From a virus: a DNA stretch of 60,237 nt. Location of the stretch: IMG/VR virus record IMGVR_UViG_3300045110_000134, positions 1-60,237 of that record; one strand, written 5' to 3'. A program made the translations under genes and the position numbers. The stretch's first letter is position 1; each line of letters starts with the position of its first letter. The notes below the pieces were generated by a model that saw only the letters and a list, made by a program, of their open reading frames with translations, was not told the origin of the DNA and did not search any database. Shown here piece after piece: positions 1 through 60,237 of this stretch.

Positions 1-127
1 TTCTGAAAACAGTAGGACGTGATTTCAAGAAGGGTCTGAACTTTATCCTTCCGTGGGCAGAAGGCGCTGGCGAAGTAGCGGTGCGCCTCTTTGCTCCTAG
101 CCTTGGGCCGTTGTTTAACTCAACCGT
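1..127. repeat. Left copy of 127-bp terminal direct repeat
   Basis: Bases 1-127 are identical to bases 60111-60237. An exact 127-base overlap is what a k-mer assembler leaves when a molecule is circular or circularly permuted, so the window is best read as a closed circle of 60,110 bp. True short terminal repeats would look the same, but 127 is a common assembler k-mer and the repeat lies inside a coding gene, which favours the assembly explanation. Confidence 0.95.
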
Positions 128-365
128 TTCAGCAGTAGTTCTCGCGGAACAAAAAGCGGCGGCACTGGGTAAGCAGGATGGGAGTGGTCCGCAGAAACTA
201 GCAGACGTGTTGCAGTTGATGGAACCTGTGATTGCAGCAGCCTTAAAGGATGCAGGCAGGGATTCGAGTACGGCTGCGGTTACTCAGTATATCGAGTCCG
301 TCGTAGAGGTACTGAATGCAGCGCCGGCACCAGTAATGACTACTCCACCACCCCAAACACTCTAA
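1..365 (+). CDS. Small protein across the genome join (3' part)
   Basis: This is the 3' part of a 126-residue gene whose start (ATG) lies at 60095. Joining 60095-60110 to 1-365 gives an uninterrupted frame beginning MSFIGFLKTVGRDFKK. It starts by an ATGA overlap with the M15 endolysin stop and ends in a TAATG overlap with the next gene. The N-terminal third is amphipathic and basic; the middle is helical; the C-terminus is a proline-rich tail. Position just after holin-like and lysin genes suggests a late role, but I do not recognise the family. A shorter GTG start at 81 is possible but unnecessary once the circle is closed. Confidence 0.85.
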   Translation, partial: LKTVGRDFKKGLNFILPWAEGAGEVAVRLFAPSLGPLFNSTVSAVVLAEQKAAALGKQDGSGPQKLADVLQLMEPVIAAALKDAGRDSSTAAVTQYIESVVEVLNAAPAPVMTTPPPQTL

Positions 366-550
366 TGCCTTGGGAGCCCAAAGACGCGACACGACATACC
401 AAAAAGGCTCGCTCGGCACGATGCAAGCGGGCCTTCGCACACGCCAGCAACAGTGTGCTGAAGCGGACGGGGCATGAAGGGCGAGCAGTACGTGCGGGCA
501 ACGCAGCGGTCAACAAGTGCAACGCGAAACGGAAACGACTCAAACGGTGA
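365..550 (+). CDS. Small basic phage protein
   Basis: A 61-residue lysine/arginine-rich protein starting MPWEPKDATRHTKKA. The pattern W-x-P/S-K-D-A-x-R-H-T-K-K followed by repeated small helices with AN and EG-x-AVR motifs is a recurrent short phage protein type I know only as hypothetical. It starts inside the previous stop (TAATG), so it is translationally coupled. Strong positive charge suggests nucleic acid contact, which is inference only. Confidence 0.75.
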   Translation: MPWEPKDATRHTKKARSARCKRAFAHASNSVLKRTGHEGRAVRAGNAAVNKCNAKRKRLKR

Positions 551-553
551 CCT

Positions 554-709
554 ATGCCTCAGGGATTAGTGCGTGGCGGCAGGAAGAAGACTGCAAGGCG
601 GAAGCGCACAGTAAAAGAGGACCGCAACGAAATTCGAGGTCTCAGGAAAAGATATGGCGCCGACGACAGTTTTGAACTGAAGAGGGCGGCATACAAGAGA
701 AAGCGCTGA
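554..709 (+). CDS. Very small basic protein
   Basis: A 51-residue ORF beginning MPQGLVRGGRKKTARRKR and ending in AYKRKR, placed 3 bases after the previous stop and 9 bases before the next start in the same direction. Nearly a third of its residues are Lys or Arg, like its upstream neighbour. It fills an otherwise empty gap in a tightly packed operon, which is the main reason to believe it. Function unknown; nucleic acid binding is plausible. Confidence 0.6.
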   Translation: MPQGLVRGGRKKTARRKRTVKEDRNEIRGLRKRYGADDSFELKRAAYKRKR

Positions 710-718
710 AACGGTGAC

Positions 719-2035
719 ATGCCGCAATACCAATGGCTACGTTACGACACTGCACGGCGAGCGCTCGCACAGAGGCTCGCAGACCTTATCAATGCCTTCT
801 GGACGGATGCAGAGCTTGGCTACTACCTGGCGGAAGCGCTCCGGACCTGGAACGCTCTTACAGAGCAGTGGAATGCAGACTTTGCTTTTACGCCAACTTC
901 CGTTCCTTGGTACGATCTCTCCCGACTGCCCGGTTCCCCTCGACTCCGCACGCTGACTGACACCTACCTCTACACAGTCATGGAGTACCACCTACTTGAG
1001 CCTCCCTCGGGGGGAACGTGGACCGGGACAAGTCAGTACACCATTGCAGACCTCTCCGCGGCTCTTGAGGGAGCTCGGGATGAGATGATTCAGTCCTCGG
1101 GCTGCAACATCGCGCAGATGGGACCGCTACCCTCAGTCCCTAACACGCGCAGGATCTATCTTCCCGACTCGACGCTTGAGCCCAGGCGGGCGCGGTTCAT
1201 GCCAGATTCCGGACTGCCCAACACGATGACGCGGGAAGACAACCTCGCGTGGGACAGTTTTGAGCCAGACCACGCGCAGACTCCGCGCATCCCGCAGTCC
1301 TGGGGCGTAATCAGTGGTCCTCCGTTGGCCCTGGACGTTGACACAGGACCAAACGTTGCCGGCCGCTACGATGTCATTGCGCTCATGGCTGGGATTCCTT
1401 TCAATCCTCCGGTGAATACTCTGCTCGGGGTTCCGGATGACTGGTCCTGGCTGGCGAAGTGGGGCGCCCTGGCAGAACTTCTCGGGCGAGATTCAGAGGC
1501 TACCGATCGCGAGCGGGCAGCGTACTGCCAGAAGCGTTACGAGGATGGTCTCAAGATTATGCAGCAGTCGAACTGGCTGCTGACTGCGACCATCAACGGC
1601 ATCCCGGTAGATACTCCTTCCGTGCGCGAGCAGGATGGATACTCTCCTGAATGGCAGAACGACGGCACGGCTTGGCCTTCGATTGTGACCGCAGGCATGG
1701 ATTTATTGGCTCCGTGTCCGGTTGGCGGTTCGCCGCGCGGCGTGTCGCTGGTCTTGGTCGGTAATGCTCCGGTCCCGGTTGCCGATAATGACCTGGTTCA
1801 AATTTCAAAAGACGCATTCGATGTGGTGCTCGATTACGCGCAAGTGCTGGCCAGTTTCAAAATGGGCGGCACAGAGTTTTCGGATACGAAAGACCTGGAA
1901 AAGAATTTCTTCCGCTTTGCGGCAGAGACCAACAAGCGATTGGCGGCAATGGGATTGTTTAGGGACATGCTCGGGAGGGAAGGACGCCGACAAGACTCGG
2001 CACAACCACGTTCACGACCAACGACTGAGCGGTAG
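719..2035 (+). CDS. Probable virion structural protein (neck/tail region)
   Basis: A 438-residue protein starting MPQYQWLRYDTARRAL. Its N-terminal helical segment (LADLINAFWTDAELGYYLAE, about residues 20-40) resembles the start of connector/adaptor-type phage proteins. The rest is a mixed, proline-rich fold without a domain I can name. It sits at the head of the run leading to the tail-nozzle-like gene, so a neck or tail component is the likely role. The last ~20 residues (GREGRRQDSAQPRSRPTTER) are low-complexity and overlap the antisense homing endonuclease gene, so the original C-terminus may have been altered by that insertion. Confidence 0.7.
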   Translation: MPQYQWLRYDTARRALAQRLADLINAFWTDAELGYYLAEALRTWNALTEQWNADFAFTPTSVPWYDLSRLPGSPRLRTLTDTYLYTVMEYHLLEPPSGGTWTGTSQYTIADLSAALEGARDEMIQSSGCNIAQMGPLPSVPNTRRIYLPDSTLEPRRARFMPDSGLPNTMTREDNLAWDSFEPDHAQTPRIPQSWGVISGPPLALDVDTGPNVAGRYDVIALMAGIPFNPPVNTLLGVPDDWSWLAKWGALAELLGRDSEATDRERAAYCQKRYEDGLKIMQQSNWLLTATINGIPVDTPSVREQDGYSPEWQNDGTAWPSIVTAGMDLLAPCPVGGSPRGVSLVLVGNAPVPVADNDLVQISKDAFDVVLDYAQVLASFKMGGTEFSDTKDLEKNFFRFAAETNKRLAAMGLFRDMLGREGRRQDSAQPRSRPTTER

Positions 2036-2507
2036 AGACTGTGTAATTATGAGCCTTCAAAAACTCCATACGGGCAACAACGGCGTCCTGCTTGAGTCGG
2101 TAGGAGCCGATGTAATGATTCTTGTTGCCCATGTAGACTGCGGCAACCCAGCAGTTTCCGGAAGGATAAACACCCGCATAGCCAGATGTGTTCTTGGAGC
2201 GAATCCAGCGTCTCCTGTTTTGATTTTGGTCGCTACGGGTTGCCCAATGGCAGTTGCTTTTGGAATAACCCTTATTGTTGTTCATGCGATCAAGGGTTTT
2301 ACCAAGCGGCCTTTCCCCCATGTCGGCAAGGAACGCCTTAAACGATCTACGCCACCGTCTACAGACTGCGATGCCTCTAGCTCCGTAGTATTTGAAACTT
2401 TTATGCTTTGGGTTTTCGCAGCGCTGAATCATGTTCCAGTAGAGCGTGTAGAGGTTTCCTTGATGCTTGGCCTCGTAGGAATAGCCATGTTTCCATTTTC
2501 CAGCCAT
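1959..2507 (-). CDS. HNH homing endonuclease with AP2-like domain
   Basis: A 182-residue protein read against all its neighbours. Residues about 5-95 carry the pattern YWNMIQRCENPKH, YYGARGI, W-x-x-S-F-x-A-F, LDRMNNNKGYS and NCHWAT, typical of HNH endonucleases of phage homing genes. Residues about 105-150 (NTSGYAGVY to YIGSYRLKQDAV) match an AP2/ERF-like DNA-binding repeat, a common partner. I chose the ATG at 2507 (MAGKWKHGYSYE) because upstream residues look like shadow sequence of the next gene. Its 3' end overlaps the structural gene on the other strand by 77 bases. A free-standing selfish insertion is the simplest reading. Confidence 0.85.
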   Translation of the reverse strand: MAGKWKHGYSYEAKHQGNLYTLYWNMIQRCENPKHKSFKYYGARGIAVCRRWRRSFKAFLADMGERPLGKTLDRMNNNKGYSKSNCHWATRSDQNQNRRRWIRSKNTSGYAGVYPSGNCWVAAVYMGNKNHYIGSYRLKQDAVVARMEFLKAHNYTVSTAQSLVVNVVVPSLVGVLPSRACP

Positions 2508-2548
2508 GCTGCGGAGTATACCAGAAGGTTGGGAAAGGACATTAAATA

Positions 2549-5410
2549 GTGGCACAGAAACCCTACGAGCGAGATCCCGACGCGAAACGGATGCCGTTCC
2601 ACGGCATGAATACTGTGCTGCCTCCGGACAGGTTGCCGGAAGGAAAGTACCCCTTCGCGCAGAACGTACGTGCTTACTTGCGGGATGCCATCCGGCCACG
2701 CGCTATGCAGGATTCCTCGATCGAGACTCTTCCCGGCCCGGTTTATAACATCCGGCGCCTGAACGATACGACCCCGGCCGGCCCCGTGGCAGGGTTCACT
2801 CTTATTGGTGGTGCGGCATCGAACCTCTACGCGGGCGTCGTCCAGGTAGATACCGGCTTTAGTGGCAACCCGCTCGCGATGGTTCCCTTTCGGCCGAATG
2901 CTTCCGTGCAACCTTGGATGTATGTGGGCGACTCGCTCAAAATGGACAAGGTGCGCTCGGACGGGCTCACTTACAAGGTGGGAATTAAGGAACCCCAGAC
3001 CGCACCTACGACAACCGCGGTCCCAGCGTCAGATTCTATTTCACTGATTGGGGCTGTCACTGCAACTTACTGGGGCGATTCCCCGCACTCAGGACCGACC
3101 GGAAACTACATCTGGAAATTCAGGACTGGTGGCGGCTCTGGTCCTATCCGCGCATCAACCGCGCCCAACGGAGTAACTACCGGAAACTCGCTCATCTTCG
3201 ACCAAGGAGCTATTGGGAGCCAGTCTGTCCCGATGGAGTGGACGCAGTACAACGCTTACTCGGGGACGGTCACTACGGCTGTTCCGGGTAACTCGGTTGG
3301 CTGGGTCAGTGGCGACGACTTTACTGGCCTGGTGGCCGGCGACAAGATTGTAATAAACGCTGTCACCTACACCATCGCGGCTTTTCCTCCTCCTACGAAC
3401 ACCGCGCTGCATGTGACAGTTAACCCTGGCACGCAGATTGACGTTCCCTACTCCGCGGCACAGCTTGGGTCAGCCATCCCAGTCTTCACGCCGGCACTCG
3501 AAAGCGAAGGCTACTCAGATTTCAACATGGTGGTGGAGGCGACTCTTTACATCCCGTCTCCGGGAAACTACACACTCAATCTGCAATCGAAGGATGAGGT
3601 TATCTGGGGACTGGGGAGTTCTGGTTCGCATACTCCAACCTGGCCGGCACCGACTGGTGGACAGGTTAAGAGCATTATGGGGCAGACCGTCACCGCACTG
3701 AACGGCTACCCACTCATGCCCAAGACGGTGACTCCGGACGGACAAGGGCAAGTAGACACAGGGAACATCGTTGTGACTTTCCCTGCGGCGGGGAACTATC
3801 CGATCGAGATTGACTACGACTTCTGGTATCACTCGGGCAGAATCCTGGTCATCAAGGAAAACGGAAACTTCATCCCTCCGATTCCTGCCTCGACCATTAC
3901 CGACGCGCAGTACCGCTACACCTATCGTTCCTCGGTCACGGGAGCAGTATCGAATCCTTCGCCGTCCTCGGCTGCGAATGCGCTCTCTGTCCTCTCGAAC
4001 ACAGTTACTCCGGTGCCTTCAACCGATCCCCAGGTAGACAAGATCGATTTCTACCGGAAGGACTCAGGACTGCTGAATTTCACCTATGTGGGCACGGGTC
4101 CAAACTCCGCTACCCCGTTTAAGGACACCCTGCTTGATGCAGACGTAATTGCGAATCCGGTTCTTGAGTTTGACAACTTCGAGCCGTTCCCCTCGATTGA
4201 CCTTCCGCGCAAAGGGATAGTGAATGTGTCCGGAGGAGTGGCGACCTGGGTTTCAGGTGACCAGTTCAACGTGCGCTGGCTGCCGGGTACGATCATCATT
4301 CTCGGGCCAACGTCTCCCACAGCTTCCGCGGTTGCCTACACGCTGAACACGCGCCCGACTTCTACGACGACACTGACGGCAACCAATGAAGAAATTCAAA
4401 ACGGTGTACCTGTTTCTATTCCTCTTGCTGACGGCACGGGCCTTACATACGAGATTGCGGAGCCAATCCTAGCCGCGCAGCCGATGCCGTTTATCTGGGG
4501 ACCGACTGACAACGTAGCGTTCATCTACGGATGTGGCGACCCTCTGCGTCCTGGCGTCCTGTACTGGACGAAAGGAAACAATCCGGACTCTGCTCCCGAC
4601 ACGAACCAGCAGGACGTTACCAGCCCAAGCGAGCCCCTGGTGAACGGCTTGATTGTGGATGGGCTCGGGTGGGTGGCATCTCCGGAGCGGGCCTGGTTAA
4701 TCTATCCCAACTTCTTCAATGCGCTCGCCACTGTGGATGGAACGATCGGTTCAACCTGGACCTTGCAGGAATCCAGCCTGAAGCGCGGCGTCTACATGCC
4801 TTGGGCATTGACCGTGGATGGTGGGCACAACGTTTTCTTCCGCGCCAAGGACGGAATCTACATTTCGCCCTACGGACAGGGCGGGGAGTCAATCACGGAT
4901 GCGGACTTGTTTAATATCTTCCCGCATGAAGGGGCACTCCCGCAGCCGGTTATCCGCGGAGGGTTCGTTGTCTATCCTCCGGACGACAGCAAGCCGGCTT
5001 CGCAGCGACTCAGCACGGGCGGCGGATACTTGTACTACGACTACCAGGACACCTTGGGGACGCAGAGAACCCTGGTGTTCGACATTGCAGGGAAGGGCTG
5101 GGTGTGGGACTTGTACGAGCATCCCGTGGTAACGCACACGGTTGAAGAAGGCGACAACATCAACGGAGTGCTGTGTGGATGCACGGATGGCACAGTGCGG
5201 CCCTTGGCAGACAGCACTTCCGAAAATGCGACTTGCGTTGTGCTGATGCCGTGCGACACTGCAGGAGACGTGCGGAGCCAAAAACACTGGGGCGATTTGT
5301 ACATTGAGGCGAACCCTCCTGATTCGATTGCTACGCAAAGTTCGCTGTTACTCGAAAGCGGGCTTGGCAGCATAGAGCTAGAGGATGGCTCGGGAGTAAT
5401 TCTTTTATAG
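2549..5410 (+). CDS. Large tail-nozzle/stabilisation-like structural protein
   Basis: A 953-residue protein with a GTG start preceded by a GGGAAAGGA ribosome site. The N-terminus (MNTVLPPDRLPEGKYPFAQN) matches the opening of podoviral nozzle proteins of the T7 gp12/P22 gp10 type, where asparagine-rich early residues precede a beta-propeller. Near residues 320-370 a PA14-like beta segment appears (VVEATLYIPSPGNYTLNL). The C-terminal third has propeller-like strands ending in VFFRAKDGIYISPYG and KGWVWDLYEHP. It would close the tail tube and hold fibres. The assignment is by pattern and context; exact homology needs a profile search. Confidence 0.75.
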   Translation: MAQKPYERDPDAKRMPFHGMNTVLPPDRLPEGKYPFAQNVRAYLRDAIRPRAMQDSSIETLPGPVYNIRRLNDTTPAGPVAGFTLIGGAASNLYAGVVQVDTGFSGNPLAMVPFRPNASVQPWMYVGDSLKMDKVRSDGLTYKVGIKEPQTAPTTTAVPASDSISLIGAVTATYWGDSPHSGPTGNYIWKFRTGGGSGPIRASTAPNGVTTGNSLIFDQGAIGSQSVPMEWTQYNAYSGTVTTAVPGNSVGWVSGDDFTGLVAGDKIVINAVTYTIAAFPPPTNTALHVTVNPGTQIDVPYSAAQLGSAIPVFTPALESEGYSDFNMVVEATLYIPSPGNYTLNLQSKDEVIWGLGSSGSHTPTWPAPTGGQVKSIMGQTVTALNGYPLMPKTVTPDGQGQVDTGNIVVTFPAAGNYPIEIDYDFWYHSGRILVIKENGNFIPPIPASTITDAQYRYTYRSSVTGAVSNPSPSSAANALSVLSNTVTPVPSTDPQVDKIDFYRKDSGLLNFTYVGTGPNSATPFKDTLLDADVIANPVLEFDNFEPFPSIDLPRKGIVNVSGGVATWVSGDQFNVRWLPGTIIILGPTSPTASAVAYTLNTRPTSTTTLTATNEEIQNGVPVSIPLADGTGLTYEIAEPILAAQPMPFIWGPTDNVAFIYGCGDPLRPGVLYWTKGNNPDSAPDTNQQDVTSPSEPLVNGLIVDGLGWVASPERAWLIYPNFFNALATVDGTIGSTWTLQESSLKRGVYMPWALTVDGGHNVFFRAKDGIYISPYGQGGESITDADLFNIFPHEGALPQPVIRGGFVVYPPDDSKPASQRLSTGGGYLYYDYQDTLGTQRTLVFDIAGKGWVWDLYEHPVVTHTVEEGDNINGVLCGCTDGTVRPLADSTSENATCVVLMPCDTAGDVRSQKHWGDLYIEANPPDSIATQSSLLLESGLGSIELEDGSGVILL

Positions 5411-5421
5411 GGTGAGAACTT

Positions 5422-5949
5422 ATGCCAGATCAGAAAATTAGCCAGTTGACCGATGGCTCTCCTGCTCAGTCTACCGACCAAGTGCCTGTAGCTCGTAGCG
5501 GCTCCACACTGCGAGTCAATATGGGTACGATCGGAGCTATCCAAGTCGCAACCGTCACCCTAACATCGGCACAGTTGAAGGCATTGAGAGCAACCCCAGT
5601 GCAGCTAGTTGCTGCACCAGGGGCAGGAAAGGTAATTCAAGCCATCAGTTCGTTTTGGCAATACTCAGCAGGCGCAACTCCATATACCGTGCCCGATGGG
5701 AGCCTCGTTATCTACAACGCGACGGCCGGGTTAGTGCTGGGGGAACGTTTTACAGAAAATGCGGCAGGATTTTTAGATCAGGCAGCGTCACAAGTCCTTT
5801 TGCTAAATGCCGACAATACGCAGGCGCAGCCAGCGACTTCATTTGCGAATAAAGCGCTTTTGATCGCCAACAACGGTAGCGGCGAATGGACTGCTGGCGA
5901 CGGCACTGTGATTGTGACCGTGTACTACGCCGTGGTGACATTGAGTTAA
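5422..5949 (+). CDS. Tail/fibre-associated protein with beta-sandwich domain (paralogue 1)
   Basis: A 175-residue protein. Residues 4-30 (KISQLTDGSPAQSTDQVPVA) are the short collar motif found at the N-terminus of many phage fibre proteins. From residue 45 on there is a domain starting LTSAQLKALRATPVQLV, followed by APGAGK and a conserved FLDQAASQ segment. The same domain recurs in the gene at 6840-7493. It probably attaches to the nozzle protein encoded just upstream and may bind a ligand or stabilise the virion; this is inference. Confidence 0.75.
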   Translation: MPDQKISQLTDGSPAQSTDQVPVARSGSTLRVNMGTIGAIQVATVTLTSAQLKALRATPVQLVAAPGAGKVIQAISSFWQYSAGATPYTVPDGSLVIYNATAGLVLGERFTENAAGFLDQAASQVLLLNADNTQAQPATSFANKALLIANNGSGEWTAGDGTVIVTVYYAVVTLS

Positions 5950-5952
5950 AAG

Positions 5953-6840
5953 ATGCCAGTCATCGCTGATTTGTCGCTAACAATCACGCCGGCCACAGCG
6001 CTTTACACGGCGCCCGTGAATGACGCAATCGTCAACGCTTACGAGTCCGTGCAGGAGGGGCGACATGCTATTGTTCTGGATTTCAATTCCGGGGGAGGGC
6101 TTTACTCCCGTGACCTGGGTACGATCTTTCAGTGGCCCGCGCAAGCTGGAACGGTTCTGTATGTATGGCAGCCGAGTATCATCGCTATGCCCGAAGGCAC
6201 CTACGGGCGAGCAACCGACTGGCTCGACTCAGGAGGAGCAAAGTTCATTCAGGGAGTCCTCATCGAAGCCGACTCCTTCAACACGCCCAAAACTTTCTTC
6301 CTACAAGATGCCGACACACTAGCGCTGCATCCTTTGAATGAGTGTCCTGCGACGTTCAACCAGCAGTCGGTCAAGGCTTTCAGTTGCGTTCCCTTTGTGG
6401 CGCACTCGGCGCGGGTGATTTCTACCGATGGAGTGGAGTGGAGAGTATGGACAACGAAACTGGTGGCTCAACCCTGGCCGGAGCTGTGTTTCAACTGGCA
6501 GACGGAAATGACGTCGCTAGGAATGATCGGGTGGGGGCATGTACGGGAGATGAATGTGCCGTATGTCTCGACCTCTGGGGTTACTCTTGTGCTGACTTTC
6601 GACGCATGGCCGACAATAACAATTCCCTTGCCTTCGACGGGTGGGCTGCAGGCCAAGACGAAAGTGACTCTGCCCGCAAACAAGTTCAAACTGGTTTCAC
6701 TCCAGACCTTCTCGGCCGGGGACCCTCACCGGATCTTCGCGGACGATTTGCAACTGAAGATTAAAGCTTGGGGCTCGACTGAGGCGTACCAGGTACTCCG
6801 TCCCTTCGGTGGGCCTTCCCGTGCGGGAGCCACGGTGTAA
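5953..6840 (+). CDS. Putative tail structural protein
   Basis: A 295-residue protein starting 3 bases after the previous stop and ending in a TAATG overlap with the next gene. It looks largely beta-stranded, with two cysteines and many aromatic residues, and has no named motif I recognise. It lies between two genes carrying the same beta-sandwich domain, so it probably belongs to the same tail-tip assembly. Baseplate-like or receptor-facing roles are possible but unsupported. Confidence 0.65.
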   Translation: MPVIADLSLTITPATALYTAPVNDAIVNAYESVQEGRHAIVLDFNSGGGLYSRDLGTIFQWPAQAGTVLYVWQPSIIAMPEGTYGRATDWLDSGGAKFIQGVLIEADSFNTPKTFFLQDADTLALHPLNECPATFNQQSVKAFSCVPFVAHSARVISTDGVEWRVWTTKLVAQPWPELCFNWQTEMTSLGMIGWGHVREMNVPYVSTSGVTLVLTFDAWPTITIPLPSTGGLQAKTKVTLPANKFKLVSLQTFSAGDPHRIFADDLQLKIKAWGSTEAYQVLRPFGGPSRAGATV

Positions 6841-7493
6841 TGCCGAACCAACCAACTTCATTCCGGTATCCTTTCTCGCTGCCGGCTGAAATTCATCCCG
6901 GAGTAAGAAACGCTCTGAGGCTGACTTACAACGGTGTCAAAGACCTGAACGATGCTATCCGGAAGCTGAACCAGAAAGTAAACACCAACACAGAGACAAT
7001 CACCAACGTTACCAATGTTGCGGCTGCGCCAGCCGTAACTCCTCCGCCCGCGCCTCCACCGCTGATTCAGTTGATTCAATTTACTCTGACATCCGCACAA
7101 GTCCTGGCGCTGAAAGCTACTCCGGTGCAGATCCTTAGCGCTCCCGGAGCCGGCGCCATGTACTTAGTCGGTGCCGTGGTTTACCAGTACAAGTTTGTGA
7201 CGACTCCCTACACGGTGAATGGAAGTGGCAACCAGTACCTATGCGTCTATGCGGGGACGCAGCCGGCGCTGGCCACTCTGGGACAGGCTTATGTCTATAT
7301 CAGTTCGACGGGGTTCATGGACCAGGGTGCGAGCCAGTTGTTTCAAGGTGCGGGTCTTGCTCGCGCTGCACAGACTGTGCTGGACAACGGAGCATTGTTT
7401 GTTTCGCTACCGTCCGATGCTACGGCGGAGTTGCTGGCCGGCGATGGCACTCTGACCGTCTCCGCCGAATACGCTACGGTGGCTTTGCAGTAG
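6840..7493 (+). CDS. Tail/fibre-associated protein with beta-sandwich domain (paralogue 2)
   Basis: A 217-residue protein. Residues 1-55 are helical with a coiled-coil-like stretch (LNDAIRKLNQKVNTNTETI), then a proline-rich hinge (VTPPPAPPP), then a C-terminal domain starting FTLTSAQVLALKATPVQIL with APGAGA and GFMDQGASQ. That domain is clearly related to residues 45-175 of the gene at 5422-5949. The stalk-hinge-head layout suggests a small trimeric fibre or appendage. Confidence 0.75.
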   Translation: MPNQPTSFRYPFSLPAEIHPGVRNALRLTYNGVKDLNDAIRKLNQKVNTNTETITNVTNVAAAPAVTPPPAPPPLIQLIQFTLTSAQVLALKATPVQILSAPGAGAMYLVGAVVYQYKFVTTPYTVNGSGNQYLCVYAGTQPALATLGQAYVYISSTGFMDQGASQLFQGAGLARAAQTVLDNGALFVSLPSDATAELLAGDGTLTVSAEYATVALQ

Positions 7494-7502
7494 GGAGGTA
7501 CA

Positions 7503-8174
7503 ATGTTCGCGGAGAACGCCATGAAACGGTGGTTGCACTACCTCTGGGAAAACGAAGACGGGTTCTTTGGCATCGGCCAAGGGCCAAGTCACGGAGAGAA
7601 GCAGCAGTTTTACGATATGTCGAACCTCGCAAACTTTGCTACGTCCAAGGGCGAGAGTGACATCAATAGCGCGGACAATTTCTGGAAGTCAATTCTCTCC
7701 GGAGATCCCAACAAGATTTCCAAGGTGCTCGGTCCTGCCATCTCCGGTATCAACAAGCGAGCCCAACAGCAGAAGAAGACGGCCGCGGAGTTTGGGAACC
7801 GCAGTGGCGGGACAAACGCAGCCCAGCAAGAGGCTGGGGACCAGGTGCGGAGCGAGTACGACACGATGGTTTCAGGATTGACCGGAGAGGCAGCATCGGC
7901 GCTCGGCGCGAGCGGGTCAAGTCTGCTGGCAGCCGGTGCGAGTGGGCACGAAGCGGCCTTCAGTGAAGCGAATACGATCCAGCAACAGCGGGCGGCGCAG
8001 TTGAACGACATCTTCAAAAGCATTACGTCGATCGCGAAAGCGTTTATCAACCCTGCGGAATCAACTAGCGGCGGCGGCGGCGGGGGGCTATTCAAAGGCG
8101 CTGCTGAGGGTGCGTTCAACAATCAGGTTCAACCTACGCTGGATACAAGCTACGCGGACCAGACGATTTCATAA
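7503..8174 (+). CDS. Candidate DNA ejection / internal virion protein
   Basis: A 223-residue protein with a good GGGAGG ribosome site 4 bases before its ATG. It is alanine-, glycine- and glutamine-rich: residues 75-165 are helical (INKRAQQQKKTAAEFG, QQEAGDQVRSEYDT), and a SGGGGGG linker sits near residue 190. Small alanine-rich proteins followed by two larger helical ones are the usual order for podoviral ejection proteins (P22 gp7, gp20, gp16). Assignment rests on composition and position. Confidence 0.6.
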   Translation: MFAENAMKRWLHYLWENEDGFFGIGQGPSHGEKQQFYDMSNLANFATSKGESDINSADNFWKSILSGDPNKISKVLGPAISGINKRAQQQKKTAAEFGNRSGGTNAAQQEAGDQVRSEYDTMVSGLTGEAASALGASGSSLLAAGASGHEAAFSEANTIQQQRAAQLNDIFKSITSIAKAFINPAESTSGGGGGGLFKGAAEGAFNNQVQPTLDTSYADQTIS

Positions 8175-8184
8175 AAGGAACCTA

Positions 8185-9594
8185 ATGGCACTCTTTGAGA
8201 ACCTGGTTGAAGGTTTCGCCAACGCAGCCGGGGATACCGGGACGGTTAACCAGATCGAGAAGCGCAAGTCTGACCGCGTGGCGACTCAGCATGAAGAGTT
8301 GGCCGCGCAGACGCAATCCATCCTGAACGACGTTGCAGGACTGCAGCAACAGCGCTCCACGCTTGACCCGAAACACCCGGAGTACAAGACTCAACTGGAA
8401 GCCAACGACAAGGCGCTGCACGAGGCGCGGCAGGCGCTTACCGATCTGTACCATCCGGAGCAGAATCCCGGAGCGCTCGCGCACCTGGGCGGATTCATTC
8501 GCCAGCATCTTTCCAAGAACAAGCCCCAAGTTACGCCGGCAGTGGCCAAGCAGAGTATGGCCAGCACGATCGCTGGGCTGGACAAGGCGGCGGCGGCTCC
8601 CAATGAGGCTGCGCGTATGCAAGCGGGGCTTGTCCCGAAAGCGGGCACCGCGAAACCAGAGATTGAGAACTGGGTTCCAACCAACGTAAAGTTTGCCGAT
8701 GGCACTGAGGTAACCCTGCAGCGCAATTCCCGAAGCGGAGAATGGACCGACCTGGCTGGCAACCCTGTACCGAAAGAGAAGCTATCCGGTGCGAGTGTTG
8801 CTCCCAAGCAGGCAGCAGCCAGCAATTCCAAGTTCAATCAAGAAGCGTCGGTTTACGTGAAGAAGTGGGGTAAGCCGGTGAATGAGTGGACCCCGGAACA
8901 ACTAACCTACTTCAATCAAAAGATGGCCTTCGACGCAAAGAACAGTCGCGAGTCCCGCACCATAAAGATCGTCAAGGACGAGTACGGAAACAATATCCCC
9001 GTGGAAGTTTCCACGGAGAGTGGGCCAACCAACGCTCCGGTTGAACCTGGATCGCTTCCCAGGACTCCAGCAGAGGCGCGGCAGCGTGTTGCGGCACCCA
9101 GCGCACACGTAGGCAGGGCGCTCGGGATTCAAAGCACAACCCCGGCCATGACCAAGGCGCAGACTGACTTTCAAGAGGCGACGAAGTTGGCCAGCGTTGC
9201 GGATCAGGTAGCGCAGAAGCCAAATGATGCCGTGAATCAAAAGCGGCTCGCGGTAGCACTCGAACGAGCCTCTGCCGGCCGGTTCACTACTCAAGCACTC
9301 GACTACATCATCAAGGCCGGGTGGGGTAACACAATCGAGGGGTGGGCGCTCAGTCCAACCACGGGTGCTCTCCCGCCTGATATTGTTCGGCAACTGGTGG
9401 CTGGCGCTCACGAAAACCTGAACGGCGCGAAGACTGCTCTCCAGGCTGCACACGGTCCTACTGCGAGTGGCTCTGCGGCGCCGTTCAAGGTTCCTGCGGG
9501 TGCTCCTGCGGCGCCGAAAGAAGATGGCCACAAACTCAAAGCGAATGGCCAAGTCATCGCGATTTCAAGGGGCGGCCAATGGGTGGCACCGTAA
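8185..9594 (+). CDS. Candidate internal virion (ejection) protein, helical
   Basis: A 469-residue protein. I placed the start at ATG 8185 because an AAGGAA site precedes it; the frame is open further upstream only as overlap with the previous gene. Residues 20-90 form an evident coiled coil (QHEELAAQTQSILNDVAGLQ, LEANDKALHEARQALT). The rest is alanine/lysine-rich with proline linkers. The last 16 bases overlap the next gene. It probably acts as the second of three ejection proteins. No enzymatic motif is visible. Confidence 0.65.
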   Translation: MALFENLVEGFANAAGDTGTVNQIEKRKSDRVATQHEELAAQTQSILNDVAGLQQQRSTLDPKHPEYKTQLEANDKALHEARQALTDLYHPEQNPGALAHLGGFIRQHLSKNKPQVTPAVAKQSMASTIAGLDKAAAAPNEAARMQAGLVPKAGTAKPEIENWVPTNVKFADGTEVTLQRNSRSGEWTDLAGNPVPKEKLSGASVAPKQAAASNSKFNQEASVYVKKWGKPVNEWTPEQLTYFNQKMAFDAKNSRESRTIKIVKDEYGNNIPVEVSTESGPTNAPVEPGSLPRTPAEARQRVAAPSAHVGRALGIQSTTPAMTKAQTDFQEATKLASVADQVAQKPNDAVNQKRLAVALERASAGRFTTQALDYIIKAGWGNTIEGWALSPTTGALPPDIVRQLVAGAHENLNGAKTALQAAHGPTASGSAAPFKVPAGAPAAPKEDGHKLKANGQVIAISRGGQWVAP

Positions 9595-11465
9595 CGCAGT
9601 TCTCAATCGAACCGCCAGATCAGACAGCAACTAAGTTCGAGGTTGAGCCTCCGTCTACCAGTGGCGAGGCTCCCGCGACTCCCGGCTTCCTGAAACAACT
9701 GATCGCACCTTACAACCCAGGCGCGGAAGACTTGAACCCTGCCCTACGCTTTCTTGACCAGGCGGGCGGAGCTCTCCTCGGGGCTGGGCCTGCTGTGTAC
9801 CACGCCTTCGCGGATGAGCCCACGGAAGAGGAGAACAAGAAGTTCAAGGGCGACACGGGTGGACTGAAGCGGGTAGGTCTCGGAATCCAGAGACTTGTGG
9901 TGGACCCGGTGGCCAGCGCAGCAGAGGACTACGCTTCGGGTAAGGTTACCCCGAAAGCGGCGCTCGATGTTCTGCCGGAAGCGCTCGGGGCTGGTACGGG
10001 GACGTTTGTGGCAAGTGAGGCTGGCGGACGCGCACTGTCGAAGGTAGGGGAGTTTCGTACCCAGATGGGCGGAGGTCCACAAGGCTTTGCTCGCAAGTTT
10101 ACCGGGGTAGAGTCTGCGCTGAAGGATGAGGTCACCAAGGCAGCCGAGAAGCAGGGTGTTGCGGAAGTGAAGCACGCAGAGGCTACGGGTGACGTGGCAG
10201 CGCGGCAGGACGTTGCGAAGAAGCTAGACCAGTCCAGCGTCAAACTGAGTAAGCACCTTGAGAGAGTAGAGAACTCGGTAGCCAAGGAAGCGGATGCCAA
10301 GTTTAAGGCGGTGCGCGAGAAGTTGGGAATTACCGAAGAGAATCCGGGTCCGGAAGTTCCTCCCGACCAAATGGTAGAGACTGTACGGGACATCGAAGAG
10401 AACGTCCTGCAAAACATTCCAGAGAATGTGAAGGAATTTCGGGCTGTCCTGGGGCACGGGGAAGAAGCGGCGCCTGGTATGCGTGCTGCGTTCAAGGAGG
10501 CCACCGGGAAAGAAGCGCTGGGAGGCAAGCCGTTTACTTGGGATGAACTCCAGTCGCTCAAGAGCCGGATTGACGCACGGTTACGAAAGTCGCGTGGCAT
10601 GAATGGAGATCTGAAGCGCGGATTGCGTCAACTGCGGGATCAGACGGTTGATGAAATGGGAGGTATCGCAGAACCGGCCGGCGCCAGCGATTTGTGGAAT
10701 GATGCGAGGGCCTTCTACCGCAACTACAAAACAGACTTTCACGAACCCACTGGTCCCTCTGGTTCCGGTTCTCCCGTGGCCAAGGCTCTTGACGCTGTAG
10801 ACCCGAAGATGATGCGCCAGCCGTTTACCGGGGCTGCGAACTCAAGCCTGGGCAATCGCGGAGTGGACATCCTTCGAAAATACCCGCAACATGGCGGGAA
10901 TGAAGCAGCGGCAGCAGTGGAAGAGATGCTTGGACACCATGAAAGCCTGCGACGGATGCCCGACAAAGCGGCGCCGAAACCTCTCCAGGCTCCCGTGGTA
11001 GATGCTTCCCTGGTAGCTCGCAAGGCGATAGCGCGGCGGGCGGCTCGCTGGGGAGACTTTAACGCTCGCGACATGGGCATCCTGGCCTCGGGTGGCCTCG
11101 GTGAATTGATTGGCGGTCTCTTCGGAGGGAACCTGATTGAGCGTGTAGGCGGCGCCTTGGCCGGCGTAGGGGCCTACGAAGGTGGGAAGTACGTCGGTTC
11201 CAGGCTTATGAATAAGCCAGAGGTCATCGAGTGGCTGTCCCGGACCCCTCCGGAAGAGATAGCGGCCATCAACAAGATCCCCGGCGCGGACAAGGTTAAG
11301 ATTATCAACGCGCTGACTGCACAGGCGGTAGGGTCCAAGGTGGAACTCTCCCCAGCGGCCAAGCAGTTACTCGGTCCCGCGAATGTAGCGCGGATCATGG
11401 GCGCCTCGGCCGGGATGTCTACCGTCCACAACCGCAAGGAAGCGCTCGAACTCATGGGCCGGTAA
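9579..11465 (+). CDS. Large candidate ejection protein
   Basis: A 628-residue protein, Ala/Gly/Lys/Glu-rich. Residues 165-350 are charged helices with coiled-coil character. Residues about 500-550 are a glycine-rich hydrophobic stretch (ILASGGLGELIGGLFGGNLI, then GGALAGVGAYEGG) that could insert in a membrane. Large soluble virion proteins with such a segment are typical of podoviral ejection machineries that build a channel across the envelope. I see no lytic transglycosylase motif. It is the last clear structural gene of the late block. Confidence 0.65.
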   Translation: MGGTVTQFSIEPPDQTATKFEVEPPSTSGEAPATPGFLKQLIAPYNPGAEDLNPALRFLDQAGGALLGAGPAVYHAFADEPTEEENKKFKGDTGGLKRVGLGIQRLVVDPVASAAEDYASGKVTPKAALDVLPEALGAGTGTFVASEAGGRALSKVGEFRTQMGGGPQGFARKFTGVESALKDEVTKAAEKQGVAEVKHAEATGDVAARQDVAKKLDQSSVKLSKHLERVENSVAKEADAKFKAVREKLGITEENPGPEVPPDQMVETVRDIEENVLQNIPENVKEFRAVLGHGEEAAPGMRAAFKEATGKEALGGKPFTWDELQSLKSRIDARLRKSRGMNGDLKRGLRQLRDQTVDEMGGIAEPAGASDLWNDARAFYRNYKTDFHEPTGPSGSGSPVAKALDAVDPKMMRQPFTGAANSSLGNRGVDILRKYPQHGGNEAAAAVEEMLGHHESLRRMPDKAAPKPLQAPVVDASLVARKAIARRAARWGDFNARDMGILASGGLGELIGGLFGGNLIERVGGALAGVGAYEGGKYVGSRLMNKPEVIEWLSRTPPEEIAAINKIPGADKVKIINALTAQAVGSKVELSPAAKQLLGPANVARIMGASAGMSTVHNRKEALELMGR

Positions 11466-11538
11466 CCCGAAGTGCCGAGATAGGGGGCAGGCATCCAAGT
11501 ACGCACTCGGGCCTGTACGTTGACGCGCCTGCCAACCC

Positions 11539-12528
11539 ATGATCACCCCTGAACTGCTAACAAACTACGAGACTTGCTCGCGCAAAGGGGCCTGGTCGCG
11601 TTCCTGGCAGCCTAGGAAGCTAACTATCACCCAGATGATGCAGGAAGCCATCCGGGAGGCTTTGCTGGCCCCAGAGGGCGACCCAGGCGAAATAGCGGGT
11701 AGCGCCATGCTCCAGTTAGCCCAGGACAGGGGTTTAGAGACCGAAACCCACAAAGTCTACGATTCCGTCATCCACCATGCCAACATCGCTGACCTGGTAG
11801 CGACCCTCCTCCGCAAGCCTGGGGAACCTCCCTGGCGCATCCCGGAATCTATGGATAACTGGATACCGGGGTGCTATCTGTCAGCCGGTGGGGATTTCCT
11901 GCGGCGGGTGGTGCTGGTAACGCATTGGAATGACGAACGCCATATCAGCGAGTGCCGATCCTGGTTCACCCTTGGCGAGCAGGCGCACTACGAGCTCCCG
12001 ATGCAGTTGGCTGTCATCATCCTCGGGCAGCAGAGGGACGGGCAGAGGATTGCGAGTCCGTGGGCTACCGGGTTCCTGCATCCTCTGAACCATGAACTGC
12101 GGTTCCGGAAGCGGGACAAGGGAGTACGGCAACCAGGGAACATCTTTGGTGAAACCTGGCAGCGGATACACCGCGAGGATCACGACGAAATCAGCCGGGA
12201 AACCTGGCTAGAATCTATGCTGAAGGATGACGTGCTCTACGAGGTCTGCTTCCGGGAAGATATTCCTCTTCCGAATCCGGCTCATCTTGTTCGAGTTCGG
12301 GACATGGCAAGTACAAAATTAGAAAGGCTTTACGGTCAGCGGGGAGTGCCGGAAGCGAATCTCTCATCATGTGACTGGCCTATCCCTTGCCCGTTCCGGA
12401 AGTGCTGTCACACGCTACCAGAGGCCCAGCCGGAAGAGAAGTACGGGTTTATCCAAATAGAGCGTCGTATCCCGCTCCCCAAGGTTGGCATCCCCACTTC
12501 TGTTGGAACACTGCCCGGTCCCGGTTAG
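11539..12528 (+). CDS. PD-(D/E)XK nuclease-like protein with possible Fe-S cysteines
   Basis: A 329-residue protein beginning MITPELLTNYETCSRK. An early Tyr-x-x-Cys-x-Arg-Lys followed by a C-terminal cysteine set (C278, C284, C289, C290) is the layout of AddB/Cas4-type nucleases that hold a 4Fe-4S cluster. Middle segments such as FLRRVVLVTHWNDERHISE and SWFTLGE may carry the nuclease core, but the canonical D...E-x-K is not clear to me. It ends the late block and overlaps the convergent GT2 gene by 80 bases. It could process DNA during or just after packaging or entry. Family assignment is moderate. Confidence 0.55.
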   Translation: MITPELLTNYETCSRKGAWSRSWQPRKLTITQMMQEAIREALLAPEGDPGEIAGSAMLQLAQDRGLETETHKVYDSVIHHANIADLVATLLRKPGEPPWRIPESMDNWIPGCYLSAGGDFLRRVVLVTHWNDERHISECRSWFTLGEQAHYELPMQLAVIILGQQRDGQRIASPWATGFLHPLNHELRFRKRDKGVRQPGNIFGETWQRIHREDHDEISRETWLESMLKDDVLYEVCFREDIPLPNPAHLVRVRDMASTKLERLYGQRGVPEANLSSCDWPIPCPFRKCCHTLPEAQPEEKYGFIQIERRIPLPKVGIPTSVGTLPGPG

Positions 12529-13135
12529 CCTGTCCCTCAATCTCCGCACGCTCCTCTGGTGGAGCAAGGTTTAAGGTGGACGAACGCTCATGGAAGAATG
12601 GAACGTTCGCCTTCCACAGTGGCACCCCGGCCTTGTGCGCTCGAACGTGAAAGTCGTTGTCAGAAGCGTAGTGCTTCATGGTCTCGTCAAACGGTCCAAC
12701 CTTCTCCCAAACCTCACGCTTGATTAGGAATCCGGAGAAATCCGGGTGCGGGTGCAACTCTCCCATCGGCGCCGGCTCCGCAATCTGCTCCATCTTGTCC
12801 ACGGAGACTCCGGAGACGAACGGCTTGTCATAGGACAGCAGTTGTTTATAGAACCACAGAGGAAGTACGACATCATTGTTTATAACGAGAACGTAAGGTA
12901 CCTTCAAGTCTCCAAAGAGTGCATTCAACCCCAAATTCCACCCTTTGCTGACCCCTGCGTTATATTCAAAGGTGCCAAGCATTACGGCGCGCCCGGTGTA
13001 GATACACTCCCTAGTTCCGTCCGTGCTCCCGTTGTCTACCACGTAAAGCATGGACTCCGCATCGCGCATCACCGAAGCGGCCGCACGCATGGTGAGCGCG
13101 AGGTTGTTGCGGGTGAGCATCAAGACGGGGTTCAT
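12449..13135 (-). CDS. Family 2 glycosyltransferase
   Basis: A 228-residue GT-A enzyme. The N-terminal strand-loop (MNPVLMLTRNNLALTMRA), YVVDNGSTDGT (residues ~31-41) and the metal-site region VLVINNDVVLP (~82-92, a D-x-D variant) are hallmark GT2 features; SGFLIKREVWEKVGPFDE follows. It would transfer a sugar from a nucleotide donor to a glycan. It is the last gene of the leftward operon, starts by ATGA overlap with the small zinc protein, and its 3' end overlaps the convergent nuclease-like gene. Confidence 0.9.
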   Translation of the reverse strand: MNPVLMLTRNNLALTMRAAASVMRDAESMLYVVDNGSTDGTRECIYTGRAVMLGTFEYNAGVSKGWNLGLNALFGDLKVPYVLVINNDVVLPLWFYKQLLSYDKPFVSGVSVDKMEQIAEPAPMGELHPHPDFSGFLIKREVWEKVGPFDETMKHYASDNDFHVRAHKAGVPLWKANVPFFHERSSTLNLAPPEERAEIEGQANRDRAVFQQKWGCQPWGAGYDALFG

Positions 13136-13329
13136 TTCGCTCTCTTAACGTAGGAGGATGGATTGTCGCAATGCCTGTGTTCCATACGAACGCTACTCCC
13201 GTGGAAAACAAAGTGCCATTTGTCGTGTAGCTCAATCGGGCGCTTGCAACGAGCGCAGACCCGGACGCGCACAGTCGGAGTAATAGACTGCTTACACTCG
13301 GGACAACGGTTCACTCCATCACGCTCCAT
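13132..13329 (-). CDS. Small zinc-ribbon protein
   Basis: A 65-residue protein with CPEC (residues 9-12) and CARC (25-28) and a later HRHC, consistent with one bound zinc. It is wedged between the aminotransferase and GT2 genes, overlapping both. Whether it serves the glycan pathway or is an unrelated small DNA/RNA-binding protein cannot be told from the sequence. Confidence 0.7.
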   Translation of the reverse strand: MERDGVNRCPECKQSITPTVRVRVCARCKRPIELHDKWHFVFHGSSVRMEHRHCDNPSSYVKRAK

Positions 13330-14375
13330 TCCTGCACGGCGTCGATGATCTTCTTTACATCCTCATCCGAAAGCCACCAACCCACAGGAATTGAGCACTG
13401 GTGATCGTTGAACTGCTTTACTCCCGGCAAGGGCTGTTCTATTGCTGTGAAAATCGGGTGTCGATCATTCCGGTTGTGAGTCCGCGCAGCCTGAATCCCG
13501 CGCTCTGCCATGTGCTTTACGAAGCCGTCGCGGTCGTCCACCATCACGTTGTACATCCAGCGGCTAGAAACGGCTATCGGGCGCTTCGCTAACTCCGCAT
13601 CGTCGTAAGCCAGAGCATGACGATGGTGCTGTCCTATGTTTTTCTGGACGTGGGGTAGGTTGGCCAGTCCGATCGAGGCTGCGATGTCCGTCATGTGAAA
13701 CTTGTACCCCTTCATGGTCACTTCCTGGTCGCAGCGGAAGCCTCCACCTTTGCGGTCCAGTCCACACCAGCGTTTCAGTGTAGCCACGTCGCGTACTAGT
13801 GGGTCCATGATCGAGATAGCCCCACCATCCCCCGTGGTCAAATGCTTGATGGCCTGGAACGAGTAGCAAACCAGATAGTCCCACTTGTCGGCGCCGCGGT
13901 TCGCTCCAAACGAGTGAGCAGCGTCCACAATCAACGTCGCGTGGTATTCGTCGGCCAGAGAGTGCAGGGCCGGGATGTCGCAGACCGTGCCCGCGTAGTC
14001 CACGCAGCAGATGGCAACCGTGCTCGGGTATTTCTTCAACAGTTTTTCAACAGAGTTTGGGTCGATCAATCCCGTGTCCGGGTAGACATCGGCCCAGAGG
14101 ATGTTCGCCCCCAGATGCGCGAGTGGGACGTTGGCGAGCAGGCAAGTCATGGGGGTCGCTATCACATAGTCCCCCGGCCTGATGCCGGCCAAGTCGTAGG
14201 CCAGCCAGAGCGCGGAGGTTCCAGAGTTTACGGTGACGTTGTTCCCGATCCAGGAGCCAAGCGCTACCTCGAACTCGTCTACCATTGGCCCCTGGCCGAT
14301 ACAGGACGAGCCCAGCGTAGTCGCAACCATTCCTGCCGCCTCTGGTGCAATGAAATGCTTGAAAAGCGGGATCAT
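13311..14375 (-). CDS. DegT/DnrJ/EryC1/StrS family aminotransferase
   Basis: A 354-residue PLP-dependent sugar aminotransferase. Residues 51-56 SGTSAL form the phosphate-binding loop, D151 in DAAHSFG is the pyridine-nitrogen Asp, and K177 in SFQAIKHLTTGDGG is the Schiff-base lysine. Length fits the family (350-400). It would put an amino group on a nucleotide-linked keto-sugar. Next to it lie an SDR reductase and a GNAT acetyltransferase, which together could make an N-acetylated amino-deoxy sugar for the nearby glycosyltransferases. It starts by ATGA overlap with the SDR gene. Confidence 0.9.
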   Translation of the reverse strand: MIPLFKHFIAPEAAGMVATTLGSSCIGQGPMVDEFEVALGSWIGNNVTVNSGTSALWLAYDLAGIRPGDYVIATPMTCLLANVPLAHLGANILWADVYPDTGLIDPNSVEKLLKKYPSTVAICCVDYAGTVCDIPALHSLADEYHATLIVDAAHSFGANRGADKWDYLVCYSFQAIKHLTTGDGGAISIMDPLVRDVATLKRWCGLDRKGGGFRCDQEVTMKGYKFHMTDIAASIGLANLPHVQKNIGQHHRHALAYDDAELAKRPIAVSSRWMYNVMVDDRDGFVKHMAERGIQAARTHNRNDRHPIFTAIEQPLPGVKQFNDHQCSIPVGWWLSDEDVKKIIDAVQEWSVME

Positions 14376-15022
14376 AACCCTCCGTTAACCTTCACAGTGG
14401 CGCCGGTCAGGTATTCGCACTCAATCAGGAACCGGCACGCTTCCGCCAGAGCTCCCACGGTTCCCAAATCCTGCAGCGGGATCTTGTCCACGATGGTCTG
14501 CAAGTGCTGTCCCGGCAACTGTGAAATCATGCCGCGGTTGAAGTATCCCAGTTCCAGGCAGTTCACTCGCGTACCCCACCCCGCGAACTCTTTGCTGGCT
14601 ACTCTGGTCAGTCCATTGAGCGCAGCCTTCGATGCGGAATAGACCGCCGTTCCTGCAGGGCCATCGCTTGCGGTCACAGAGGAAAACATGGTGAACGTTC
14701 CCCCGTGCGCCTTGTAAATCTCCCGTGCGTACTTCAGCATGAGGATGTTCGATACAAGGTTGACGCGCAGCATCCTGTTGATGTCGGAAACCTCCGTCTT
14801 GTGAATCATTCCGGAGATTGAGACCCCGGTTGCGTTAATGACGTGCAGCGGGCCATCGCACACGATGGTCTCAAAGAACAGCCGGATAGAAGCCTCGGAT
14901 TCCACATCGCAGTGCCGGCGCCCGATGGCCGATACTACCTGGGTGCCAGCGTAGATGCCGCAGAGCGCCTGGTGGAGAGGTTGACCGAGACCGCCTGTTA
15001 CTCCGCCCATGACCAGAATCAC
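14372..15022 (-). CDS. Short-chain dehydrogenase/reductase
   Basis: A 216-residue SDR. The GGVTGGLG nucleotide loop is at residues 6-13, NATG at 63-66, catalytic Ser near 115 (FSSVTAS), and Y128-x-x-x-K132 in YSASK. I chose GTG at 15022 because it forms a GTGA overlap with the GNAT stop; an in-frame ATG lies 12 bases later. The protein is slightly short for an SDR (usual 240-260) because the second Rossmann strand region is compact. Probably reduces or epimerises a sugar intermediate used by the neighbouring aminotransferase and GTs. Confidence 0.88.
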   Translation of the reverse strand: MILVMGGVTGGLGQPLHQALCGIYAGTQVVSAIGRRHCDVESEASIRLFFETIVCDGPLHVINATGVSISGMIHKTEVSDINRMLRVNLVSNILMLKYAREIYKAHGGTFTMFSSVTASDGPAGTAVYSASKAALNGLTRVASKEFAGWGTRVNCLELGYFNRGMISQLPGQHLQTIVDKIPLQDLGTVGALAEACRFLIECEYLTGATVKVNGGL

Positions 15023-15531
15023 GTCAAGTCCTCCCTGAGCATTCCGAAGATGTGCCAGTTGTGCCACGCGCCGGCTCGCCATATATATCCGCGCAGCGTC
15101 CCCTCGGGACGGAATCCTGCTTCCTGGATGATCCTGGCGGCGGCTATGTTTGTGTCCAGGCACTCCGCGGTTACCCGGTGAAACCCTAACTCCTGAATCA
15201 CGTACTCGGCGCCAGAACGAAGGATTCTACGGCCGTATCCCTTCCCTGTGACCTCGGGCAGAACATCTGTCCCGGTCATCCGTGCTTCACTCATGGGGTA
15301 GTCCAGCCTGAACCGGAGCAGGCCCACCGTCTTGTCCACGTCTCCGACAACGTAAGCCTGGTTGAGATTATCGAGCGTCAAGTACCAGGCATCCTGGTTG
15401 TGAATGGTTTGTACGCTTCTGGGATCGCGCCAGCCGGAAGTGTTGCGGGGATCGTTTCGCATCTCGCGCAGCATGGCTAGATCGAACTCCTCTACTTCGC
15501 GGAAATGGAGACCGTTACGATGAAAGGCCAT
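15019..15531 (-). CDS. GNAT N-acetyltransferase
   Basis: A 170-residue RimJ/RimL-like GNAT. The acetyl-CoA loop is DVLPEVTGKGYGRRIL (residues ~90-105, with the Q/R-x-x-G-x-G/A signature as TGKGYGRR), followed by LGFHRVTAECLDTNIAAARI and AGFRPEGTLRGYIW, the usual C-terminal elements. In this cluster the natural acceptor would be an amino sugar nucleotide made by the DegT-type aminotransferase. Acetylation of a protein cannot be excluded. Confidence 0.88.
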   Translation of the reverse strand: MAFHRNGLHFREVEEFDLAMLREMRNDPRNTSGWRDPRSVQTIHNQDAWYLTLDNLNQAYVVGDVDKTVGLLRFRLDYPMSEARMTGTDVLPEVTGKGYGRRILRSGAEYVIQELGFHRVTAECLDTNIAAARIIQEAGFRPEGTLRGYIWRAGAWHNWHIFGMLREDLT

Positions 15532-15778
15532 TTAGCCTCTCAATCTCACGCTGCACGTACCATGCGGCCTTTTTCAAATCCTCAACCCCGTTCTTATGGT
15601 CCGCCCGCCACAGGTACTTCATCGCGTTCCCCACGTTGAACGTCATGTGCTCGACAACGGTAATACACTCGACTCCGGACGGGTGAGAGGTATAGTGCTT
15701 CGGGTGGTTGACGGTCTCTTGCACCCTCGGCACAGGGTTGTGCTCGGCACGATTTTTTGTTTCCCGCAATTTCTGCAT
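15515..15778 (-). CDS. DUF3310 family protein
   Basis: An 87-residue protein. The conserved core runs from residue 23: VNHPKHYTSHPSGVECI, then FNVGNAMKYLWRADHKNG and DLKKAAWYVQREIERL. This is the DUF3310 signature found across many phages; the family has no firm function, though it often sits near nucleotide metabolism genes. The first ~22 residues are unusual and overlap another reading frame that encodes a Cys-rich peptide (15643-15825). Confidence 0.85.
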   Translation of the reverse strand: MQKLRETKNRAEHNPVPRVQETVNHPKHYTSHPSGVECITVVEHMTFNVGNAMKYLWRADHKNGVEDLKKAAWYVQREIERLNGLSS

Positions 15779-15825
15779 AGACCTTCTGCCAGTTTACGTT
15801 TACGCCAACGCTGCTCTTTGGTCAT
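15643..15825 (-). CDS. Small Cys-rich protein overlapping DUF3310 gene
   Basis: A 60-residue ORF starting MTKEQRWRKRKLAEGLCRNC, with CRNC and CRGC pairs 14 residues apart. This arrangement recurs in short phage proteins. An AAGGG site precedes its ATG. It starts within the last 4 bases of the upstream glycosyltransferase (ATGA) and its 3' 136 bases overlap the DUF3310 start in another frame. The C-terminal 20 residues look like overprint, so the functional part may be only the zinc-binding half. Confidence 0.45.
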   Translation of the reverse strand: MTKEQRWRKRKLAEGLCRNCGKQKIVPSTTLCRGCKRPSTTRSTIPLTRPESSVLPLSST

Positions 15826-16547
15826 GGAACCCTTATCGGAAGTACATCCCTGAACTCTTTGTAGAGGTACAGATGCCACCACTGGTGCATCGCCGCATCG
15901 GAACCCCAGTTCGTCGTCGCAGCCCACGCCGGGTAATCAAACTTCCCGTCTCCGCGCACCCCGCCACTCGAATGCTCACAGTCGATACCGACCAGCCGTA
16001 CTTTCTTCTTGTGGCGTGCCGCCATCATGCAAATCCACATGTCGCTGCCGTGTGAAGGTGGCGCAAACATCGGCCATCCGCCTATCAGGTCTAGGAACGA
16101 TCGCCGCACGATCAGCGAGAAGCTGTCAATCATAGCCACGTCCATGCTCCCGGTGCAGCGCTGCCCGTGGTTGAACCAGTCGCGCATATTCGAGTAGCAG
16201 CCTCCGCGGGCCAACTGGCGGAAGTCGTAAGGGTCCACGTAGATGTTTGCACGGCCAAGTTCCTTCGCTCCGAAGAAGCTGACCAGGACTACGCTGGGGT
16301 CTTCAAACTCCTTGAGCACGCGCACGTCCCAGTCCCTTTCGCGAATGAACAGGTCGGAATGGAAGTACGCGATTACGTCCGCATAGGTTGATGCGTAAAA
16401 CTTCTGCACCTTCTGCAAGTAGCCGGCGTCCTCGCCTTCAATGGTAGCGTCAACCTCTACTGGCCAAAGTGTGTACTCAAGTGTCAGCCAAGACTCAACG
16501 GCCGCTTCGTGGCCTCCCGTGCTCGGGCACATGATGGCAAGTTTCAT
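15822..16547 (-). CDS. GT-A type glycosyltransferase-like protein
   Basis: A 241-residue protein starting MKLAIMCPSTGGHEAAVE by ATGA overlap with the upstream GT4 gene. The segment ADVIAYFHSDLFIRERDWD (residues ~54-72) has the hydrophobic strand plus H-S-D in place of a D-x-D metal site; VAMIDSFSLIVRRSFLDLIGGW and SDMWICMMAARHKKKVRLVG are the later GT2-like strands with a catalytic acidic residue region. Probably adds a sugar in the same pathway as its neighbours. Acceptor unknown. Confidence 0.8.
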   Translation of the reverse strand: MKLAIMCPSTGGHEAAVESWLTLEYTLWPVEVDATIEGEDAGYLQKVQKFYASTYADVIAYFHSDLFIRERDWDVRVLKEFEDPSVVLVSFFGAKELGRANIYVDPYDFRQLARGGCYSNMRDWFNHGQRCTGSMDVAMIDSFSLIVRRSFLDLIGGWPMFAPPSHGSDMWICMMAARHKKKVRLVGIDCEHSSGGVRGDGKFDYPAWAATTNWGSDAAMHQWWHLYLYKEFRDVLPIRVP

Positions 16548-17734
16548 AGTCCCTTCCTGAACCACTCCGCCCAGCGCGACCAAAGATTGTTCCAGTCTAG
16601 ATGCTCGGGGAGTCTTACCTGGTTTGTAGCGTCCCATGTTTTGATGGTCTCTACCCAGTCTCCCCAAATAAACACGGGTCGGTAGCAGTTGTACGGAGTT
16701 TCCAGGTGAAAGCATTCCGGCTTAATCTTCATCCTGGAATCCAGGTGCTCCGCGGCACCTGCGTAGTCCCCGTGGAAGCATGGCACCCCGCACGCGAGCG
16801 ATTCAAAGATCGGGTAGCCAAACCCTTCCCCTAGCCCTATTCCCAGCGTGATGTCGCAAGCGCTGTAGCACTGCGCCATCTGCTCATCCGAAAGCGCGGC
16901 CACGGTCAGCGCATGGTTCTTGGTGCCGTAGTCATGAATCAGCGCCGGCAGTCCCCAGGAGTTTTCCAGCCTGTCAGTGTGAATCCAGGCCAGTATCTTC
17001 CCTTCCTTGGCTTGCGATAGCTCCGCGAGGATCTGGAACGCGAGACCGTAATCCTTTCGCAACTGATTGGTTGCCACGATGCCAACAACGTAGAAGTCGT
17101 CCGGGATAGACAGCCATTTACCAGCCTGGTTTCTCATCCCAATGCGCTCCCCAAATCCCGTGCGGGATTCTTTCTTGTTGTACGGATGGAACACGGAGGT
17201 ATCGAGACCGTGCGGAAGATTGGTCAAGGTTTCCAGTAGCGGCTTTTTCCACAAGGTACGGCGCAAGATGTCTTCTGACCATTTCGAGTACGCAAGCACC
17301 CTGTCATACCCCTCGATTGTGTGCTTTAGAACAACCGTAAGCCGGTCGTTCGGGCCAGTAGCGTCAATCGGGAAGTATCCCCACTTTTGGAAAGTGGCTT
17401 CCTTCAGGAACTTTTGCAGGACGGGATTCTCGCAATTCTCCGGACGCGCAAACCAGAGCAAGCGGCTCGCGTCCCAAATGGTCATTACGATTCCATTCTC
17501 TTCGCCGGCAAAGTCCTCCCAAACTTCCGGCAGGTTGTGGATGACCCAGTTGTGCATCTCCATGTTGTACTGATTGAACGGAAGTTTGCGCGAGTAGGGA
17601 CCGCCATACCCAAGAGTCGCAACCCGAAACTCGGGCAGGTGCTCTGCGATGCGCGTAGCGAGGTCTTTGGTAATCCTTCCCAGGCCAGTACCGGACGTAG
17701 GAGCGTCACTGATTATCAGAAGTGGAGTCGGCAT
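16544..17734 (-). CDS. Family 4 (GT-B) glycosyltransferase
   Basis: A 396-residue GT-B enzyme. The N-terminal domain opens with LLIISDAPTSGTGLGRITKD (glycine loop for the acceptor side). The C-terminal domain has GIVATNQLRKDYGLAFQIL and the donor-binding E-x7-E motif in GLGEGFGYPIFESLACGVPC (residues ~305-325). Length and motifs fit GT4 mannosyl/glucosyl-type enzymes. It is the first glycan gene in the leftward operon and abuts the coiled-coil gene upstream. Surface glycan or virion glycosylation are both possible. Confidence 0.9.
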   Translation of the reverse strand: MPTPLLIISDAPTSGTGLGRITKDLATRIAEHLPEFRVATLGYGGPYSRKLPFNQYNMEMHNWVIHNLPEVWEDFAGEENGIVMTIWDASRLLWFARPENCENPVLQKFLKEATFQKWGYFPIDATGPNDRLTVVLKHTIEGYDRVLAYSKWSEDILRRTLWKKPLLETLTNLPHGLDTSVFHPYNKKESRTGFGERIGMRNQAGKWLSIPDDFYVVGIVATNQLRKDYGLAFQILAELSQAKEGKILAWIHTDRLENSWGLPALIHDYGTKNHALTVAALSDEQMAQCYSACDITLGIGLGEGFGYPIFESLACGVPCFHGDYAGAAEHLDSRMKIKPECFHLETPYNCYRPVFIWGDWVETIKTWDATNQVRLPEHLDWNNLWSRWAEWFRKGL

Positions 17735-18136
17735 CTATCCTTTTGTTCCGATCGCGAAATCATCTGGCAAGGTCTCTTCTTCGCTCTGCGGTGCTGCTAC
17801 TGCGAGACGCTCCGGGATAATGCTTTTCACTTTGGACAGATCTACGTTCGAGTACCACTTGGCCAGTTCCTCAGGTGACAGGTTGGGAGGCGGGGACGGA
17901 GTGGGAGTATCCGTCCTTTCGGTGATCGGCCTAGCCTCCGACTCAAGGATTGCTTTCGGAGTCTCCCCAGGATGAAGCTGGTCATGCAGTGAACGAATGG
18001 TGCGCTCCAACTTGGGAATCTCCAAGTCGAGCGAGAGTAACTTGCTCTGCGCTGCGACACGCTCCGCCTTGGCCCTGGCAAGACGGTCCTGTGCCTCACG
18101 CAAGGCTCGGGCGAAGCTATTGGTGCGACGGGGCAT
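17735..18136 (-). CDS. Hypothetical coiled-coil protein
   Basis: A 133-residue protein. Residues 5-60 form a clear heptad-like helix (ALREAQDRLARAKAERVAAQ and following), then a Thr/Pro linker (TDTPTPSPPP) and a C-terminal segment with EELAKWYSNVDLSK. It abuts its neighbours with no gap on either side, so it is certainly part of the operon. No function is suggested by sequence. Confidence 0.7.
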   Translation of the reverse strand: MPRRTNSFARALREAQDRLARAKAERVAAQSKLLSLDLEIPKLERTIRSLHDQLHPGETPKAILESEARPITERTDTPTPSPPPNLSPEELAKWYSNVDLSKVKSIIPERLAVAAPQSEEETLPDDFAIGTKG

Positions 18137-18364
18137 TTACTGAACCTGTTTTAACTGAAACCCTTGGCTAAGTAGCCACTGCTCAAGTCGAGCAAGGTTG
18201 TTGGCTACTGTCGGATTGTGCTCGTGTTCGAGAACCCAGCAGAGCGCGTCGGCTACAAATTCCAAGGGAGAACCCTCCTCACCTAACTGTTGGCGCAGAG
18301 TATCGTCCAACAAAACGCTGGTGATTAAGTCGTGCGCCCGCTGAATTTCCACTTCGGCCTTCAT
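18137..18364 (-). CDS. Hypothetical small helical protein
   Basis: A 75-residue acidic helical protein (MKAEVEIQRAHDLITSVLLD) lying one base after the Bet gene. It resembles small phage proteins that accompany recombination genes, but I do not recognise a family. Confidence 0.65.
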   Translation of the reverse strand: MKAEVEIQRAHDLITSVLLDDTLRQQLGEEGSPLEFVADALCWVLEHEHNPTVANNLARLEQWLLSQGFQLKQVQ

Positions 18365-18365
18365 T

Positions 18366-19457
18366 TCAACCTACGTCCCAGTGCTCTTGCTCGGGCACCA
18401 GGGTTCCCTGCTGCTGTGCTGGTTTGTTGTCCACAAACGTCACGCCGGCCAGTTCTGTCACCTTCTCCAGCGAGCAGAACGTCTTATCTCCCTGCGTGCG
18501 CGTGGAGAACTGGCCCGTCATCATCTGCTTCGGCTTGAGGTACTGAAAGAGACTCTGGTGCCACACGTACATCTTCCAGTCCAAATTCTGGCGGTCGGTG
18601 ACCTCCAGGACCAAGTACGGCTTGGTTTCCTTCTTCGCATTAGGCTTCGTGTTCATCGCAGAGATGGCGTTGATTACTACAACGGTTTCAGTGAGGTTCA
18701 TGTCCGGGTCCGCTTTCTTCGCGTACTTGCAGTCTGCCTTGTGGCCGTTGACCACTCCACAGTCCCCGCACATGATGTCCTCCTTCGGAGACTGCTGCTC
18801 GGGCGCCGGCTGCTTCTTCGTGGGACAACTGGGCAGGTGACCACCGATAGCGTGGCACTGGTTGCACTTCACGTTTCCCACAGGCGCCGGGGCTTGCTTG
18901 CTTGCGCGAGGCTTGTTCTCCTTCGCCAGTTCTTCCTCCAGGTACAGGCCCGCCAATTGCTTCGGGAAAGCCTTCCTGATGGCCAGCCCCTCGGCGCACT
19001 TCCCTAACATGATGTGCGGCTTCGATCGCCACATGAACCCCTGCTTCTCGCCGGGGTAATACTCGTCGTAGCGAGCCGTCGCAGTGAAACTGCACTTCTC
19101 TTCGTGGACGAACTTCCAAATGGTGACCGTGGCAGCAATCGGTTTGTTCTCTGTGTCGTACTCAAACACGGGGTCATCGCTGCCCGCGTAATCATCCGTC
19201 TCGGCTGCTCGCGACCGGAGCAAGTCAACCGTGGTAACGAACGTGAGTTTCTTCTGGCCATCATCCGTGCGGAGGACTGGGACAATCAGCCCGTCGAGCG
19301 GGTGAACGCCCTGGCGCTGACAGTTGTAGAGGTAGACCGCAAACTGGTTGTCATCAAGACCCTTGGCCACGGTGTCGCGGGCAATCTTCACCTGCTCGGA
19401 CGTGATGGCCAAATCTTTTGGTTGTGCCGGGTGTACTGCGAGTGCTTCTGTACTCAT
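18366..19457 (-). CDS. bet: Bet/RecT-type single-strand annealing protein with zinc knuckles
   Basis: A 363-residue protein. Residues 20-180 match the phage Bet family: NQFAVYLYNCQRQGVHPLDG, TTVDLLRSRAAETDDYAG, FMWRSKPHIMLGKCAEGLAI and RKAFPKQLAGLYLEEE. Bet anneals complementary single strands during recombination and replication of phage DNA. Unusually, two Cys-Cys-His-Cys units follow (C198-x2-C201-x5-H207-x3-C211 and C230-x2-C233-x5-H239-x3-C243), then a further beta-rich domain to the C-terminus. Two genes further along the operon lies the RecB-like exonuclease that would supply single strands. Start by ATGA overlap. Confidence 0.9.
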   Translation of the reverse strand: MSTEALAVHPAQPKDLAITSEQVKIARDTVAKGLDDNQFAVYLYNCQRQGVHPLDGLIVPVLRTDDGQKKLTFVTTVDLLRSRAAETDDYAGSDDPVFEYDTENKPIAATVTIWKFVHEEKCSFTATARYDEYYPGEKQGFMWRSKPHIMLGKCAEGLAIRKAFPKQLAGLYLEEELAKENKPRASKQAPAPVGNVKCNQCHAIGGHLPSCPTKKQPAPEQQSPKEDIMCGDCGVVNGHKADCKYAKKADPDMNLTETVVVINAISAMNTKPNAKKETKPYLVLEVTDRQNLDWKMYVWHQSLFQYLKPKQMMTGQFSTRTQGDKTFCSLEKVTELAGVTFVDNKPAQQQGTLVPEQEHWDVG

Positions 19458-20164
19458 CTGGACCTCCCACTAATGATTGGATCGTTGTAGGGGACAATCC
19501 CCGGAATGTTGAGTGTGCCCTTGTCAGCTTTCGCCCTGGCATCAAGCGCGGACTGATTCGGGAGCACGTAGGTCACTGGCACGGTGCCCTTGGCGATGGC
19601 CGCGCAAAGTTTCTTCATGTCAGTAACGCGGGCCTTCCAATTCTCCCGCGTCCCGATCCCGGATGCCTTCTGGTACGTCGGCGCCACGGGTGGAGCAACC
19701 GCGGTTACAGGCGTATCCACGATTGCGGAGACTTCCTCCTCTGTCGCTCCGGACTGTTCAGCCATCGTAGCAATTCGGAGACGTTCTTCCTCCTCAACAA
19801 GCCGCGCAGCTTCTTCCGCCTCGCGCTGCTTCTGCTGGCGAATCTTCTCCTGTTCGGCATCCCATCTCGCAATCTCCAGTTTGACCTGGCGCTCGGCTTC
19901 TTCGAGAGGTTTGTCGCCTTCGGTAAACTTCTTCTGAATCGCCTGGTATGCGGCCCAGGCGGGATTCTTGACACTACTCCAATACTCAAGCCAACGTTTC
20001 CTGAATGGTTTGATCTGCTCAAGCAGTAGAGAGCAAGCAGTGTCGTATGTTGCTTGGTCAGTAATCCGAACGATCTTGGCTGACTCAATTACAGACAGTG
20101 CTTGCGTCTGCAGTTCCTGTTCTTGCGGCTCAGGCTTCCCGGAAATGTTCAACGTGTCCGGCAT
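19454..20164 (-). CDS. Recombination-associated coiled-coil protein
   Basis: A 236-residue protein. Residues 30-140 are a long charged helix rich in Glu/Lys/Arg/Gln. The C-terminal 65 residues (ENWKARVTDMKKLCAAI, VLPNQSALDARAKADKGTL, PGIVPY) form a conserved-looking module I associate with phage proteins encoded beside Bet/RecT genes. The gene starts 35 bases inside the exonuclease gene and ends 4 bases into Bet, so the three are coupled. A scaffold or accessory role in the recombination complex is inferred. Confidence 0.7.
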   Translation of the reverse strand: MPDTLNISGKPEPQEQELQTQALSVIESAKIVRITDQATYDTACSLLLEQIKPFRKRWLEYWSSVKNPAWAAYQAIQKKFTEGDKPLEEAERQVKLEIARWDAEQEKIRQQKQREAEEAARLVEEEERLRIATMAEQSGATEEEVSAIVDTPVTAVAPPVAPTYQKASGIGTRENWKARVTDMKKLCAAIAKGTVPVTYVLPNQSALDARAKADKGTLNIPGIVPYNDPIISGRSR

Positions 20165-20765
20165 CAGTCTCCCTCTTGGCTTTCATAAATCTTGCCCAGT
20201 CGTAATCGAAGGTCTGCGGCGGGAATTCTTTTACGGAGTAGGTGCCATCCGATCGCAACGCCAGCGCTATTCGGCGCACGTTCCTAGCCATCTGGTGATT
20301 CTCGTGAATTGTTCTCGCGTACGCAGCCAACTGGAAGCGCACCCAGTCCGGAATTTCTCCAGTCTTGAAATCAACAATCGCGCTGCTTCCAAACGGGTAT
20401 AGCGTGGTCGGCGGCAGTGCTCCGTAGCGGTCCATCGTGCCGGCGAATCCAAAATGCGAAATAAACTGCTTTTCAATATAGTTGCGGTCCGGAATAAACC
20501 CGCTCGCCTTCTTCCAGTCCTGGTACGCCTTCCGGTACGGTCGCAGGCGAATCGGCACCCTCCGCCAATCGAGTGCTCCCTCGTCCTCCAGTTGCAGCAA
20601 CCAGTGAACTGACGTCCCACGCTGCATTGACGCAATGCGAATCTCCTCTTCGACAAACGAGAAATCACAGATGCCCGCGTATGCGAGGATCTGTGTAACG
20701 GACGGGATAATCCTCCCTTGAACATCACGGTACTCATGTAATTCTCGATCGAAGAGGATGGTCAA
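20130..20765 (-). CDS. PD-(D/E)XK exonuclease (RecB-like)
   Basis: A 211-residue nuclease. Active-site candidates: E99, D112 (AGTMDRYG), D132 and K134 (IVDFKTG), then Q145 and Y149 (FQLAAYA), the classic lambda-Exo/RecB-fold series. It would degrade one strand of double-stranded ends and hand single strands to Bet. Length fits compact phage exonucleases. Operon order (exonuclease, coiled-coil, Bet) supports a two-component recombination system. Confidence 0.88.
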   Translation of the reverse strand: MTILFDRELHEYRDVQGRIIPSVTQILAYAGICDFSFVEEEIRIASMQRGTSVHWLLQLEDEGALDWRRVPIRLRPYRKAYQDWKKASGFIPDRNYIEKQFISHFGFAGTMDRYGALPPTTLYPFGSSAIVDFKTGEIPDWVRFQLAAYARTIHENHQMARNVRRIALALRSDGTYSVKEFPPQTFDYDWARFMKAKRETDAGHVEHFREA

Positions 20766-20926
20766 AACGAATCCCCAATGAACGTTGTGTTTCGTTCATC
20801 ATCCCACCAGACAGCCTTAGCCTCATGGTAAAGTCCGCCTTCTATCTGCGGCTTTTCCAGCACAAGGCGCACTAGGGAACCTGGTGGAGCCTCGGAAAGT
20901 TGTTTAATGATTTGCTCGACAGTCAT
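20762..20926 (-). CDS. Small hypothetical protein
   Basis: A 54-residue protein starting MTVEQIIKQLSEAPPGSLVR. I preferred ATG 20926, 5 bases after the upstream stop, over a longer form that would overlap the upstream gene. It ends by a 4-base overlap with the exonuclease start. It has an acidic C-terminus and no recognised motif. Confidence 0.6.
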   Translation of the reverse strand: MTVEQIIKQLSEAPPGSLVRLVLEKPQIEGGLYHEAKAVWWDDERNTTFIGDSF

Positions 20927-20931
20927 TTGGG

Positions 20932-21132
20932 TTATTTGCCTTTTACGATGCGCTCGGCGCGGTCCTGGCAGAATCCGCAATAAACTTCAGTCTTTTTGCC
21001 GCGGTCTACAGTTTTCCAGCCAAGCATCTCCGCAATGGCCATAGTGTCATCACCCTTGCGGTGCTGCCTAATGTCAATCTGCTCGCCACACTCACCGTCA
21101 CAAGCGAGACTGTAGGTGGTTAGGATGCTCAT
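20932..21132 (-). CDS. Small zinc-binding protein
   Basis: A 66-residue protein with CDGEC (residues 11-15) and CGFC (52-55), a probable single zinc site around a short helix. Overlaps the upstream gene by 4 bases (ATGA). One of several Cys-pair proteins in this operon; likely nucleic acid or protein binding. Confidence 0.65.
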   Translation of the reverse strand: MSILTTYSLACDGECGEQIDIRQHRKGDDTMAIAEMLGWKTVDRGKKTEVYCGFCQDRAERIVKGK

Positions 21133-21329
21133 CTGCGAAAGTTCTTAGCTTCGGGACAGTTCGCCCAGTGACTCTCTACGTTTCCGTCCGCATCTACGTC
21201 CATGGGCATCTTCTTGTTGCGGGGTGTGATCCACCATTCTATGGCGGCGCCACACCCCCGGCAGTTGGCCTGGTTGTCGAACTTGTAGCCAGCCTTCACA
21301 AGCTCGTCGGTGGTTTCTGGAAAGGGCAT
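21129..21329 (-). CDS. Small zinc-binding protein
   Basis: A 66-residue protein: CRGCGAAIEWWITPRNKKMP followed by an acidic segment and H-W-A-N-C near the C-terminus (C23, C26, H53, C57). The pattern C-x-x-C ... T-P-x-x-K-x-M-P-x-D ... H-x-x-x-C is frequent in small phage proteins of soil and actinobacterial phages. Function unknown. Confidence 0.7.
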   Translation of the reverse strand: MPFPETTDELVKAGYKFDNQANCRGCGAAIEWWITPRNKKMPMDVDADGNVESHWANCPEAKNFRR

Positions 21330-21331
21330 GG

Positions 21332-21718
21332 CTAGTCCGGTTGAGCCTCGGACTCTTCGGCTTGCTCTCCTGCCTCTACCGTTTCGGCTGGCGCGGATTC
21401 GTCCAGGTCCTCCTCTGGTCGCACGCGCACCTTTACGGTCTCCTCTTCCACCTGAACCTTAACCGAGATGCCGTTGCGTTTGTAATCTTTCAATCCCTTG
21501 GCGTGCATCAGGTCGAGCAGTTTCTTCTTTAGGTCTACTTCTTTTGTGGTGAGCTCCTGGCGCTCGTCCCGAATCTCGGCATAGTCCAGTGCAGCATTCT
21601 CAATCGCTGCAATCTTGACGTCTCCAACTCCAGGCAAGACCTCCTGGCGCGGGATGCGGCGCTTCTTTTCAACTGGCTTCTTGGCGGATTTCTTCTTTGC
21701 TGCCTTCTTCTTGGCCAT
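21332..21718 (-). CDS. Lys-rich hypothetical protein
   Basis: A 128-residue protein with a histone-like basic N-terminus (MAKKKAAKKKSAKKPVEKKR), a helical centre (ENAALDYAEIRDERQELTTK) and a strongly acidic tail. The central part resembles small phage proteins with a helix and a beta hairpin (DYKRNGISVKVQ). The charge split suggests a DNA-binding head and a protein-binding tail, by inference. Confidence 0.65.
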   Translation of the reverse strand: MAKKKAAKKKSAKKPVEKKRRIPRQEVLPGVGDVKIAAIENAALDYAEIRDERQELTTKEVDLKKKLLDLMHAKGLKDYKRNGISVKVQVEEETVKVRVRPEEDLDESAPAETVEAGEQAEESEAQPD

Positions 21719-21720
21719 GA

Positions 21721-22140
21721 TTATCCTTTCAGGTTCCAGCGGTCTCCGGATTTTTCAATCAACTGTAAGTTTTTTAGGCGTGCGGTGGCCTCATCGAGCG
21801 TAGACCATCCGCTTTTGGTCGCTTGTCTCAACTGCGAACGACTGAGCGGGCCATGATCGAGGATTGCCTGGATCACACGAGACACGCATTTGTCCCTACC
21901 AAATTTCTCCATCCAGGCGGACCACTTTGGATCGAACTGCGGCGCCGCGGCGCCGGCTGGCATGGCTACCTCGTCCCCGCCCGCCATGCGTAAGCCCTGA
22001 CGGATGACTGCGATGGATTGCATCACGCGGGACAGTGCCTCCTGAACCTGGCGCTGATACTCCTCGAACTCCTCGCGTAGCTCCTGTAGACGGTCTACTG
22101 GTTGTTCGTACACCTGCCCCTCAAGCAGCGGTTGGGCCAT
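21721..22140 (-). CDS. Coiled coil plus winged-helix-like protein
   Basis: A 139-residue protein. Residues 15-50 form a coiled coil (LQELREEFEEYQRQVQEALS). Residues 80-139 look like a small winged helix (VIQAILDHGPLSRSQLRQAT, then TLDEATARLKNLQLIEKSGD), suggesting a DNA-binding dimer, perhaps an operon regulator. It overlaps the upstream gene by 20 bases. Confidence 0.6.
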   Translation of the reverse strand: MAQPLLEGQVYEQPVDRLQELREEFEEYQRQVQEALSRVMQSIAVIRQGLRMAGGDEVAMPAGAAAPQFDPKWSAWMEKFGRDKCVSRVIQAILDHGPLSRSQLRQATKSGWSTLDEATARLKNLQLIEKSGDRWNLKG

Positions 22141-22741
22141 TGGCGTCCTCCGATGCTTTGGCTGCGAGTGCTGGCCGGAATCCGCGCCATGCCTGCTCGG
22201 TCATAGCCGGATCACCGCAGCGCTCAATCTGGCGCAGGGCAGACAGGGTAATCCGGATCGCATTCAGGTTATGGCGTACTTCTTTGAATTTGTCCGACGC
22301 CATCACGGATTCGTGCTCAACCAGGCGCTCCCCGCGAATCCAGCGGCGCCCCTGGTCTCGCAGCTTGGTCAGTTCGCGGAATCGGTCAATGTTTGGGGTT
22401 GGCGAGTCTGGTGCGACCTTGCGGGCCTTCTGCATGTACGCCCGGTCCAGGTCTTGAACGGTAGGAATTTCTCCGATGAATCCGAACTCGTCCTGCCAAG
22501 CGTAATCGTCCATCGGCTTGCGGGACATCCACACAGCTACGCCCGCGTCCTCATGACCAGGTGCATTGTGCGTGACGAGCCCGTAGGTAACCTTGGACAG
22601 CTTCATCTCGCGCTCCAGGGCGGATAGCGTGTCTCCGTAGGTCAGCTTCCAAGCGTTCTGTGGCTTACGGTCCTGGAAGCGGGTCCGTGGCCTGTCCGGT
22701 GGCCACTTCAACGGAGTCTCATTGAACAGTTCGAGAGTCAC
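22121..22741 (-). CDS. Hypothetical protein, possibly DNA-processing
   Basis: A 206-residue protein starting MTLELFNETPLKWPPDRPRT. The N-terminal half has PQNAWKLTYGDTLSALEREM and alternating strands; the C-terminal half is helical. Not recognised. It overlaps the ribbon-helix-helix gene by 4 bases. Early-operon position suggests a role in DNA metabolism or host takeover. Confidence 0.6.
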   Translation of the reverse strand: MTLELFNETPLKWPPDRPRTRFQDRKPQNAWKLTYGDTLSALEREMKLSKVTYGLVTHNAPGHEDAGVAVWMSRKPMDDYAWQDEFGFIGEIPTVQDLDRAYMQKARKVAPDSPTPNIDRFRELTKLRDQGRRWIRGERLVEHESVMASDKFKEVRHNLNAIRITLSALRQIERCGDPAMTEQAWRGFRPALAAKASEDANGPTAA

Positions 22742-22890
22742 CTTGCCTCCAGTGCCTTCTCAATCAGCACCGCGGCCTGTTGCGTGGTGGACCGTCGCTC
22801 GGCGTTCGCGAGGACCTTGACTCGCTCAACTAGGTCACGGCGTACCCGGAGACGCCAAACGATTACCTCTTTGGGTTTCTTGGTTGCCAT
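22738..22890 (-). CDS. Ribbon-helix-helix-type DNA-binding protein
   Basis: A 50-residue protein starting MATKKPKEVIVWRLRVRRDL. A short strand (VIVWRLRV) followed by two helices (RDLVERVKVLANAERRST, TQQAAVLIEKALEAR) is the Arc/CopG fold. Start ATG 22890 chosen over an upstream ATG that leads through non-basic, unlikely residues. It could repress the leftward promoter just upstream. Confidence 0.65.
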   Translation of the reverse strand: MATKKPKEVIVWRLRVRRDLVERVKVLANAERRSTTQQAAVLIEKALEAR

Positions 22891-22937
22891 AGTGTAGGCA
22901 GGTTGTACCGCGAACGGCACAATCTGTCAAGCGTGGA

Positions 22938-23285
22938 TTATTTCTTACGCATGAACCCTGGCAACTCGCCACGGTCCTTCCGCGCCTGGGCGATAATCTT
23001 GCTAGCGACACTCCTCCGCCTTGCGGTCAAGCTCCTGTTCTGGCTGGCTATAGCAGTCGCAACCTTGAAGGGGAGTGCCAGCCGAACCACTGAACCAGCC
23101 TCGTCAACAGACTCGATGAAGATGCGGTCCCCATCCTCATGTCGAGCCGTTTGCACGATGAACGTCTCGCTGCGACCTGTCACACTCTCGATTACTTTGA
23201 TGGTTGAGGGTTTTGTCATCATCGCAGCTTGCTTCGATGAACCGTACAGCCTGTCGTATTTGCTGATAGTGTTGTCTTGATCCAC
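22938..23285 (-). CDS. First gene of the leftward early operon, unknown function
   Basis: A 115-residue protein with GTG start at 23285, placed 9 bases after a near-perfect GAGGAGG ribosome site; a further in-frame GTG upstream overlaps that site and is less likely. The C-terminal half has RSLTARRRSVASKII and GELPGFMRKK, basic and helical, suggesting nucleic acid contact. It lies directly beside the proposed origin, so a regulatory role is plausible. Family not recognised. Confidence 0.6.
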   Translation of the reverse strand: MDQDNTISKYDRLYGSSKQAAMMTKPSTIKVIESVTGRSETFIVQTARHEDGDRIFIESVDEAGSVVRLALPFKVATAIASQNRSLTARRRSVASKIIAQARKDRGELPGFMRKK

Positions 23286-23377
23286 TTGTGCAATCCTCCT
23301 CGATTGCACCCCTATTTTACCAACCTGTGATTTACGCGATTCGCCTTTTAGCCAGTATCCATGCGGGTTTGACGCAC

Positions 23378-23477
23378 TTGGCGTAGAGTGTTTTGCCTCT
23401 GAGAGAAATTAGGTGAGAGATTGGCGTGGAGTCTAGATGTGGATTTCCTGTGGAAAGTGTGTGGAAGTCTACGCCAG
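23378..23477. repeat. Three copies of a TTGGCGTRGAGT-like motif
   Basis: Copies at 23378-23389 (TTGGCGTAGAGT), 23421-23432 (TTGGCGTGGAGT) and, inverted, 23466-23477 (CTGGCGTAGACT on the minus strand). Spacing is 43 and 45 bases. Two direct and one inverted copy next to a promoter region look like operator or initiator-protein sites. Confidence 0.5.
23438..23465 (+). repeat. Three TGTGGA repeats phased at 11 bp
   Basis: TGTGGA begins at 23438, 23449 and 23460, exactly one helical turn apart, so all face the same side of the DNA. The first (TGTGGATTT) is 7 of 9 to the complement of a DnaA box (TGTGGATAA). An AT-rich tract follows at 23478-23490. This is the layout of iterons or DnaA sites beside a melting region. 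Confidence 0.5.
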
Positions 23478-23498
23478 ATTTATTTTTTTGCTGCTAAA

Positions 23499-23545
23499 GC
23501 CAACGCCCCCGGATTTGGTCCGAGGGCATGAAGAACAGCGTTGGC
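23499..23545. promoter_or_regulatory. Two-layer stem-loop in control region
   Basis: An 8-bp inverted repeat GCCAACGC (23499-23506) / GCGTTGGC (23538-23545) encloses a second hairpin around CGGA/TCCG with a TTTGG loop (about 23507-23525). There is no following T-run on either strand in the right place, so an intrinsic terminator is unlikely. It may be a leader RNA structure or an origin hairpin. Confidence 0.4.
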
Positions 23546-23586
23546 GCCGGGCAGGCAATGCGATAGTTTCAAAAGTGGGCACCCCC

Positions 23587-23603
23587 TGTCAAGGCCATTG
23601 ACA
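23587..23603. promoter_or_regulatory. Palindrome TGTCAAGGCCATTGACA (back-to-back -35 boxes)
   Basis: Perfect 6-base arms around GGCCA place consensus TTGACA hexamers on both strands, pointing away from each other. On the plus strand a 17-base spacer leads to TAAGGT (23621-23626), a weak -10. The left-hand -10 is also weak. The palindrome itself could be an operator covering both -35 boxes. Confidence 0.4.
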
Positions 23604-23773
23604 TTTGTACGCTCCGGGACTAAGGTGCTTTTCGTCTGACCTACCTTTTGTAAAACACTTCACTCGCTGTGCTGGGCAGGTAGTTCAAGACAAAAACCGA
23701 GGCTAGTCCTTCGCTCTTGCGAGTGAACAGTTGCTTCGCGGCACTGCTTGCTACTGGGAAAAAACGGGCCGCT

Positions 23774-23782
23774 TTATACACA
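23774..23782 (+). promoter_or_regulatory. DnaA-type box TTATACACA
   Basis: Full match to the TTATNCACA DnaA consensus, 224 bases before the replication-type gene at 24006. A single 9-mer can arise by chance, but its position beside initiator-like genes and the phased repeats supports an origin. Confidence 0.45.
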
Positions 23783-24005
23783 GTTACCCTCGAAAAAGGT
23801 AGGGGGATGAATTCACCAAACGACAAAATCCGGGCAACGGGCTTGGTAGTTGATCCAGGCATACGACATACGTCCCGGTCCTACGGGTGCAGGCGGTAGC
23901 CTGTCTTCTACGTCGTCGTGTGTTCAAGAACTTACTGGGCTAGCGAAGCGAGAAGAGACAAATCCCCTAACACCCGAGGGGAATGTCGTTGTATTGGGAG
24001 AATTC

Positions 24006-24446
24006 ATGCTTATTGAGCGTATTTACGAGGCCTATCCGCGCCACGTCGGACGCCGGAAAGCGCTCCTCGAAATCGAACGAGCTCTCAGGCGGATCAGACA
24101 AGAGGCGCCAAACCTAAACAGCAAGTCGGACCTTGAAGTAGCCGAAATGATGATTAACACGGTCAAGATTTACGCGGCTTCCCCGGCCGGCAAGCGTCAG
24201 AGTTTCACTCCACACCCTACAACCTGGTTTCACCAATCGAGGTATCTGGATGACCCGGAAGAGTGGTTCCACGACAACTCAGGAACAAAGCAAGATGACA
24301 TTGCAAGGCGAAACACAGACACGCTCGCTGCTGTCTTTGGAAAACTGCCTGATGCGAACCGGACTTCTGTTTTCGCGCTCACTGACGGTGGAGGAGGCCC
24401 AGGTCTGGAAAGACTTCCTAAGCAGTTATCCCTCCTTGGCGATTGA
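24006..24446 (+). CDS. Replication-initiation-type protein (C-terminal domain only)
   Basis: A 146-residue protein. Residues 1-100 match the region found at the C-terminus of many phage replication proteins: ERIYEAYPRHVGRRKALLEI, then a helix, then FTPHPTTWFHQSRYLDDPEE. No N-terminal winged helix is present in frame. I chose ATG 24006 because GGGAG lies 5 bases upstream; the open frame extends to 23850 but its sequence is not protein-like. Possibly the origin-binding domain is on another protein, or the N-terminal part was lost. Confidence 0.65.
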   Translation: MLIERIYEAYPRHVGRRKALLEIERALRRIRQEAPNLNSKSDLEVAEMMINTVKIYAASPAGKRQSFTPHPTTWFHQSRYLDDPEEWFHDNSGTKQDDIARRNTDTLAAVFGKLPDANRTSVFALTDGGGGPGLERLPKQLSLLGD

Positions 24447-24714
24447 GTACGCATTCGAGAACTGGCAACGCAACGGCCACTACTTCCCCAAGCCGGCCCA
24501 GATCCTTGAACTCATCCGCGCCTACAGCATTGAGCATCGCAGCGATTACGTCCATCGCTACGAGCACCACGGGGAGGGCTATAGCGCTGCTGATGTAATT
24601 CTGCTCTGGAAGATTTTTCACGAAAAATATCCAGACCCGCTTACGAAATCCTTAACCTACGAACAACGACAGGACTTGATAGACGAACTTGACCGGCGCA
24701 AGGCGGCTGCATGA
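24295..24714 (+). CDS. Helicase-loader-like replication protein
   Basis: A 139-residue protein (start uncertain among ATG 24250, 24295 and 24352). The segment LTVEEAQVWKDFLSSYPSLA followed by IEYAFENWQRNGHYFPKPAQ and ILELIRAYS resembles the small helical proteins (G39P/DnaD-like loaders) that recruit the host replicative helicase. It overlaps the previous gene by ~150 bases. Given that no helicase or polymerase is encoded, such a recruiter would be essential. Moderate confidence. Confidence 0.55.
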   Translation: MTLQGETQTRSLLSLENCLMRTGLLFSRSLTVEEAQVWKDFLSSYPSLAIEYAFENWQRNGHYFPKPAQILELIRAYSIEHRSDYVHRYEHHGEGYSAADVILLWKIFHEKYPDPLTKSLTYEQRQDLIDELDRRKAAA

Positions 24715-25016
24715 CCGACGAAGAGATTTCCCGGCTGCTGCGCCGGCAGGGGTTCATGGTCCCAGTATGTTCGGTCGTGTTATGGGACAAGAAGTTTGTC
24801 CGTCCAGCCGTGGAACAGTGGTTGAAGTTCATTCATTCCGATCGCAGGGGACGCCCCACCTGGCGCCCCGCCATTTTGGAGAAATATCAATGGGTACAGC
24901 CAACGCACCAGAAATCAGAACCACCGAATTCAACCTTAGCCCACAAGATCGAGCAGAGGCCCGAGACTCATTCGTCCGCTCGTTTGAGAGGCAGTTCGCG
25001 GACTGGTCAGAAATAG
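24711..25016 (+). CDS. Small hypothetical protein
   Basis: A 101-residue ORF starting MTDEEISRLLRRQGFMVPVC through an ATGA overlap with the loader-like gene. Its N-terminal 55 residues look protein-like; the C-terminal ~40 overlap the next gene in another frame and are low-quality. It is kept because of the coupled start and because otherwise a 175-base gap would be empty. Confidence 0.5.
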   Translation: MTDEEISRLLRRQGFMVPVCSVVLWDKKFVRPAVEQWLKFIHSDRRGRPTWRPAILEKYQWVQPTHQKSEPPNSTLAHKIEQRPETHSSARLRGSSRTGQK

Positions 25017-25465
25017 CCCGCGTCTGCTGCCAAGTGGAGCAGGACAAAGATTACCTACTGCTCGGGTTCCATTCGTTCGGTGCTTGGCTGATCGAGGCTG
25101 CTCCGCGGTCGAGGTCGTACATCTACCTGGTCATGGGACGCTACAAGGAACTTTCTCCAGACATATCGGACGCAGAACTGGCGGAGATCCCGCTCGAATC
25201 GGCCGGCGTACTGAAGCAACTGTCCTCGGGGGTGCGGCGCCAGTCCAAAGTTAGACAACAGGCCAAGGGTAAGGCGAGTGACTTGGTGGTTGCCATCCAG
25301 AAGGACTTTCCAGACCAGCACGTTGAGGGTATTGTGGAGCGGAAGTTAAAGTTCACGACGTCACAGTGGCAACGCATTGAACTGGCCTACGAAATCTTCA
25401 AAGTGCAAGATGAAAGCGCGAGTCTCGAAACGTTCATCGAGTGGCTGGTGAGTGAACGCTTTTGA
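24890..25465 (+). CDS. Helical protein, possibly DNA-binding (ParB/HTH-like)
   Basis: A 191-residue protein starting MGTANAPEIRTTEFNLSPQD with GGAG 8 bases upstream. Pattern: an N-terminal helical region (WSEIARVCCQVEQDKDYLLL), SFGAWLIEAAPRSRSYIYLV, an ELAEIPLESAGVLKQLS helix, and a C-terminal acidic helical tail. I have seen this layout in phage replication regions, usually unannotated. The middle resembles an HTH used by ParB-like proteins. Function unproven. Confidence 0.65.
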   Translation: MGTANAPEIRTTEFNLSPQDRAEARDSFVRSFERQFADWSEIARVCCQVEQDKDYLLLGFHSFGAWLIEAAPRSRSYIYLVMGRYKELSPDISDAELAEIPLESAGVLKQLSSGVRRQSKVRQQAKGKASDLVVAIQKDFPDQHVEGIVERKLKFTTSQWQRIELAYEIFKVQDESASLETFIEWLVSERF

Positions 25466-25758
25466 TTAAGACCACCAAAGACGGCCGCACGATACGCGAG
25501 GGGAAGGACTACACCATTTTCCGCTGGCAACTCTGGGAGAGGCAGACGGTTGGAATGTGCGCCAGATGTCACAAGGGTACCAGCCTTAGCGCGGACCCTG
25601 AGGATTACAACTCGTTCCACGTTCATCACGTTAACGGCCGCGGAATGGGCGGAGGCAAGCGAGACGATACCTTTGAAGCTTGCGTAGGCTTGTGTGGCGC
25701 CTGCCACCGCAAGGAACACGGGCAAGGCTATAGCAACGTCACCGTGTCCGACTTGTAA
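25462..25758 (+). CDS. HNH nuclease-type zinc protein
   Basis: A 98-residue protein with a TTG start overlapping the previous stop (TTGA). CARCHK (residues 33-38), HVHHVNGRGMGGGKRDDTFE and LCGACHRKEHGQ give the C-x2-C ... H-H-x2-G-R-G ... C-x2-C-H-x3-H pattern of small HNH proteins. Such proteins in phage replication clusters act as nickases, packaging helpers or recombination nucleases; which applies here cannot be told. The start chosen fits the operon's overlap habit. Confidence 0.8.
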   Translation: MIKTTKDGRTIREGKDYTIFRWQLWERQTVGMCARCHKGTSLSADPEDYNSFHVHHVNGRGMGGGKRDDTFEACVGLCGACHRKEHGQGYSNVTVSDL

Positions 25759-25967
25759 GGTTTGGTTTTCGTGGTCGCAGTGATCGTCACCGGGCCGGCC
25801 AGCGCGGAAGCATCTGCGGTAAATTTTCCGTGATCGTCAATCGCTCCATTGCCAGAACATTTCCAGGTAACTCCCTTTTTGGCTTTGTCGCCAGCTACGG
25901 CAGCGTCAAACTGGATAGAAGTGTTTTGCTCGAACTTTGCAGACTTGGGACTGATAGTTACGTTCAT
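25728..25967 (-). CDS. Single Ig-like (BIG2-type) domain protein
   Basis: A 79-residue protein consisting of one bacterial Ig-like domain: VTISPKSAKFEQNTSIQFDA, GVTWKCSGNGAIDDHGKFTA and VTITATTKTKPYKSDTVTLL. AAGGAG lies about 9 bases before the ATG, a strong ribosome site, so it is very likely expressed. It has no signal peptide. A lone Ig domain suggests a capsid decoration or host-binding protein, but it sits, reversed, inside an early replication segment and overlaps the HNH gene by 31 bases, which is odd. Confidence 0.8.
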   Translation of the reverse strand: MNVTISPKSAKFEQNTSIQFDAAVAGDKAKKGVTWKCSGNGAIDDHGKFTADASALAGPVTITATTKTKPYKSDTVTLL

Positions 25968-26039
25968 ATGGGGTTCTCCTTTAGAAAAATGCTACATTGG
26001 CTCTGAGTTCGAGACTGAGCAAAATTGCACGGAGGCAGA

Positions 26040-26537
26040 ATGGCTACTCCACAACAGAGAACTAGAGACAACCTGACGGCCCGCGGCTACCTGGTCGGAA
26101 CCGTGGAAGGCAAGAAGCGGTTCCCGGATCGCAAGAAGCACGCTTGCCGCGCCTGTGGCCATGTTCCGATGATTGAAATATCGGTAGACCTTTGGAGTGT
26201 CTTCGACATCGTGGCCATCTGTCCAGAATCCGGCCTTGCTGTAGATCCAATCGTGTTTGTCCAGACCACCAGCCGCGCCAACCATTCCACCAGGCGCAAC
26301 AAGATCCTGGGCAGCATGGAAGCCAAGTTAGTCCTGCTGTCGGGCGCTCGCATCCTGCTCCAGTCCTGGGCGCAAGACGATCGCGGGCGCTGGCATCCGT
26401 TTGACGAGTGGATAACTTTGAAGGAATTTGAATCGGCACACTTCTATCCCAACACAGTTGCGGAATTGCTAGAGATTCGGCGGAAGGAAAAGAAACCAGA
26501 CTTGCCGGCAGGATCTACGCTACCGCTTACGGTTTGA
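26040..26537 (+). CDS. PD-(D/E)XK-like phage nuclease
   Basis: A 165-residue protein starting MATPQQRTRDNLTARGYLVG with GGAGG 4 bases before its ATG. It has the layout I associate with a small phage restriction-endonuclease-like family: an N-terminal helix and Gly-Tyr-x-V-x-x-V-E strand, a D-x-x-x-x-F-D-I-V-A-I segment (residues ~52-62), then VFVQTTS (Q in place of the E/D-x-K acid) and ILGSMEAKLVLLSGARILL. Junction resolvase or DNA repair roles are plausible. It stands alone between two leftward genes. Confidence 0.6.
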   Translation: MATPQQRTRDNLTARGYLVGTVEGKKRFPDRKKHACRACGHVPMIEISVDLWSVFDIVAICPESGLAVDPIVFVQTTSRANHSTRRNKILGSMEAKLVLLSGARILLQSWAQDDRGRWHPFDEWITLKEFESAHFYPNTVAELLEIRRKEKKPDLPAGSTLPLTV

Positions 26538-26541
26538 CCTA

Positions 26542-27528
26542 CTACTTACCCAAGCGGGCTTGGGCGTATGCTTCGGCAAACTTCAGAACACTTCTACCCG
26601 ACAAGGTTGAGAAGGGATGATATTCCGGGTGGCCTTCCCAGAACTCCTCTGCGGACATAAACGCCCTCTCAGGCTGAGAGGCGGCTCTATTCGCACGCTT
26701 GCGAAATTCATATATAGCTGATTGCAGGGCTCGAAAGTGATCACTGAGCAAGTCGATGTCGGCGGTTTCACATCCATCAGTCGCAGCCTTCTGGTCATAC
26801 TCATTCCGCACTTTAAGATAGTTCTCGGCGGCGGTTGCCAAGTAGCCAGCATGTTCAATTGCGTAGTCTTGTGATGTGCGTGGCTCAGGCTGGGAGGCGG
26901 AGTCGGCCATTTTGTCCCATTGGTGAATTCCAGCGTGACCAAGAGGCAATGTGCAGCGAAATTTCCGTATGACTACTCCACACACAGGCTCCCTATTCGG
27001 CTCGGACGCGACTATCTCAGCATTTTCAATAGAATTGCTCTTAGCTAGGTCTCGAACTTTCGGTAGCGTGAGAGAACTCGGACCAACCTCCGGCTCGGAC
27101 GCGGCGGCTTCGAGAAGCGCCCTCCACTCACTGCAGCCGACTTTTTGGGTGTGCTTTCCGCCATGACCGTCTGCGAGTAGCCAACACGTCCCGAGAATCT
27201 CCTGTTCTTCCTGTGGCCCACCCTCCGGCGCTGCGGGGCGCACGGCCTCGGGATTCATGTAGGCGTGCATGACTTTGTGCCCTGTCCGATAGGTGCAGTG
27301 GCACTTCGTCAAATCCTGTGTGCATTCGCCGTGCTTGCCATCTCCGCACGCATCTGATACAGGCTCACCATGACGATGCTTATAGCCCTTTGAGAATGGC
27401 CCACCCTCCGGCGCTGCGGCCTCGGCATAGCCTTCGCGTTCTTCGTCTGACATCGGATGGCTCTCCTTGTAATCTGACCATTTCGTGTGACCCTCCGGCG
27501 CTGCGGGGCGCTGGAATGGATGCCACAT
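26542..27528 (-). CDS. Modular Cys/His protein with repeated AAPEGG and ASQPE spacers
   Basis: A 328-residue protein with no known fold overall. Three copies of a P-A-A-P-E-G or A-A-A-P-E-G spacer and several A-S-E/Q-P-E spacers separate short Cys/His modules (CGDGKHGEC to CHCTYRTGHKVMH; CWLLADGHGGKHTQKVGC; CGVVIRKFRCTLPLGHAGIHQW). The C-terminal 120 residues are helical. The start is uncertain: another frame begins at 27554 (MATEELCAECG) and would need a frameshift to join. It is the last gene of the second leftward operon and ends 4 bases from the convergent nuclease gene. Confidence 0.6.
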   Translation of the reverse strand: MWHPFQRPAAPEGHTKWSDYKESHPMSDEEREGYAEAAAPEGGPFSKGYKHRHGEPVSDACGDGKHGECTQDLTKCHCTYRTGHKVMHAYMNPEAVRPAAPEGGPQEEQEILGTCWLLADGHGGKHTQKVGCSEWRALLEAAASEPEVGPSSLTLPKVRDLAKSNSIENAEIVASEPNREPVCGVVIRKFRCTLPLGHAGIHQWDKMADSASQPEPRTSQDYAIEHAGYLATAAENYLKVRNEYDQKAATDGCETADIDLLSDHFRALQSAIYEFRKRANRAASQPERAFMSAEEFWEGHPEYHPFSTLSGRSVLKFAEAYAQARLGK

Positions 27529-27570
27529 TCAGCACACAGTTCTTCAGTTGCCATGGCAAGCCAGAAAAGT

Positions 27571-27741
27571 CAGAGATACACGCTTATCCCGGCCCGTATG
27601 CTTACATTTGCCTTATGACCATTCGGTGTTGCGGGCGTGCGCGTAGCTCGTGTGGGAAGCACGCAATGCGCCCCAAACATCGGCTCGTATTTGGAACCAC
27701 ACACAATGCAGATACCTAGTTGCTCGCTGACATTGGTCATA
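27571..27741 (-). CDS. Small Cys-pair protein
   Basis: A 56-residue ORF starting MTNVSEQLGICIVCGSKYEP with a GGAGG site 4 bases before the ATG. It has one CxxC and a later H-C, so a half zinc site. The strong ribosome site and the operon position make it credible despite its size. Confidence 0.6.
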
Positions 27742-27758
27742 CTTCCTCCGTTGCGCCT

Positions 27759-27797
27759 TCAGTTGCCATTGCCCTTTCCCTCACTCGCGGTCTTCAT
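27759..27797 (-). CDS. Twelve-residue leader-like ORF
   Basis: ATGA overlap with the stop of the RanBP2-finger gene opens a 12-codon frame reading MKTASEGKGNGN. Its first 6 residues copy the first 6 of that gene (MKTASE), which is part of a repeated DNA segment. It may be a decayed module remnant or a coupling peptide that carries ribosomes to 27741. Confidence 0.3.
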   Translation of the reverse strand: MKTASEGKGNGN

Positions 27798-28093
27798 CGC
27801 TTCACCGGCAGAAAGGCTCGCTTGGTCATCTCTTGCAGCCATGCGCTTACCTCCTCGTCTGCCAGCAACTGATAGGCTGTTTGTTTGTCGAGCGGATGCC
27901 CATTGACTGACACGAATTCCTCTAAGTGAACGATGATCGAGCCTAGCTTGATGAGCAGTGTAGCGTTCGGCTTCAATGGATCACTCGCGGTCTTCTCATC
28001 CTTATAACGCAAGCATTTTATGCAGCGAATGCAATTAGGACTATTGCCCCAGCCGCATTTGGGGCAACTCCATTCCTCACTCGCGGTCTTCAT
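27794..28093 (-). CDS. RanBP2-type zinc-finger protein
   Basis: A 99-residue protein. Residues 8-27 fit the RanBP2 finger exactly: W-x-C-x2-C-x3-N-x6-C-x2-C (EWSCPKCGWGNSPNCIRC then IKC). A second part (ATLLIKLGSIIVHLEEFVSV, LLADEEVSAWLQEM) is a conserved-looking helical module. RanBP2 fingers usually bind single-stranded RNA or ubiquitin; in phages a nucleic acid target is more likely. A 15-bp DNA repeat marks its start and its midpoint. Confidence 0.7.
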   Translation of the reverse strand: MKTASEEWSCPKCGWGNSPNCIRCIKCLRYKDEKTASDPLKPNATLLIKLGSIIVHLEEFVSVNGHPLDKQTAYQLLADEEVSAWLQEMTKRAFLPVKR

Positions 28094-28461
28094 CGTCGTT
28101 TCCTCATCGTGGCAACCTTGCGCTCTACTGCGTGGTCAGACTCGATAAACAAGCCAGTAAGTTTCAGCAACTTAACAACCAGTTCGCCGGCCGGCGTGAG
28201 CTCGCAGTAGGCTGTCAACTCGTACACATTCATCCACTTTTTCAAGTCGCGCTTTGCCTTGCGCTGGATCAGTCCGCGCTTCGTGAGTGCATTTTCTGCT
28301 GCGATGAAGTTATCCGGCATGTGGATGTTGCCAAAGTTCCAACGGTCCCACACCACGTTATCCGCAACGGCACAAAGGAACTGCATCTGAACCTTGGTGA
28401 GTCCCAGGACAAAATTAGTCCGCATCACGTAACCCTTGAAATTGTCTTTCCAATCGTTCAC
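28090..28461 (-). CDS. Winged-helix-like phage protein
   Basis: A 123-residue protein: FVLGLTKVQMQFLCAVADNV, NFIAAENALTKRGLIQRKAK, then YELTAYCELTPAGELVVKLL. The helix-turn-helix followed by a wing and ending in a C-terminal basic tail suggests a MarR-type DNA-binding fold. Overlaps both neighbours by 4 bases. Could regulate early genes. Confidence 0.65.
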   Translation of the reverse strand: MNDWKDNFKGYVMRTNFVLGLTKVQMQFLCAVADNVVWDRWNFGNIHMPDNFIAAENALTKRGLIQRKAKRDLKKWMNVYELTAYCELTPAGELVVKLLKLTGLFIESDHAVERKVATMRKRR

Positions 28462-28685
28462 AGTGGTCTCCTCGTCGGTTTCGGGATCGTCAACGGGATC
28501 GGCTTGGCCCCAGCCCGCCGCGGCGCCTTGTGATGCAGCTTCTTTGGTCTTCCCCTGGGCGCGAACCCTCTCCAGGTCCGCACCTTACACTTGGGGCAAC
28601 GCTGGGGCGGTTCCTTTGCGGTACTCGTCCATTCGTGCCCGCATCGTTCACAGATGCATAGTCTCGCTGTAACGGTAGCAATCAT
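28458..28685 (-). CDS. Zinc-ribbon protein
   Basis: A 75-residue protein starting MIATVTARLCICERCGHEWT by ATGA overlap. CERC (residues 12-15) and CPKC (30-33) make a zinc ribbon; the C-terminal half is very basic with proline (GRPKKLHHKAPRRAGAKPIP), likely nucleic-acid-binding. Confidence 0.7.
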   Translation of the reverse strand: MIATVTARLCICERCGHEWTSTAKEPPQRCPKCKVRTWRGFAPRGRPKKLHHKAPRRAGAKPIPLTIPKPTRRPL

Positions 28686-29167
28686 CGAATGGCCACCAGG
28701 ACCGTTACCAGCACGATTAGAACAGCCATCGTCGCCATAACCCACTTACAAACGGTTTCCATGCGCTGCCGGCGCAGTTTCTTCTTGCAGGCTTCGTTCT
28801 GAATCCAACCCATCTGGGACCAGGCTATCTCTCGTTCCCAGTCTGGAATGGTGCGCTTCGTGCCCTGGTGCCGTCCAAGGATCTTAGTCACTGCATCGTC
28901 TACCTCGGTTACTTCCCGGCCCACTGCTGCTGTTAGGCGGCAGTTGTCGCACAAGCAACACTCCGGGTGCGGCCATTGCTGAATCTCTGCATCTAGTTTG
29001 GCGTTCTCTTCCGCGTAAGATTGCTTCCGCTGTGGGAACTTGTCCTCGTCAATCTCGGGCTCGTAGTCGTCTTCCCGTCGTTCGTTCTTATTAAACTGGT
29101 CTTCACCGTAATGCCCGGTGATGTAGTTGTCTAAGTCGTTTCTCTGTCGGTCGTTAAGCCAAGTCAT
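28682..29167 (-). CDS. Membrane-anchored hypothetical protein
   Basis: A 161-residue protein. The start MTWLNDRQRNDLDNYITGHY at 29167 has AGGAGA 5 bases upstream. The N-terminal motif followed by GEDQF is shared by small phage proteins I know only as hypothetical. A CCLCDNC pair lies near residue 70. The last 22 residues (WVMATMAVLIVLVTVLVAIR) form one membrane span, so the protein would face the cytoplasm from a C-terminal anchor. Confidence 0.7.
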   Translation of the reverse strand: MTWLNDRQRNDLDNYITGHYGEDQFNKNERREDDYEPEIDEDKFPQRKQSYAEENAKLDAEIQQWPHPECCLCDNCRLTAAVGREVTEVDDAVTKILGRHQGTKRTIPDWEREIAWSQMGWIQNEACKKKLRRQRMETVCKWVMATMAVLIVLVTVLVAIR

Positions 29168-29244
29168 TCTATTTCTCCTGATAATGTCATCGGTCGTAGT
29201 CCTCCACTGCAGGCCAGTGCTCCGACACCGGCCAACTAGCAAGA

Positions 29245-29475
29245 CTAGGCCGCTTTTCGTCCGCCTCGGATTAGTCTCCAGCGTTTGCGCTGCGCTACCG
29301 CAATCCTGTGGCGTGCAGCCTGGGACATGCGGCGCCGCGGTTTCGGTTCGAGTTCTGGGATCGTCTTATCCGGGATCGTCTTAGTCCCTAGGTCGCTTAG
29401 GTCGTCCAAAAGATCAGCCGCCTGCAAGACCTTGGCTGCGTATTCGCGTAACTGCTTTGTAACTAGTTGCATCAT
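29245..29475 (-). CDS. Small protein with basic C-terminal helix
   Basis: A 76-residue protein starting MMQLVTKQLREYAAKVLQAA, with GGAGG 7 bases upstream of the ATG. The C-terminus (RRRMSQAARHRIAVAQRKRW) is a short basic motif common in bacterial and phage proteins and thought to bind DNA. The longer upstream frame overlaps the next gene and looks spurious. Confidence 0.65.
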   Translation of the reverse strand: MMQLVTKQLREYAAKVLQAADLLDDLSDLGTKTIPDKTIPELEPKPRRRMSQAARHRIAVAQRKRWRLIRGGRKAA

Positions 29476-29575
29476 CGTGTCGCCTCCAGGTTGAGAGATT
29501 GCCGGGTTACGTACCGGCCCTCGGTACCATCCGAGACGTTCTCGCGGAGGAGGAAATCTACTCCGGGGAGAGAAT

Positions 29576-30364
29576 CTAGTCGCCAAAATAAAACTGCTGC
29601 GCGTATCGCAACATCACAGCGTCATCGGCGGAATCTGTGTAAGCCTCTGTCCAAGGTTTGAACCAGTCCTGATACTCGAATCGCGCCTTGCATGGCTGTT
29701 TGTAGCGGTCGAGTTCTCCAACGATGCGCGCTGCAGGCCCACCAGTTGTGAGCAGGATTGCAAACTCGCAGTCCTGGGTGTCAATGTCATCACTGCCGGG
29801 TGTGTGCCAGTCGGATCGGACCTCTACCGAAAGCGCATCTTCTTGAATTCGTTCCCTTGCGCGTTCCTCATCGTGCCAGGATTCCGGCTCGTCTGAATCT
29901 TTGCCCTCGGTGCATTCCGTGGTTCCCGCGCCTTTACAGGTTTTGCAATCTTCTTCCTCGTTGTTTACCGCTGTGTCCGCCTTCCCTGTGCCGGCGCAAT
30001 CGGTGCATTCCATTTCGCCGTTGCACTCGCCGGCGTGTTCTAGCGCTTCCACCATTTCGCGGATATTGGAAATTGCTATCTTGGCGTAGTCGTTGGCTTG
30101 GGTTTGGAAATCCTTCTCTTGTTCTTTTACTTTCGGCATGTTCGTCTCCTCTGCCTCTGGTAGAGGCTTGGTTTTATCGGCCTTCTTGTTCAGCCCGCAT
30201 GGTGCCGTAGCAGGCAAGCGGACCCGGAAGGCCAAGGTGTCAAAGTCGCGTCCAATCTCTAGTTCTAAGTCGCGTTGCGCGTCCCATGACTCTTCTAGCT
30301 TTTGGACTGCCAGCTTGAGCAGTCTCACCATTTCAGGGGTAATCTTCTGTTTGCGTTTAGCCAC
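29576..30364 (-). CDS. Protein with DnaJ-like cysteine repeats
   Basis: A 262-residue protein with a GTG start. Two C-x2-C-x-G-x-G units in the middle (CTDCAGTGKAD and CKTCKGAGTTEC) copy half of a DnaJ zinc centre, though no J domain is present. The C-terminal 90 residues form a separate mixed domain (CEFAILLTTGGPAARIVGEL). An in-frame internal ATG at MPKVKEQEKDF (about residue 76) has its own GAGGAG site, so a shorter product may also be made. Possible chaperone-adaptor role is inference. Confidence 0.65.
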   Translation of the reverse strand: MAKRKQKITPEMVRLLKLAVQKLEESWDAQRDLELEIGRDFDTLAFRVRLPATAPCGLNKKADKTKPLPEAEETNMPKVKEQEKDFQTQANDYAKIAISNIREMVEALEHAGECNGEMECTDCAGTGKADTAVNNEEEDCKTCKGAGTTECTEGKDSDEPESWHDEERARERIQEDALSVEVRSDWHTPGSDDIDTQDCEFAILLTTGGPAARIVGELDRYKQPCKARFEYQDWFKPWTEAYTDSADDAVMLRYAQQFYFGD

Positions 30365-30455
30365 GGCCCACCCCTGTCACGTACCAGTACACAGGCACGA
30401 TTACGATTACAGCGAAAATGCAGAGTGCAATAGCGGCTACCTGTTGGATTGACAT
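30357..30455 (-). CDS. 32-residue single-span membrane peptide
   Basis: ATG at 30455 with AGAGG 5 bases upstream opens MSIQQVAAIALCIFAVIVIV followed by PVYWYVTGVGRG. It has one hydrophobic span and a 8-base overlap with the next gene start. Size and features suit a small membrane regulator. Confidence 0.55.
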   Translation of the reverse strand: MSIQQVAAIALCIFAVIVIVPVYWYVTGVGRG

Positions 30456-30514
30456 AATTTCCTCTCGATGCTGGTTGCATCAATGGCCAGTCTGCGAACT
30501 GGCCAATGTCGCAA

Positions 30515-31369
30515 CTAGGCTGCTAACGTCCCAGTCTTCAGTGCTTCCATTCTCTCCGCCAGTTGCCACAGTGCGCGGTTAAGCCGGACATCCTGGTCAA
30601 TGCCCTTGACTTCGCGGGTGCTGACCAGCCTGGGGCGTCGGTTCTCAGGGGTACGCGGTTGACGTGCGGACAATCCACCTTTAATCACGTTTTCCTGCAC
30701 CTTGTTGAAGGTGCGCCACAGGTCCGGAGAGTTATCTCCGCCTCTGCGAGTCCAGAGCAACTGACTGGCTGTAATCGGGGTGTCTACGCGACCCTCGGAA
30801 TCAGCGAACCGGAGAGTATGGGCAGCTTCAGCGAATGCGTTCTGCTCACCACTGGTCAGCTGTAGCGACTGCCAACGGTTCACAGTATCCAAGACTCGCG
30901 GCGCCTGCCGGACAATCTGGTCCGACGCTTCCACCACCGCATCGATGATATTGCCCTTGTGTTGGACGTGTACGCTGGCAACCTCGGAATCAGATACCAT
31001 CGCACCATTCCCGCAGATAAATCGCCACAACCCCAGCATGAGGCGGTAAGCGCTCGTCCCATCATGTGCGTTGACCAGCACCACTTCTGGGACCACTTCG
31101 CCCACCACCGCGGCGCGTTCCATGTCAGCCATTCTGCGGAAGCGCAGCATGTGCTTGGTGAACTCCTTCCGCGAGAGGTCCCTGGATCGGGACTGGGAAG
31201 CACTAAACGGAAAGAACCCCGCCCGCTCCATACCCTTGATTACGTCTAAGGTCGGAATGTAGGTATAGCGGTCTGAGCGGCTTTCATGGGGTTGCAACGC
31301 CAGGGCGGAAGGAGCAAGGTGTCCAATAGCTTCAATGGTGAGCGGTTGCGAGTTACGCGAGATATACAT
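30515..31369 (-). CDS. DUF932-family protein
   Basis: A 284-residue protein starting MYISRNSQPLTIEAIGHLAP; AGAGG lies 6 bases before ATG 31369, and a longer start at 31408 would overlap the promoter. Motifs FPFSASQSRSRDLSRKEFTK, VVLVNAHDGTSAYRLMLGLW, RFICGNGAMVSD and VHVQHKGNI are diagnostic for the DUF932 phage/plasmid family, whose role is still unclear but which is often strongly expressed early. It is the first gene of the second leftward operon, just downstream of a candidate regulated promoter. Confidence 0.9.
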   Translation of the reverse strand: MYISRNSQPLTIEAIGHLAPSALALQPHESRSDRYTYIPTLDVIKGMERAGFFPFSASQSRSRDLSRKEFTKHMLRFRRMADMERAAVVGEVVPEVVLVNAHDGTSAYRLMLGLWRFICGNGAMVSDSEVASVHVQHKGNIIDAVVEASDQIVRQAPRVLDTVNRWQSLQLTSGEQNAFAEAAHTLRFADSEGRVDTPITASQLLWTRRGGDNSPDLWRTFNKVQENVIKGGLSARQPRTPENRRPRLVSTREVKGIDQDVRLNRALWQLAERMEALKTGTLAA

Positions 31370-31403
31370 GGTTTCCTCTTTGGTCGCTGGTAGCGACTGG
31401 CCC

Positions 31404-31432
31404 ACCATGTCATACTAGTATGAACCTGTCAA
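31404..31432 (-). promoter_or_regulatory. Leftward promoter with palindromic operator
   Basis: On the minus strand TTGACA (31427-31432) is followed after 17 bases by a weak -10 (CATGGT, 31404-31409). The spacer is almost filled by the perfect 14-base palindrome TCATACTAGTATGA (31410-31423). A symmetric site between -35 and -10 is a classic repressor position. It would control the DUF932 operon. Confidence 0.5.
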
Positions 31433-31999
31433 GAGAATAATTCGGTAAGCGTTGCTCGAATTTCTCTAGCGCATCTAGAGCGGATTAGGTTCCAAAGCCT
31501 CTCACTAACCTCTAACTAACTTCAACCTCTCCTCCTGGTCACCCGGCTTTACTCCCAGGCGCTTCCACACCTTACTGTGTCCCCACCCTCACACCTTACT
31601 GTGTGTCCCCACCACTCCCCGCCTGGACTCGCCAGAAATCTCTCCCCCAGGTCACCACTCAGCCCTCTGAATCCCTTCCCAGGAATTCAGCAGGACGGTG
31701 CAAACACCTTTTAGAATCAGCCTGTTATTCGCCAGTCGTTGCATTGTCCGTTAATCCGCACCTGATCTGCGGGCGATTGTCCAGTGATCTGCTCTGGGAG
31801 CCTGGGAATAGGCGGCCTATGGTATCAATTCAGGTATCACACAACAGCCAAGTGCAGCACTATCAACAACTGGCGGAGAGGGCGTTATTCTCCTCGCGGC
31901 CTATAGTCGGCCCAGGGAAGTTGTCCGCCCCCCCCTCCCCCCTCCGCGAGCAGTAGCGCATTTCCCCCGCTCTGATTTTACTGATAAAAAATTGAAAAA
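31433..31999. other. Long noncoding spacer, possible origin
   Basis: About 570 bases with no convincing gene on either strand; the longest open frame (31603-31956, plus) has low-complexity Pro/Ser-rich content and no ribosome site. Visible features are two copies of a CACACCTTACTGTGT element, a repeated GCGGCCTAT (31812 and 31896), a C-run near 31929-31946 and an AT-rich stretch at 31973-31999 just before the GGTAACC array. Confidence 0.5.
31566..31604 (+). repeat. Tandem CACACCTTACTGTGT elements
   Basis: The 15-mer occurs at 31566-31580 and 31590-31604, each followed by CCCCACC. CACAC/GTGTG arms make each copy a small hairpin. Possible protein-binding pair. Confidence 0.5.
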
Positions 32000-32067
32000 G
32001 GTAAAGGTAACCAAGGTAACCGAATTAACTTGACAGAGGCAGGGTAACCGGGGTAAACAAGGTAACC
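32000..32067 (+). repeat. GGTAACC repeat array around a TTGACA promoter
   Basis: GGTAACC at 32006, 32015, 32043 and 32061, with variants GGTAAA at 32000 and GGTAAAC at 32052. Within each cluster units are 9 bases apart. A consensus TTGACA (32030-32035) lies between clusters, with a weak -10 near 32054. The last repeat ends one base before the ATG at 32069. This suits a cooperative regulator of the rightward block or replication iterons next to an AT-rich tract. Confidence 0.6.
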
Positions 32068-32068
32068 G

Positions 32069-32515
32069 ATGGACATGAATATCAAGGGGGTAGATCCTGG
32101 GGTGCTGCAGGCTGTAAAGGTAGAGGCAGCGCGGAGGGGGATGACGTTGAAGGCGTTTGTGGTGGGGGTATTGGAGAATGAGGTAGGAGGGGGTGATGGA
32201 TCTAGGGAAGCTGGCGGAGTTAAGTCATCACAGGAAGTGTCTAGAGTGCGGGGCGGAGTTCGAATCAAACGAGAAAGAAAGCGCGCTGGTGCAGTTCGCG
32301 GACCACAGCACGATACACAACCCGACACCGGAGCAGTGGGCGGAGGCATACGAGCGGATACAGGCGGGGAAGGAAAGGGTGAAGGAGCGAAGTTAGCGAC
32401 GAAGTACGATGGGAGTCCGGACACCTGCCCGCGCTGCCGGGTTCAGTTGGAAGTTGCGAGTGGGAGTAAGACGAAGTGCCCGAGATGTGGGGAGACGTAC
32501 CGGAGGATGGTATGA
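32069..32515 (+). CDS. RHH-type N-terminus plus C-terminal zinc ribbon, overprinted
   Basis: A 148-residue frame. Residues 1-42 (MDMNIKGVDPGVLQAVKVEA, then RGMTLKAFVVGVLENEV) look like a ribbon-helix-helix protein. Residues ~110-148 form a zinc ribbon (CPRCRVQLEV ... KCPRCGETYRR). The middle is Gly/Arg-rich and overlaps a better-looking gene in another frame (32196-32396). The stop overlaps the next start as ATGA, which supports translation of the zinc-ribbon end. It may be one protein, or two with an unrecognised internal start. An RHH protein here could bind the GGTAACC array. Confidence 0.55.
   Translation: MDMNIKGVDPGVLQAVKVEAARRGMTLKAFVVGVLENEVGGGDGSREAGGVKSSQEVSRVRGGVRIKRERKRAGAVRGPQHDTQPDTGAVGGGIRADTGGEGKGEGAKLATKYDGSPDTCPRCRVQLEVASGSKTKCPRCGETYRRMV
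32196..32396 (+). CDS. Small zinc-type phage protein
   Basis: A 66-residue protein starting MDLGKLAELSHHRKCLECGA with AGGAGG 5 bases upstream. C-x-x-C, then ALVQFADHSTIHNPTPEQW and AEAYERIQAGK: the D-H-x3-H-N-P-T-x-E-Q-W pattern recurs in small phage proteins. H and C residues could form a C2H2-like zinc site. It lies wholly inside the 32069-32515 frame, in a different phase. Confidence 0.7.
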   Translation: MDLGKLAELSHHRKCLECGAEFESNEKESALVQFADHSTIHNPTPEQWAEAYERIQAGKERVKERS

Positions 32516-32778
32516 CGAATTTCGAGGTTTGGTTTGGGATGGTGGAGATGTTGATGGGGGTGGAGGGGTGTCTTGTCCTGGGGTCGCGGGAGGAGCGGTC
32601 GGTGGGGGAGTTGATAGAGGACCGGCTAGGGTACGGGGTGAGTTACCGGGTGGAGGGGGAAGCGACGGCCGGGGATGCGTTAAGGCAGCTGAATTTGATT
32701 GAGGCTTATGCGGGGTGCAAGCTGCAAGTTCCGGAAGAGCCGCGGCACTTTTACAAGACCAGGATGGTAACGAATTGA
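32512..32778 (+). CDS. Hypothetical protein
   Basis: An 88-residue protein starting MTNFEVWFGMVEMLMGVEGC with GGAGG 5 bases upstream and an ATGA overlap. Acidic, alpha/beta mix, no known motif. Continues the chain of coupled small genes. Confidence 0.65.
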   Translation: MTNFEVWFGMVEMLMGVEGCLVLGSREERSVGELIEDRLGYGVSYRVEGEATAGDALRQLNLIEAYAGCKLQVPEEPRHFYKTRMVTN

Positions 32779-33059
32779 AAGCCCTGGACGGAAAATTTGG
32801 GATTCGGGAAGATGGCAGGATTGCGAACCTGGTATCGGGGGAACTGATACCCGAAGATGAACCGCTGTTCCTGCTTCGCGGCCGAGACATCGTGGCGCAC
32901 ACTGCCCTAACCGCGTACCTATCGGAATGCGAGGAGTACGGTTGCAACGAACTCCACTTGGCCGGGATTAACAAGGTGCGGGAAAACTTTCGACGCTTTG
33001 CTATTGAGCACACCGACCGCATGAAGCAGCCGGGGATTACGGGGCACCTGAAACTATGA
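32775..33059 (+). CDS. Hypothetical phage protein with conserved motif
   Basis: A 94-residue protein with a TTG start overlapping the previous stop (TTGA). The block NLVSGELIPEDEPLFLLRGR followed by DIVAHTALTAYLSECEEYGC and DRMKQPGITGH recurs in phage proteins that I know only as hypothetical; the first part is often encoded before recombination or replication genes. Cysteines at the C-terminal half are not paired. Confidence 0.65.
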   Translation: MKALDGKFGIREDGRIANLVSGELIPEDEPLFLLRGRDIVAHTALTAYLSECEEYGCNELHLAGINKVRENFRRFAIEHTDRMKQPGITGHLKL

Positions 33060-33151
33060 GGTCGGAAGAGATAGCGGCGCTCTGGTACGGGGCTTTGTTG
33101 CTGCTGGTGGCGATAGCGTTTATGGCGCACCGGCTGTGGGTGGGGTTGTGA
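33056..33151 (+). CDS. 31-residue membrane peptide
   Basis: ATGA overlap opens MRSEEIAALWYGALLLLVAI followed by AFMAHRLWVGL. One membrane span. The stop overlaps the next start (TGATG). Coupling on both sides argues that it is translated. Confidence 0.55.
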   Translation: MRSEEIAALWYGALLLLVAIAFMAHRLWVGL

Positions 33152-33372
33152 TGGAATGGTGGGATGAGGTCAACCTTGATCCGGAAGTGCAGAAGGAACG
33201 GAGCAGTGAGGATATGAGCCAGAGACCCCAGATCCAGTTACGCTTTCGCGACCAGGCGCAGCACGAGCGGATCCGGAAAGAGGCGGAGGTTGCCGGGGTG
33301 TCGTTGAACGAGTACATTCTCAGGAAACTGGAAAGTCCAAAGTTGGACCTCTCAAGAAGGAAAGTCTCGTGA
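33151..33372 (+). CDS. Arc/CopG-type DNA-binding protein
   Basis: A 73-residue protein. QIQLRFRDQAQHERIRKEAE then VAGVSLNEYILRKLESP is the strand-helix-helix of the Arc/CopG family, including the S-L-N-E-Y turn. Likely transcription regulator of this block or an antitoxin-like remnant; no toxin is visible beside it. Confidence 0.75.
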   Translation: MEWWDEVNLDPEVQKERSSEDMSQRPQIQLRFRDQAQHERIRKEAEVAGVSLNEYILRKLESPKLDLSRRKVS

Positions 33373-33518
33373 AGGTCATGGAACCGCAAACCTGCAGCAA
33401 GTGTGGCGTGCCTGTGGCCAACATGCGCTATGATGCGGTGCTTGATGTGCTGGTATTCAAGTGCCAGCGCTGCAATTACGAGTGGATCGTCCCACCTCTG
33501 AAAAAGGGCAAGCCATGA
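33369..33518 (+). CDS. Zinc-ribbon protein
   Basis: A 49-residue protein with GTG start in a GTGA overlap. CSKC (residues 9-12) and CQRC (32-35) around a short sheet make a zinc ribbon. Ends by ATGA overlap with the next gene. Confidence 0.65.
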   Translation: MKVMEPQTCSKCGVPVANMRYDAVLDVLVFKCQRCNYEWIVPPLKKGKP

Positions 33519-34018
33519 GCATCTTTGCCTTCATCTGCAAGCACTGCGGACCCAGCGAGAAACCCTGCGAGCACGCAATGGAGTTGATCGAGTTAAAGTT
33601 CCTGCGTGATCTACAGGAAGACATGCGGCATTGCTGCAAGCTGGTGGAAGCGATGCTGCTCGAAATTCTTCATAGGCTACCTGTCCCCAAGTCGGCCACA
33701 CTCAGGTTGATTTCTGGAGGCACCATGCCAGCAACAATCCTTGTAGGCGGAACAGCGAATTCACTGTTCCAAGAGTGGACAGGTCCGAACGGCACAGGAA
33801 CAGTGGTTCCGAATGCTGGCGCACCTGCCTTCGTGTCCGATAACCCGGCTGTCGCTACCGTGGACCCGTCAACCGGGGTAGCGACCGGAGTAAGCGCGGG
33901 AGTTGCCAACATCACTGGAACCGATCCGGTTAACAGTCTCACGGCCACGGACGTACTGACGGTGAATGCGGTCGCGCAGCCGGCTGTGAGTGCGACGTTG
34001 ACCTTAACCCCAAACTAG
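33515..34018 (+). CDS. Zinc/helical N-terminus fused to Ig-like domain
   Basis: A 167-residue frame. Residues 1-68 contain FICKHCGPSEKPCEHA and a long helix. Residues 71-167 form a BIG2-type Ig domain (PAFVSDNPAVATVDPSTGVA, then GVSAGVANITGTDPVN). An in-frame ATG at 33725 (MPATILVGGTAN) has GGAGG 4 bases upstream, so the Ig domain is probably also, or only, made as a separate ~97-residue protein. Such lone Ig domains often decorate capsids. Compare the lone Ig gene at 25728-25967. Confidence 0.65.
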   Translation: MSIFAFICKHCGPSEKPCEHAMELIELKFLRDLQEDMRHCCKLVEAMLLEILHRLPVPKSATLRLISGGTMPATILVGGTANSLFQEWTGPNGTGTVVPNAGAPAFVSDNPAVATVDPSTGVATGVSAGVANITGTDPVNSLTATDVLTVNAVAQPAVSATLTLTPN

Positions 34019-34032
34019 TTGAGGGTGCGGAC

Positions 34033-34101
34033 ATGGCGACAGTAGAACAGCGCTTGGATTCTTTGGAATCCCGGCTCGCGAAACTGGAAGCCGCACCCTG
34101 A
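34033..34101 (+). CDS. 22-residue coiled-coil peptide
   Basis: MATVEQRLDSLESRLAKLEA followed by AP, with GAGGG 8 bases upstream. A perfect short heptad pattern. Real or not is uncertain, but the ribosome site and heptads are better than chance would suggest. Confidence 0.4.
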   Translation: MATVEQRLDSLESRLAKLEAAP

Positions 34102-34142
34102 AAATACTTAAACCCTAAACTGAAGCTGTATACCCTAGGGTT

Positions 34143-34329
34143 GCGGGAGGGGGAAATGAGACGAAGTGCCAACCTGGACGGTACTCGGATTCTCCTCCCG
34201 CCGTGCGATTGAAGACTCCATGCAGTGAGGGGAAGACCTCGTAAGGACTGGGAGCGAAGCGAGAGTCTTCCTAAGCGCTGTACGCGAATAAGCGAGCAGG
34301 CTGAGATGGCACCCTTACTGCACGCTCCC
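34143..34329 (+). ncRNA. Candidate structured RNA with pseudoknot
   Basis: A 245-base gap between genes folds into long helices. P1: 34143-34154 with 34190-34201 (12 pairs, two G-U) enclosing a 5-pair hairpin (166-170/180-184). P2: 34222-34231 with 34312-34321 (10 pairs, one G-U). Inside P2: P3 34231-34241 with 34260-34271 (11 pairs, one bulge; its first pair competes with P2) and P4 34278-34299. The P3 loop GGGAGCG (34250-34256) matches CGCTCCC (34323-34329), a 7-pair pseudoknot. Upstream is a palindrome ACCCTAGGGT (34132-34141). No coding frame fits. No known RNA family is recognised; a cis element for the next gene or a free RNA are both possible. Confidence 0.6.
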
Positions 34330-34346
34330 GGTTTTCTGGACAAACT

Positions 34347-34667
34347 ATGAAACCTATATTCTATGTACTCTGGCTCCCGTTCCTGATGGCATCCGCGCTT
34401 TGGCTGTCGAGCCAGTCGAAAGACGTCAAACCCACCCTCACCGACCAACAGAAGCTAGAAATAAGGAGTGCCCAGGTCCAGTTATACCAGGCTAAGGAAG
34501 TGTTGGAGTCTACCCCCCAGTTCAAAGCGTTCCAGAACGCGCAGAACCATTTGAACGAAACTGCTCTGCGGATTCAGCGCGAATCGAAGGTTGATCCGAA
34601 GCAGTGGACCCTGGGACAGGATCTTGAGTACGTGGCCGTCCCACAACCAGCACCGGAGAAAAAATAA
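34347..34667 (+). CDS. Exported or membrane-anchored helical protein
   Basis: A 106-residue protein. Residues 1-22 (MKPIFYVLWLPFLMASALWL) form a signal peptide or anchor; the rest is a charged helix (QQKLEIRSAQVQLYQAKEVL) facing the periplasm. It resembles signal-anchored helical proteins in soil phages, broadly like an inner spanin, but is far from the lysis genes. The ribosome site is weak, so the structured RNA directly upstream might govern its translation. Confidence 0.6.
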   Translation: MKPIFYVLWLPFLMASALWLSSQSKDVKPTLTDQQKLEIRSAQVQLYQAKEVLESTPQFKAFQNAQNHLNETALRIQRESKVDPKQWTLGQDLEYVAVPQPAPEKK

Positions 34668-34894
34668 TGCCACCATCTGCATTTACCGATGAGCAAATTG
34701 ACGAGATGTTCACCTACCACAACGATCCTGCCAAGCTGCCGCACTACCAGGCCGTGAATGATGCAGCTAAGGCACTGTTTCGGACCATACAGGAACACTG
34801 TCCAGCTTCCCCTGATCGCTCCGCAGCTTTCCGCCTGGTTCGCGAGGCCCGCATGACAGCCAACGCAGCCATTGCGTTAGACGGGAAATACTAA
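34667..34894 (+). CDS. Acb2/Tad1-like hairpin-domain protein (anti-CBASS/anti-Thoeris candidate)
   Basis: A 75-residue all-helical protein. The pattern DEMFTYH (residues ~11-17), Y-x-x-V-x-x-A-A-K-A-L, I-Q-E-H-C-P-A-S, and the C-terminal A-R-M-T-A-N-A-A-I-A-L fits the Acb2 family (F-x-Y-H ... A-A-K-x-L-A ... C-P ... M-x-A-N-A-A-I-A). Acb2 binds cyclic di- and trinucleotides made by CBASS, and related Tad1 binds Thoeris signals, blocking host suicide responses. Small size and stop-start overlap fit. Binding here is inferred from family; key residues should be checked by structure. Confidence 0.75.
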   Translation: MPPSAFTDEQIDEMFTYHNDPAKLPHYQAVNDAAKALFRTIQEHCPASPDRSAAFRLVREARMTANAAIALDGKY

Positions 34895-35274
34895 TGAACA
34901 TCGAACAAGTGGCCCGTATCGCGCACGAAACCAACCGCGCTTACTGCGCCTCGATCGGGGACTACAGCCAACCCTTGTGGGAGGACGCTCCGGAGTGGCA
35001 GAAGAGCTCCGCGCTCAAGGGAGTCAATTTCCATCTCGACATTCTGGAGAAGGGCTCTCTTCCTTCGCCGGCAGCGAGCCATGAGTCCTGGCTGCGAGAG
35101 AAGAAGGCGCAGGGTTGGAAGTACGGCAAGGAAAAAAATCCAGAGAAGAAAGAGCATCCCTGCTGCGTTCCCTACGATGAGCTCCCACCAGAGCAGCGCA
35201 TGAAGGATTTTCTGTTCTTAGCCATTGTTGAGGCGTTTTACGCAGCAGAAGCCAAGACCACGGTGGTGCGCTGA
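34894..35274 (+). CDS. RyR-domain protein
   Basis: A 126-residue protein matching the ryanodine-receptor-type repeat: VARIAHETNRAYCASIGDYS, PEWQKSSALKGVNFHL, SHESWLREKKAQGWKYGKEK, and KKEHPCCVPYDELPPEQRMK. RyR domains occur in many phages; their ligand is not established, though links to nucleotide-derived signalling have been proposed. Its position directly behind the Acb2-like gene hints at a shared counter-defence role, which is inference. Confidence 0.85.
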   Translation: MNIEQVARIAHETNRAYCASIGDYSQPLWEDAPEWQKSSALKGVNFHLDILEKGSLPSPAASHESWLREKKAQGWKYGKEKNPEKKEHPCCVPYDELPPEQRMKDFLFLAIVEAFYAAEAKTTVVR

Positions 35275-35654
35275 TGGCAGAACGCATCCTCCCCGAAAAC
35301 TTGAGCGGCCGTGAAATCAGGATCGCGGTAGCCGACCAGATCGCGGAACAGTTGGCTCGCGACGGATACCTGAACGAGACGCATTCCTACAGCCACTACA
35401 CCGTCAAGGCAACCGTCCACATCGAGTGCTTCGATCTGGGCACGGCTTACAAGGTGGATATGCCCGTGTCCGCGGCGCCGGTTGTGGATGAAGAGAACGC
35501 AGCCCTGGACGAGTTCGATATGCAGTTGAATGAGGAAGCCAAAGACCCCAACACGGTGCGCGAGGAGACGGGACAACCCTTACACGCGCTCACCAAGGAT
35601 GCGGACGGCAACCCGGAAATCAAGAGCGTTAAGTATCCGCGTAGGAAGAGATGA
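35274..35654 (+). CDS. Hypothetical protein
   Basis: A 126-residue protein starting MAERILPENLSGREIRIAVA. Acidic, mixed fold with HIECFDLGTAYKVDMPVSAA in the middle and a basic end. Overlaps the next gene by 4 bases. Not recognised. Confidence 0.6.
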   Translation: MAERILPENLSGREIRIAVADQIAEQLARDGYLNETHSYSHYTVKATVHIECFDLGTAYKVDMPVSAAPVVDEENAALDEFDMQLNEEAKDPNTVREETGQPLHALTKDADGNPEIKSVKYPRRKR

Positions 35655-35983
35655 GCACAGACCTCATCGAATCCTTCGACCGCGATACCCGCGCCATGGA
35701 GCGGTTAGCCACTGCCTTTGAAGCGATTGCATTAACTTTGGCACAGTTCTACGACAAGATGTATCCTCCGAAGCATGAACCCCGCGACGTCACCCTTACG
35801 AGAATCCCGACCGAAGAAGACAAAATCCGGGAAGCGCAAGGGAGCACGCAAGAGACAACTGACCAATGGCTTGATATTGGCCCAAGGGAACGAGCCCTGC
35901 TTGAAAATCCCCCAGCCAAGAAAACCCGAAGGGCGCCCCGGAGAGTCACGCCAGCAGGCAGCGTTAGTCCGATTAAAAGTTAG
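35651..35983 (+). CDS. Hypothetical protein
   Basis: A 110-residue protein. The N-terminal 45 residues form a helix (DTRAMERLATAFEAIALTLA) that could dimerise; the C-terminus is basic and overlaps the next gene in another frame. Not recognised. Confidence 0.6.
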   Translation: MSTDLIESFDRDTRAMERLATAFEAIALTLAQFYDKMYPPKHEPRDVTLTRIPTEEDKIREAQGSTQETTDQWLDIGPRERALLENPPAKKTRRAPRRVTPAGSVSPIKS

Positions 35984-36539
35984 CCCGCAAGAACTCGCGG
36001 AAGTTCGCGACATCACTACAGTCTTGAAGGGTATCCCGCACTGGCGCAAGACGGCACTTGAAGCTATGCGCTTTTCCGAGAATCCTATCGTGCGGAAGTT
36101 TCTCGCTCGCTACAACCAGGTTCCCGTGGGCGACCAGAAGCATCTCCCCTTTGAAGCAATCGCGCTCGCAGCCGACATCGAGCCGGCGTACCTGCTGGGC
36201 GAGATCCTGCTGGCCATGAGCGAACTAAGCCATGCCTCGGTTAAGGTTATCGGCATCAATCGCCATCCCGAAGTGATGAAGAAGACGGTTGAGCGAGCGC
36301 TGAAAGATGAGGGCTTCCGCGAACGCGAACTGGTACACAGTATGCTGGGTGCGCTCCCACAGAAGGGTGGGTCCATCTTTATCGGGAAATACTTTGGCGG
36401 CAAGGGTGATCCGGAGGAGCCGGCAGAGACGGCGCCCACAAAGTTTGAAGACGATCTGGACGTGATCTTCCCCGACGTATCGTTGATGCAGGAGCGGGTG
36501 CAACCTCTGCGGCAGAAACTTTTGGAGACGCGCAAGTGA
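35901..36539 (+). CDS. Candidate small terminase subunit
   Basis: A ~212-residue protein; the TTG start at 35901 is tentative (an ATG at 35775 would need a 209-base overlap). The region VSPQELAEVRDITTVLKGIP, HWRKTALEAMRFSENPIVRK and HLPFEAIALAADIEPAYLLG is helical and DNA-binding in style; the C-terminus (FEDDLDVIFPD) is acidic. Position two genes before the large terminase is the usual place of the small subunit, which recognises the packaging site. Moderate confidence. Confidence 0.5.
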   Translation: MKIPQPRKPEGRPGESRQQAALVRLKVSPQELAEVRDITTVLKGIPHWRKTALEAMRFSENPIVRKFLARYNQVPVGDQKHLPFEAIALAADIEPAYLLGEILLAMSELSHASVKVIGINRHPEVMKKTVERALKDEGFRERELVHSMLGALPQKGGSIFIGKYFGGKGDPEEPAETAPTKFEDDLDVIFPDVSLMQERVQPLRQKLLETRK

Positions 36540-36712
36540 GAGACCCGACCACAATGACGCGGGAAGAAAGAGACGCGCTCCCGTGGGCTACCCCGGAGCA
36601 GGTGGAAGAAGTTGCTAAACTGATGATGTCATGGCGACCTGAACAGTTAGACGACCTCAAGCAGCGCATGGCCACGCTCCGCGCCGAAGGCAAATGTACT
36701 CCGAAAAAATAA
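36536..36712 (+). CDS. Small hypothetical protein before terminase
   Basis: A 58-residue protein with GTG start (GTGA overlap): MRDPTTMTREERDALPWATP and a helical end. It overlaps the terminase start by 19 bases. Unknown role. Confidence 0.55.
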   Translation: MRDPTTMTREERDALPWATPEQVEEVAKLMMSWRPEQLDDLKQRMATLRAEGKCTPKK

Positions 36713-38832
36713 TCATCCAGAACCTCGAACTGTTCGCAGCCCGCGAACGCTGGATGCCGGTCTACCACTCCATTGAAGAAATCGAGCAGTTCAAGGTCTA
36801 CGTCAATTCCATCATTCACCACGACAATAAGGGCCGCAACAATTACTACGACCTGAAAAAGGAAATCTCCGCCAATCGCGCCAAGGAAATCCGGCGCTGG
36901 GTAGAGAACGAGCAAGTGCTCTGCATGTTCGACTCGGCCTACTTTGAGTCACGCTACGCTTGGGTATGCGATGAAAAAGGCGACATCTACAAGTTCAAAA
37001 ACAGGAAGTCGCAAGAAGTCTATGACAACGTGCTCGCGGACTTTGACGAACAACAGGTCTCAATCGAGTTACTCATCCTTAAAGCGCGGCAGTTGGGAGT
37101 TACCACCAAAACGGCGCTGAAGTTTCTCCACCGCATGTTGTTTCTCCCTCACACCCAGGCAGTCATGGGCTCGGTGAATGACGAGAAATCAGAACTCATT
37201 ACGCGCATCATCGAAACCTGCATTGAGCGGCTTCCCTGGTGGCTGATTCCGGAGAGGACCACTGACCGCATTAAGATGATAGGATTCATCAACGGCTCAA
37301 TTCTATCCGTGCAGTCCGGTCACCAGGCTACAGGTATCGCGCAAGGCTGGACTCCGACCTGCGTACACGTCTCCGAAATTGGAGACATCCCCAACCCTAA
37401 GAAGACGATCGAGGAAGGACTACTGCGTGCCACTCACTCTTCACGAAAGCTTTACATGGTCCTTGAAGGGACAGGAAATGGAAACACCGGCTGGCAGGCC
37501 GACAAGTGGCGGTCCAGTAAAGCTGGTTGGCCCTTGGGGAAGTCTCGTTTTTTCCCGTTCTTCATCAACTGGCCAATGGCTCCTGATTTGTACCCTGAGC
37601 CCGACTGGTTACGAAAGTATCCCGTCCCGGCTGGATTCAAGCCTCTGGAAGCCACAAGGAAGCACGTCCTACGTTGCGAACTATTCATACGCAACACTCC
37701 TTACCTTGCGAAAGTTGTTGGACGAGATTGGCGAATGCCCATCGAGCAGCAGTGGTTCTGGCAGTTCAACTACCTCGAACACGTAGAGACCCACACCCAG
37801 AAAGTCTGGTTCGCGCAGATGCCTGCGGACGACTACGAAGCCCTGCAAGGGGCAAACGACCTGGTGTTTGACACCATCGTGATTGACACCCTGAGAAAAG
37901 AGCGGCCGAAGACCTACACCGCTTACGCCATCACCGGAGACTCGATTGATGACGGCTTCGAGCCCTTGGAGAGCGAAATCGACTACAACAAGGAGCGCAT
38001 CCGTGTCTCCTGGCACTCGCACCGCAACCAGCGATTCGAGTGGCTGATGATTCCCCTACTACCCTTTGACGAAGAGGACGAACGCAAGGCGCTCGACAAG
38101 GTACTGATCTTTGAGGAACCCAATGCGCGGCCGGGACACATCGGTGAATTAGAAGACTACTCAATGGGAATCGACACGGCAGACGGTCTGGGGAACGAAG
38201 ACGAGGACGCGACGGTAATTTCCGGGACCAGGAACATGAAAGGCGAGCAGTGCGATGAGCAGGTATTCGAGCTCGCGTCCAAACGCATGAACGCTCCCCA
38301 GGCGGTCGGCTTCGCAGCGTGCCTTGCAGCTTGGTACGGAATGCGGACCATCGACCAGCGCGGCGTGAAGTTGGCCATTGAGCAGCGCGAGCGTCCCGGC
38401 GACGATTGCCAGTTGCAGTTGAAGCTGATGGGATTCAATTACCACCACGTTGACATCCCTTACGACTCGAAAATTATCAAAGAGAACCGCGGCAACAAAG
38501 AGGGTATCTACATGCGGCCCTGGACCCGCGGGCAAATCATCACGCGCTTTCTCGACGCAGTGAAAGACGGATGGTACAAGGCGAAATCCCCGCTGTTGAT
38601 TGAAGAGTTGGCCTCCCTCGAGCGCAAACTTAAAAAAGGGAAGTCGCGAGTGGAGCACCAGGCGGGCAAGCACGATGACCGGGTTCTCGCGGCGGCGCAC
38701 TCCTACTGGACTCGGCACCACTTAGACGATTTATCCACGCGCTCGACCCGGCGCTATTCTCCTCCCACGCAGAAACTTCCGGATATCGATAGGTCATTTG
38801 CTACAATCGCGCAGATGTCAGTAGGTGACTAA
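36694..38832 (+). CDS. terL: Large terminase subunit
   Basis: A 712-residue packaging motor. ATPase: deviant Walker A KARQLGVTTKT (residues 130-140), Walker B VHVSEIG (224-230) with the catalytic Glu, and a GTGNGNTGW coupling motif (~259-267). Nuclease: D494 (MGIDTADG), E563 (AIEQRE) and D661/D662 (KHDDRVLAAA), the RNase-H-type metal triad. It pumps DNA into the procapsid through the portal encoded three genes downstream and cuts the concatemer. Long N-terminus relative to compact terminases. Confidence 0.95.
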   Translation: MYSEKIIIQNLELFAARERWMPVYHSIEEIEQFKVYVNSIIHHDNKGRNNYYDLKKEISANRAKEIRRWVENEQVLCMFDSAYFESRYAWVCDEKGDIYKFKNRKSQEVYDNVLADFDEQQVSIELLILKARQLGVTTKTALKFLHRMLFLPHTQAVMGSVNDEKSELITRIIETCIERLPWWLIPERTTDRIKMIGFINGSILSVQSGHQATGIAQGWTPTCVHVSEIGDIPNPKKTIEEGLLRATHSSRKLYMVLEGTGNGNTGWQADKWRSSKAGWPLGKSRFFPFFINWPMAPDLYPEPDWLRKYPVPAGFKPLEATRKHVLRCELFIRNTPYLAKVVGRDWRMPIEQQWFWQFNYLEHVETHTQKVWFAQMPADDYEALQGANDLVFDTIVIDTLRKERPKTYTAYAITGDSIDDGFEPLESEIDYNKERIRVSWHSHRNQRFEWLMIPLLPFDEEDERKALDKVLIFEEPNARPGHIGELEDYSMGIDTADGLGNEDEDATVISGTRNMKGEQCDEQVFELASKRMNAPQAVGFAACLAAWYGMRTIDQRGVKLAIEQRERPGDDCQLQLKLMGFNYHHVDIPYDSKIIKENRGNKEGIYMRPWTRGQIITRFLDAVKDGWYKAKSPLLIEELASLERKLKKGKSRVEHQAGKHDDRVLAAAHSYWTRHHLDDLSTRSTRRYSPPTQKLPDIDRSFATIAQMSVGD

Positions 38833-39257
38833 TGCCTTCAGGACTGATTCTCCCGCGACACCTTGTACAGATGGAAAAGCCGGTGGTCTTTTGGCATAGT
38901 CCAAAGTTAGACCACATCATGCTCCCGGCCTCGCCCATAGCCCCTCCCCCCACGGGCTACCAGCGCATCGAATGTCGCCACGCGCACGAAGTAGATACCT
39001 GGAGCGGGCGCTTGCGAGCCCAGGAAAAGCGCTATTTTGAGATGACCGACCTGGAACGCTTTGAGTATGAAGGCAAGATCCAGTCGCACATCATCGAAGA
39101 GATGGAAAAGTGCCTTGCGAACTCGAACGACTCGCGCAACAAGCAGTTCATGGAGTGGTTCATTAAAAAAGCCAAAGCGCAGCGCGACTCCCGGCGACCG
39201 CCGAAGGCTCCCGAAACACACATGGCGTGTGAGGCAGAGGACGGAGTAGCCAGTTGA
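38832..39257 (+). CDS. Hypothetical protein between terminase and portal
   Basis: A 141-residue protein. Residues 60-120 form a charged helix (DLERFEYEGKIQSHIIEEME); the N-terminus is Pro-rich and hydrophobic. Shares a single base with the terminase stop (TAATG). Perhaps a head assembly factor; no motif supports this. Confidence 0.65.
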   Translation: MPSGLILPRHLVQMEKPVVFWHSPKLDHIMLPASPIAPPPTGYQRIECRHAHEVDTWSGRLRAQEKRYFEMTDLERFEYEGKIQSHIIEEMEKCLANSNDSRNKQFMEWFIKKAKAQRDSRRPPKAPETHMACEAEDGVAS

Positions 39258-39409
39258 AAGTCCATATTGATTACGATTACGAGCAAAACAAGCCGATTGT
39301 CTGCTTAGAACCGGAAAACGAGGCGGAGACCCTGGAGCTAGAATTGGTGGCCAGTTTCGATACTGCCAGTTTCCGTATAATTTTGGACGAGGCAGAGGTC
39401 TCCTCTTGA
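39254..39409 (+). CDS. Small acidic protein
   Basis: A 51-residue protein with TTG start (TTGA overlap), MKVHIDYDYEQNKPIVCLEP, highly acidic and beta-stranded. Ends by TTGA overlap with the portal gene. Too short for homology by eye; coupling on both sides supports it. Confidence 0.6.
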   Translation: MKVHIDYDYEQNKPIVCLEPENEAETLELELVASFDTASFRIILDEAEVSS

Positions 39410-41499
39410 GCACGCAAGTCATCATGCGGCCGGTGGCGGAATCGAAACGCGTCGGCATGTCGGACTGGCAGTGCCCGCCGTTCTGGGACAAGCACCGCAT
39501 TGTCCCGTGGGTGGACGAGCAGATCGAAGAAGGCGAAGGCTGGCTTGAAAGCCAGATGGCGTATCAGCAGTTAGGAAAGAACCTCCGCATCTTCGACGCT
39601 GTTTTCGAGGATAAAACCAAGTCCACCCTCCTTTCTAACGGGCTGAAGTACGACATCCGAAAGTTCGTTGAGACTATCTCCGAAGTTGAAGAAATTGGCA
39701 CCTACGGCTCCGATGCCGTGCAGTACAAGTCCTACGCCACGATCGAAAACAAACTAGCCAAGGCCATCTATCAGGAATCTTTCTTCCCTGGCCAGATTCG
39801 CAAGGTGTTGCAGTACGCAACCGTTATGGGGCGCGGGTATCTCTGGCCTAAGTGCCGCTCTGGAAACTACGGTTACGGGGAACGCAAGATTGAGTTTGAG
39901 CCGCTGGGTCCGATCGACCTGGTGCCGGTGCAGATTCCGGATACCAATGATGTGCAAGGCGCCTACGCGAACACGGCGTACAAGTACATGCCGATCGCGG
40001 AAGCCCACGCACGCTTCCCGCTGTTTCAGTCGCAGTTAGTTCCCGTCTCAACCCAGAGTTATCGCTCTCGCGTGCAGGCGCGGAGAGTGGACTACACGGA
40101 GAAAATCCGCGGAGGACCGCAAGCTCGCAACTGGGGCAACCTTTACTGCGAAATCCGCTATACCTTCGTCCGGGATATTTCTCCCAACCGTACCAAATAC
40201 GTTCTGCCGATGGGAGACATTGGGAGCACCTGGTTCTACAAGGTTCCTTACTTGGGCATGCAAATTCCCGCAGGGATACGCGCCGGCCAGATGACCACGC
40301 GGGAGGCGACGGTTGAAGATTGCCTCATCTATCCCTACCTGAGACTCATCATCACCAGTCGTGGAATCAAGATGCCGCTCTACGATGGACCGGCTTTTGA
40401 CTGGCATGGCGAGATGCCGTTTGTGCAGTACGACGTGGATGACTGGGCCTGGGAAGGGATGGGGCGCTCGCTGGTGCAGGATGTGGGCTCCGTCGAAACT
40501 ACCAAGCGCAAAATTGAGCGCAAGATGGATCAGGTCATCACGACCACACTCAATCCGCCTCTCGGCTACGATCGCAACGCGGTGCAAGGCCCAAAGATTG
40601 AAAACTTCGATATTTTCGAGCAGGACATGCGGGCCGGCATGGATGGGGAGCCGAAGAAGACCCTGCAATCACTCCTGCCGGAAGAGGTCCGCGTAGAAGA
40701 AATTCACTTCCGCTTTATCGAGTACCTGGCGAACATGCGAAAAGAGCAGTTGGGCATCAACGACATCGGCAACCTGGCGAACATGAAGCTCAACCTGCAG
40801 GGCGAGAGTCTGGAAAAAGCACTGGAACCTGTAGGACCGATCGCCAAAGGCATCGCAAGCGGCATGGAGCGCTCCAACGCAAAGATTGCCTACATGCTGA
40901 AATTTATGATTCCGCAGTATTACAACACTGCGCGAATCATTCAGTACATTGGACCCGACAACATCACCCAGCAGGTGCTCGACTACGATCCTACTTCCCT
41001 GATTCCGGGACACATGCCGGATGAGTACGTGAACGGCGACGTTCCGATGGAAGGTGAAGGGGAAAACATCCGCATCAAGAAGTCGCAGTACGACCAGGTA
41101 GCGCGAGCTCGCTGGTTCGCCAAGAACATCCGGTTGATTTCCGTTCCCAATACCTTGCTGAAGATTACGGCCATGCAGGAGCAACTAAAGTGGCTGTCGC
41201 TGAAAAAGCAAGGCGCTCCGATCGCGTGGGCTACCGTGCTGCAAAAAGTTGGAATGGACAATTACGGAGAAGTGAAAGGGAACACGGAGCGCGAGAAGTA
41301 CATCAACGAACAAATTGAGGACTTGAAGCTGCAGGCGGAAGCGGCGCAGTACATGATGGCGCTCGGACTCGAACCGCAAGGCGGAGGTCCGGGACAAGGT
41401 AAGGGTGGTGGCCGTCCTAACTCGAACAAGAAGCCGGCCAAGGCCGCGCAAAAAGGTGGAGCAGGCGGCGAGCCTCGCACCACGGTAAAAACCTCATAG
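39406..41499 (+). CDS. Portal protein
   Basis: A 697-residue protein starting TTG in a TTGA overlap. Position after the terminase, length, and features such as the helical wing (GWLESQMAYQQLGKNLRIFD), YATVMGRGYLWPKCRSGN, the long helix SVETTKRKIERKMDQVITTT and the Lys/Gly-rich C-terminus all fit podovirus portals (P22-type about 720 residues). It would form the dodecameric DNA gate at one capsid vertex. Family named by context and size. Confidence 0.85.
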   Translation: MSTQVIMRPVAESKRVGMSDWQCPPFWDKHRIVPWVDEQIEEGEGWLESQMAYQQLGKNLRIFDAVFEDKTKSTLLSNGLKYDIRKFVETISEVEEIGTYGSDAVQYKSYATIENKLAKAIYQESFFPGQIRKVLQYATVMGRGYLWPKCRSGNYGYGERKIEFEPLGPIDLVPVQIPDTNDVQGAYANTAYKYMPIAEAHARFPLFQSQLVPVSTQSYRSRVQARRVDYTEKIRGGPQARNWGNLYCEIRYTFVRDISPNRTKYVLPMGDIGSTWFYKVPYLGMQIPAGIRAGQMTTREATVEDCLIYPYLRLIITSRGIKMPLYDGPAFDWHGEMPFVQYDVDDWAWEGMGRSLVQDVGSVETTKRKIERKMDQVITTTLNPPLGYDRNAVQGPKIENFDIFEQDMRAGMDGEPKKTLQSLLPEEVRVEEIHFRFIEYLANMRKEQLGINDIGNLANMKLNLQGESLEKALEPVGPIAKGIASGMERSNAKIAYMLKFMIPQYYNTARIIQYIGPDNITQQVLDYDPTSLIPGHMPDEYVNGDVPMEGEGENIRIKKSQYDQVARARWFAKNIRLISVPNTLLKITAMQEQLKWLSLKKQGAPIAWATVLQKVGMDNYGEVKGNTEREKYINEQIEDLKLQAEAAQYMMALGLEPQGGGPGQGKGGGRPNSNKKPAKAAQKGGAGGEPRTTVKTS

Positions 41500-41509
41500 G
41501 AGACTCACG

Positions 41510-41755
41510 ATGGACAATCAGGAAATTGAACTTGAAGGCGACTTGCAGGATTACATCGTGACCGAAACTGTCTTCAATTCTGGGAGCACGGTTTCCGACA
41601 TCGAAGCGTTCCTGAAAAAGCGCAAAACCACAGGAAAAATCATAGTGGAACGCAACATGTCGCAGGGCGGAAGTCAGACCATCAAGGTCATCGAGCGGAC
41701 TCGTCTCAAGGACGGAGAAGCGGAGAAAGTACGGTCGGTTCTCGGCTGGGAATAA
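41510..41755 (+). CDS. Small hypothetical protein
   Basis: An 81-residue acidic protein starting MDNQEIELEGDLQDYIVTET with a TAGGAG site. Predicted strand-helix-strand; unrecognised. Lies just before a promoter/terminator pair. Confidence 0.65.
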   Translation: MDNQEIELEGDLQDYIVTETVFNSGSTVSDIEAFLKKRKTTGKIIVERNMSQGGSQTIKVIERTRLKDGEAEKVRSVLGWE

Positions 41756-41764
41756 ATTATTTCT

Positions 41765-41794
41765 TTGACACGAGTACAGCGAACAGCGTATAGA
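41765..41794 (+). promoter_or_regulatory. Candidate capsid-operon promoter
   Basis: TTGACA (41765-41770), 18-base spacer, TATAGA (41789-41794). The best sigma-70-like promoter seen in the late block. Transcription would start near 41800, only ~40 bases before a terminator-type hairpin. Confidence 0.5.
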
Positions 41795-41837
41795 CCTTAA
41801 CGAGAGAGATTCGATACACGCCTTCGGGATAGTGAAT

Positions 41838-41869
41838 CGGCTCAAGTCTGAAACGGCTTGAGCCGTTTT
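41838..41869 (+). terminator. Intrinsic terminator
   Basis: CGGCTCAAG (41838-41846) pairs with CTTGAGCCG (41857-41865), 9 pairs, loop of 10, then TTTTCC. It lies 18 bases before the next start codon. Together with the promoter just upstream it could form an attenuator or release a short RNA. Confidence 0.7.
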
Positions 41870-41886
41870 CCTTTCCAGGAGGCAAT

Positions 41887-41994
41887 ATGGCAAGACGCGG
41901 TAAGAAGCACACGAAGATTGTCAGTGGCCACAAGGGTCACATGGGCAAGAAACGTCATGGCCGGCGACACAAAGGTGGACGGCGTAAGCGCTAG
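41887..41994 (+). CDS. 35-residue polybasic peptide
   Basis: MARRGKKHTKIVSGHKGHMG followed by KKRHGRRHKGGRRKR, with GGAGG 4 bases before ATG. More than half of its residues are Lys, Arg or His, so it should bind nucleic acid strongly. Its place between portal and scaffold genes suggests a role in DNA packaging or condensation. Strong ribosome site supports expression. Confidence 0.7.
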   Translation: MARRGKKHTKIVSGHKGHMGKKRHGRRHKGGRRKR

Positions 41995-41996
41995 AA

Positions 41997-42257
41997 ATGG
42001 CAGCCGGCCCCACACCCGATCCAACCCAAGGTGGAGCACCATCCCCTGATGCCGGTGGTGGCGCTCCGTCCGGGGCTCCCGCCTCTCCCGAGATGATGAT
42101 GCTCTCCAAGCTGTACCAGGCTTGCCAAGGGCTCGCTCGGCAGAACCCGATCCTATCCGCAGGACTCACCAAAGCAGCCGAAGGCATTCAAGAAGCGCAG
42201 ACCGCGCTAGTTTCGCAACCGGCACCGCAGCCGGCCAGTTCAAATCCTCCTGTGTAA
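41997..42257 (+). CDS. Pro/Gly-rich small protein before scaffold
   Basis: An 86-residue protein: the N-terminal 32 residues are Pro/Gly/Ala-rich and disordered, then a helical part (MMMLSKLYQACQGLARQNPI) and a Pro-rich tail. Small proteins like this often precede scaffold genes in podoviruses. Function unknown. Confidence 0.65.
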   Translation: MAAGPTPDPTQGGAPSPDAGGGAPSGAPASPEMMMLSKLYQACQGLARQNPILSAGLTKAAEGIQEAQTALVSQPAPQPASSNPPV

Positions 42258-42267
42258 AGAAGGCACC

Positions 42268-43092
42268 ATGAAAACAGTTGCCGAGATTCTGAAAGAGACC
42301 GGATTGACCGATGAGCAAATCGCAGCTATCGACGCGAAAGCATTGACCGGGTTTACCACCATCCTTTCCACCGCAGAGCAGGCCAGAGAAAAAGCGGAAC
42401 TCGCGCAACGTGCTACCAGCGAAAAGTTTGAGACCGAAATCAACCCCGCGCTCAATCAGTGGGCGAATGAGAAGGGTGCCTACGAAACCAAGTTCGCTGC
42501 ATATAAGGCGGCGCTGAAGGCAGCAGAAGAGGGCGGCTACACCATTCCGCCAATGCTCAAGGAAGCGACCGTAACCCCGACTCCGGCACGCGCCGAAGAT
42601 GGAAAGTTTGTCGCCGGTTCCACCGGCAGCCCGGAATTTGTGGGCAAGTTGAAAGACGAAATCGGGAGCGCCTTCGGCTTCGTGGCCGATGTGACCTGGA
42701 AGTACCGCACCCTGTACGGCGCCGAGATGCCGGATTCTCCCACCGCAATCATTCGCGAAGCGACCGCGCAGCGCATGAATCCCGCGGACTACGCAGCCAA
42801 GAAATACGACTTTGCCGGCAAGGAAGCTGCAAAGCGGGCTGCGGACCAGAAGGCGCACGATGACGCTATCCGCAAAGAAGTGGAAGAGAAGAAGGACCGC
42901 GAGTGGTCGGAGAAGATGAGCAGCAACCCCGATTTGCGCCGCGGAGAAATCTCCGGATTCTCGCAACTCTCCAAGGCGGTAGATGCCAAAGAGCGGCCGA
43001 ATCCGTTGGGTATGACTCGCGAGGAGCGGCACAGAGCGACTTCGCAGGCGATTCAAAAAGACATTGCGGCTAACGCCGAAGCAGTTCATTAA
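42268..43092 (+). CDS. Scaffolding protein
   Basis: A 274-residue, charged, helical protein directly before the major capsid gene, as scaffolds usually are. Helical runs: LSTAEQAREKAELAQRATSE near residues 33-52 and KDREWSEKMSSN near 210. A central FVAGSTGSPEF linker is present. No protease motif is visible, so removal of scaffold would not be by an encoded protease of this protein. Assigned by position and composition. Confidence 0.75.
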   Translation: MKTVAEILKETGLTDEQIAAIDAKALTGFTTILSTAEQAREKAELAQRATSEKFETEINPALNQWANEKGAYETKFAAYKAALKAAEEGGYTIPPMLKEATVTPTPARAEDGKFVAGSTGSPEFVGKLKDEIGSAFGFVADVTWKYRTLYGAEMPDSPTAIIREATAQRMNPADYAAKKYDFAGKEAAKRAADQKAHDDAIRKEVEEKKDREWSEKMSSNPDLRRGEISGFSQLSKAVDAKERPNPLGMTREERHRATSQAIQKDIAANAEAVH

Positions 43093-43107
43093 ACGGGAGA
43101 GGGACCA

Positions 43108-44430
43108 ATGCTAATAAAATTCCTACTGTTAACGCTGGCGAGGTTGTTCCAACTGAATTTCGCGTTCCTTACGGACCCGCTCTATTCAGAAATTGATGCG
43201 ACCAACCTGGAAAGCGTTCGCAAGAACGTGGTGTTCGACAATCTCTTTGTGGACACTCCGTTTCAGGCCAAGTTGCGGAAGTCCGGCGTCCTCGATCCCT
43301 TCCTGGGTGGTTCTGGGATGTTTGAGGGATTCATCTACGGGCGCGTGCAGGGTTCGGCCCTGGCTCCCGGTTCGACTGTCACGGTGACTCGCCAGCAGAC
43401 CAACACGGGCATGAAGTTTCTCCCTAAAGCCTATGCGACCTGGGTTCCCTTGGACGACTGGGAACTGGATGACGGCAGCGGTACGGGCGGAGTGGTTAAC
43501 TCCGGTCCCGCCATGATCGCGAATCAGTACCAAATCCTCATGGAAAACATGACGATGACGATGAATACCATGATCGAGATGGACTCGTTCCGTCACGGTC
43601 AGCCAGCAGGGACGGGTGTTTCGGACAACCGCTCGCTCAACACGAACGGCCTGGATGAAGGATTAAACAACGGAATCGACCCCTCCCCCTTTGGCAACAT
43701 CTACGGCACCTACGGTGGCGACACGCGCAACGGTGTCATCGGACCAGCGTTGAACTCGACCCCGCTCTGGCTCGGTGGAACTGTTGCCGGCGCTTCAACC
43801 TCTTCGCTTGCGACCAACGGCGCCGGACAGATTGACGTCAACGCTTTGACTCGCCTCTGGGCGCAGTGCGTGGTGACTGGCGGCAAGCCGGATATGGGCA
43901 TCACCAACGTGTTCGGGTTCACCGCAATCGTCAACGCTCTCGACGCGCAGCGGCGCAACACGAACATGCAAACGTTTGACATCGGGTACACCGGGGTAGC
44001 GTTCAACGGGATGGAACTCTATCCTGACCCGCTCGCACCTTCGGCCTTGGCACAGGATTTCCTGTCACTGGCTCCGACTGGCGGCAAGGCAGGGAACAAC
44101 AACCTGCAGGACGGCTCGGGCAGCAACACGACTACCTCGACCCTGGTTACTCCGCAGTATGTCAATGCGGCCGGAACGAACGTTTCCACGTCTCCGACCG
44201 GGAGTAACTTCCCCTCGAATGCGACTTGCACCGTAGGCGAAGTGCTCTACTTCCTGGAATCGGGTAGCTTCAAGCTCCGTCCGACTGACAAGAAGGGTTG
44301 GGACTTCGGACTCCGCAGGGCTCCGATGCCGAACAACGTTTCTATGGACGCACTCTTCATGCGCCTGGGAACCAATCTGTACAACGTCATGCCACGTCAC
44401 AACGCCGTGGCACTCGGATTCAGCGCGTAA
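43108..44430 (+). CDS. Major capsid protein
   Basis: A 440-residue protein after the scaffold gene, of the usual size for a HK97-fold coat protein. It has an N-terminal arm, an E-loop-like region (GSALAPGSTVTVTRQQTNTG), the long helix region IANQYQILMENMTMTMNTMI and beta-rich C-terminal half. Odd: residues 1-20 (MLIKFLLLTLARLFQLNFAF) are hydrophobic, like a signal or membrane segment, unusual for a coat protein; they might be cut during maturation. The start could also be downstream, but the ribosome site GGGAG supports this one. Confidence 0.85.
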   Translation: MLIKFLLLTLARLFQLNFAFLTDPLYSEIDATNLESVRKNVVFDNLFVDTPFQAKLRKSGVLDPFLGGSGMFEGFIYGRVQGSALAPGSTVTVTRQQTNTGMKFLPKAYATWVPLDDWELDDGSGTGGVVNSGPAMIANQYQILMENMTMTMNTMIEMDSFRHGQPAGTGVSDNRSLNTNGLDEGLNNGIDPSPFGNIYGTYGGDTRNGVIGPALNSTPLWLGGTVAGASTSSLATNGAGQIDVNALTRLWAQCVVTGGKPDMGITNVFGFTAIVNALDAQRRNTNMQTFDIGYTGVAFNGMELYPDPLAPSALAQDFLSLAPTGGKAGNNNLQDGSGSNTTTSTLVTPQYVNAAGTNVSTSPTGSNFPSNATCTVGEVLYFLESGSFKLRPTDKKGWDFGLRRAPMPNNVSMDALFMRLGTNLYNVMPRHNAVALGFSA

Positions 44431-44491
44431 TGGTGTAGTAACGCAGTAAAAACTAGCGGCACAGGCGTACTCGACGCCGGGAGAATAAAGC

Positions 44492-45190
44492 ATGAAACCG
44501 TGGTCAAAAATTATTGAGCAGTATCTTGCAGAGGGACGCACAGTTTCAGGCGGACTTCCCTTTCAACCAATCGTTCCAACTTGGCTGGCGCTCAATGCCG
44601 CTAACGACACTTCCGCTTCTTACTTCACCGACCTTCGCACTGGGCAACCAGTCAACGCGGGCGGTCTGAATATCGGAGACTACTTCGACCTCACCAACCC
44701 AGAGGCGAACGACCTCTCCTACTCGACCAACGGCGTTCTGTACGCAGGACGCTATCGCCGGGTCCAGGTAGACTCTGGCGCAACCGCATCGAACGTCAAG
44801 ACCGGCACTATCGGCTTGATGCCTTCGCTGGCTGTGTCCTCGCTCAACAAGTACGGCACGCGCAATCCACCGATGAACATTGTCACCAGTTATGACCAGG
44901 GTATCGGTCTCGCGAACTCGCTGCGCCCGGTTGTGTTCCTGAACTCCATCACTCCCGGCAACTACGGGTTCGTGCAGGAACTCGGCGTGGCCACGATCCT
45001 GTTCGGCGCTACCCTGACCGGAACCCCGGCCATCGGTGGAGTCATCAACTCGGTCACTCTTGGAGTGGGGGATGCTCCTGCGAGCGCCACTGCGATCGTG
45101 CGAACCTCTGTCGGAATCGCGATTGACCTTCCGGCAGCGGGCCAGAAATCGCGGGTACTGTTGCAGTACGTGCCAGTGGTCCAAGGGTAA
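44492..45190 (+). CDS. Probable capsid decoration or minor head protein
   Basis: A 232-residue beta-rich protein with a GGGAG site. It follows the major capsid gene, the usual site of decoration proteins. Features include LPFQPIVPTWLALNAANDTS and Gly/Thr-rich strands. No named domain. Head stabilisation is inferred from position. Confidence 0.65.
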   Translation: MKPWSKIIEQYLAEGRTVSGGLPFQPIVPTWLALNAANDTSASYFTDLRTGQPVNAGGLNIGDYFDLTNPEANDLSYSTNGVLYAGRYRRVQVDSGATASNVKTGTIGLMPSLAVSSLNKYGTRNPPMNIVTSYDQGIGLANSLRPVVFLNSITPGNYGFVQELGVATILFGATLTGTPAIGGVINSVTLGVGDAPASATAIVRTSVGIAIDLPAAGQKSRVLLQYVPVVQG

Positions 45191-45199
45191 GGGGGAGCA

Positions 45200-45556
45200 A
45201 TGCAACTTACACTGTTCAAGGGCTACCCGGATTATGTCGGCAAAAGGCAAATCTTTTGCGGCACTGGCGCTGGCCCTTCGTCCTACGCGGTAAAGACTGG
45301 CTCCGGGACAGCGGCCAGTCCAAATGGCGGCGGAGATGTAATCACTTATCCGCCGTTCCAGAACTACATCGACAACGTTTTCCCGGCAATGTCATTGAGC
45401 GGGACTTACATTGTCTATCCTTATCCCGTCGCGCTCGGCCAGAGACAGGTTTGGGCGTTGATGTGGGTCACGCGAGCGACTGGTGCGGAAGTTTCTGCCG
45501 CAACCGATCTATCGGCGGAGAAAGTCGTACTTAGCGGATTCGGAGGAGTTTACTAA
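45200..45556 (+). CDS. Small structural protein
   Basis: A 118-residue beta-rich protein (MQLTLFKGYPDYVGKRQIFC). It continues the head block 9 bases after the previous gene with a GGGGGAGC site. Probably a minor head or decoration protein; unrecognised. Confidence 0.6.
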   Translation: MQLTLFKGYPDYVGKRQIFCGTGAGPSSYAVKTGSGTAASPNGGGDVITYPPFQNYIDNVFPAMSLSGTYIVYPYPVALGQRQVWALMWVTRATGAEVSAATDLSAEKVVLSGFGGVY

Positions 45557-45578
45557 GTAGGGCGCGGATTTCCCCGAT

Positions 45579-45615
45579 TGGCGTCTCTCTGTGAAAGGGG
45601 GACGCCATAATTTTT
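45579..45615 (+). terminator. Candidate terminator after head genes
   Basis: TGGCGTC (45579-45585) pairs with GACGCCA (45601-45607), then TAATTTTT. A 7-pair stem with a 15-base loop is weaker than the one at 41838, and readthrough is likely. It separates head genes from the adaptor gene at 45627. Confidence 0.45.
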
Positions 45616-45626
45616 AGGAGTAAAAG

Positions 45627-46631
45627 ATGTCGCTAAACTCGATGATCCAGGAAATGCTTCTGGAAGTACCGGGGATAGCCTCGTCGCAGGCGAAAATCTA
45701 TATCAACCGCGCACTCGGGCTAATCTATGACGCGCAGATGTGGTCCTGGCAGCTGCAAGAGTCCGGTTGGCTGACTCCTGGCCTGCAGTTCCCTGTTCCT
45801 GGCAGTCCGGGAAACAGCCTGGGAAGCGTCAGTGTTACGGCTTTCTCTCCCCTGGTAACTCCCAGCACTTCCGCAAAAGCAGCATGGCTCGCTTATACCG
45901 GGATGCCGCTATTCACCCAGTTCCAGTTCCGAAGTCCCTTCTACTCGCTGTACAACATCATCGCGATTAACCCCGTCACCGGGGTACTCACCCTGGATCG
46001 CCCGTGGATGGAACCGACCGACGCGAGCGCGGCTTACATGATCTACCAGGCGTACTTTCCCGTGCCCGTCCCTGATTTCAAAAGATTCCTCTCAGCGCGG
46101 GATACCACAAACAACTGGCCGATGGACTATTGGAGTTTGAGCCAGAAGGATCTTGCGGTGAAGGATGCGGAGCGGACCATCTTTGATGATCCCAACTACA
46201 TCGTTCCTTACCAGGTAGACCAGCGAACGAATAGCGCGACCTTGGGAAACATGCTGTACGAACTCTGGCCTCAACCTATGAGCCAGTTGCCCTACAGCTA
46301 CCAGTACCTACGCCGCGGGCCACTCTTGCAGGGTCCCAATGACGCGGTGCCCTACCCGCTCACAGAGGAATGCGTTTTGTGGCGGGCCAAGCAGGTTGCG
46401 TTCATGTCGAAAGAAGCGTCGAAGGGTGAGGACATGCAGCGCGGGCAGGGCGCGGACTGGAAGTTTTTGATTCAGGAAGCGGAAGACCAGTTCGTGAAGA
46501 CTCTCAAGCCGGTCAAGGACCGCGACAGTGATCTTGTGAGTTTGTACTACCAGCGTTACCGTCCGGACTTCTACAACAATGGGGAGCCGTTCGCCACAGA
46601 CACAGGACAGTTGAATATCGGGAGGTTCTAA
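45627..46631 (+). CDS. Head-tail adaptor protein (gp4-like)
   Basis: A 334-residue protein with TTAGGAG site. The N-terminal helices (MIQEMLLEVPGIASSQAKIY, INRALGLIYDAQMWSWQLQE) match the adaptor family that docks to the portal (P22 gp4/T7 gp11-like, often longer in metagenomic phages). A later helical part (PYPLTEECVLWRAKQVAFMS) and C-terminal segment fit. Assigned by pattern and by position between head and tail genes. Confidence 0.75.
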   Translation: MSLNSMIQEMLLEVPGIASSQAKIYINRALGLIYDAQMWSWQLQESGWLTPGLQFPVPGSPGNSLGSVSVTAFSPLVTPSTSAKAAWLAYTGMPLFTQFQFRSPFYSLYNIIAINPVTGVLTLDRPWMEPTDASAAYMIYQAYFPVPVPDFKRFLSARDTTNNWPMDYWSLSQKDLAVKDAERTIFDDPNYIVPYQVDQRTNSATLGNMLYELWPQPMSQLPYSYQYLRRGPLLQGPNDAVPYPLTEECVLWRAKQVAFMSKEASKGEDMQRGQGADWKFLIQEAEDQFVKTLKPVKDRDSDLVSLYYQRYRPDFYNNGEPFATDTGQLNIGRF

Positions 46632-47057
46632 ATGTTAGCAGCGCTGCCACCAGTTCTACCGGGGATTTACCCAGGCGCCGGCCAAGCATCTTTACTGCGG
46701 GCGAACTCTCAACAATGGCTCTTTCAGCAGCAACTCATCATCGCGGGCCAGTCAAGCATCGCGGTCCAGTTGGAACGGATCAAGATGTCGTACTTCTATC
46801 CCTTCGGCTGCTCGCTGCAAATCTTCTTCACGAACATATCTCTCGCGGCCGCTGATCCCGGAGCCTTTGAAGTAGACGCGCAGACCTCCGACATCGACCG
46901 GGAGGACCAATACTGCACCACCACGGGCCTAACTGCGGTGAGTGCCAGCAATTTTGCCGGCCGGATTGAACTCCCCTGGCTGTGGGCGAAGTTCATCCGC
47001 GTGAACGTCAAGACTCTGACCAACGGGGTCTACTCGAATGTCTTGGTGACTCGATGA
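46632..47057 (+). CDS. Small structural protein
   Basis: A 141-residue protein abutting the adaptor gene. Beta-rich (CSLQIFFTNISLAAADPGAF, FIRVNVKTLTNGVYSNVLVT), similar in size to small head-completion or tail proteins. No named family. Confidence 0.65.
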   Translation: MLAALPPVLPGIYPGAGQASLLRANSQQWLFQQQLIIAGQSSIAVQLERIKMSYFYPFGCSLQIFFTNISLAAADPGAFEVDAQTSDIDREDQYCTTTGLTAVSASNFAGRIELPWLWAKFIRVNVKTLTNGVYSNVLVTR

Positions 47058-48010
47058 GACGCCTACTGTTGCTCCTTCTATTGCTCGCTCCGTGCGTCCA
47101 CGCGCAAGTGGTCGGGCCGGGGTTTGTGGATTACGTGACCTCGGCGCCTTCGGGGGCGTGCTCTCAGGGCCAGCACCTACAGGTAGTGCTCGGCTCGGGG
47201 GACATCTACACCTGTCAGAGTGGCACTTGGACGAAATCTGGCGGAAGCGGGGTCGGCTCGGTCACTAGCGTCTCCTTTACTGGTGGGCTGATTTCCGTAG
47301 CAAATCCGACGACGACGCCCGCGCTCACTGTTGCGGGAACCTCTGGCGGCATCCCGTATTTTTCTGGTGCAGCGACGTGGGCATCTTCTGGCGCCTTAAC
47401 TCAGCACGCCATTGTTCTTGGTGGCGGGGCGGGCGCAACTCCAACGGTTGTAGCCAGTCTTGGAACGTCGGCCACGCTTCTCCACGGCGCGGCTGCTGGC
47501 GACCCTACATTCTCTGCAGTGAACCTGGCTACCGATGTCACTGGCCAGCTTCCTATCGCTGCGGTTGGCAGTGCCGGCCTGAGCGGAACGTCCCCAATGG
47601 CCATCGCATCAACCGGGGCCATCTCGATTAACGCGAACGGAATTACTGCCAGCCAGCTTGCGACCCAGTACGCAATCCTTCGCTGCTATCCGGGCCTGGG
47701 GGACGGGCTGAATGCAATCAGCGCCGGCACCTACCTTCAGACCAACTGCTACAACAACTCCGGAGTGACGTGGACGATTACGCGCATCGGGTGCTTCACC
47801 GACAATTCCGGCACGTCTACCCTGAATGCCACAAACGGCGCCGCAACTGCGCTGCTGACCGGCGCGGTGACCTGTACGACTGCGGCGGGCGGAGCGGCCG
47901 GAACACAGAGCGCGACTACCACGATCGCCAACGGGGATGTCATCAAGTTCACGTTTGTTGCAGATGGGACCAGCAAGCAGACGGGATGGTTTGTAAGTTT
48001 GACCCAGTGA
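47054..48010 (+). CDS. Signal-peptide-bearing tail-fibre-like protein
   Basis: A 318-residue protein. Residues 1-18 (MRRLLLLLLLLAPCVHAQ) are a textbook Sec signal peptide with AQ cut site. The rest reads like a phage tail fibre: Ser/Thr/Gly-rich strands (GGIPYFSGAATWASSGALTQ, LVLGGGAG-type repeats) and a C-terminal beta domain with paired cysteines. Start fixed by ATGA overlap. First of five such genes. Fibres normally lack signal peptides, so either it is secreted to the host surface or the peptide is used as a membrane or assembly signal. Confidence 0.75.
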   Translation: MRRLLLLLLLLAPCVHAQVVGPGFVDYVTSAPSGACSQGQHLQVVLGSGDIYTCQSGTWTKSGGSGVGSVTSVSFTGGLISVANPTTTPALTVAGTSGGIPYFSGAATWASSGALTQHAIVLGGGAGATPTVVASLGTSATLLHGAAAGDPTFSAVNLATDVTGQLPIAAVGSAGLSGTSPMAIASTGAISINANGITASQLATQYAILRCYPGLGDGLNAISAGTYLQTNCYNNSGVTWTITRIGCFTDNSGTSTLNATNGAATALLTGAVTCTTAAGGAAGTQSATTTIANGDVIKFTFVADGTSKQTGWFVSLTQ

Positions 48011-49632
48011 AAATCCTCAGACTACTTTCGCTGCTGGCGCTCCTCTCCGTCGCTGCGTGGGGACAGTTGACGACTGCTGACCAGATTCCCACTGTACGGC
48101 AGTCCATCCAAACCAACAGTTCCAACACCGCGGTTTACCCAAAGAACGTAGTCTCGGGCAACCTCCTGGTTGCCATGTTCCACACTCGCGCCAACATCAC
48201 GACTCCGACTGTGGCTGACACGCTAACCTCGACTTGGACCCTGAGAGTTACGCAGGGAACAACGAATAGCTGGCTTTACATCTGGACTGCACTGGCGAAC
48301 GGCTCCGGGGCAGACACGATCACGGTCACGCAGTCTGGCGGGACGAATACGAAAACGGCTGGTATCGAGGTTTCCAACTGCACCGAAACTGTGGACACTT
48401 CTGCCACGGCAACGACTGCGCCATCGAGCAGCCTGGTCACGTTTCCCAACATCACCACGTCAAAGTACCGGGATTTCGTACTCGACACGCTCACGGGATT
48501 TAGCGGTGTCACAAGCCCCAATATCAACGCGGCTTACACCTATGCGGTCATTAGTGGTTCAACCACGGGCGACAACATTTATATGTCGTACACGATCACT
48601 GGCGACCCTGGGACGGTGACTGGCCCCACGGTCTCGACAGGAAACAGCGTTGCCTCCGAGGGTGTGCTGGCGCTGCGCTCGACTACGAACCTGACAGTTT
48701 CGACCGCAGCTATCCCTGATGCGGTCAGTGGCACTGCTTACAGCTTTCAGATGCAGGCCACAGGCGGCGGCGGTACGAATGTTTGGACCACGACTGCGGG
48801 AAATCTTCCGTGCGGACTCTCGCTTTCATCTGCCGGGGTTATCTCGGGGACGCCGACTTGTTCCAATGGAAACACGATTACGTTCAAGGTGACTGATACC
48901 GCGGCGGCGACTGCAACCAAGAATCTCACGATTCAAGTAGCCAACTCGACTGCCACGGTAGCGCGGTTGCAGGGGCATTCCAGCACTGCCAGCAACACCA
49001 ACGTATTCGGAAGCAACGTTACCAGCGGCAGCTTAATCCTGGTCACCATTGGGCTCAAGAACAACTGGGACACAGTGACACTCACTGACAGTTTGAGTAC
49101 GGTGTACGTGGAAGTGCCGGGAGCGGTTCTCGCCAATATCGGCGCCTCGCTCAACCAGTTCGCCAAGGTGTACTGGGGATTCGCACCCAGCGGCGGAGCA
49201 GATACGGTGACCTCGCTAGGTTCTGCTGCCGCGGTGAATACTTTTCTGGCGGAAGAGTTTTCCAATGTTCAGCACATTTTCGATACGGGCGTACTCTCAC
49301 AGATAAACTCGACCGCAGGAGGCTCTCCGACCTCGGGGAACATAACCGCACCGATCGCGGAGACGCTTTTTACGGTGGGGAATCCGTCAACGGCCGGCGC
49401 GACCATCTCTGTCAATTCTCCGTTTACTGGCGGATTGAATGCGAGCGATGCCAACGTGCGTCTGCAGAGCGGTTACGAGGTTGCTGCAGCCTCGGGTACG
49501 CAATCTTCTGTTTTCACGGTGAGCAGCAACACGTCGAACGACTGGGCCGTGATGCTGATGGGGTTCCGGCCAACGACTAGCGGGACTGCTCCTGCCAGTG
49601 GCGCAGGAATCAGGCATGGGGTGACATTTTGA
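48007..49632 (+). CDS. Signal-peptide protein with duplicated beta domains and an Ig-like domain
   Basis: A 541-residue protein, GTG start in GTGA overlap. Signal peptide 1-20 (MKILRLLSLLALLSVAAWGQ). Two related beta-sandwich domains (about 20-235 and 310-540, each with G-N/S-L-x-V-A/T-x-x and A-N/G-G-S-G-A-D-T-I-T-like strands) flank a He_PIG-type Ig domain (AIPDAVSGTAYSFQMQATGG, LPCGLSLSSAGVISGTPT). Such proteins are abundant among secreted proteins of Acidobacteriota. In a phage it may be an adhesin or receptor-facing fibre. Confidence 0.7.
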   Translation: MKILRLLSLLALLSVAAWGQLTTADQIPTVRQSIQTNSSNTAVYPKNVVSGNLLVAMFHTRANITTPTVADTLTSTWTLRVTQGTTNSWLYIWTALANGSGADTITVTQSGGTNTKTAGIEVSNCTETVDTSATATTAPSSSLVTFPNITTSKYRDFVLDTLTGFSGVTSPNINAAYTYAVISGSTTGDNIYMSYTITGDPGTVTGPTVSTGNSVASEGVLALRSTTNLTVSTAAIPDAVSGTAYSFQMQATGGGGTNVWTTTAGNLPCGLSLSSAGVISGTPTCSNGNTITFKVTDTAAATATKNLTIQVANSTATVARLQGHSSTASNTNVFGSNVTSGSLILVTIGLKNNWDTVTLTDSLSTVYVEVPGAVLANIGASLNQFAKVYWGFAPSGGADTVTSLGSAAAVNTFLAEEFSNVQHIFDTGVLSQINSTAGGSPTSGNITAPIAETLFTVGNPSTAGATISVNSPFTGGLNASDANVRLQSGYEVAAASGTQSSVFTVSSNTSNDWAVMLMGFRPTTSGTAPASGAGIRHGVTF

Positions 49633-51362
49633 TAAGAAAACTGATTTTCCTGCTCGCGCTGCTCTCGGCTCCCGCTTTCGCGCAATCTCTGGCCGGCGTG
49701 AACTACGACTGTCAAATTGGTGGACAGCAAGCCTTGACCTCGGGGCTTCCCTCGACCGCAACACAGCAGATAGGGACCACGAACGTAAACGCAGGCGCCG
49801 GGGTGCAAGCGTCCTTTCCGTCCTGCATTGTGACGGTCTATGCGACGGGGACGGTAAACAAGGCCAGCATCTTCTCCGACAACAACCCTTCACCTACGGT
49901 TTTGGTCAATCCTTTCGTAGCCAACACGGATGGCAGCTTTACTTTCTTCGTCGCGCAAGGAGCGTGCTACGACATCACCATGTCCAGCGGTACTACCCCG
50001 CTACCCTACAACCGGACACTGACTGATGTTTGCGAAGGGACGGGCTCGGGCGGCGGCGGCAGCGCGAATCTAAGCGGAACACTGAATCACATCGTAAAGT
50101 TCACTAGCCCAACTAGCGGTGGGGACTCGGAAGGAATCTCTACCGGACTGGTTCCTACTTCATGGCCTCTCGGTCTGGATCTTGTCCAGGCGCCTTTGGA
50201 GTTTGACTACACGAACTCCAGTTCCCCCGGAACCACGCAATACCTTCTGGTCAGCCTCAATGCCAGCAACCAAGCCAGAAATTCACAGCCTACTGATGCC
50301 AACAATCTTTTGGGAGTGGCAGATGCCGGCGCCGGAACCACTGGCACGGTCTCAGTCGCCGTGCTCGGAATCATTCCCTGCACGTTCGACAATACGACTG
50401 CGATAAACGACTACGTGGTACTCGGTTCGGGGTCTCAGTGTCACGATGCGGGCGCGACGGAGCCAGTTGCGGTGCAAAACGTTGCTCGCGTGCAGTCGGT
50501 CAACGCTGGCGCAGGCACAAATGCGACTATCAGGATCGGGCTGCCAGATGTAGTGGCACCGCAGACGACAGGCGGAAGCGGGACCGTCTCGCCATGCGCC
50601 ACGGTGGGAGCCATCGCGTACTACGCAGCCACGGGGAACGTGGTCAGCTGCGACCCGCTATTTACGACAGATGGGGCGGGTAACTTCAGCGCGGTGAGTG
50701 GGACGTTCTCAGGATCGAACGCCGGGTACGTCTCCTTTGGGCAAGGTACGGTCCCGACTATTTCGGTAGCGAACTCAGCCTACCTCTACGCTTCTACTGC
50801 CATCGCAACAGCCTTTGGAACAGCGCTTCCCGCTGCACCAGGGACCGCAGGACAGGTTCTAACGATTCTGGCTGCTCCAGACGCCACGCACATCACAACT
50901 TCGTGGCAAACGGCTTCTGGGCCTTCCGCGGCCAGCCTCCGGAGAGTGTGCGCCTTGGTCTTTGGGGCGGAGAATGCTTCTTCTGCTCTGGCAGATGGCG
51001 ACATCGCTCCCCAAAAAGAGCAGTGCCAAGTTCCCTACGCTGCCACGGTCAGCGAAATTGATGTGACCGCGGACGCGGGAACTCCCAACGTGGTTGTCGG
51101 TATCCGACACTGCACTGCGAGTCCGTGCGCGTCGAACTTCACTATTACGAACCTGGTTTCCGGAGCTCTGGCAACCGCAGCAGCCGGTGCGCCGGCATGT
51201 TCCAAGACGGGTGCGACGACAGGGTTTGATACCTTCACGACTTGCTCGGCTACGCTGCAAAACACTGGGATTCTGCCGGGAGATTACATCGAGACGGTTT
51301 CAGCAACGGCCGGGGGAACCGCGAAGCGCTTCTCGGTCATGGTACATTTCTCCGTCAACTGA
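49629..51362 (+). CDS. Signal-peptide-bearing fibre-like protein
   Basis: A 577-residue protein, TTG start in TTGA overlap. Signal peptide 1-19 (MIRKLIFLLALLSAPAFAQ). An N-terminal beta domain with cysteines (to ~135), a GSGGGGSANLSGTLNHIVKF linker, then fibre-like Gly/Ser/Thr-rich strands (GTAGQVLTILAAPDATHITT) and a C-terminal domain with Cys pairs. Late-region position supports an appendage, but the signal peptide suggests export. Third of five. Confidence 0.7.
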   Translation: MIRKLIFLLALLSAPAFAQSLAGVNYDCQIGGQQALTSGLPSTATQQIGTTNVNAGAGVQASFPSCIVTVYATGTVNKASIFSDNNPSPTVLVNPFVANTDGSFTFFVAQGACYDITMSSGTTPLPYNRTLTDVCEGTGSGGGGSANLSGTLNHIVKFTSPTSGGDSEGISTGLVPTSWPLGLDLVQAPLEFDYTNSSSPGTTQYLLVSLNASNQARNSQPTDANNLLGVADAGAGTTGTVSVAVLGIIPCTFDNTTAINDYVVLGSGSQCHDAGATEPVAVQNVARVQSVNAGAGTNATIRIGLPDVVAPQTTGGSGTVSPCATVGAIAYYAATGNVVSCDPLFTTDGAGNFSAVSGTFSGSNAGYVSFGQGTVPTISVANSAYLYASTAIATAFGTALPAAPGTAGQVLTILAAPDATHITTSWQTASGPSAASLRRVCALVFGAENASSALADGDIAPQKEQCQVPYAATVSEIDVTADAGTPNVVVGIRHCTASPCASNFTITNLVSGALATAAAGAPACSKTGATTGFDTFTTCSATLQNTGILPGDYIETVSATAGGTAKRFSVMVHFSVN

Positions 51363-51363
51363 A

Positions 51364-52095
51364 ATGCGCAAGCTACTCTTCATTCTCGCGCTGCTGTGTT
51401 CCTCGGCCTGGGCTGTGGTGCCCGTCCGCACCTGTACGGCTTCGGGCGCGGCGCCTGGTCCGGTTACCTGCAACATCACTGTGGCGGCGCACCATCTGGT
51501 CACTACCACAATCTTTACCAGCCAAGACACCAACGTTCTCAGTTACAGCGACACGCTCGGAAATTCTTATTCTCAAAACCCTTTTACCGGATGCTACCCA
51601 GGCAGTTTCACTCCCTGCAACGCAGGTGTGGCGGCGGCGCAGTCCTACTCCATCACCTTCGCCTCGCAAAGCAGTGTCATTTTCTATATCAGCACGGGGA
51701 CATTCGCGGGCGTGGTCACATTCAGCGTCTCGGGAGGGGTGGGCACGGACAAGATTTACTCGGCAGAATACTCTCAGGACATTATCGCGCTGGACGCAGG
51801 GACACAGACCGGCACCACGATTACCACGACCGGGGCGAACGATTTGATTGTTGTGATGACGGGCGATTCGGGGGTGACAACCTGCAGCGCGATTACGCCG
51901 GCTGCGGGGTTCACTCTGGAATTTAGCCAGAACGCATCCTGCAAAAGCTACTCTGATCGAATCAACCTTCCTCCGGGAAGCTACTCTTACAAGACAACCC
52001 TAACCGGCAACGCGGTTCCTGGTTGGACTGCGGTTGCCTTCGGTGTGGCGCCGTTCGTTTCTAGCGCAGTACGCCATGCAAGGAACATCTATTGA
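51364..52095 (+). CDS. Signal-peptide-bearing beta-domain protein
   Basis: A 243-residue protein. Signal peptide 1-17 (MRKLLFILALLCSSAWA). Remaining residues form a single beta-sandwich with Cys pairs (CTASGAAPGPVTCNITV, CYPGSFTPCN, TCSAITPAAGFTLEFSQNAS) related in pattern to the repeats in the 48007 gene. One base separates it from the previous stop. Fourth of five. Confidence 0.7.
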   Translation: MRKLLFILALLCSSAWAVVPVRTCTASGAAPGPVTCNITVAAHHLVTTTIFTSQDTNVLSYSDTLGNSYSQNPFTGCYPGSFTPCNAGVAAAQSYSITFASQSSVIFYISTGTFAGVVTFSVSGGVGTDKIYSAEYSQDIIALDAGTQTGTTITTTGANDLIVVMTGDSGVTTCSAITPAAGFTLEFSQNASCKSYSDRINLPPGSYSYKTTLTGNAVPGWTAVAFGVAPFVSSAVRHARNIY

Positions 52096-55000
52096 TTCAA
52101 CGCGCCATTCTCGCGGCAGCGCTGCTGGCCAGTCCTCTTTCTGCCCAGTTGTTTGTCTCACCCACTGGATCAAGCACGTCTAACTGCACTTCGGCTGCTC
52201 CCTGCACGATCGCCCGCGCAGATGTCGTGGCAACTCCGGGGGTGACCATCAATGTAGCTCCCGGAAATTACACGGGCGGGATTGTAACGCACACTGCAGG
52301 CACGGCAAACTCGCGCATCGTGTGGCTTTCAACTACCAAGTGGGGAGCGAAGTTAGTAGGAGTGGGTTCGCAGTTTGGCGTGTGGGCTGTTTGGGGCTCG
52401 TTCGTTGACATCAACGGCTTTGACATGACCACGAACGGTTCGTTTGGGACTTGCCTGGGAATCATCGGCCTTCAGCAGACGCCTTCCCCGGCTGTGGGCG
52501 TACACATCATCGGAAATAATTGCCACGACATCGAGAACAACCCAGCAACCAGCGGCACCTGCGTTCCCACGGGCGCATTCAGTGACGGGACGGGTGGGAG
52601 CGACGACTGGTTTATCGGAAACGTAATCCGGCATGCTGGATGGCCAGACCCCACTACGGGCAGTCATTGCATCGACGTTCACGGCATCTACACAACCGGG
52701 GTTCGGCAAGTCCTGGAAAACAACGTTATCTCGGGTGTCTCCGGTTGGGGCATCCAAATGCGTAACTCCGGTGACCTCACGAGCGGTTACTGCTGCAACG
52801 TCATTTCCGGAAACACGATTTTCAACAACAACGGTGGGATTGTAATTGACGAAACCGGCAACACGGCTCGGGCTGTGCTCGACTTTGTGACCATGAGCAA
52901 CAACGTAGTCGTGAACAACGGTCCAGGGTCCGGGCTAGGTGGATCGGGTACGTGGGGGGTCAACTACTTTCACTTGACCGGGAAAAATTGGGTAGTCAAC
53001 AACAACCTGATTTACGGCAACAAGGGTCCAGGAGGGATCGCTGGGGACCAGGCGCATCACGGTCAGCTTTGCGGCCAGAACGCAAGCGGTGGCACCCCGG
53101 TAGTTGGCGTTGCTATCACTGGCACTGACGGAAATGGTGATGCTGGAGGATGTCCGCAGAATCTCCCAAGAACGGATAGTGGCGGGGCGACGGCAACCTT
53201 TATAAACTTCCAGACCGATACCAACACTGCGCCAGCGGCAAGTTATGACGTAAACAACTACAAACTGAACGGAAGTACGCCAACCCGTGCGATTCAGGGC
53301 GGCGCTAGTCCAACCAGTTGCGCTATCCCCCCTGGCCTTACTCCTTGCGCTCCGCCTGTAGACTTCGCAGGGACGGTGCGGACCCTTCCATACGACATTG
53401 GGGCCTGGGCATTCACTTCTGGCGGAGTCCCGATTGTCAACTTCAGTCCTTCCCCGCTCAATTTCGGAACGATACCTGTAAGTACATCGCAGGCTCTCAC
53501 GGCCACGTTGGCCAACACGGGTGCCGCGGTACTAAACATCACCGCATCGACCATCGCCGGGACGAACCAGGCGGATTACAAGATCACCAGCAAGACGTGC
53601 GGAGCGACTCTTGGCGCGGGCTCAAACTGCACGTTCCTCATCACATTTACGCCTTCGGCTGCCGGGGTACGTTCTGCGAGTCTGACGCTGACCACGAATG
53701 CAGCCGGCTCTCCACAGCAGTTGCCCTTAACAGGCACGGGAGGGACTGTAGGGGTAACTTTCAATCCGACATCTCTAACGTTTGGCGTGACTGCTCCCGG
53801 CAGTTGCAGTGCAAACCAGACCTACACCGTGAGCAGCACGGGAACGACAGCACTGGCCTTAAACGGAGCAACCTTCACTGGGGCGAACTCGGGGGAGTTT
53901 GCTTTTGGTGGCACGGGGACGTGCAATCAGCCGGGTTCGGTTCCACCGGGCGGATCTTGCACTATCAGCATCAAGTTCTGTCCAGCAAGCGGAGGTAGTA
54001 AGTCGGCCACGGTCTCCCAAAGTACGAATGCTCCCGGCTCGCCACAACTCGAACCGCTCTCAGGTACAGGTGGCACGTCAACGGCTACGCTTCTTCCGGC
54101 AACGTTTGCTTACGGGAATGTGCAGGTAGGGACCAGCCTCTCGCACAACTTTGTTTTCACCAACACGGGAACACTCACCCTTACCGGAATTTCCGTTTCA
54201 ATCACGGGCGCGACGGGTTCCTACACGCAAACCAACAACTGTCCTGCGAGTCTGGCGCCTGCCGGAAACTGTACGATCGCGGCGGTATTCAAGCCTGCAA
54301 CGGGCGGGCTGCTGAATGCTTCACTAAACGTTGCATCGAGCGCAGTTCCTTCTCCGACAACCGCGGCCTTGAGTGGCACGGGCACAGTGCCAGCAACCAT
54401 CTCGCTCTCGCCGGCGAGTGTTCCCTTTGTGGACACCCTGGTGGGGAATTTCTCTGCTGTGACGAATGTGGTGGCGACCAACACGGGCGCTTCGACGGTG
54501 AACATCTCCGGAGTGTCGGTCGTCGGCACCAATCCGGGAGACTTTACGGCTGGCGAGTGCGCGTCTACATTCACCGGCTTTACCGACAACTTCAACACCG
54601 GAACCCTAAGTTCTAGCTGGCAGAAGGATTCAGGGACAGCCCCGCAAAATGGCGCCACAAACGTTGCCTCATTCTCGACGGCCAACGTAGATCTCACAAA
54701 CGGAATGCTTGGGCTGAAATTGACGCAGAGCATCGTAGGTGGCGTGGCTACTTCAGTGGGCGCGGAGGTTCGCTCAACTACTGCATTCGGCTTCGGAACC
54801 TACAGGTGGTCAACCCGGATGGGGTCTACTGCGACCTCGCCACTTACTACCGGGACGGTTCCCACGGGGCAAGTGTCATCGAACTTCATTCTGAATAGCT
54901 CGACGGCTAACCCATATACCGAAATAGACTCTCCGGAGGTTACAGGGAACCAGCCCAACCTGGCGCAGTGGACAACCTGGACGACGACCAGTCTTAACAC

Positions 55001-58000
55001 TTCCACATCCACTGCGATTGCTAACCCGGAACTAGCGTTCCATCTTTACCAGTTCAAGTGGACTGCTTCCTCGGCGGCGTTCTCGATTGATGGAACGCCG
55101 GCTTCCACGATCACCACGAATATCCCTACCGCCAACGGCAACCCTATGATGAATTTGTGGGGAACGAACAACGCAGGATTCGGTGGTGCGGCTACGGTAG
55201 GGACACGGTGGATGTTTGTAAAGGCGTTCTCTTTCTCGCCGGCAGGGGTCTCAAGTCTGGCGCCTGGTGCATCCTGCGCGATTCCGGTTTATTTCAGCCC
55301 GCAATCCACGGGAACCAAATCAGCCATTCTTTCGGTAGCGGACAGTGCATCGGGGAGCCCGCACCAGGCCTCCTTGAGCGGCAACGGAACCGCTGCGAGT
55401 CCCAGCCTCTCTCCCACGAGCCATGACTACGGGAACCAGCCCGTAGGGTCCGCGACGACTCCATTTAACTTCCAGTGGTCAAATACCGGCACCGGCCCGA
55501 TGCCCTGGTCGGTTTCCCTGACGGGCGCGAACCCTGCAGACTTCATTCTTGGGGCAAACAGCATTCCGAATCCGCTTCCCGCAGGACAGAGCGGACTTCT
55601 CCCGGTGTCCTTCAAGCCGACGACCTCCGGAGCTCGCGCCGCCACCTTAAATCTCGCCACGGGAGCGGGTGGCGCTGCGACCGCGGGACCATGCAACCTG
55701 AATGCGACGACTGCGACGTTCGCGGCCCAGTTAGCGGCAGCGACTCCTGGACAGGTGCTCTGCTTGGCGACTGGGAATTACGGTTCGTTCGCTGGTGTTG
55801 CCAAGGCGAGCCCAGGCGTGACCATTGCCGCACAATCTGGCGCAACTCCGACGATGTTCATTGCGATTCACCAACTTGTCCCCGTTGCTGCCTTTCTAAC
55901 ATTCGACGGGATTACCTTCAGCGGTGGGGATCTGTCTGGGCCGGCGCATGACCTAACCTTCCGAAACAGCCGCTTTAGCGACAAACTGAACGTCTACGCA
56001 GGGGCCAACAACAACGCTTGCTCTAACTGTCCCGCGATGAACAACAACAACATCGTGTTCGATAACGACCTGTTCGATATGTCGGCAAACCAGAGCGGCG
56101 CAGGAGGATTTGAAGGACGATTCAACATCCTTGGCAACACTCTGCCTGCTGGCGTGACCGTCAGAAATTCTAAATTCACGACGGGTTGTGCGGACGGCAT
56201 CCAGTCGGTCGGTGGTGGTGGTAATGGCTACACGATTGGTCCGGGGAACGAATTCTTCAATCTCAAGCAAGGAAGCTGCGGACCACACGTAGACTCGATT
56301 CAATTCGTTGGAAGTTCATCCCCAGGCCCGGTCATTACTGGTAATTATTTCCACGATGATTCGGATGGCATCGTCGCCTTCGATAACGCGAATTCTGCCA
56401 CGATCACCAGCAACGTGATTGCGAACGTGGATCAGTTCGCAATCCTGCTCGCGGGCTTCGATAGTGTGTCTGTGGTATCGAACAACACGGTTCCAAACGG
56501 GGACATCTTCTGCGGATACACGCATCAAGGCAATGCCTGTCAAGCGCAGATTAGAAACAACATTACGGGAGACTTCAATCAAGGCGGGACTACGATTGCG
56601 GGGTCTACCGGCACAAACCCGAGTTTCTTCGACTACAACCTTTGCACGTCTAGTTGCGCTATCCCTGGCGCGTTGCCTACTCCGATTTCAGCAGGCGCTC
56701 ACAGTCTGAGCGGCACCGCCACATTCGTAGGAGGAGCGAGCCCGACCACGTATGCCGGGTATCTACTGACCTCTGGGTCAATCGGACACAACGCCGGCAG
56801 CGACGGCAAGGATATGGGGATTGCACCGAATCAAGGTGGAACCCTGAGTACAGCCAGTTTGACGGGTACGGGAGTAGTCACGGCGCCGGCCGTCTGTCTG
56901 AGCACGACCAGCGTTGATTTTGGAAATCAGCCTGTCAATTCAACTTCTAATGCCACGCCGATTGTGGTAACCAACTGCGGTACGGCTGCTTTGACGAGCG
57001 TGGTAGTTACTCCCACGGGAAACTTTACCCAGACAAATGACTTCAGTGTGAGCGTAGCGGTTGGGGGACATTTCACGATTCAGGGCAAGTTTGCTCCTCT
57101 GTCCGCGGGCGCCCTAACTGGGAACTTCTCGATCGCGTCGAACGCGGCGTCGAGTCCGAATGTAGTAAGCCTGAAAGGATTCGGGACACAGAGCGGGGCT
57201 ACGATCAGTCCAGGGTCAATCTCTTTTGGTCACATCACAGTAGGACAGCAATCTTCACCGACGCAGGTAACGGTCACCAACACCAGCAATATCACGCTCC
57301 CTGTCAGTGCGACGACGATTACTGGGACGGGTGCTACGCAGTTCGTCTCGGGCAGTTGTCCTGCAAATCTCGCTGCAGGCGGGTCCTGCCAGTATTCGGT
57401 TGTCTTCGCGCCACAGGGAGCACTCGCGTTCACGGCAACACTCAATCAGGCTTTCGGGAATGGAGTTGCAACCCAGACCATACCCTTGAGCGGGACTGGG
57501 GACGCTCCGGTTCCAACGCTCTCGCTTACGCCATCATCCCTGGATTACGGGAATGTCCAGCAGGGCACTCCGTCACAGGTGAAGACGATCACCCTACTAA
57601 ACACAAGCCTAACGTCGCTCACCCTCACGTCCGTGCTTCCGACCGGCGCGAATGCGGCCGACGTAGCGGTAACGAGTCACTGCGGCGCGACTCCGGTGAC
57701 GATCGCAGCCGGCACGCAATGTACGGTGGACGTAACGGTGACTCCCAGCACCACGTCCGCGGAGACCGCAGCGGTGACGTTCACATCGAATGCAGCCAGT
57801 AGTCCGGACAGTGTAGGTATCACAGTGACAGGTACAGCGGTCCCTGTCCCGCGGGTGCTCTTGAGTCCTTCAAGCCTTTCATTCTCTCCGCCAAGCATTC
57901 AAACAACGACCGTTTCGGCGGCGCAGGATGTGGTGGCCAACAATATCGGGAACGCGAACCTGCTGGTATCGAATGTGGCTCTCGCGGGGGCGAACCAGGC

Positions 58001-58613
58001 CGACTTTAGCTTGACCACAAACTGCGGGACGGTAACTCCGGGGAGCAACTGCAAGGCGACGGTGAATTGCACTCCCTTGCTGGGTCACATCGGATCACTC
58101 ACGGCCTCGGTGGTCTTCACTGACAACGCAGCCGGCAGCCCTCGCAGTGCTGCACTGACTTGTACAGCGTTCGATGGCCAGCCAATCATCACGCTCGGCA
58201 TCTCAAAGATTGATTTTGGGAATCAGACGGTTGGGACAACCAGCAACCCGCTGACATTCATCGTCTCCAATACGGGACAGGCCACAGCTTCAGGGCTGGC
58301 TATCACGACCTCGGGAGACTTTGCGGTAAGCGGAGCATGTGGGGCAACGCTGGCAGCCGGCGCGAACTGCTCCGAACAGGTAACCTTCACTCCACTGATT
58401 CTTTGTGGCCAGTTCGATCCAAACAATCCGGCGACCTGCATCAGCAACGTGCATCTCGGGCAGATTTCCGTGGTCTCGAACACGTCGAACAGTCCGCAGA
58501 TAATCACGCTGCAAGGTACAGCGGTTCCAGTTCCGCCTCCACCTGGGCCAGTGAAAGTCACAATGGGCGGCGTCCTGCACTTAGGTGGTCATCTTGTAGC
58601 GGGGGTTCAATAA
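52092..58613 (+). CDS. Giant secreted-type protein: beta-helices, ASH array and GH16-like domain
   Basis: A 2173-residue protein, TTG start (TTGA overlap), signal peptide 1-19 (MIQRAILAAALLASPLSAQ). Order: parallel beta-helix 1 (~20-440); ASH/choice-of-anchor-D domains (~449-826); GH16-like glucanase domain (~828-1051) with YTEIDSPEV holding E944, D946, E949 (E-x-D-x-x-E) plus GTYRWSTRM, FHLYQFKW and PMMNLWGTN; ASH remainder (~1053-1104); another ASH; beta-helix 2 (~1199-1575); five more ASH domains (to ~2150). The GH16 and second helix both sit inside ASH domains. Likely a polysaccharide-degrading adhesin or fibre. Confidence 0.8.
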   Translation: MIQRAILAAALLASPLSAQLFVSPTGSSTSNCTSAAPCTIARADVVATPGVTINVAPGNYTGGIVTHTAGTANSRIVWLSTTKWGAKLVGVGSQFGVWAVWGSFVDINGFDMTTNGSFGTCLGIIGLQQTPSPAVGVHIIGNNCHDIENNPATSGTCVPTGAFSDGTGGSDDWFIGNVIRHAGWPDPTTGSHCIDVHGIYTTGVRQVLENNVISGVSGWGIQMRNSGDLTSGYCCNVISGNTIFNNNGGIVIDETGNTARAVLDFVTMSNNVVVNNGPGSGLGGSGTWGVNYFHLTGKNWVVNNNLIYGNKGPGGIAGDQAHHGQLCGQNASGGTPVVGVAITGTDGNGDAGGCPQNLPRTDSGGATATFINFQTDTNTAPAASYDVNNYKLNGSTPTRAIQGGASPTSCAIPPGLTPCAPPVDFAGTVRTLPYDIGAWAFTSGGVPIVNFSPSPLNFGTIPVSTSQALTATLANTGAAVLNITASTIAGTNQADYKITSKTCGATLGAGSNCTFLITFTPSAAGVRSASLTLTTNAAGSPQQLPLTGTGGTVGVTFNPTSLTFGVTAPGSCSANQTYTVSSTGTTALALNGATFTGANSGEFAFGGTGTCNQPGSVPPGGSCTISIKFCPASGGSKSATVSQSTNAPGSPQLEPLSGTGGTSTATLLPATFAYGNVQVGTSLSHNFVFTNTGTLTLTGISVSITGATGSYTQTNNCPASLAPAGNCTIAAVFKPATGGLLNASLNVASSAVPSPTTAALSGTGTVPATISLSPASVPFVDTLVGNFSAVTNVVATNTGASTVNISGVSVVGTNPGDFTAGECASTFTGFTDNFNTGTLSSSWQKDSGTAPQNGATNVASFSTANVDLTNGMLGLKLTQSIVGGVATSVGAEVRSTTAFGFGTYRWSTRMGSTATSPLTTGTVPTGQVSSNFILNSSTANPYTEIDSPEVTGNQPNLAQWTTWTTTSLNTSTSTAIANPELAFHLYQFKWTASSAAFSIDGTPASTITTNIPTANGNPMMNLWGTNNAGFGGAATVGTRWMFVKAFSFSPAGVSSLAPGASCAIPVYFSPQSTGTKSAILSVADSASGSPHQASLSGNGTAASPSLSPTSHDYGNQPVGSATTPFNFQWSNTGTGPMPWSVSLTGANPADFILGANSIPNPLPAGQSGLLPVSFKPTTSGARAATLNLATGAGGAATAGPCNLNATTATFAAQLAAATPGQVLCLATGNYGSFAGVAKASPGVTIAAQSGATPTMFIAIHQLVPVAAFLTFDGITFSGGDLSGPAHDLTFRNSRFSDKLNVYAGANNNACSNCPAMNNNNIVFDNDLFDMSANQSGAGGFEGRFNILGNTLPAGVTVRNSKFTTGCADGIQSVGGGGNGYTIGPGNEFFNLKQGSCGPHVDSIQFVGSSSPGPVITGNYFHDDSDGIVAFDNANSATITSNVIANVDQFAILLAGFDSVSVVSNNTVPNGDIFCGYTHQGNACQAQIRNNITGDFNQGGTTIAGSTGTNPSFFDYNLCTSSCAIPGALPTPISAGAHSLSGTATFVGGASPTTYAGYLLTSGSIGHNAGSDGKDMGIAPNQGGTLSTASLTGTGVVTAPAVCLSTTSVDFGNQPVNSTSNATPIVVTNCGTAALTSVVVTPTGNFTQTNDFSVSVAVGGHFTIQGKFAPLSAGALTGNFSIASNAASSPNVVSLKGFGTQSGATISPGSISFGHITVGQQSSPTQVTVTNTSNITLPVSATTITGTGATQFVSGSCPANLAAGGSCQYSVVFAPQGALAFTATLNQAFGNGVATQTIPLSGTGDAPVPTLSLTPSSLDYGNVQQGTPSQVKTITLLNTSLTSLTLTSVLPTGANAADVAVTSHCGATPVTIAAGTQCTVDVTVTPSTTSAETAAVTFTSNAASSPDSVGITVTGTAVPVPRVLLSPSSLSFSPPSIQTTTVSAAQDVVANNIGNANLLVSNVALAGANQADFSLTTNCGTVTPGSNCKATVNCTPLLGHIGSLTASVVFTDNAAGSPRSAALTCTAFDGQPIITLGISKIDFGNQTVGTTSNPLTFIVSNTGQATASGLAITTSGDFAVSGACGATLAAGANCSEQVTFTPLILCGQFDPNNPATCISNVHLGQISVVSNTSNSPQIITLQGTAVPVPPPPGPVKVTMGGVLHLGGHLVAGVQ

Positions 58614-59110
58614 TGGACATCAAGGTTGGGGCGCTATGGCTGAATCCAACGTTTTTACTGTTCTGCATGTTCTACCTCGGAGTGTTCCTGCGCTTCTTCG
58701 TGCGCTCAGTAAAGGCTGTACGCAGTCCCTTACGTAGTTACCCTACCCGCTTCTCCTTTTTCAAAACCAACTGGGACATCTTTTTAATCCGGACTGTGCT
58801 GTTCAATACACCTTTGTTTGTGTTGTGGCTTTATCATCCTGACCTGGCGGTAAAGGGCCTGCTGTGGATGCATGTCCCGGAGGGGATTGCGACGTGGGTG
58901 ATTGTTCCGCCGACCATCCTTTCGGCCGGTGGATTCGGGACGGTCGTAGACCTGGCGATTGACCAGGTACAAATCAGGATCGCCACGAACCCGCCTACGT
59001 GGTTACCTGACCAGCTGAAGGGAGAAATTCCTTCCTACGATGCCAGCGCGGTTGACATCAGCAAGATGGCGGATAAACGTGTAGAAGCACCCCAAAAAGG
59101 AGACGACTAA
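58613..59110 (+). CDS. Multi-span membrane protein (holin-associated)
   Basis: A 165-residue protein sharing one base with the previous stop (TAATG). Spans: LNPTFLLFCMFYLGVFLRFF (~11-30), WDIFLIRTVLFNTPLFVLWL (~53-72) and a weaker GIATWVIVPPTILSAGG (~89-105), then a soluble tail. It opens the lysis block. Could act with the next gene as a holin pair; sequence alone cannot say. Confidence 0.6.
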   Translation: MDIKVGALWLNPTFLLFCMFYLGVFLRFFVRSVKAVRSPLRSYPTRFSFFKTNWDIFLIRTVLFNTPLFVLWLYHPDLAVKGLLWMHVPEGIATWVIVPPTILSAGGFGTVVDLAIDQVQIRIATNPPTWLPDQLKGEIPSYDASAVDISKMADKRVEAPQKGDD

Positions 59111-59338
59111 ATGATCTACCTACTGGCTGATTCTCTCGGAGCGTTCAACTTCTTCCACTTTATTTTTGGGTTCATTCTTGTTTGTTGCGCTATTGCCATC
59201 GTCATCATCCTGGTGAAATGGCTGGCGGGGCTGGCAGGGGTAACAATTCCTCCTCCCCTCATGCTGGTTGGAGGCATCTTAATGTTCGTGCTCCTGCTCA
59301 TGCTTTTATTGAATTACTCAGGTTTACGCATTTGGTAG
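59111..59338 (+). CDS. Two-span holin-like protein
   Basis: A 75-residue protein abutting its neighbour: spans FHFIFGFILVCCAIAIVIIL and PPLMLVGGILMFVLLLMLLL with a short loop. Size, two spans and position before the endolysin are what a small class II holin would show. Confidence 0.65.
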   Translation: MIYLLADSLGAFNFFHFIFGFILVCCAIAIVIILVKWLAGLAGVTIPPPLMLVGGILMFVLLLMLLLNYSGLRIW

Positions 59339-59359
59339 TCTGGAAAAGAGGATTTTGAT

Positions 59360-59587
59360 GTGGTGGAAGTATCTAACGGGGAGTTTAACGAGTGGTTACG
59401 TCTTGCAATTGCTGGGCTCGCTGTTATTGCTTGGTATCTGTTTAGACGTGCTGTGGCACAACTGGATGAGGACCAAAAGGAGACGGCGAGAGAAGTTACA
59501 AAACTTAGAGATCTTGTCATGCAACTACTTACCCGAGATCGACTCCGCCGTCTTGCAGACTACGAGAGAGACGAGCGGGACCAATAA
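59360..59587 (+). CDS. Single-span protein with coiled-coil tail, holin or antiholin-like
   Basis: A 75-residue protein with GTG start and AGAGGA site: span LRLAIAGLAVIAWYLFRRAV (~13-32) followed by a charged helix (DEDQKETAREVTKLRDLVMQ). Such span-plus-helix proteins lie in phage lysis cassettes as holins or inner spanins. Another frame over the same bases also encodes a hydrophobic peptide but lacks a good lipobox. Confidence 0.6.
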   Translation: MVEVSNGEFNEWLRLAIAGLAVIAWYLFRRAVAQLDEDQKETAREVTKLRDLVMQLLTRDRLRRLADYERDERDQ

Positions 59588-59609
59588 GAAAGGGCTCCTG
59601 CACTAGAAA

Positions 59610-60098
59610 ATGGACGCTATTTCGGAGGCAAGGCTGCGAGAAGTTCATCCCCAACTCGCAAGAAAGATAAGACAAATGGCCGACGTTGTTGCTCTCGATC
59701 GGCCTCCTGTAACTCTGCGGGTGACGCAGGGACTCCGGACTTGGATGGAGCAAGAACGGCTTTTCGCCCAAGGCCGCAGCGCACCTGGAAAAATAGTGAC
59801 CAATGCCGAACCTGGGCATAGCTGGCATCAATTCGGGCTTGCAGTTGACGTAGTTCCACTCGGTCTTGACGGTCAGCCTGACTGGAATACAGAACATCCC
59901 ATATGGCGGCGGCTAGTTGCCGTTGGGACTGGCCTAGGGCTTGTAGAAGGCGCCCAATTTCGTTCATTTCCGGACTACCCCCATTTCCAGTTAACGGGTA
60001 AACTCCCTGTGTCCCCTGATATTGAAGTTAGAGAGTCATTCGGTCAATCAGGTATCCAAGGTATCTGGAAAGAAACTGGTTTGGAGGAGAGCGCATGA
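59610..60098 (+). CDS. M15-family peptidoglycan peptidase (endolysin)
   Basis: A 162-residue VanY/L-Ala-D-Glu-type peptidase. Zinc residues H73 and D80 in SWHQFGLAVD (S-x-H-x3-G-x-A-x-D motif) and H125 in DYPHFQL; the catalytic Glu would lie near the last strand. It cuts peptide cross-links of the cell wall at the end of infection. It follows three holin-like genes. Start ATG 59610, stop overlaps the next gene as ATGA. No cell-wall-binding domain is present. Confidence 0.9.
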   Translation: MDAISEARLREVHPQLARKIRQMADVVALDRPPVTLRVTQGLRTWMEQERLFAQGRSAPGKIVTNAEPGHSWHQFGLAVDVVPLGLDGQPDWNTEHPIWRRLVAVGTGLGLVEGAQFRSFPDYPHFQLTGKLPVSPDIEVRESFGQSGIQGIWKETGLEESA

Positions 60099-60237
60099 GT
60101 TTTATAGGTTTTCTGAAAACAGTAGGACGTGATTTCAAGAAGGGTCTGAACTTTATCCTTCCGTGGGCAGAAGGCGCTGGCGAAGTAGCGGTGCGCCTCT
60201 TTGCTCCTAGCCTTGGGCCGTTGTTTAACTCAACCGT
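60095..60237 (+). CDS. Small protein across the genome join (5' part)
   Basis: The start (ATG 60095, ATGA overlap with the endolysin stop) and first part of the gene that continues at base 1. Bases 60111-60237 duplicate 1-127, so the true gene is 60095-60110 followed by 1-365 (126 residues). Not a separate gene. Confidence 0.85.
   Translation, partial: MSFIGFLKTVGRDFKKGLNFILPWAEGAGEVAVRLFAPSLGPLFNST
60111..60237. repeat. Right copy of 127-bp terminal direct repeat
   Basis: Identical to bases 1-127; marks the point where the circle closes. Confidence 0.95.

Follow-up and report, generated by a model that had tools for sequence, protein, structure and literature searches.

We found that the + strand of positions 34221-34329 of the window (the whole stretch of DNA that was analysed, 60,237 bases, virus record IMGVR_UViG_3300045110_000134) is, as read from its sequence, a structured RNA with a long closing helix (P1), a bulged second helix (P2), a short third helix (P3) and a 7-bp pseudoknot. 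To judge from our searches it is an undescribed RNA with two known copies, the second being in a related phage (IMG/VR 3300049927_000079, IMGVR_UViG_3300049927_000079, locus L014). The decisive evidence that the RNA is real is that this relative keeps P1, P2 and the pseudoknot with compensatory changes. We tentatively propose, with a probability of about 40%, that it is an intercistronic cis-acting RNA which regulates or couples the translation of the ORF that follows.

Genome and gene neighbourhood

The window begins and ends with a direct terminal repeat of 127 bases (1-127 = 60111-60237), and thus the record resembles a complete, circularly assembled phage genome. The nearest annotated terminases are those of the Tunturiibacter phages Tunturi_1 and 2 (described in PMC11924767), with which the window terminase is 28.5% identical, and these relatives make an Acidobacteriota host likely for the window phage.

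The RNA lies in a run of + strand genes, which comprises a gene with a bacterial Ig-like domain (33518..34018; Pfam Big_2 at 23.2 bits, cut-off 22.8), the RNA itself, an ORF of 106 aa (34347..34667), an Acb2/Tad1 hairpin-domain protein (34667-34894; Pfam PF24729 at 33.1 bits, cut-off 27), a RyR-domain protein directly after it (34894-35274), and the terminase (from 36694). A 22-codon ORF (MATVEQRLDSLESRLAKLEAAP, 34033..34101, +), with an anti-Shine-Dalgarno (anti-SD) energy of -6.2, follows the Ig-like gene and is not conserved. The first-pass annotation had placed the RNA between a chain of early small genes and an Acb2-like gene; the Pfam match bears out what that gene is, but the 106-aa ORF lies in between, so that the Acb2-like gene is the second after the RNA. 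Its product is likely a nucleotide sponge against CBASS or Thoeris defence, and the gene has relatives in more than 100 IMG/VR contigs. Further upstream, about 660 bases (31409-32068) separate divergent gene blocks; scans for sigma-70-like promoters and terminators gave no match there, and this stretch may be the transcription start region, possibly with another type of signal.

Fold of the RNA in the window

P1 joins TGCAGTGAGGG (34221..34231) to CCCTTACTGCA (34312..34322) and is a helix of 10 pairs, or of 11 pairs when an extra T-A is included, and P2 joins GAAGACCTC (34232..34240) to GAGAGTCTTC (34261..34270) with A34264 bulged. The pseudoknot 5' strand GGGAGCG (34250..34256) is located in the P2 loop and is the exact complement of CGCTCCC (34323..34329), the 3' strand directly after P1. 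The helix order is P1, P2, PK, P2', P3, P1', PK', with 0-1 nt separating P1' from PK'. The 12-pair, 10-pair and bulged 11-pair helices that had been noticed at first reading are all present in the sequence, as is the GGGAGCG/CGCTCCC complement; the bulged helix pairs 34231-34240 with 34261-34271 (bulge A34264), and G34231 could pair in either of two helices. P3 is minimal, with three invariant pairs in the RNAalifold consensus (34277..34279 with 34295..34297), no covariation and an uncertain register, which a CGCT/AGCG alternative overlaps. Before the P1 3' strand lies a conserved unpaired stretch (34304..34311, the GATGGCAC region; aGAyGGCACC is common to the window and L014). A possible outer helix, P0, would pair GAAGAC (34211..34216), which overlaps the stop codon of an 18-codon ORF, with GTTTTC (34331..34336) in the U-rich stretch before the ATG.

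Folding statistics favoured the + strand. A 261-base stretch of this strand had a folding z of -2.95 (1 of 200 shuffles as good), against -1.0 for its - strand, and the 120 bases at 34221-34340 reached z = -4.7, a value that none of the 201 tiles covering the window attained (the lowest was -2.9). Across the phage DNA that was fetched, an equivalent layout, with a helix of 10 or more pairs and an interleaved pseudoknot of 7 bp, occurred 1.9 times per Mb of strand, which for a gap as long as the one here amounts to about 5e-4. The original statement that such helices are not expected by chance therefore stands to the extent that the layout is rare, but chance occurrence is possible at this frequency; indeed, a permissive descriptor search gave 743 overlapping matches, which shows that chance often produces looser forms of the layout.

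Compensatory changes in the related phage

The terminase of the related phage is 88% identical to that of the window, and the same RNA is located at L014 3928-4053, where it is likewise flanked by the Ig-like gene and the ORF that follows. The two RNAs are 66% identical over 139 aligned positions, whereas identity is 82% in the aligned coding DNA just downstream (the Acb2-like gene and the first part of the RyR gene); on this comparison the RNA diverges faster in sequence than its coding neighbours, yet its pairs are retained. Only P1, P2, the pseudoknot and the minimal 3-bp P3 are common to both copies, between which there are a 2-nt gap and a 19-nt insertion.

Covariation had been named beforehand as the check to make, and the relative provided six pairs changed on both sides: four in P1, one in P2 and one in the pseudoknot (n=2 sequences). 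All 11 P1 pairs are kept in L014, and the four that vary are each altered in both partners (A-U to G-C, G-U to C-G, A-U to C-G, and G-C to A-U; null p 2e-4, where the null holds the L014 5' strand fixed and scatters an equal number of random changes over the 3' strand). P2 keeps 9/9 pairs, with one double and three single changes (null p 0.012), and the pseudoknot keeps 6/7 (GGGCGC/GCGCCC), with one A-U to C-G double change and one end pair lost, a covariation that is weak alone (p ~0.2). P0, with 6/6 pairs in the window and 5/6 in L014, two of them double changes (null p 0.05), is suggestive only. Overall, 98% of cells were paired, against 35-53% with the partners slid by 1-3 columns. The RNAalifold consensus was -31.8 kcal/mol, whereas column shuffles gave -15.8 +/- 3.5 (z -4.6, 0/1,000 as low); the reverse strand was weaker (z -2.8). 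With two sequences, too few for R-scape, we consider P1 well supported, P2 fairly and the pseudoknot moderately, as far as comparison of sequences goes.

The reading in which there is no functional RNA, and chance folding and inherited sequence similarity account for the pattern, draws on the number of sequences (two), on the weak pseudoknot covariation (p 0.2) and on comparable layouts at about 1.9 per Mb of strand. The compensation of 4/4 variable P1 pairs (p 2e-4), the P2 value (p 0.012), the consensus energy that none of 1000 shuffles reached and the position of the region as the best-folding 120-base tile of the window speak against it, and we regard it as extremely unlikely. A conserved coding frame, which had been named as a possible refutation, was also looked for. 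The protein-coding reading of a 41-aa ORF (34225-34350) was rejected: the same frame is closed in L014 by a TAA at 4026-4028, and its best-aligned stretch had, by hand count, five non-synonymous changes against one synonymous. The reading frame is thus not conserved, and the RNA region is not a gene.

The 5' part and the 18-codon ORF

The first-pass annotation had proposed one five-helix RNA over 34111-34330. Its 3' half is what we retain (34221-34329, with compensatory changes and the alifold z of -4.6); that the 5' half belongs to the conserved RNA was rejected, since it had no homologue anywhere searched. Indeed, 34111-34207 has no counterpart in L014 or in any of the records searched, and in L014 the RNA begins directly after the stop codon of the Ig-like gene. 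Two helices occur in this part, both in the window only: an AACCCTA/TAGGGTT helix (34111-34117 with 34136-34142) and the 12-pair helix (34143..34154 with TTCTCCTCCCGC, 34190..34201), in which 2/12 pairs are G-U. The 5' part had z = -2.8, falling to only -1.7 for the 120-base tile 34094-34213.

The 18-codon ORF (MRRSANLDGTRILLPPCD, 34156..34212, +) ends 8 nt before P1 and has no homologue and no conservation. Its anti-SD energy of -10.8 kcal/mol ranked third in strength among the 43 starts examined, a level that 0.5% of random sites attain, and this strong Shine-Dalgarno sequence, which lies in the 5' strand of the 12-pair helix, is buried by that helix through pairing with the ORF's own codons 12-16. 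Because the 5' half is present in no relative and the 12-pair helix holds the Shine-Dalgarno sequence of the 18-codon ORF, this half is unproven as a part of the RNA. The ORF may be a leader peptide or may have arisen by chance, between which one copy cannot decide. The motif GGGAG/CTCCC is present both in the 12-pair helix and in the pseudoknot, so that an exchange of partners would be possible in principle.

Searches for known families and further copies

Rfam 15 (4,227 models) gave no match at gathering over the window. At E<=10 the window copy matched only two eukaryotic snoRNA models, far below gathering, and the L014 copy matched none, which agrees with the earlier impression that the RNA belongs to no known family. 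DNA similarity searches of phage and plasmid records returned only chance matches of 20-40 bases. Three stricter motif combinations scanned over IMG/VR returned only L014 and chance matches, which were rejected by eye and with the covariance model R1; the loosest of the four combinations had chance matches among the matches listed. Partial matches at L189, L181, L046, L204 and L008 were judged to be chance. The relatives found via the Ig-like protein, the 106-aa protein and the terminase (L002, L003, L216-L228) have no such RNA after the Ig-like gene. With model R1 no third copy came up, either in 99 other phage records (Tunturi_1 among them) or in a sample of about 1,190 bacterial genomes from three phyla (for the latter a weak negative, with strict filters and few candidates per genome), and neither the window nor the L014 genome has a further copy elsewhere.

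These searches bear on two other readings. A ligand-binding riboswitch, or an operator for a phage or ribosomal protein (as gp32 on its own leader), would control the next ORF, and a three-way junction with a loop-tail pseudoknot beside a start codon is typical of such RNAs, as are conserved unpaired bases (GCGAAGCG, CTAA and GAyGGCACC). However, no Rfam riboswitch or leader matched even at E<=10, widespread riboswitches occur in hosts whereas the sampled bacterial genomes held no copy, and the downstream ORFs differ and have no Pfam-assigned function; we consider this reading rather unlikely. Interleaving of helices is a common feature of small ribozymes, and several ribozyme classes occur in phages, which would suit a self-cleaving ribozyme or, as a related proposal, an element for RNase processing or mRNA stability. 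The HDV-like order is P1 5', P2 5', P3, P1 3', P4, P2 3' (a nested double pseudoknot), and the observed P1-P2-PK-P2'-P3-P1'-PK' is not of this kind, as had been noted at first reading. Given that no Rfam ribozyme model matched at E<=10 and that no known catalytic core was recognised, a ribozyme or processing element is very unlikely.

Spacing and the next start codon

The distance from the end of the pseudoknot to the AUG is 17 nt in the window and 16 nt in L014, and that from the upstream stop to P1 is 8 nt in the window (18-codon ORF) and 10 nt in L014 (Ig-like gene). Both spacings are conserved though both neighbouring ORFs differ between the phages. The RNA-linked start belongs in the window to the 106-aa protein, which by eye has a signal-peptide-like N-terminus and for which Pfam gave no match above cut-off and PHROG none better than E 0.05; in L014 it belongs to another ORF, which is followed by the 106-aa homologue (L014:4439-4744, 57% identical). 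That extra ORF (L014:4070-4405) has no Pfam match, and its N-terminus also resembles a signal peptide. The bases around the AUG, CAAACTATGAAA, are identical in both copies, and the conserved block spans the AUG and the first codon.

The start at 34347 has no Shine-Dalgarno sequence. Anti-SD energies at the RNA-linked starts were -3.0 (window) and -2.7 (L014), against a random median of -2.9, and most of the 43 window starts examined had a stronger signal; five of the 43 (34347 included) were equally weak, so that a missing Shine-Dalgarno signal is not rare. Starts of the 106-aa homologue and of look-alike genes with no RNA in front had better signals, which speaks for cis control: -4.3 at L014:4439, -5.0 or -6.1 in L003, and -8.3 in L216, where the L003 and L216 genes were likened to the 106-aa gene by eye only. 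Scans at the RNA found no sigma-70-like promoter and, in both copies, no intrinsic terminator (a G+C-rich hairpin followed directly by at least 5 U in 8 bases), which also favours control in cis.

The main rival is transcription attenuation or antitermination, in which RNA polymerase would be paused, stopped or protected by the fold, or by a competing fold, after the early small genes and before the terminase and structural genes. It owes this place to a CCC-NN-TTTT after the pseudoknot 3' strand, kept in both copies, and to a relative, L224, with a strong intrinsic terminator in the same place after the Ig-like gene (3381-3407; an 11-pair stem, TTTTTATT); the RNA also lies upstream of the terminase within one + strand gene run. 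A promoter-like site is located just downstream of the L224 terminator. On the other hand, the U run here is only four long and stands behind a pseudoknot strand rather than a simple hairpin, the terminator scan was negative at both copies, and the fixed AUG distance and the missing Shine-Dalgarno signal would be left unexplained, so that we rate this rival as unlikely.

A trans-acting or structural phage RNA (a small RNA, a ribonucleoprotein scaffold or a packaging RNA), processed from the operon mRNA, would suit a fold that is compact and self-contained, lies 2.3 kb before the terminase and stays while the surrounding ORFs differ between the two phages. However, neither a promoter nor a terminator was matched, neither genome has the RNA at a second place, and the conserved block runs through the AUG and first codon, an extension needless for a free RNA; this reading is distinctly unlikely.

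Proposed role in translation of the next ORF

The conserved spacings, the missing Shine-Dalgarno signal and the retained fold fit best with cis control of the next AUG. In this proposal the 34221-34329 (+) RNA would act as a cis-acting element within the polycistronic phage mRNA: P1 would close a three-way junction whose other arms are P2 and P3, and pairing of the loop of P2 just past P1 would yield a compact pseudoknotted fold that controls initiation at the next AUG. The likeliest route would be translational coupling, in which the spacer is folded away and the upstream stop is brought beside the downstream start, with a weak outer P0 holding the U-rich bases before the AUG until it is opened by a terminating ribosome. 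Against the proposal, the upstream ORF differs (the 18-codon ORF in the window and the Ig-like gene in L014), the RNA has two members (n=2), and P0 is marginal (p 0.05) with one pair lost in L014. In its strongest form, that the fold lets terminating ribosomes reinitiate without a Shine-Dalgarno sequence across a spacer of 130-150 nt, with stop and start side by side, as a new phage RNA class, the proposal is improbable. It would be premature to take it that the fold recruits ribosomes directly, since a dicistrovirus IRES in E. coli does not need its fold for translation, which runs via protein S1 and an SD-like element (PMC9458429).

Comparison with known systems

In general kind, the RNA resembles a pseudoknotted cis-regulatory RNA upstream of a start codon, in that helices and a pseudoknot are conserved at a fixed distance from the AUG (n=2). 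The closest described analogue in kind is the gene 32 leader pseudoknot of T4, T2 and RB69 (PMC3014915), an autogenous translational operator and likewise a phage mRNA pseudoknot upstream of a start codon, which there acts on translation. In gene 32 the pseudoknot is of a simple type and sits 67 nt ahead of the AUG, with an A+U-rich stretch behind it, and the gene that it precedes encodes a single-strand-binding protein; unlike it, the RNA here has a three-way junction, a spacing of 16-17 nt and an unrelated ORF downstream, and where the gene 32 operator is followed by the gene of its binding protein, the 106-aa ORF here has no Pfam or PHROG match. The E. coli rpsO (S15) translational operator also contains a pseudoknot (PMC3014915), but we found no sequence match to it and no ribosomal protein gene downstream. 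The L224 terminator shares the genomic place and a structure followed by U residues, and differs in that the last helix here is a pseudoknot strand with a U run of four and a negative terminator scan. GOLLD and ROOL are several times longer and have Rfam models of their own, and the RNA here matches neither. Both are structured bacterial or phage-associated RNAs, with structures given in PMC12286853.

Taken at this strength, the finding is of an undescribed structured RNA in soil phages of a little-studied group, the closest relatives with annotation being phages of Acidobacteriota, and translation-acting pseudoknots in phage mRNAs are rare in the literature. The natural contrast between a start with the RNA and no Shine-Dalgarno sequence and a start with a Shine-Dalgarno sequence and no RNA offers a simple reporter test. 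If the coupling model is true, it would represent a new way of linking the expression of adjacent phage genes.
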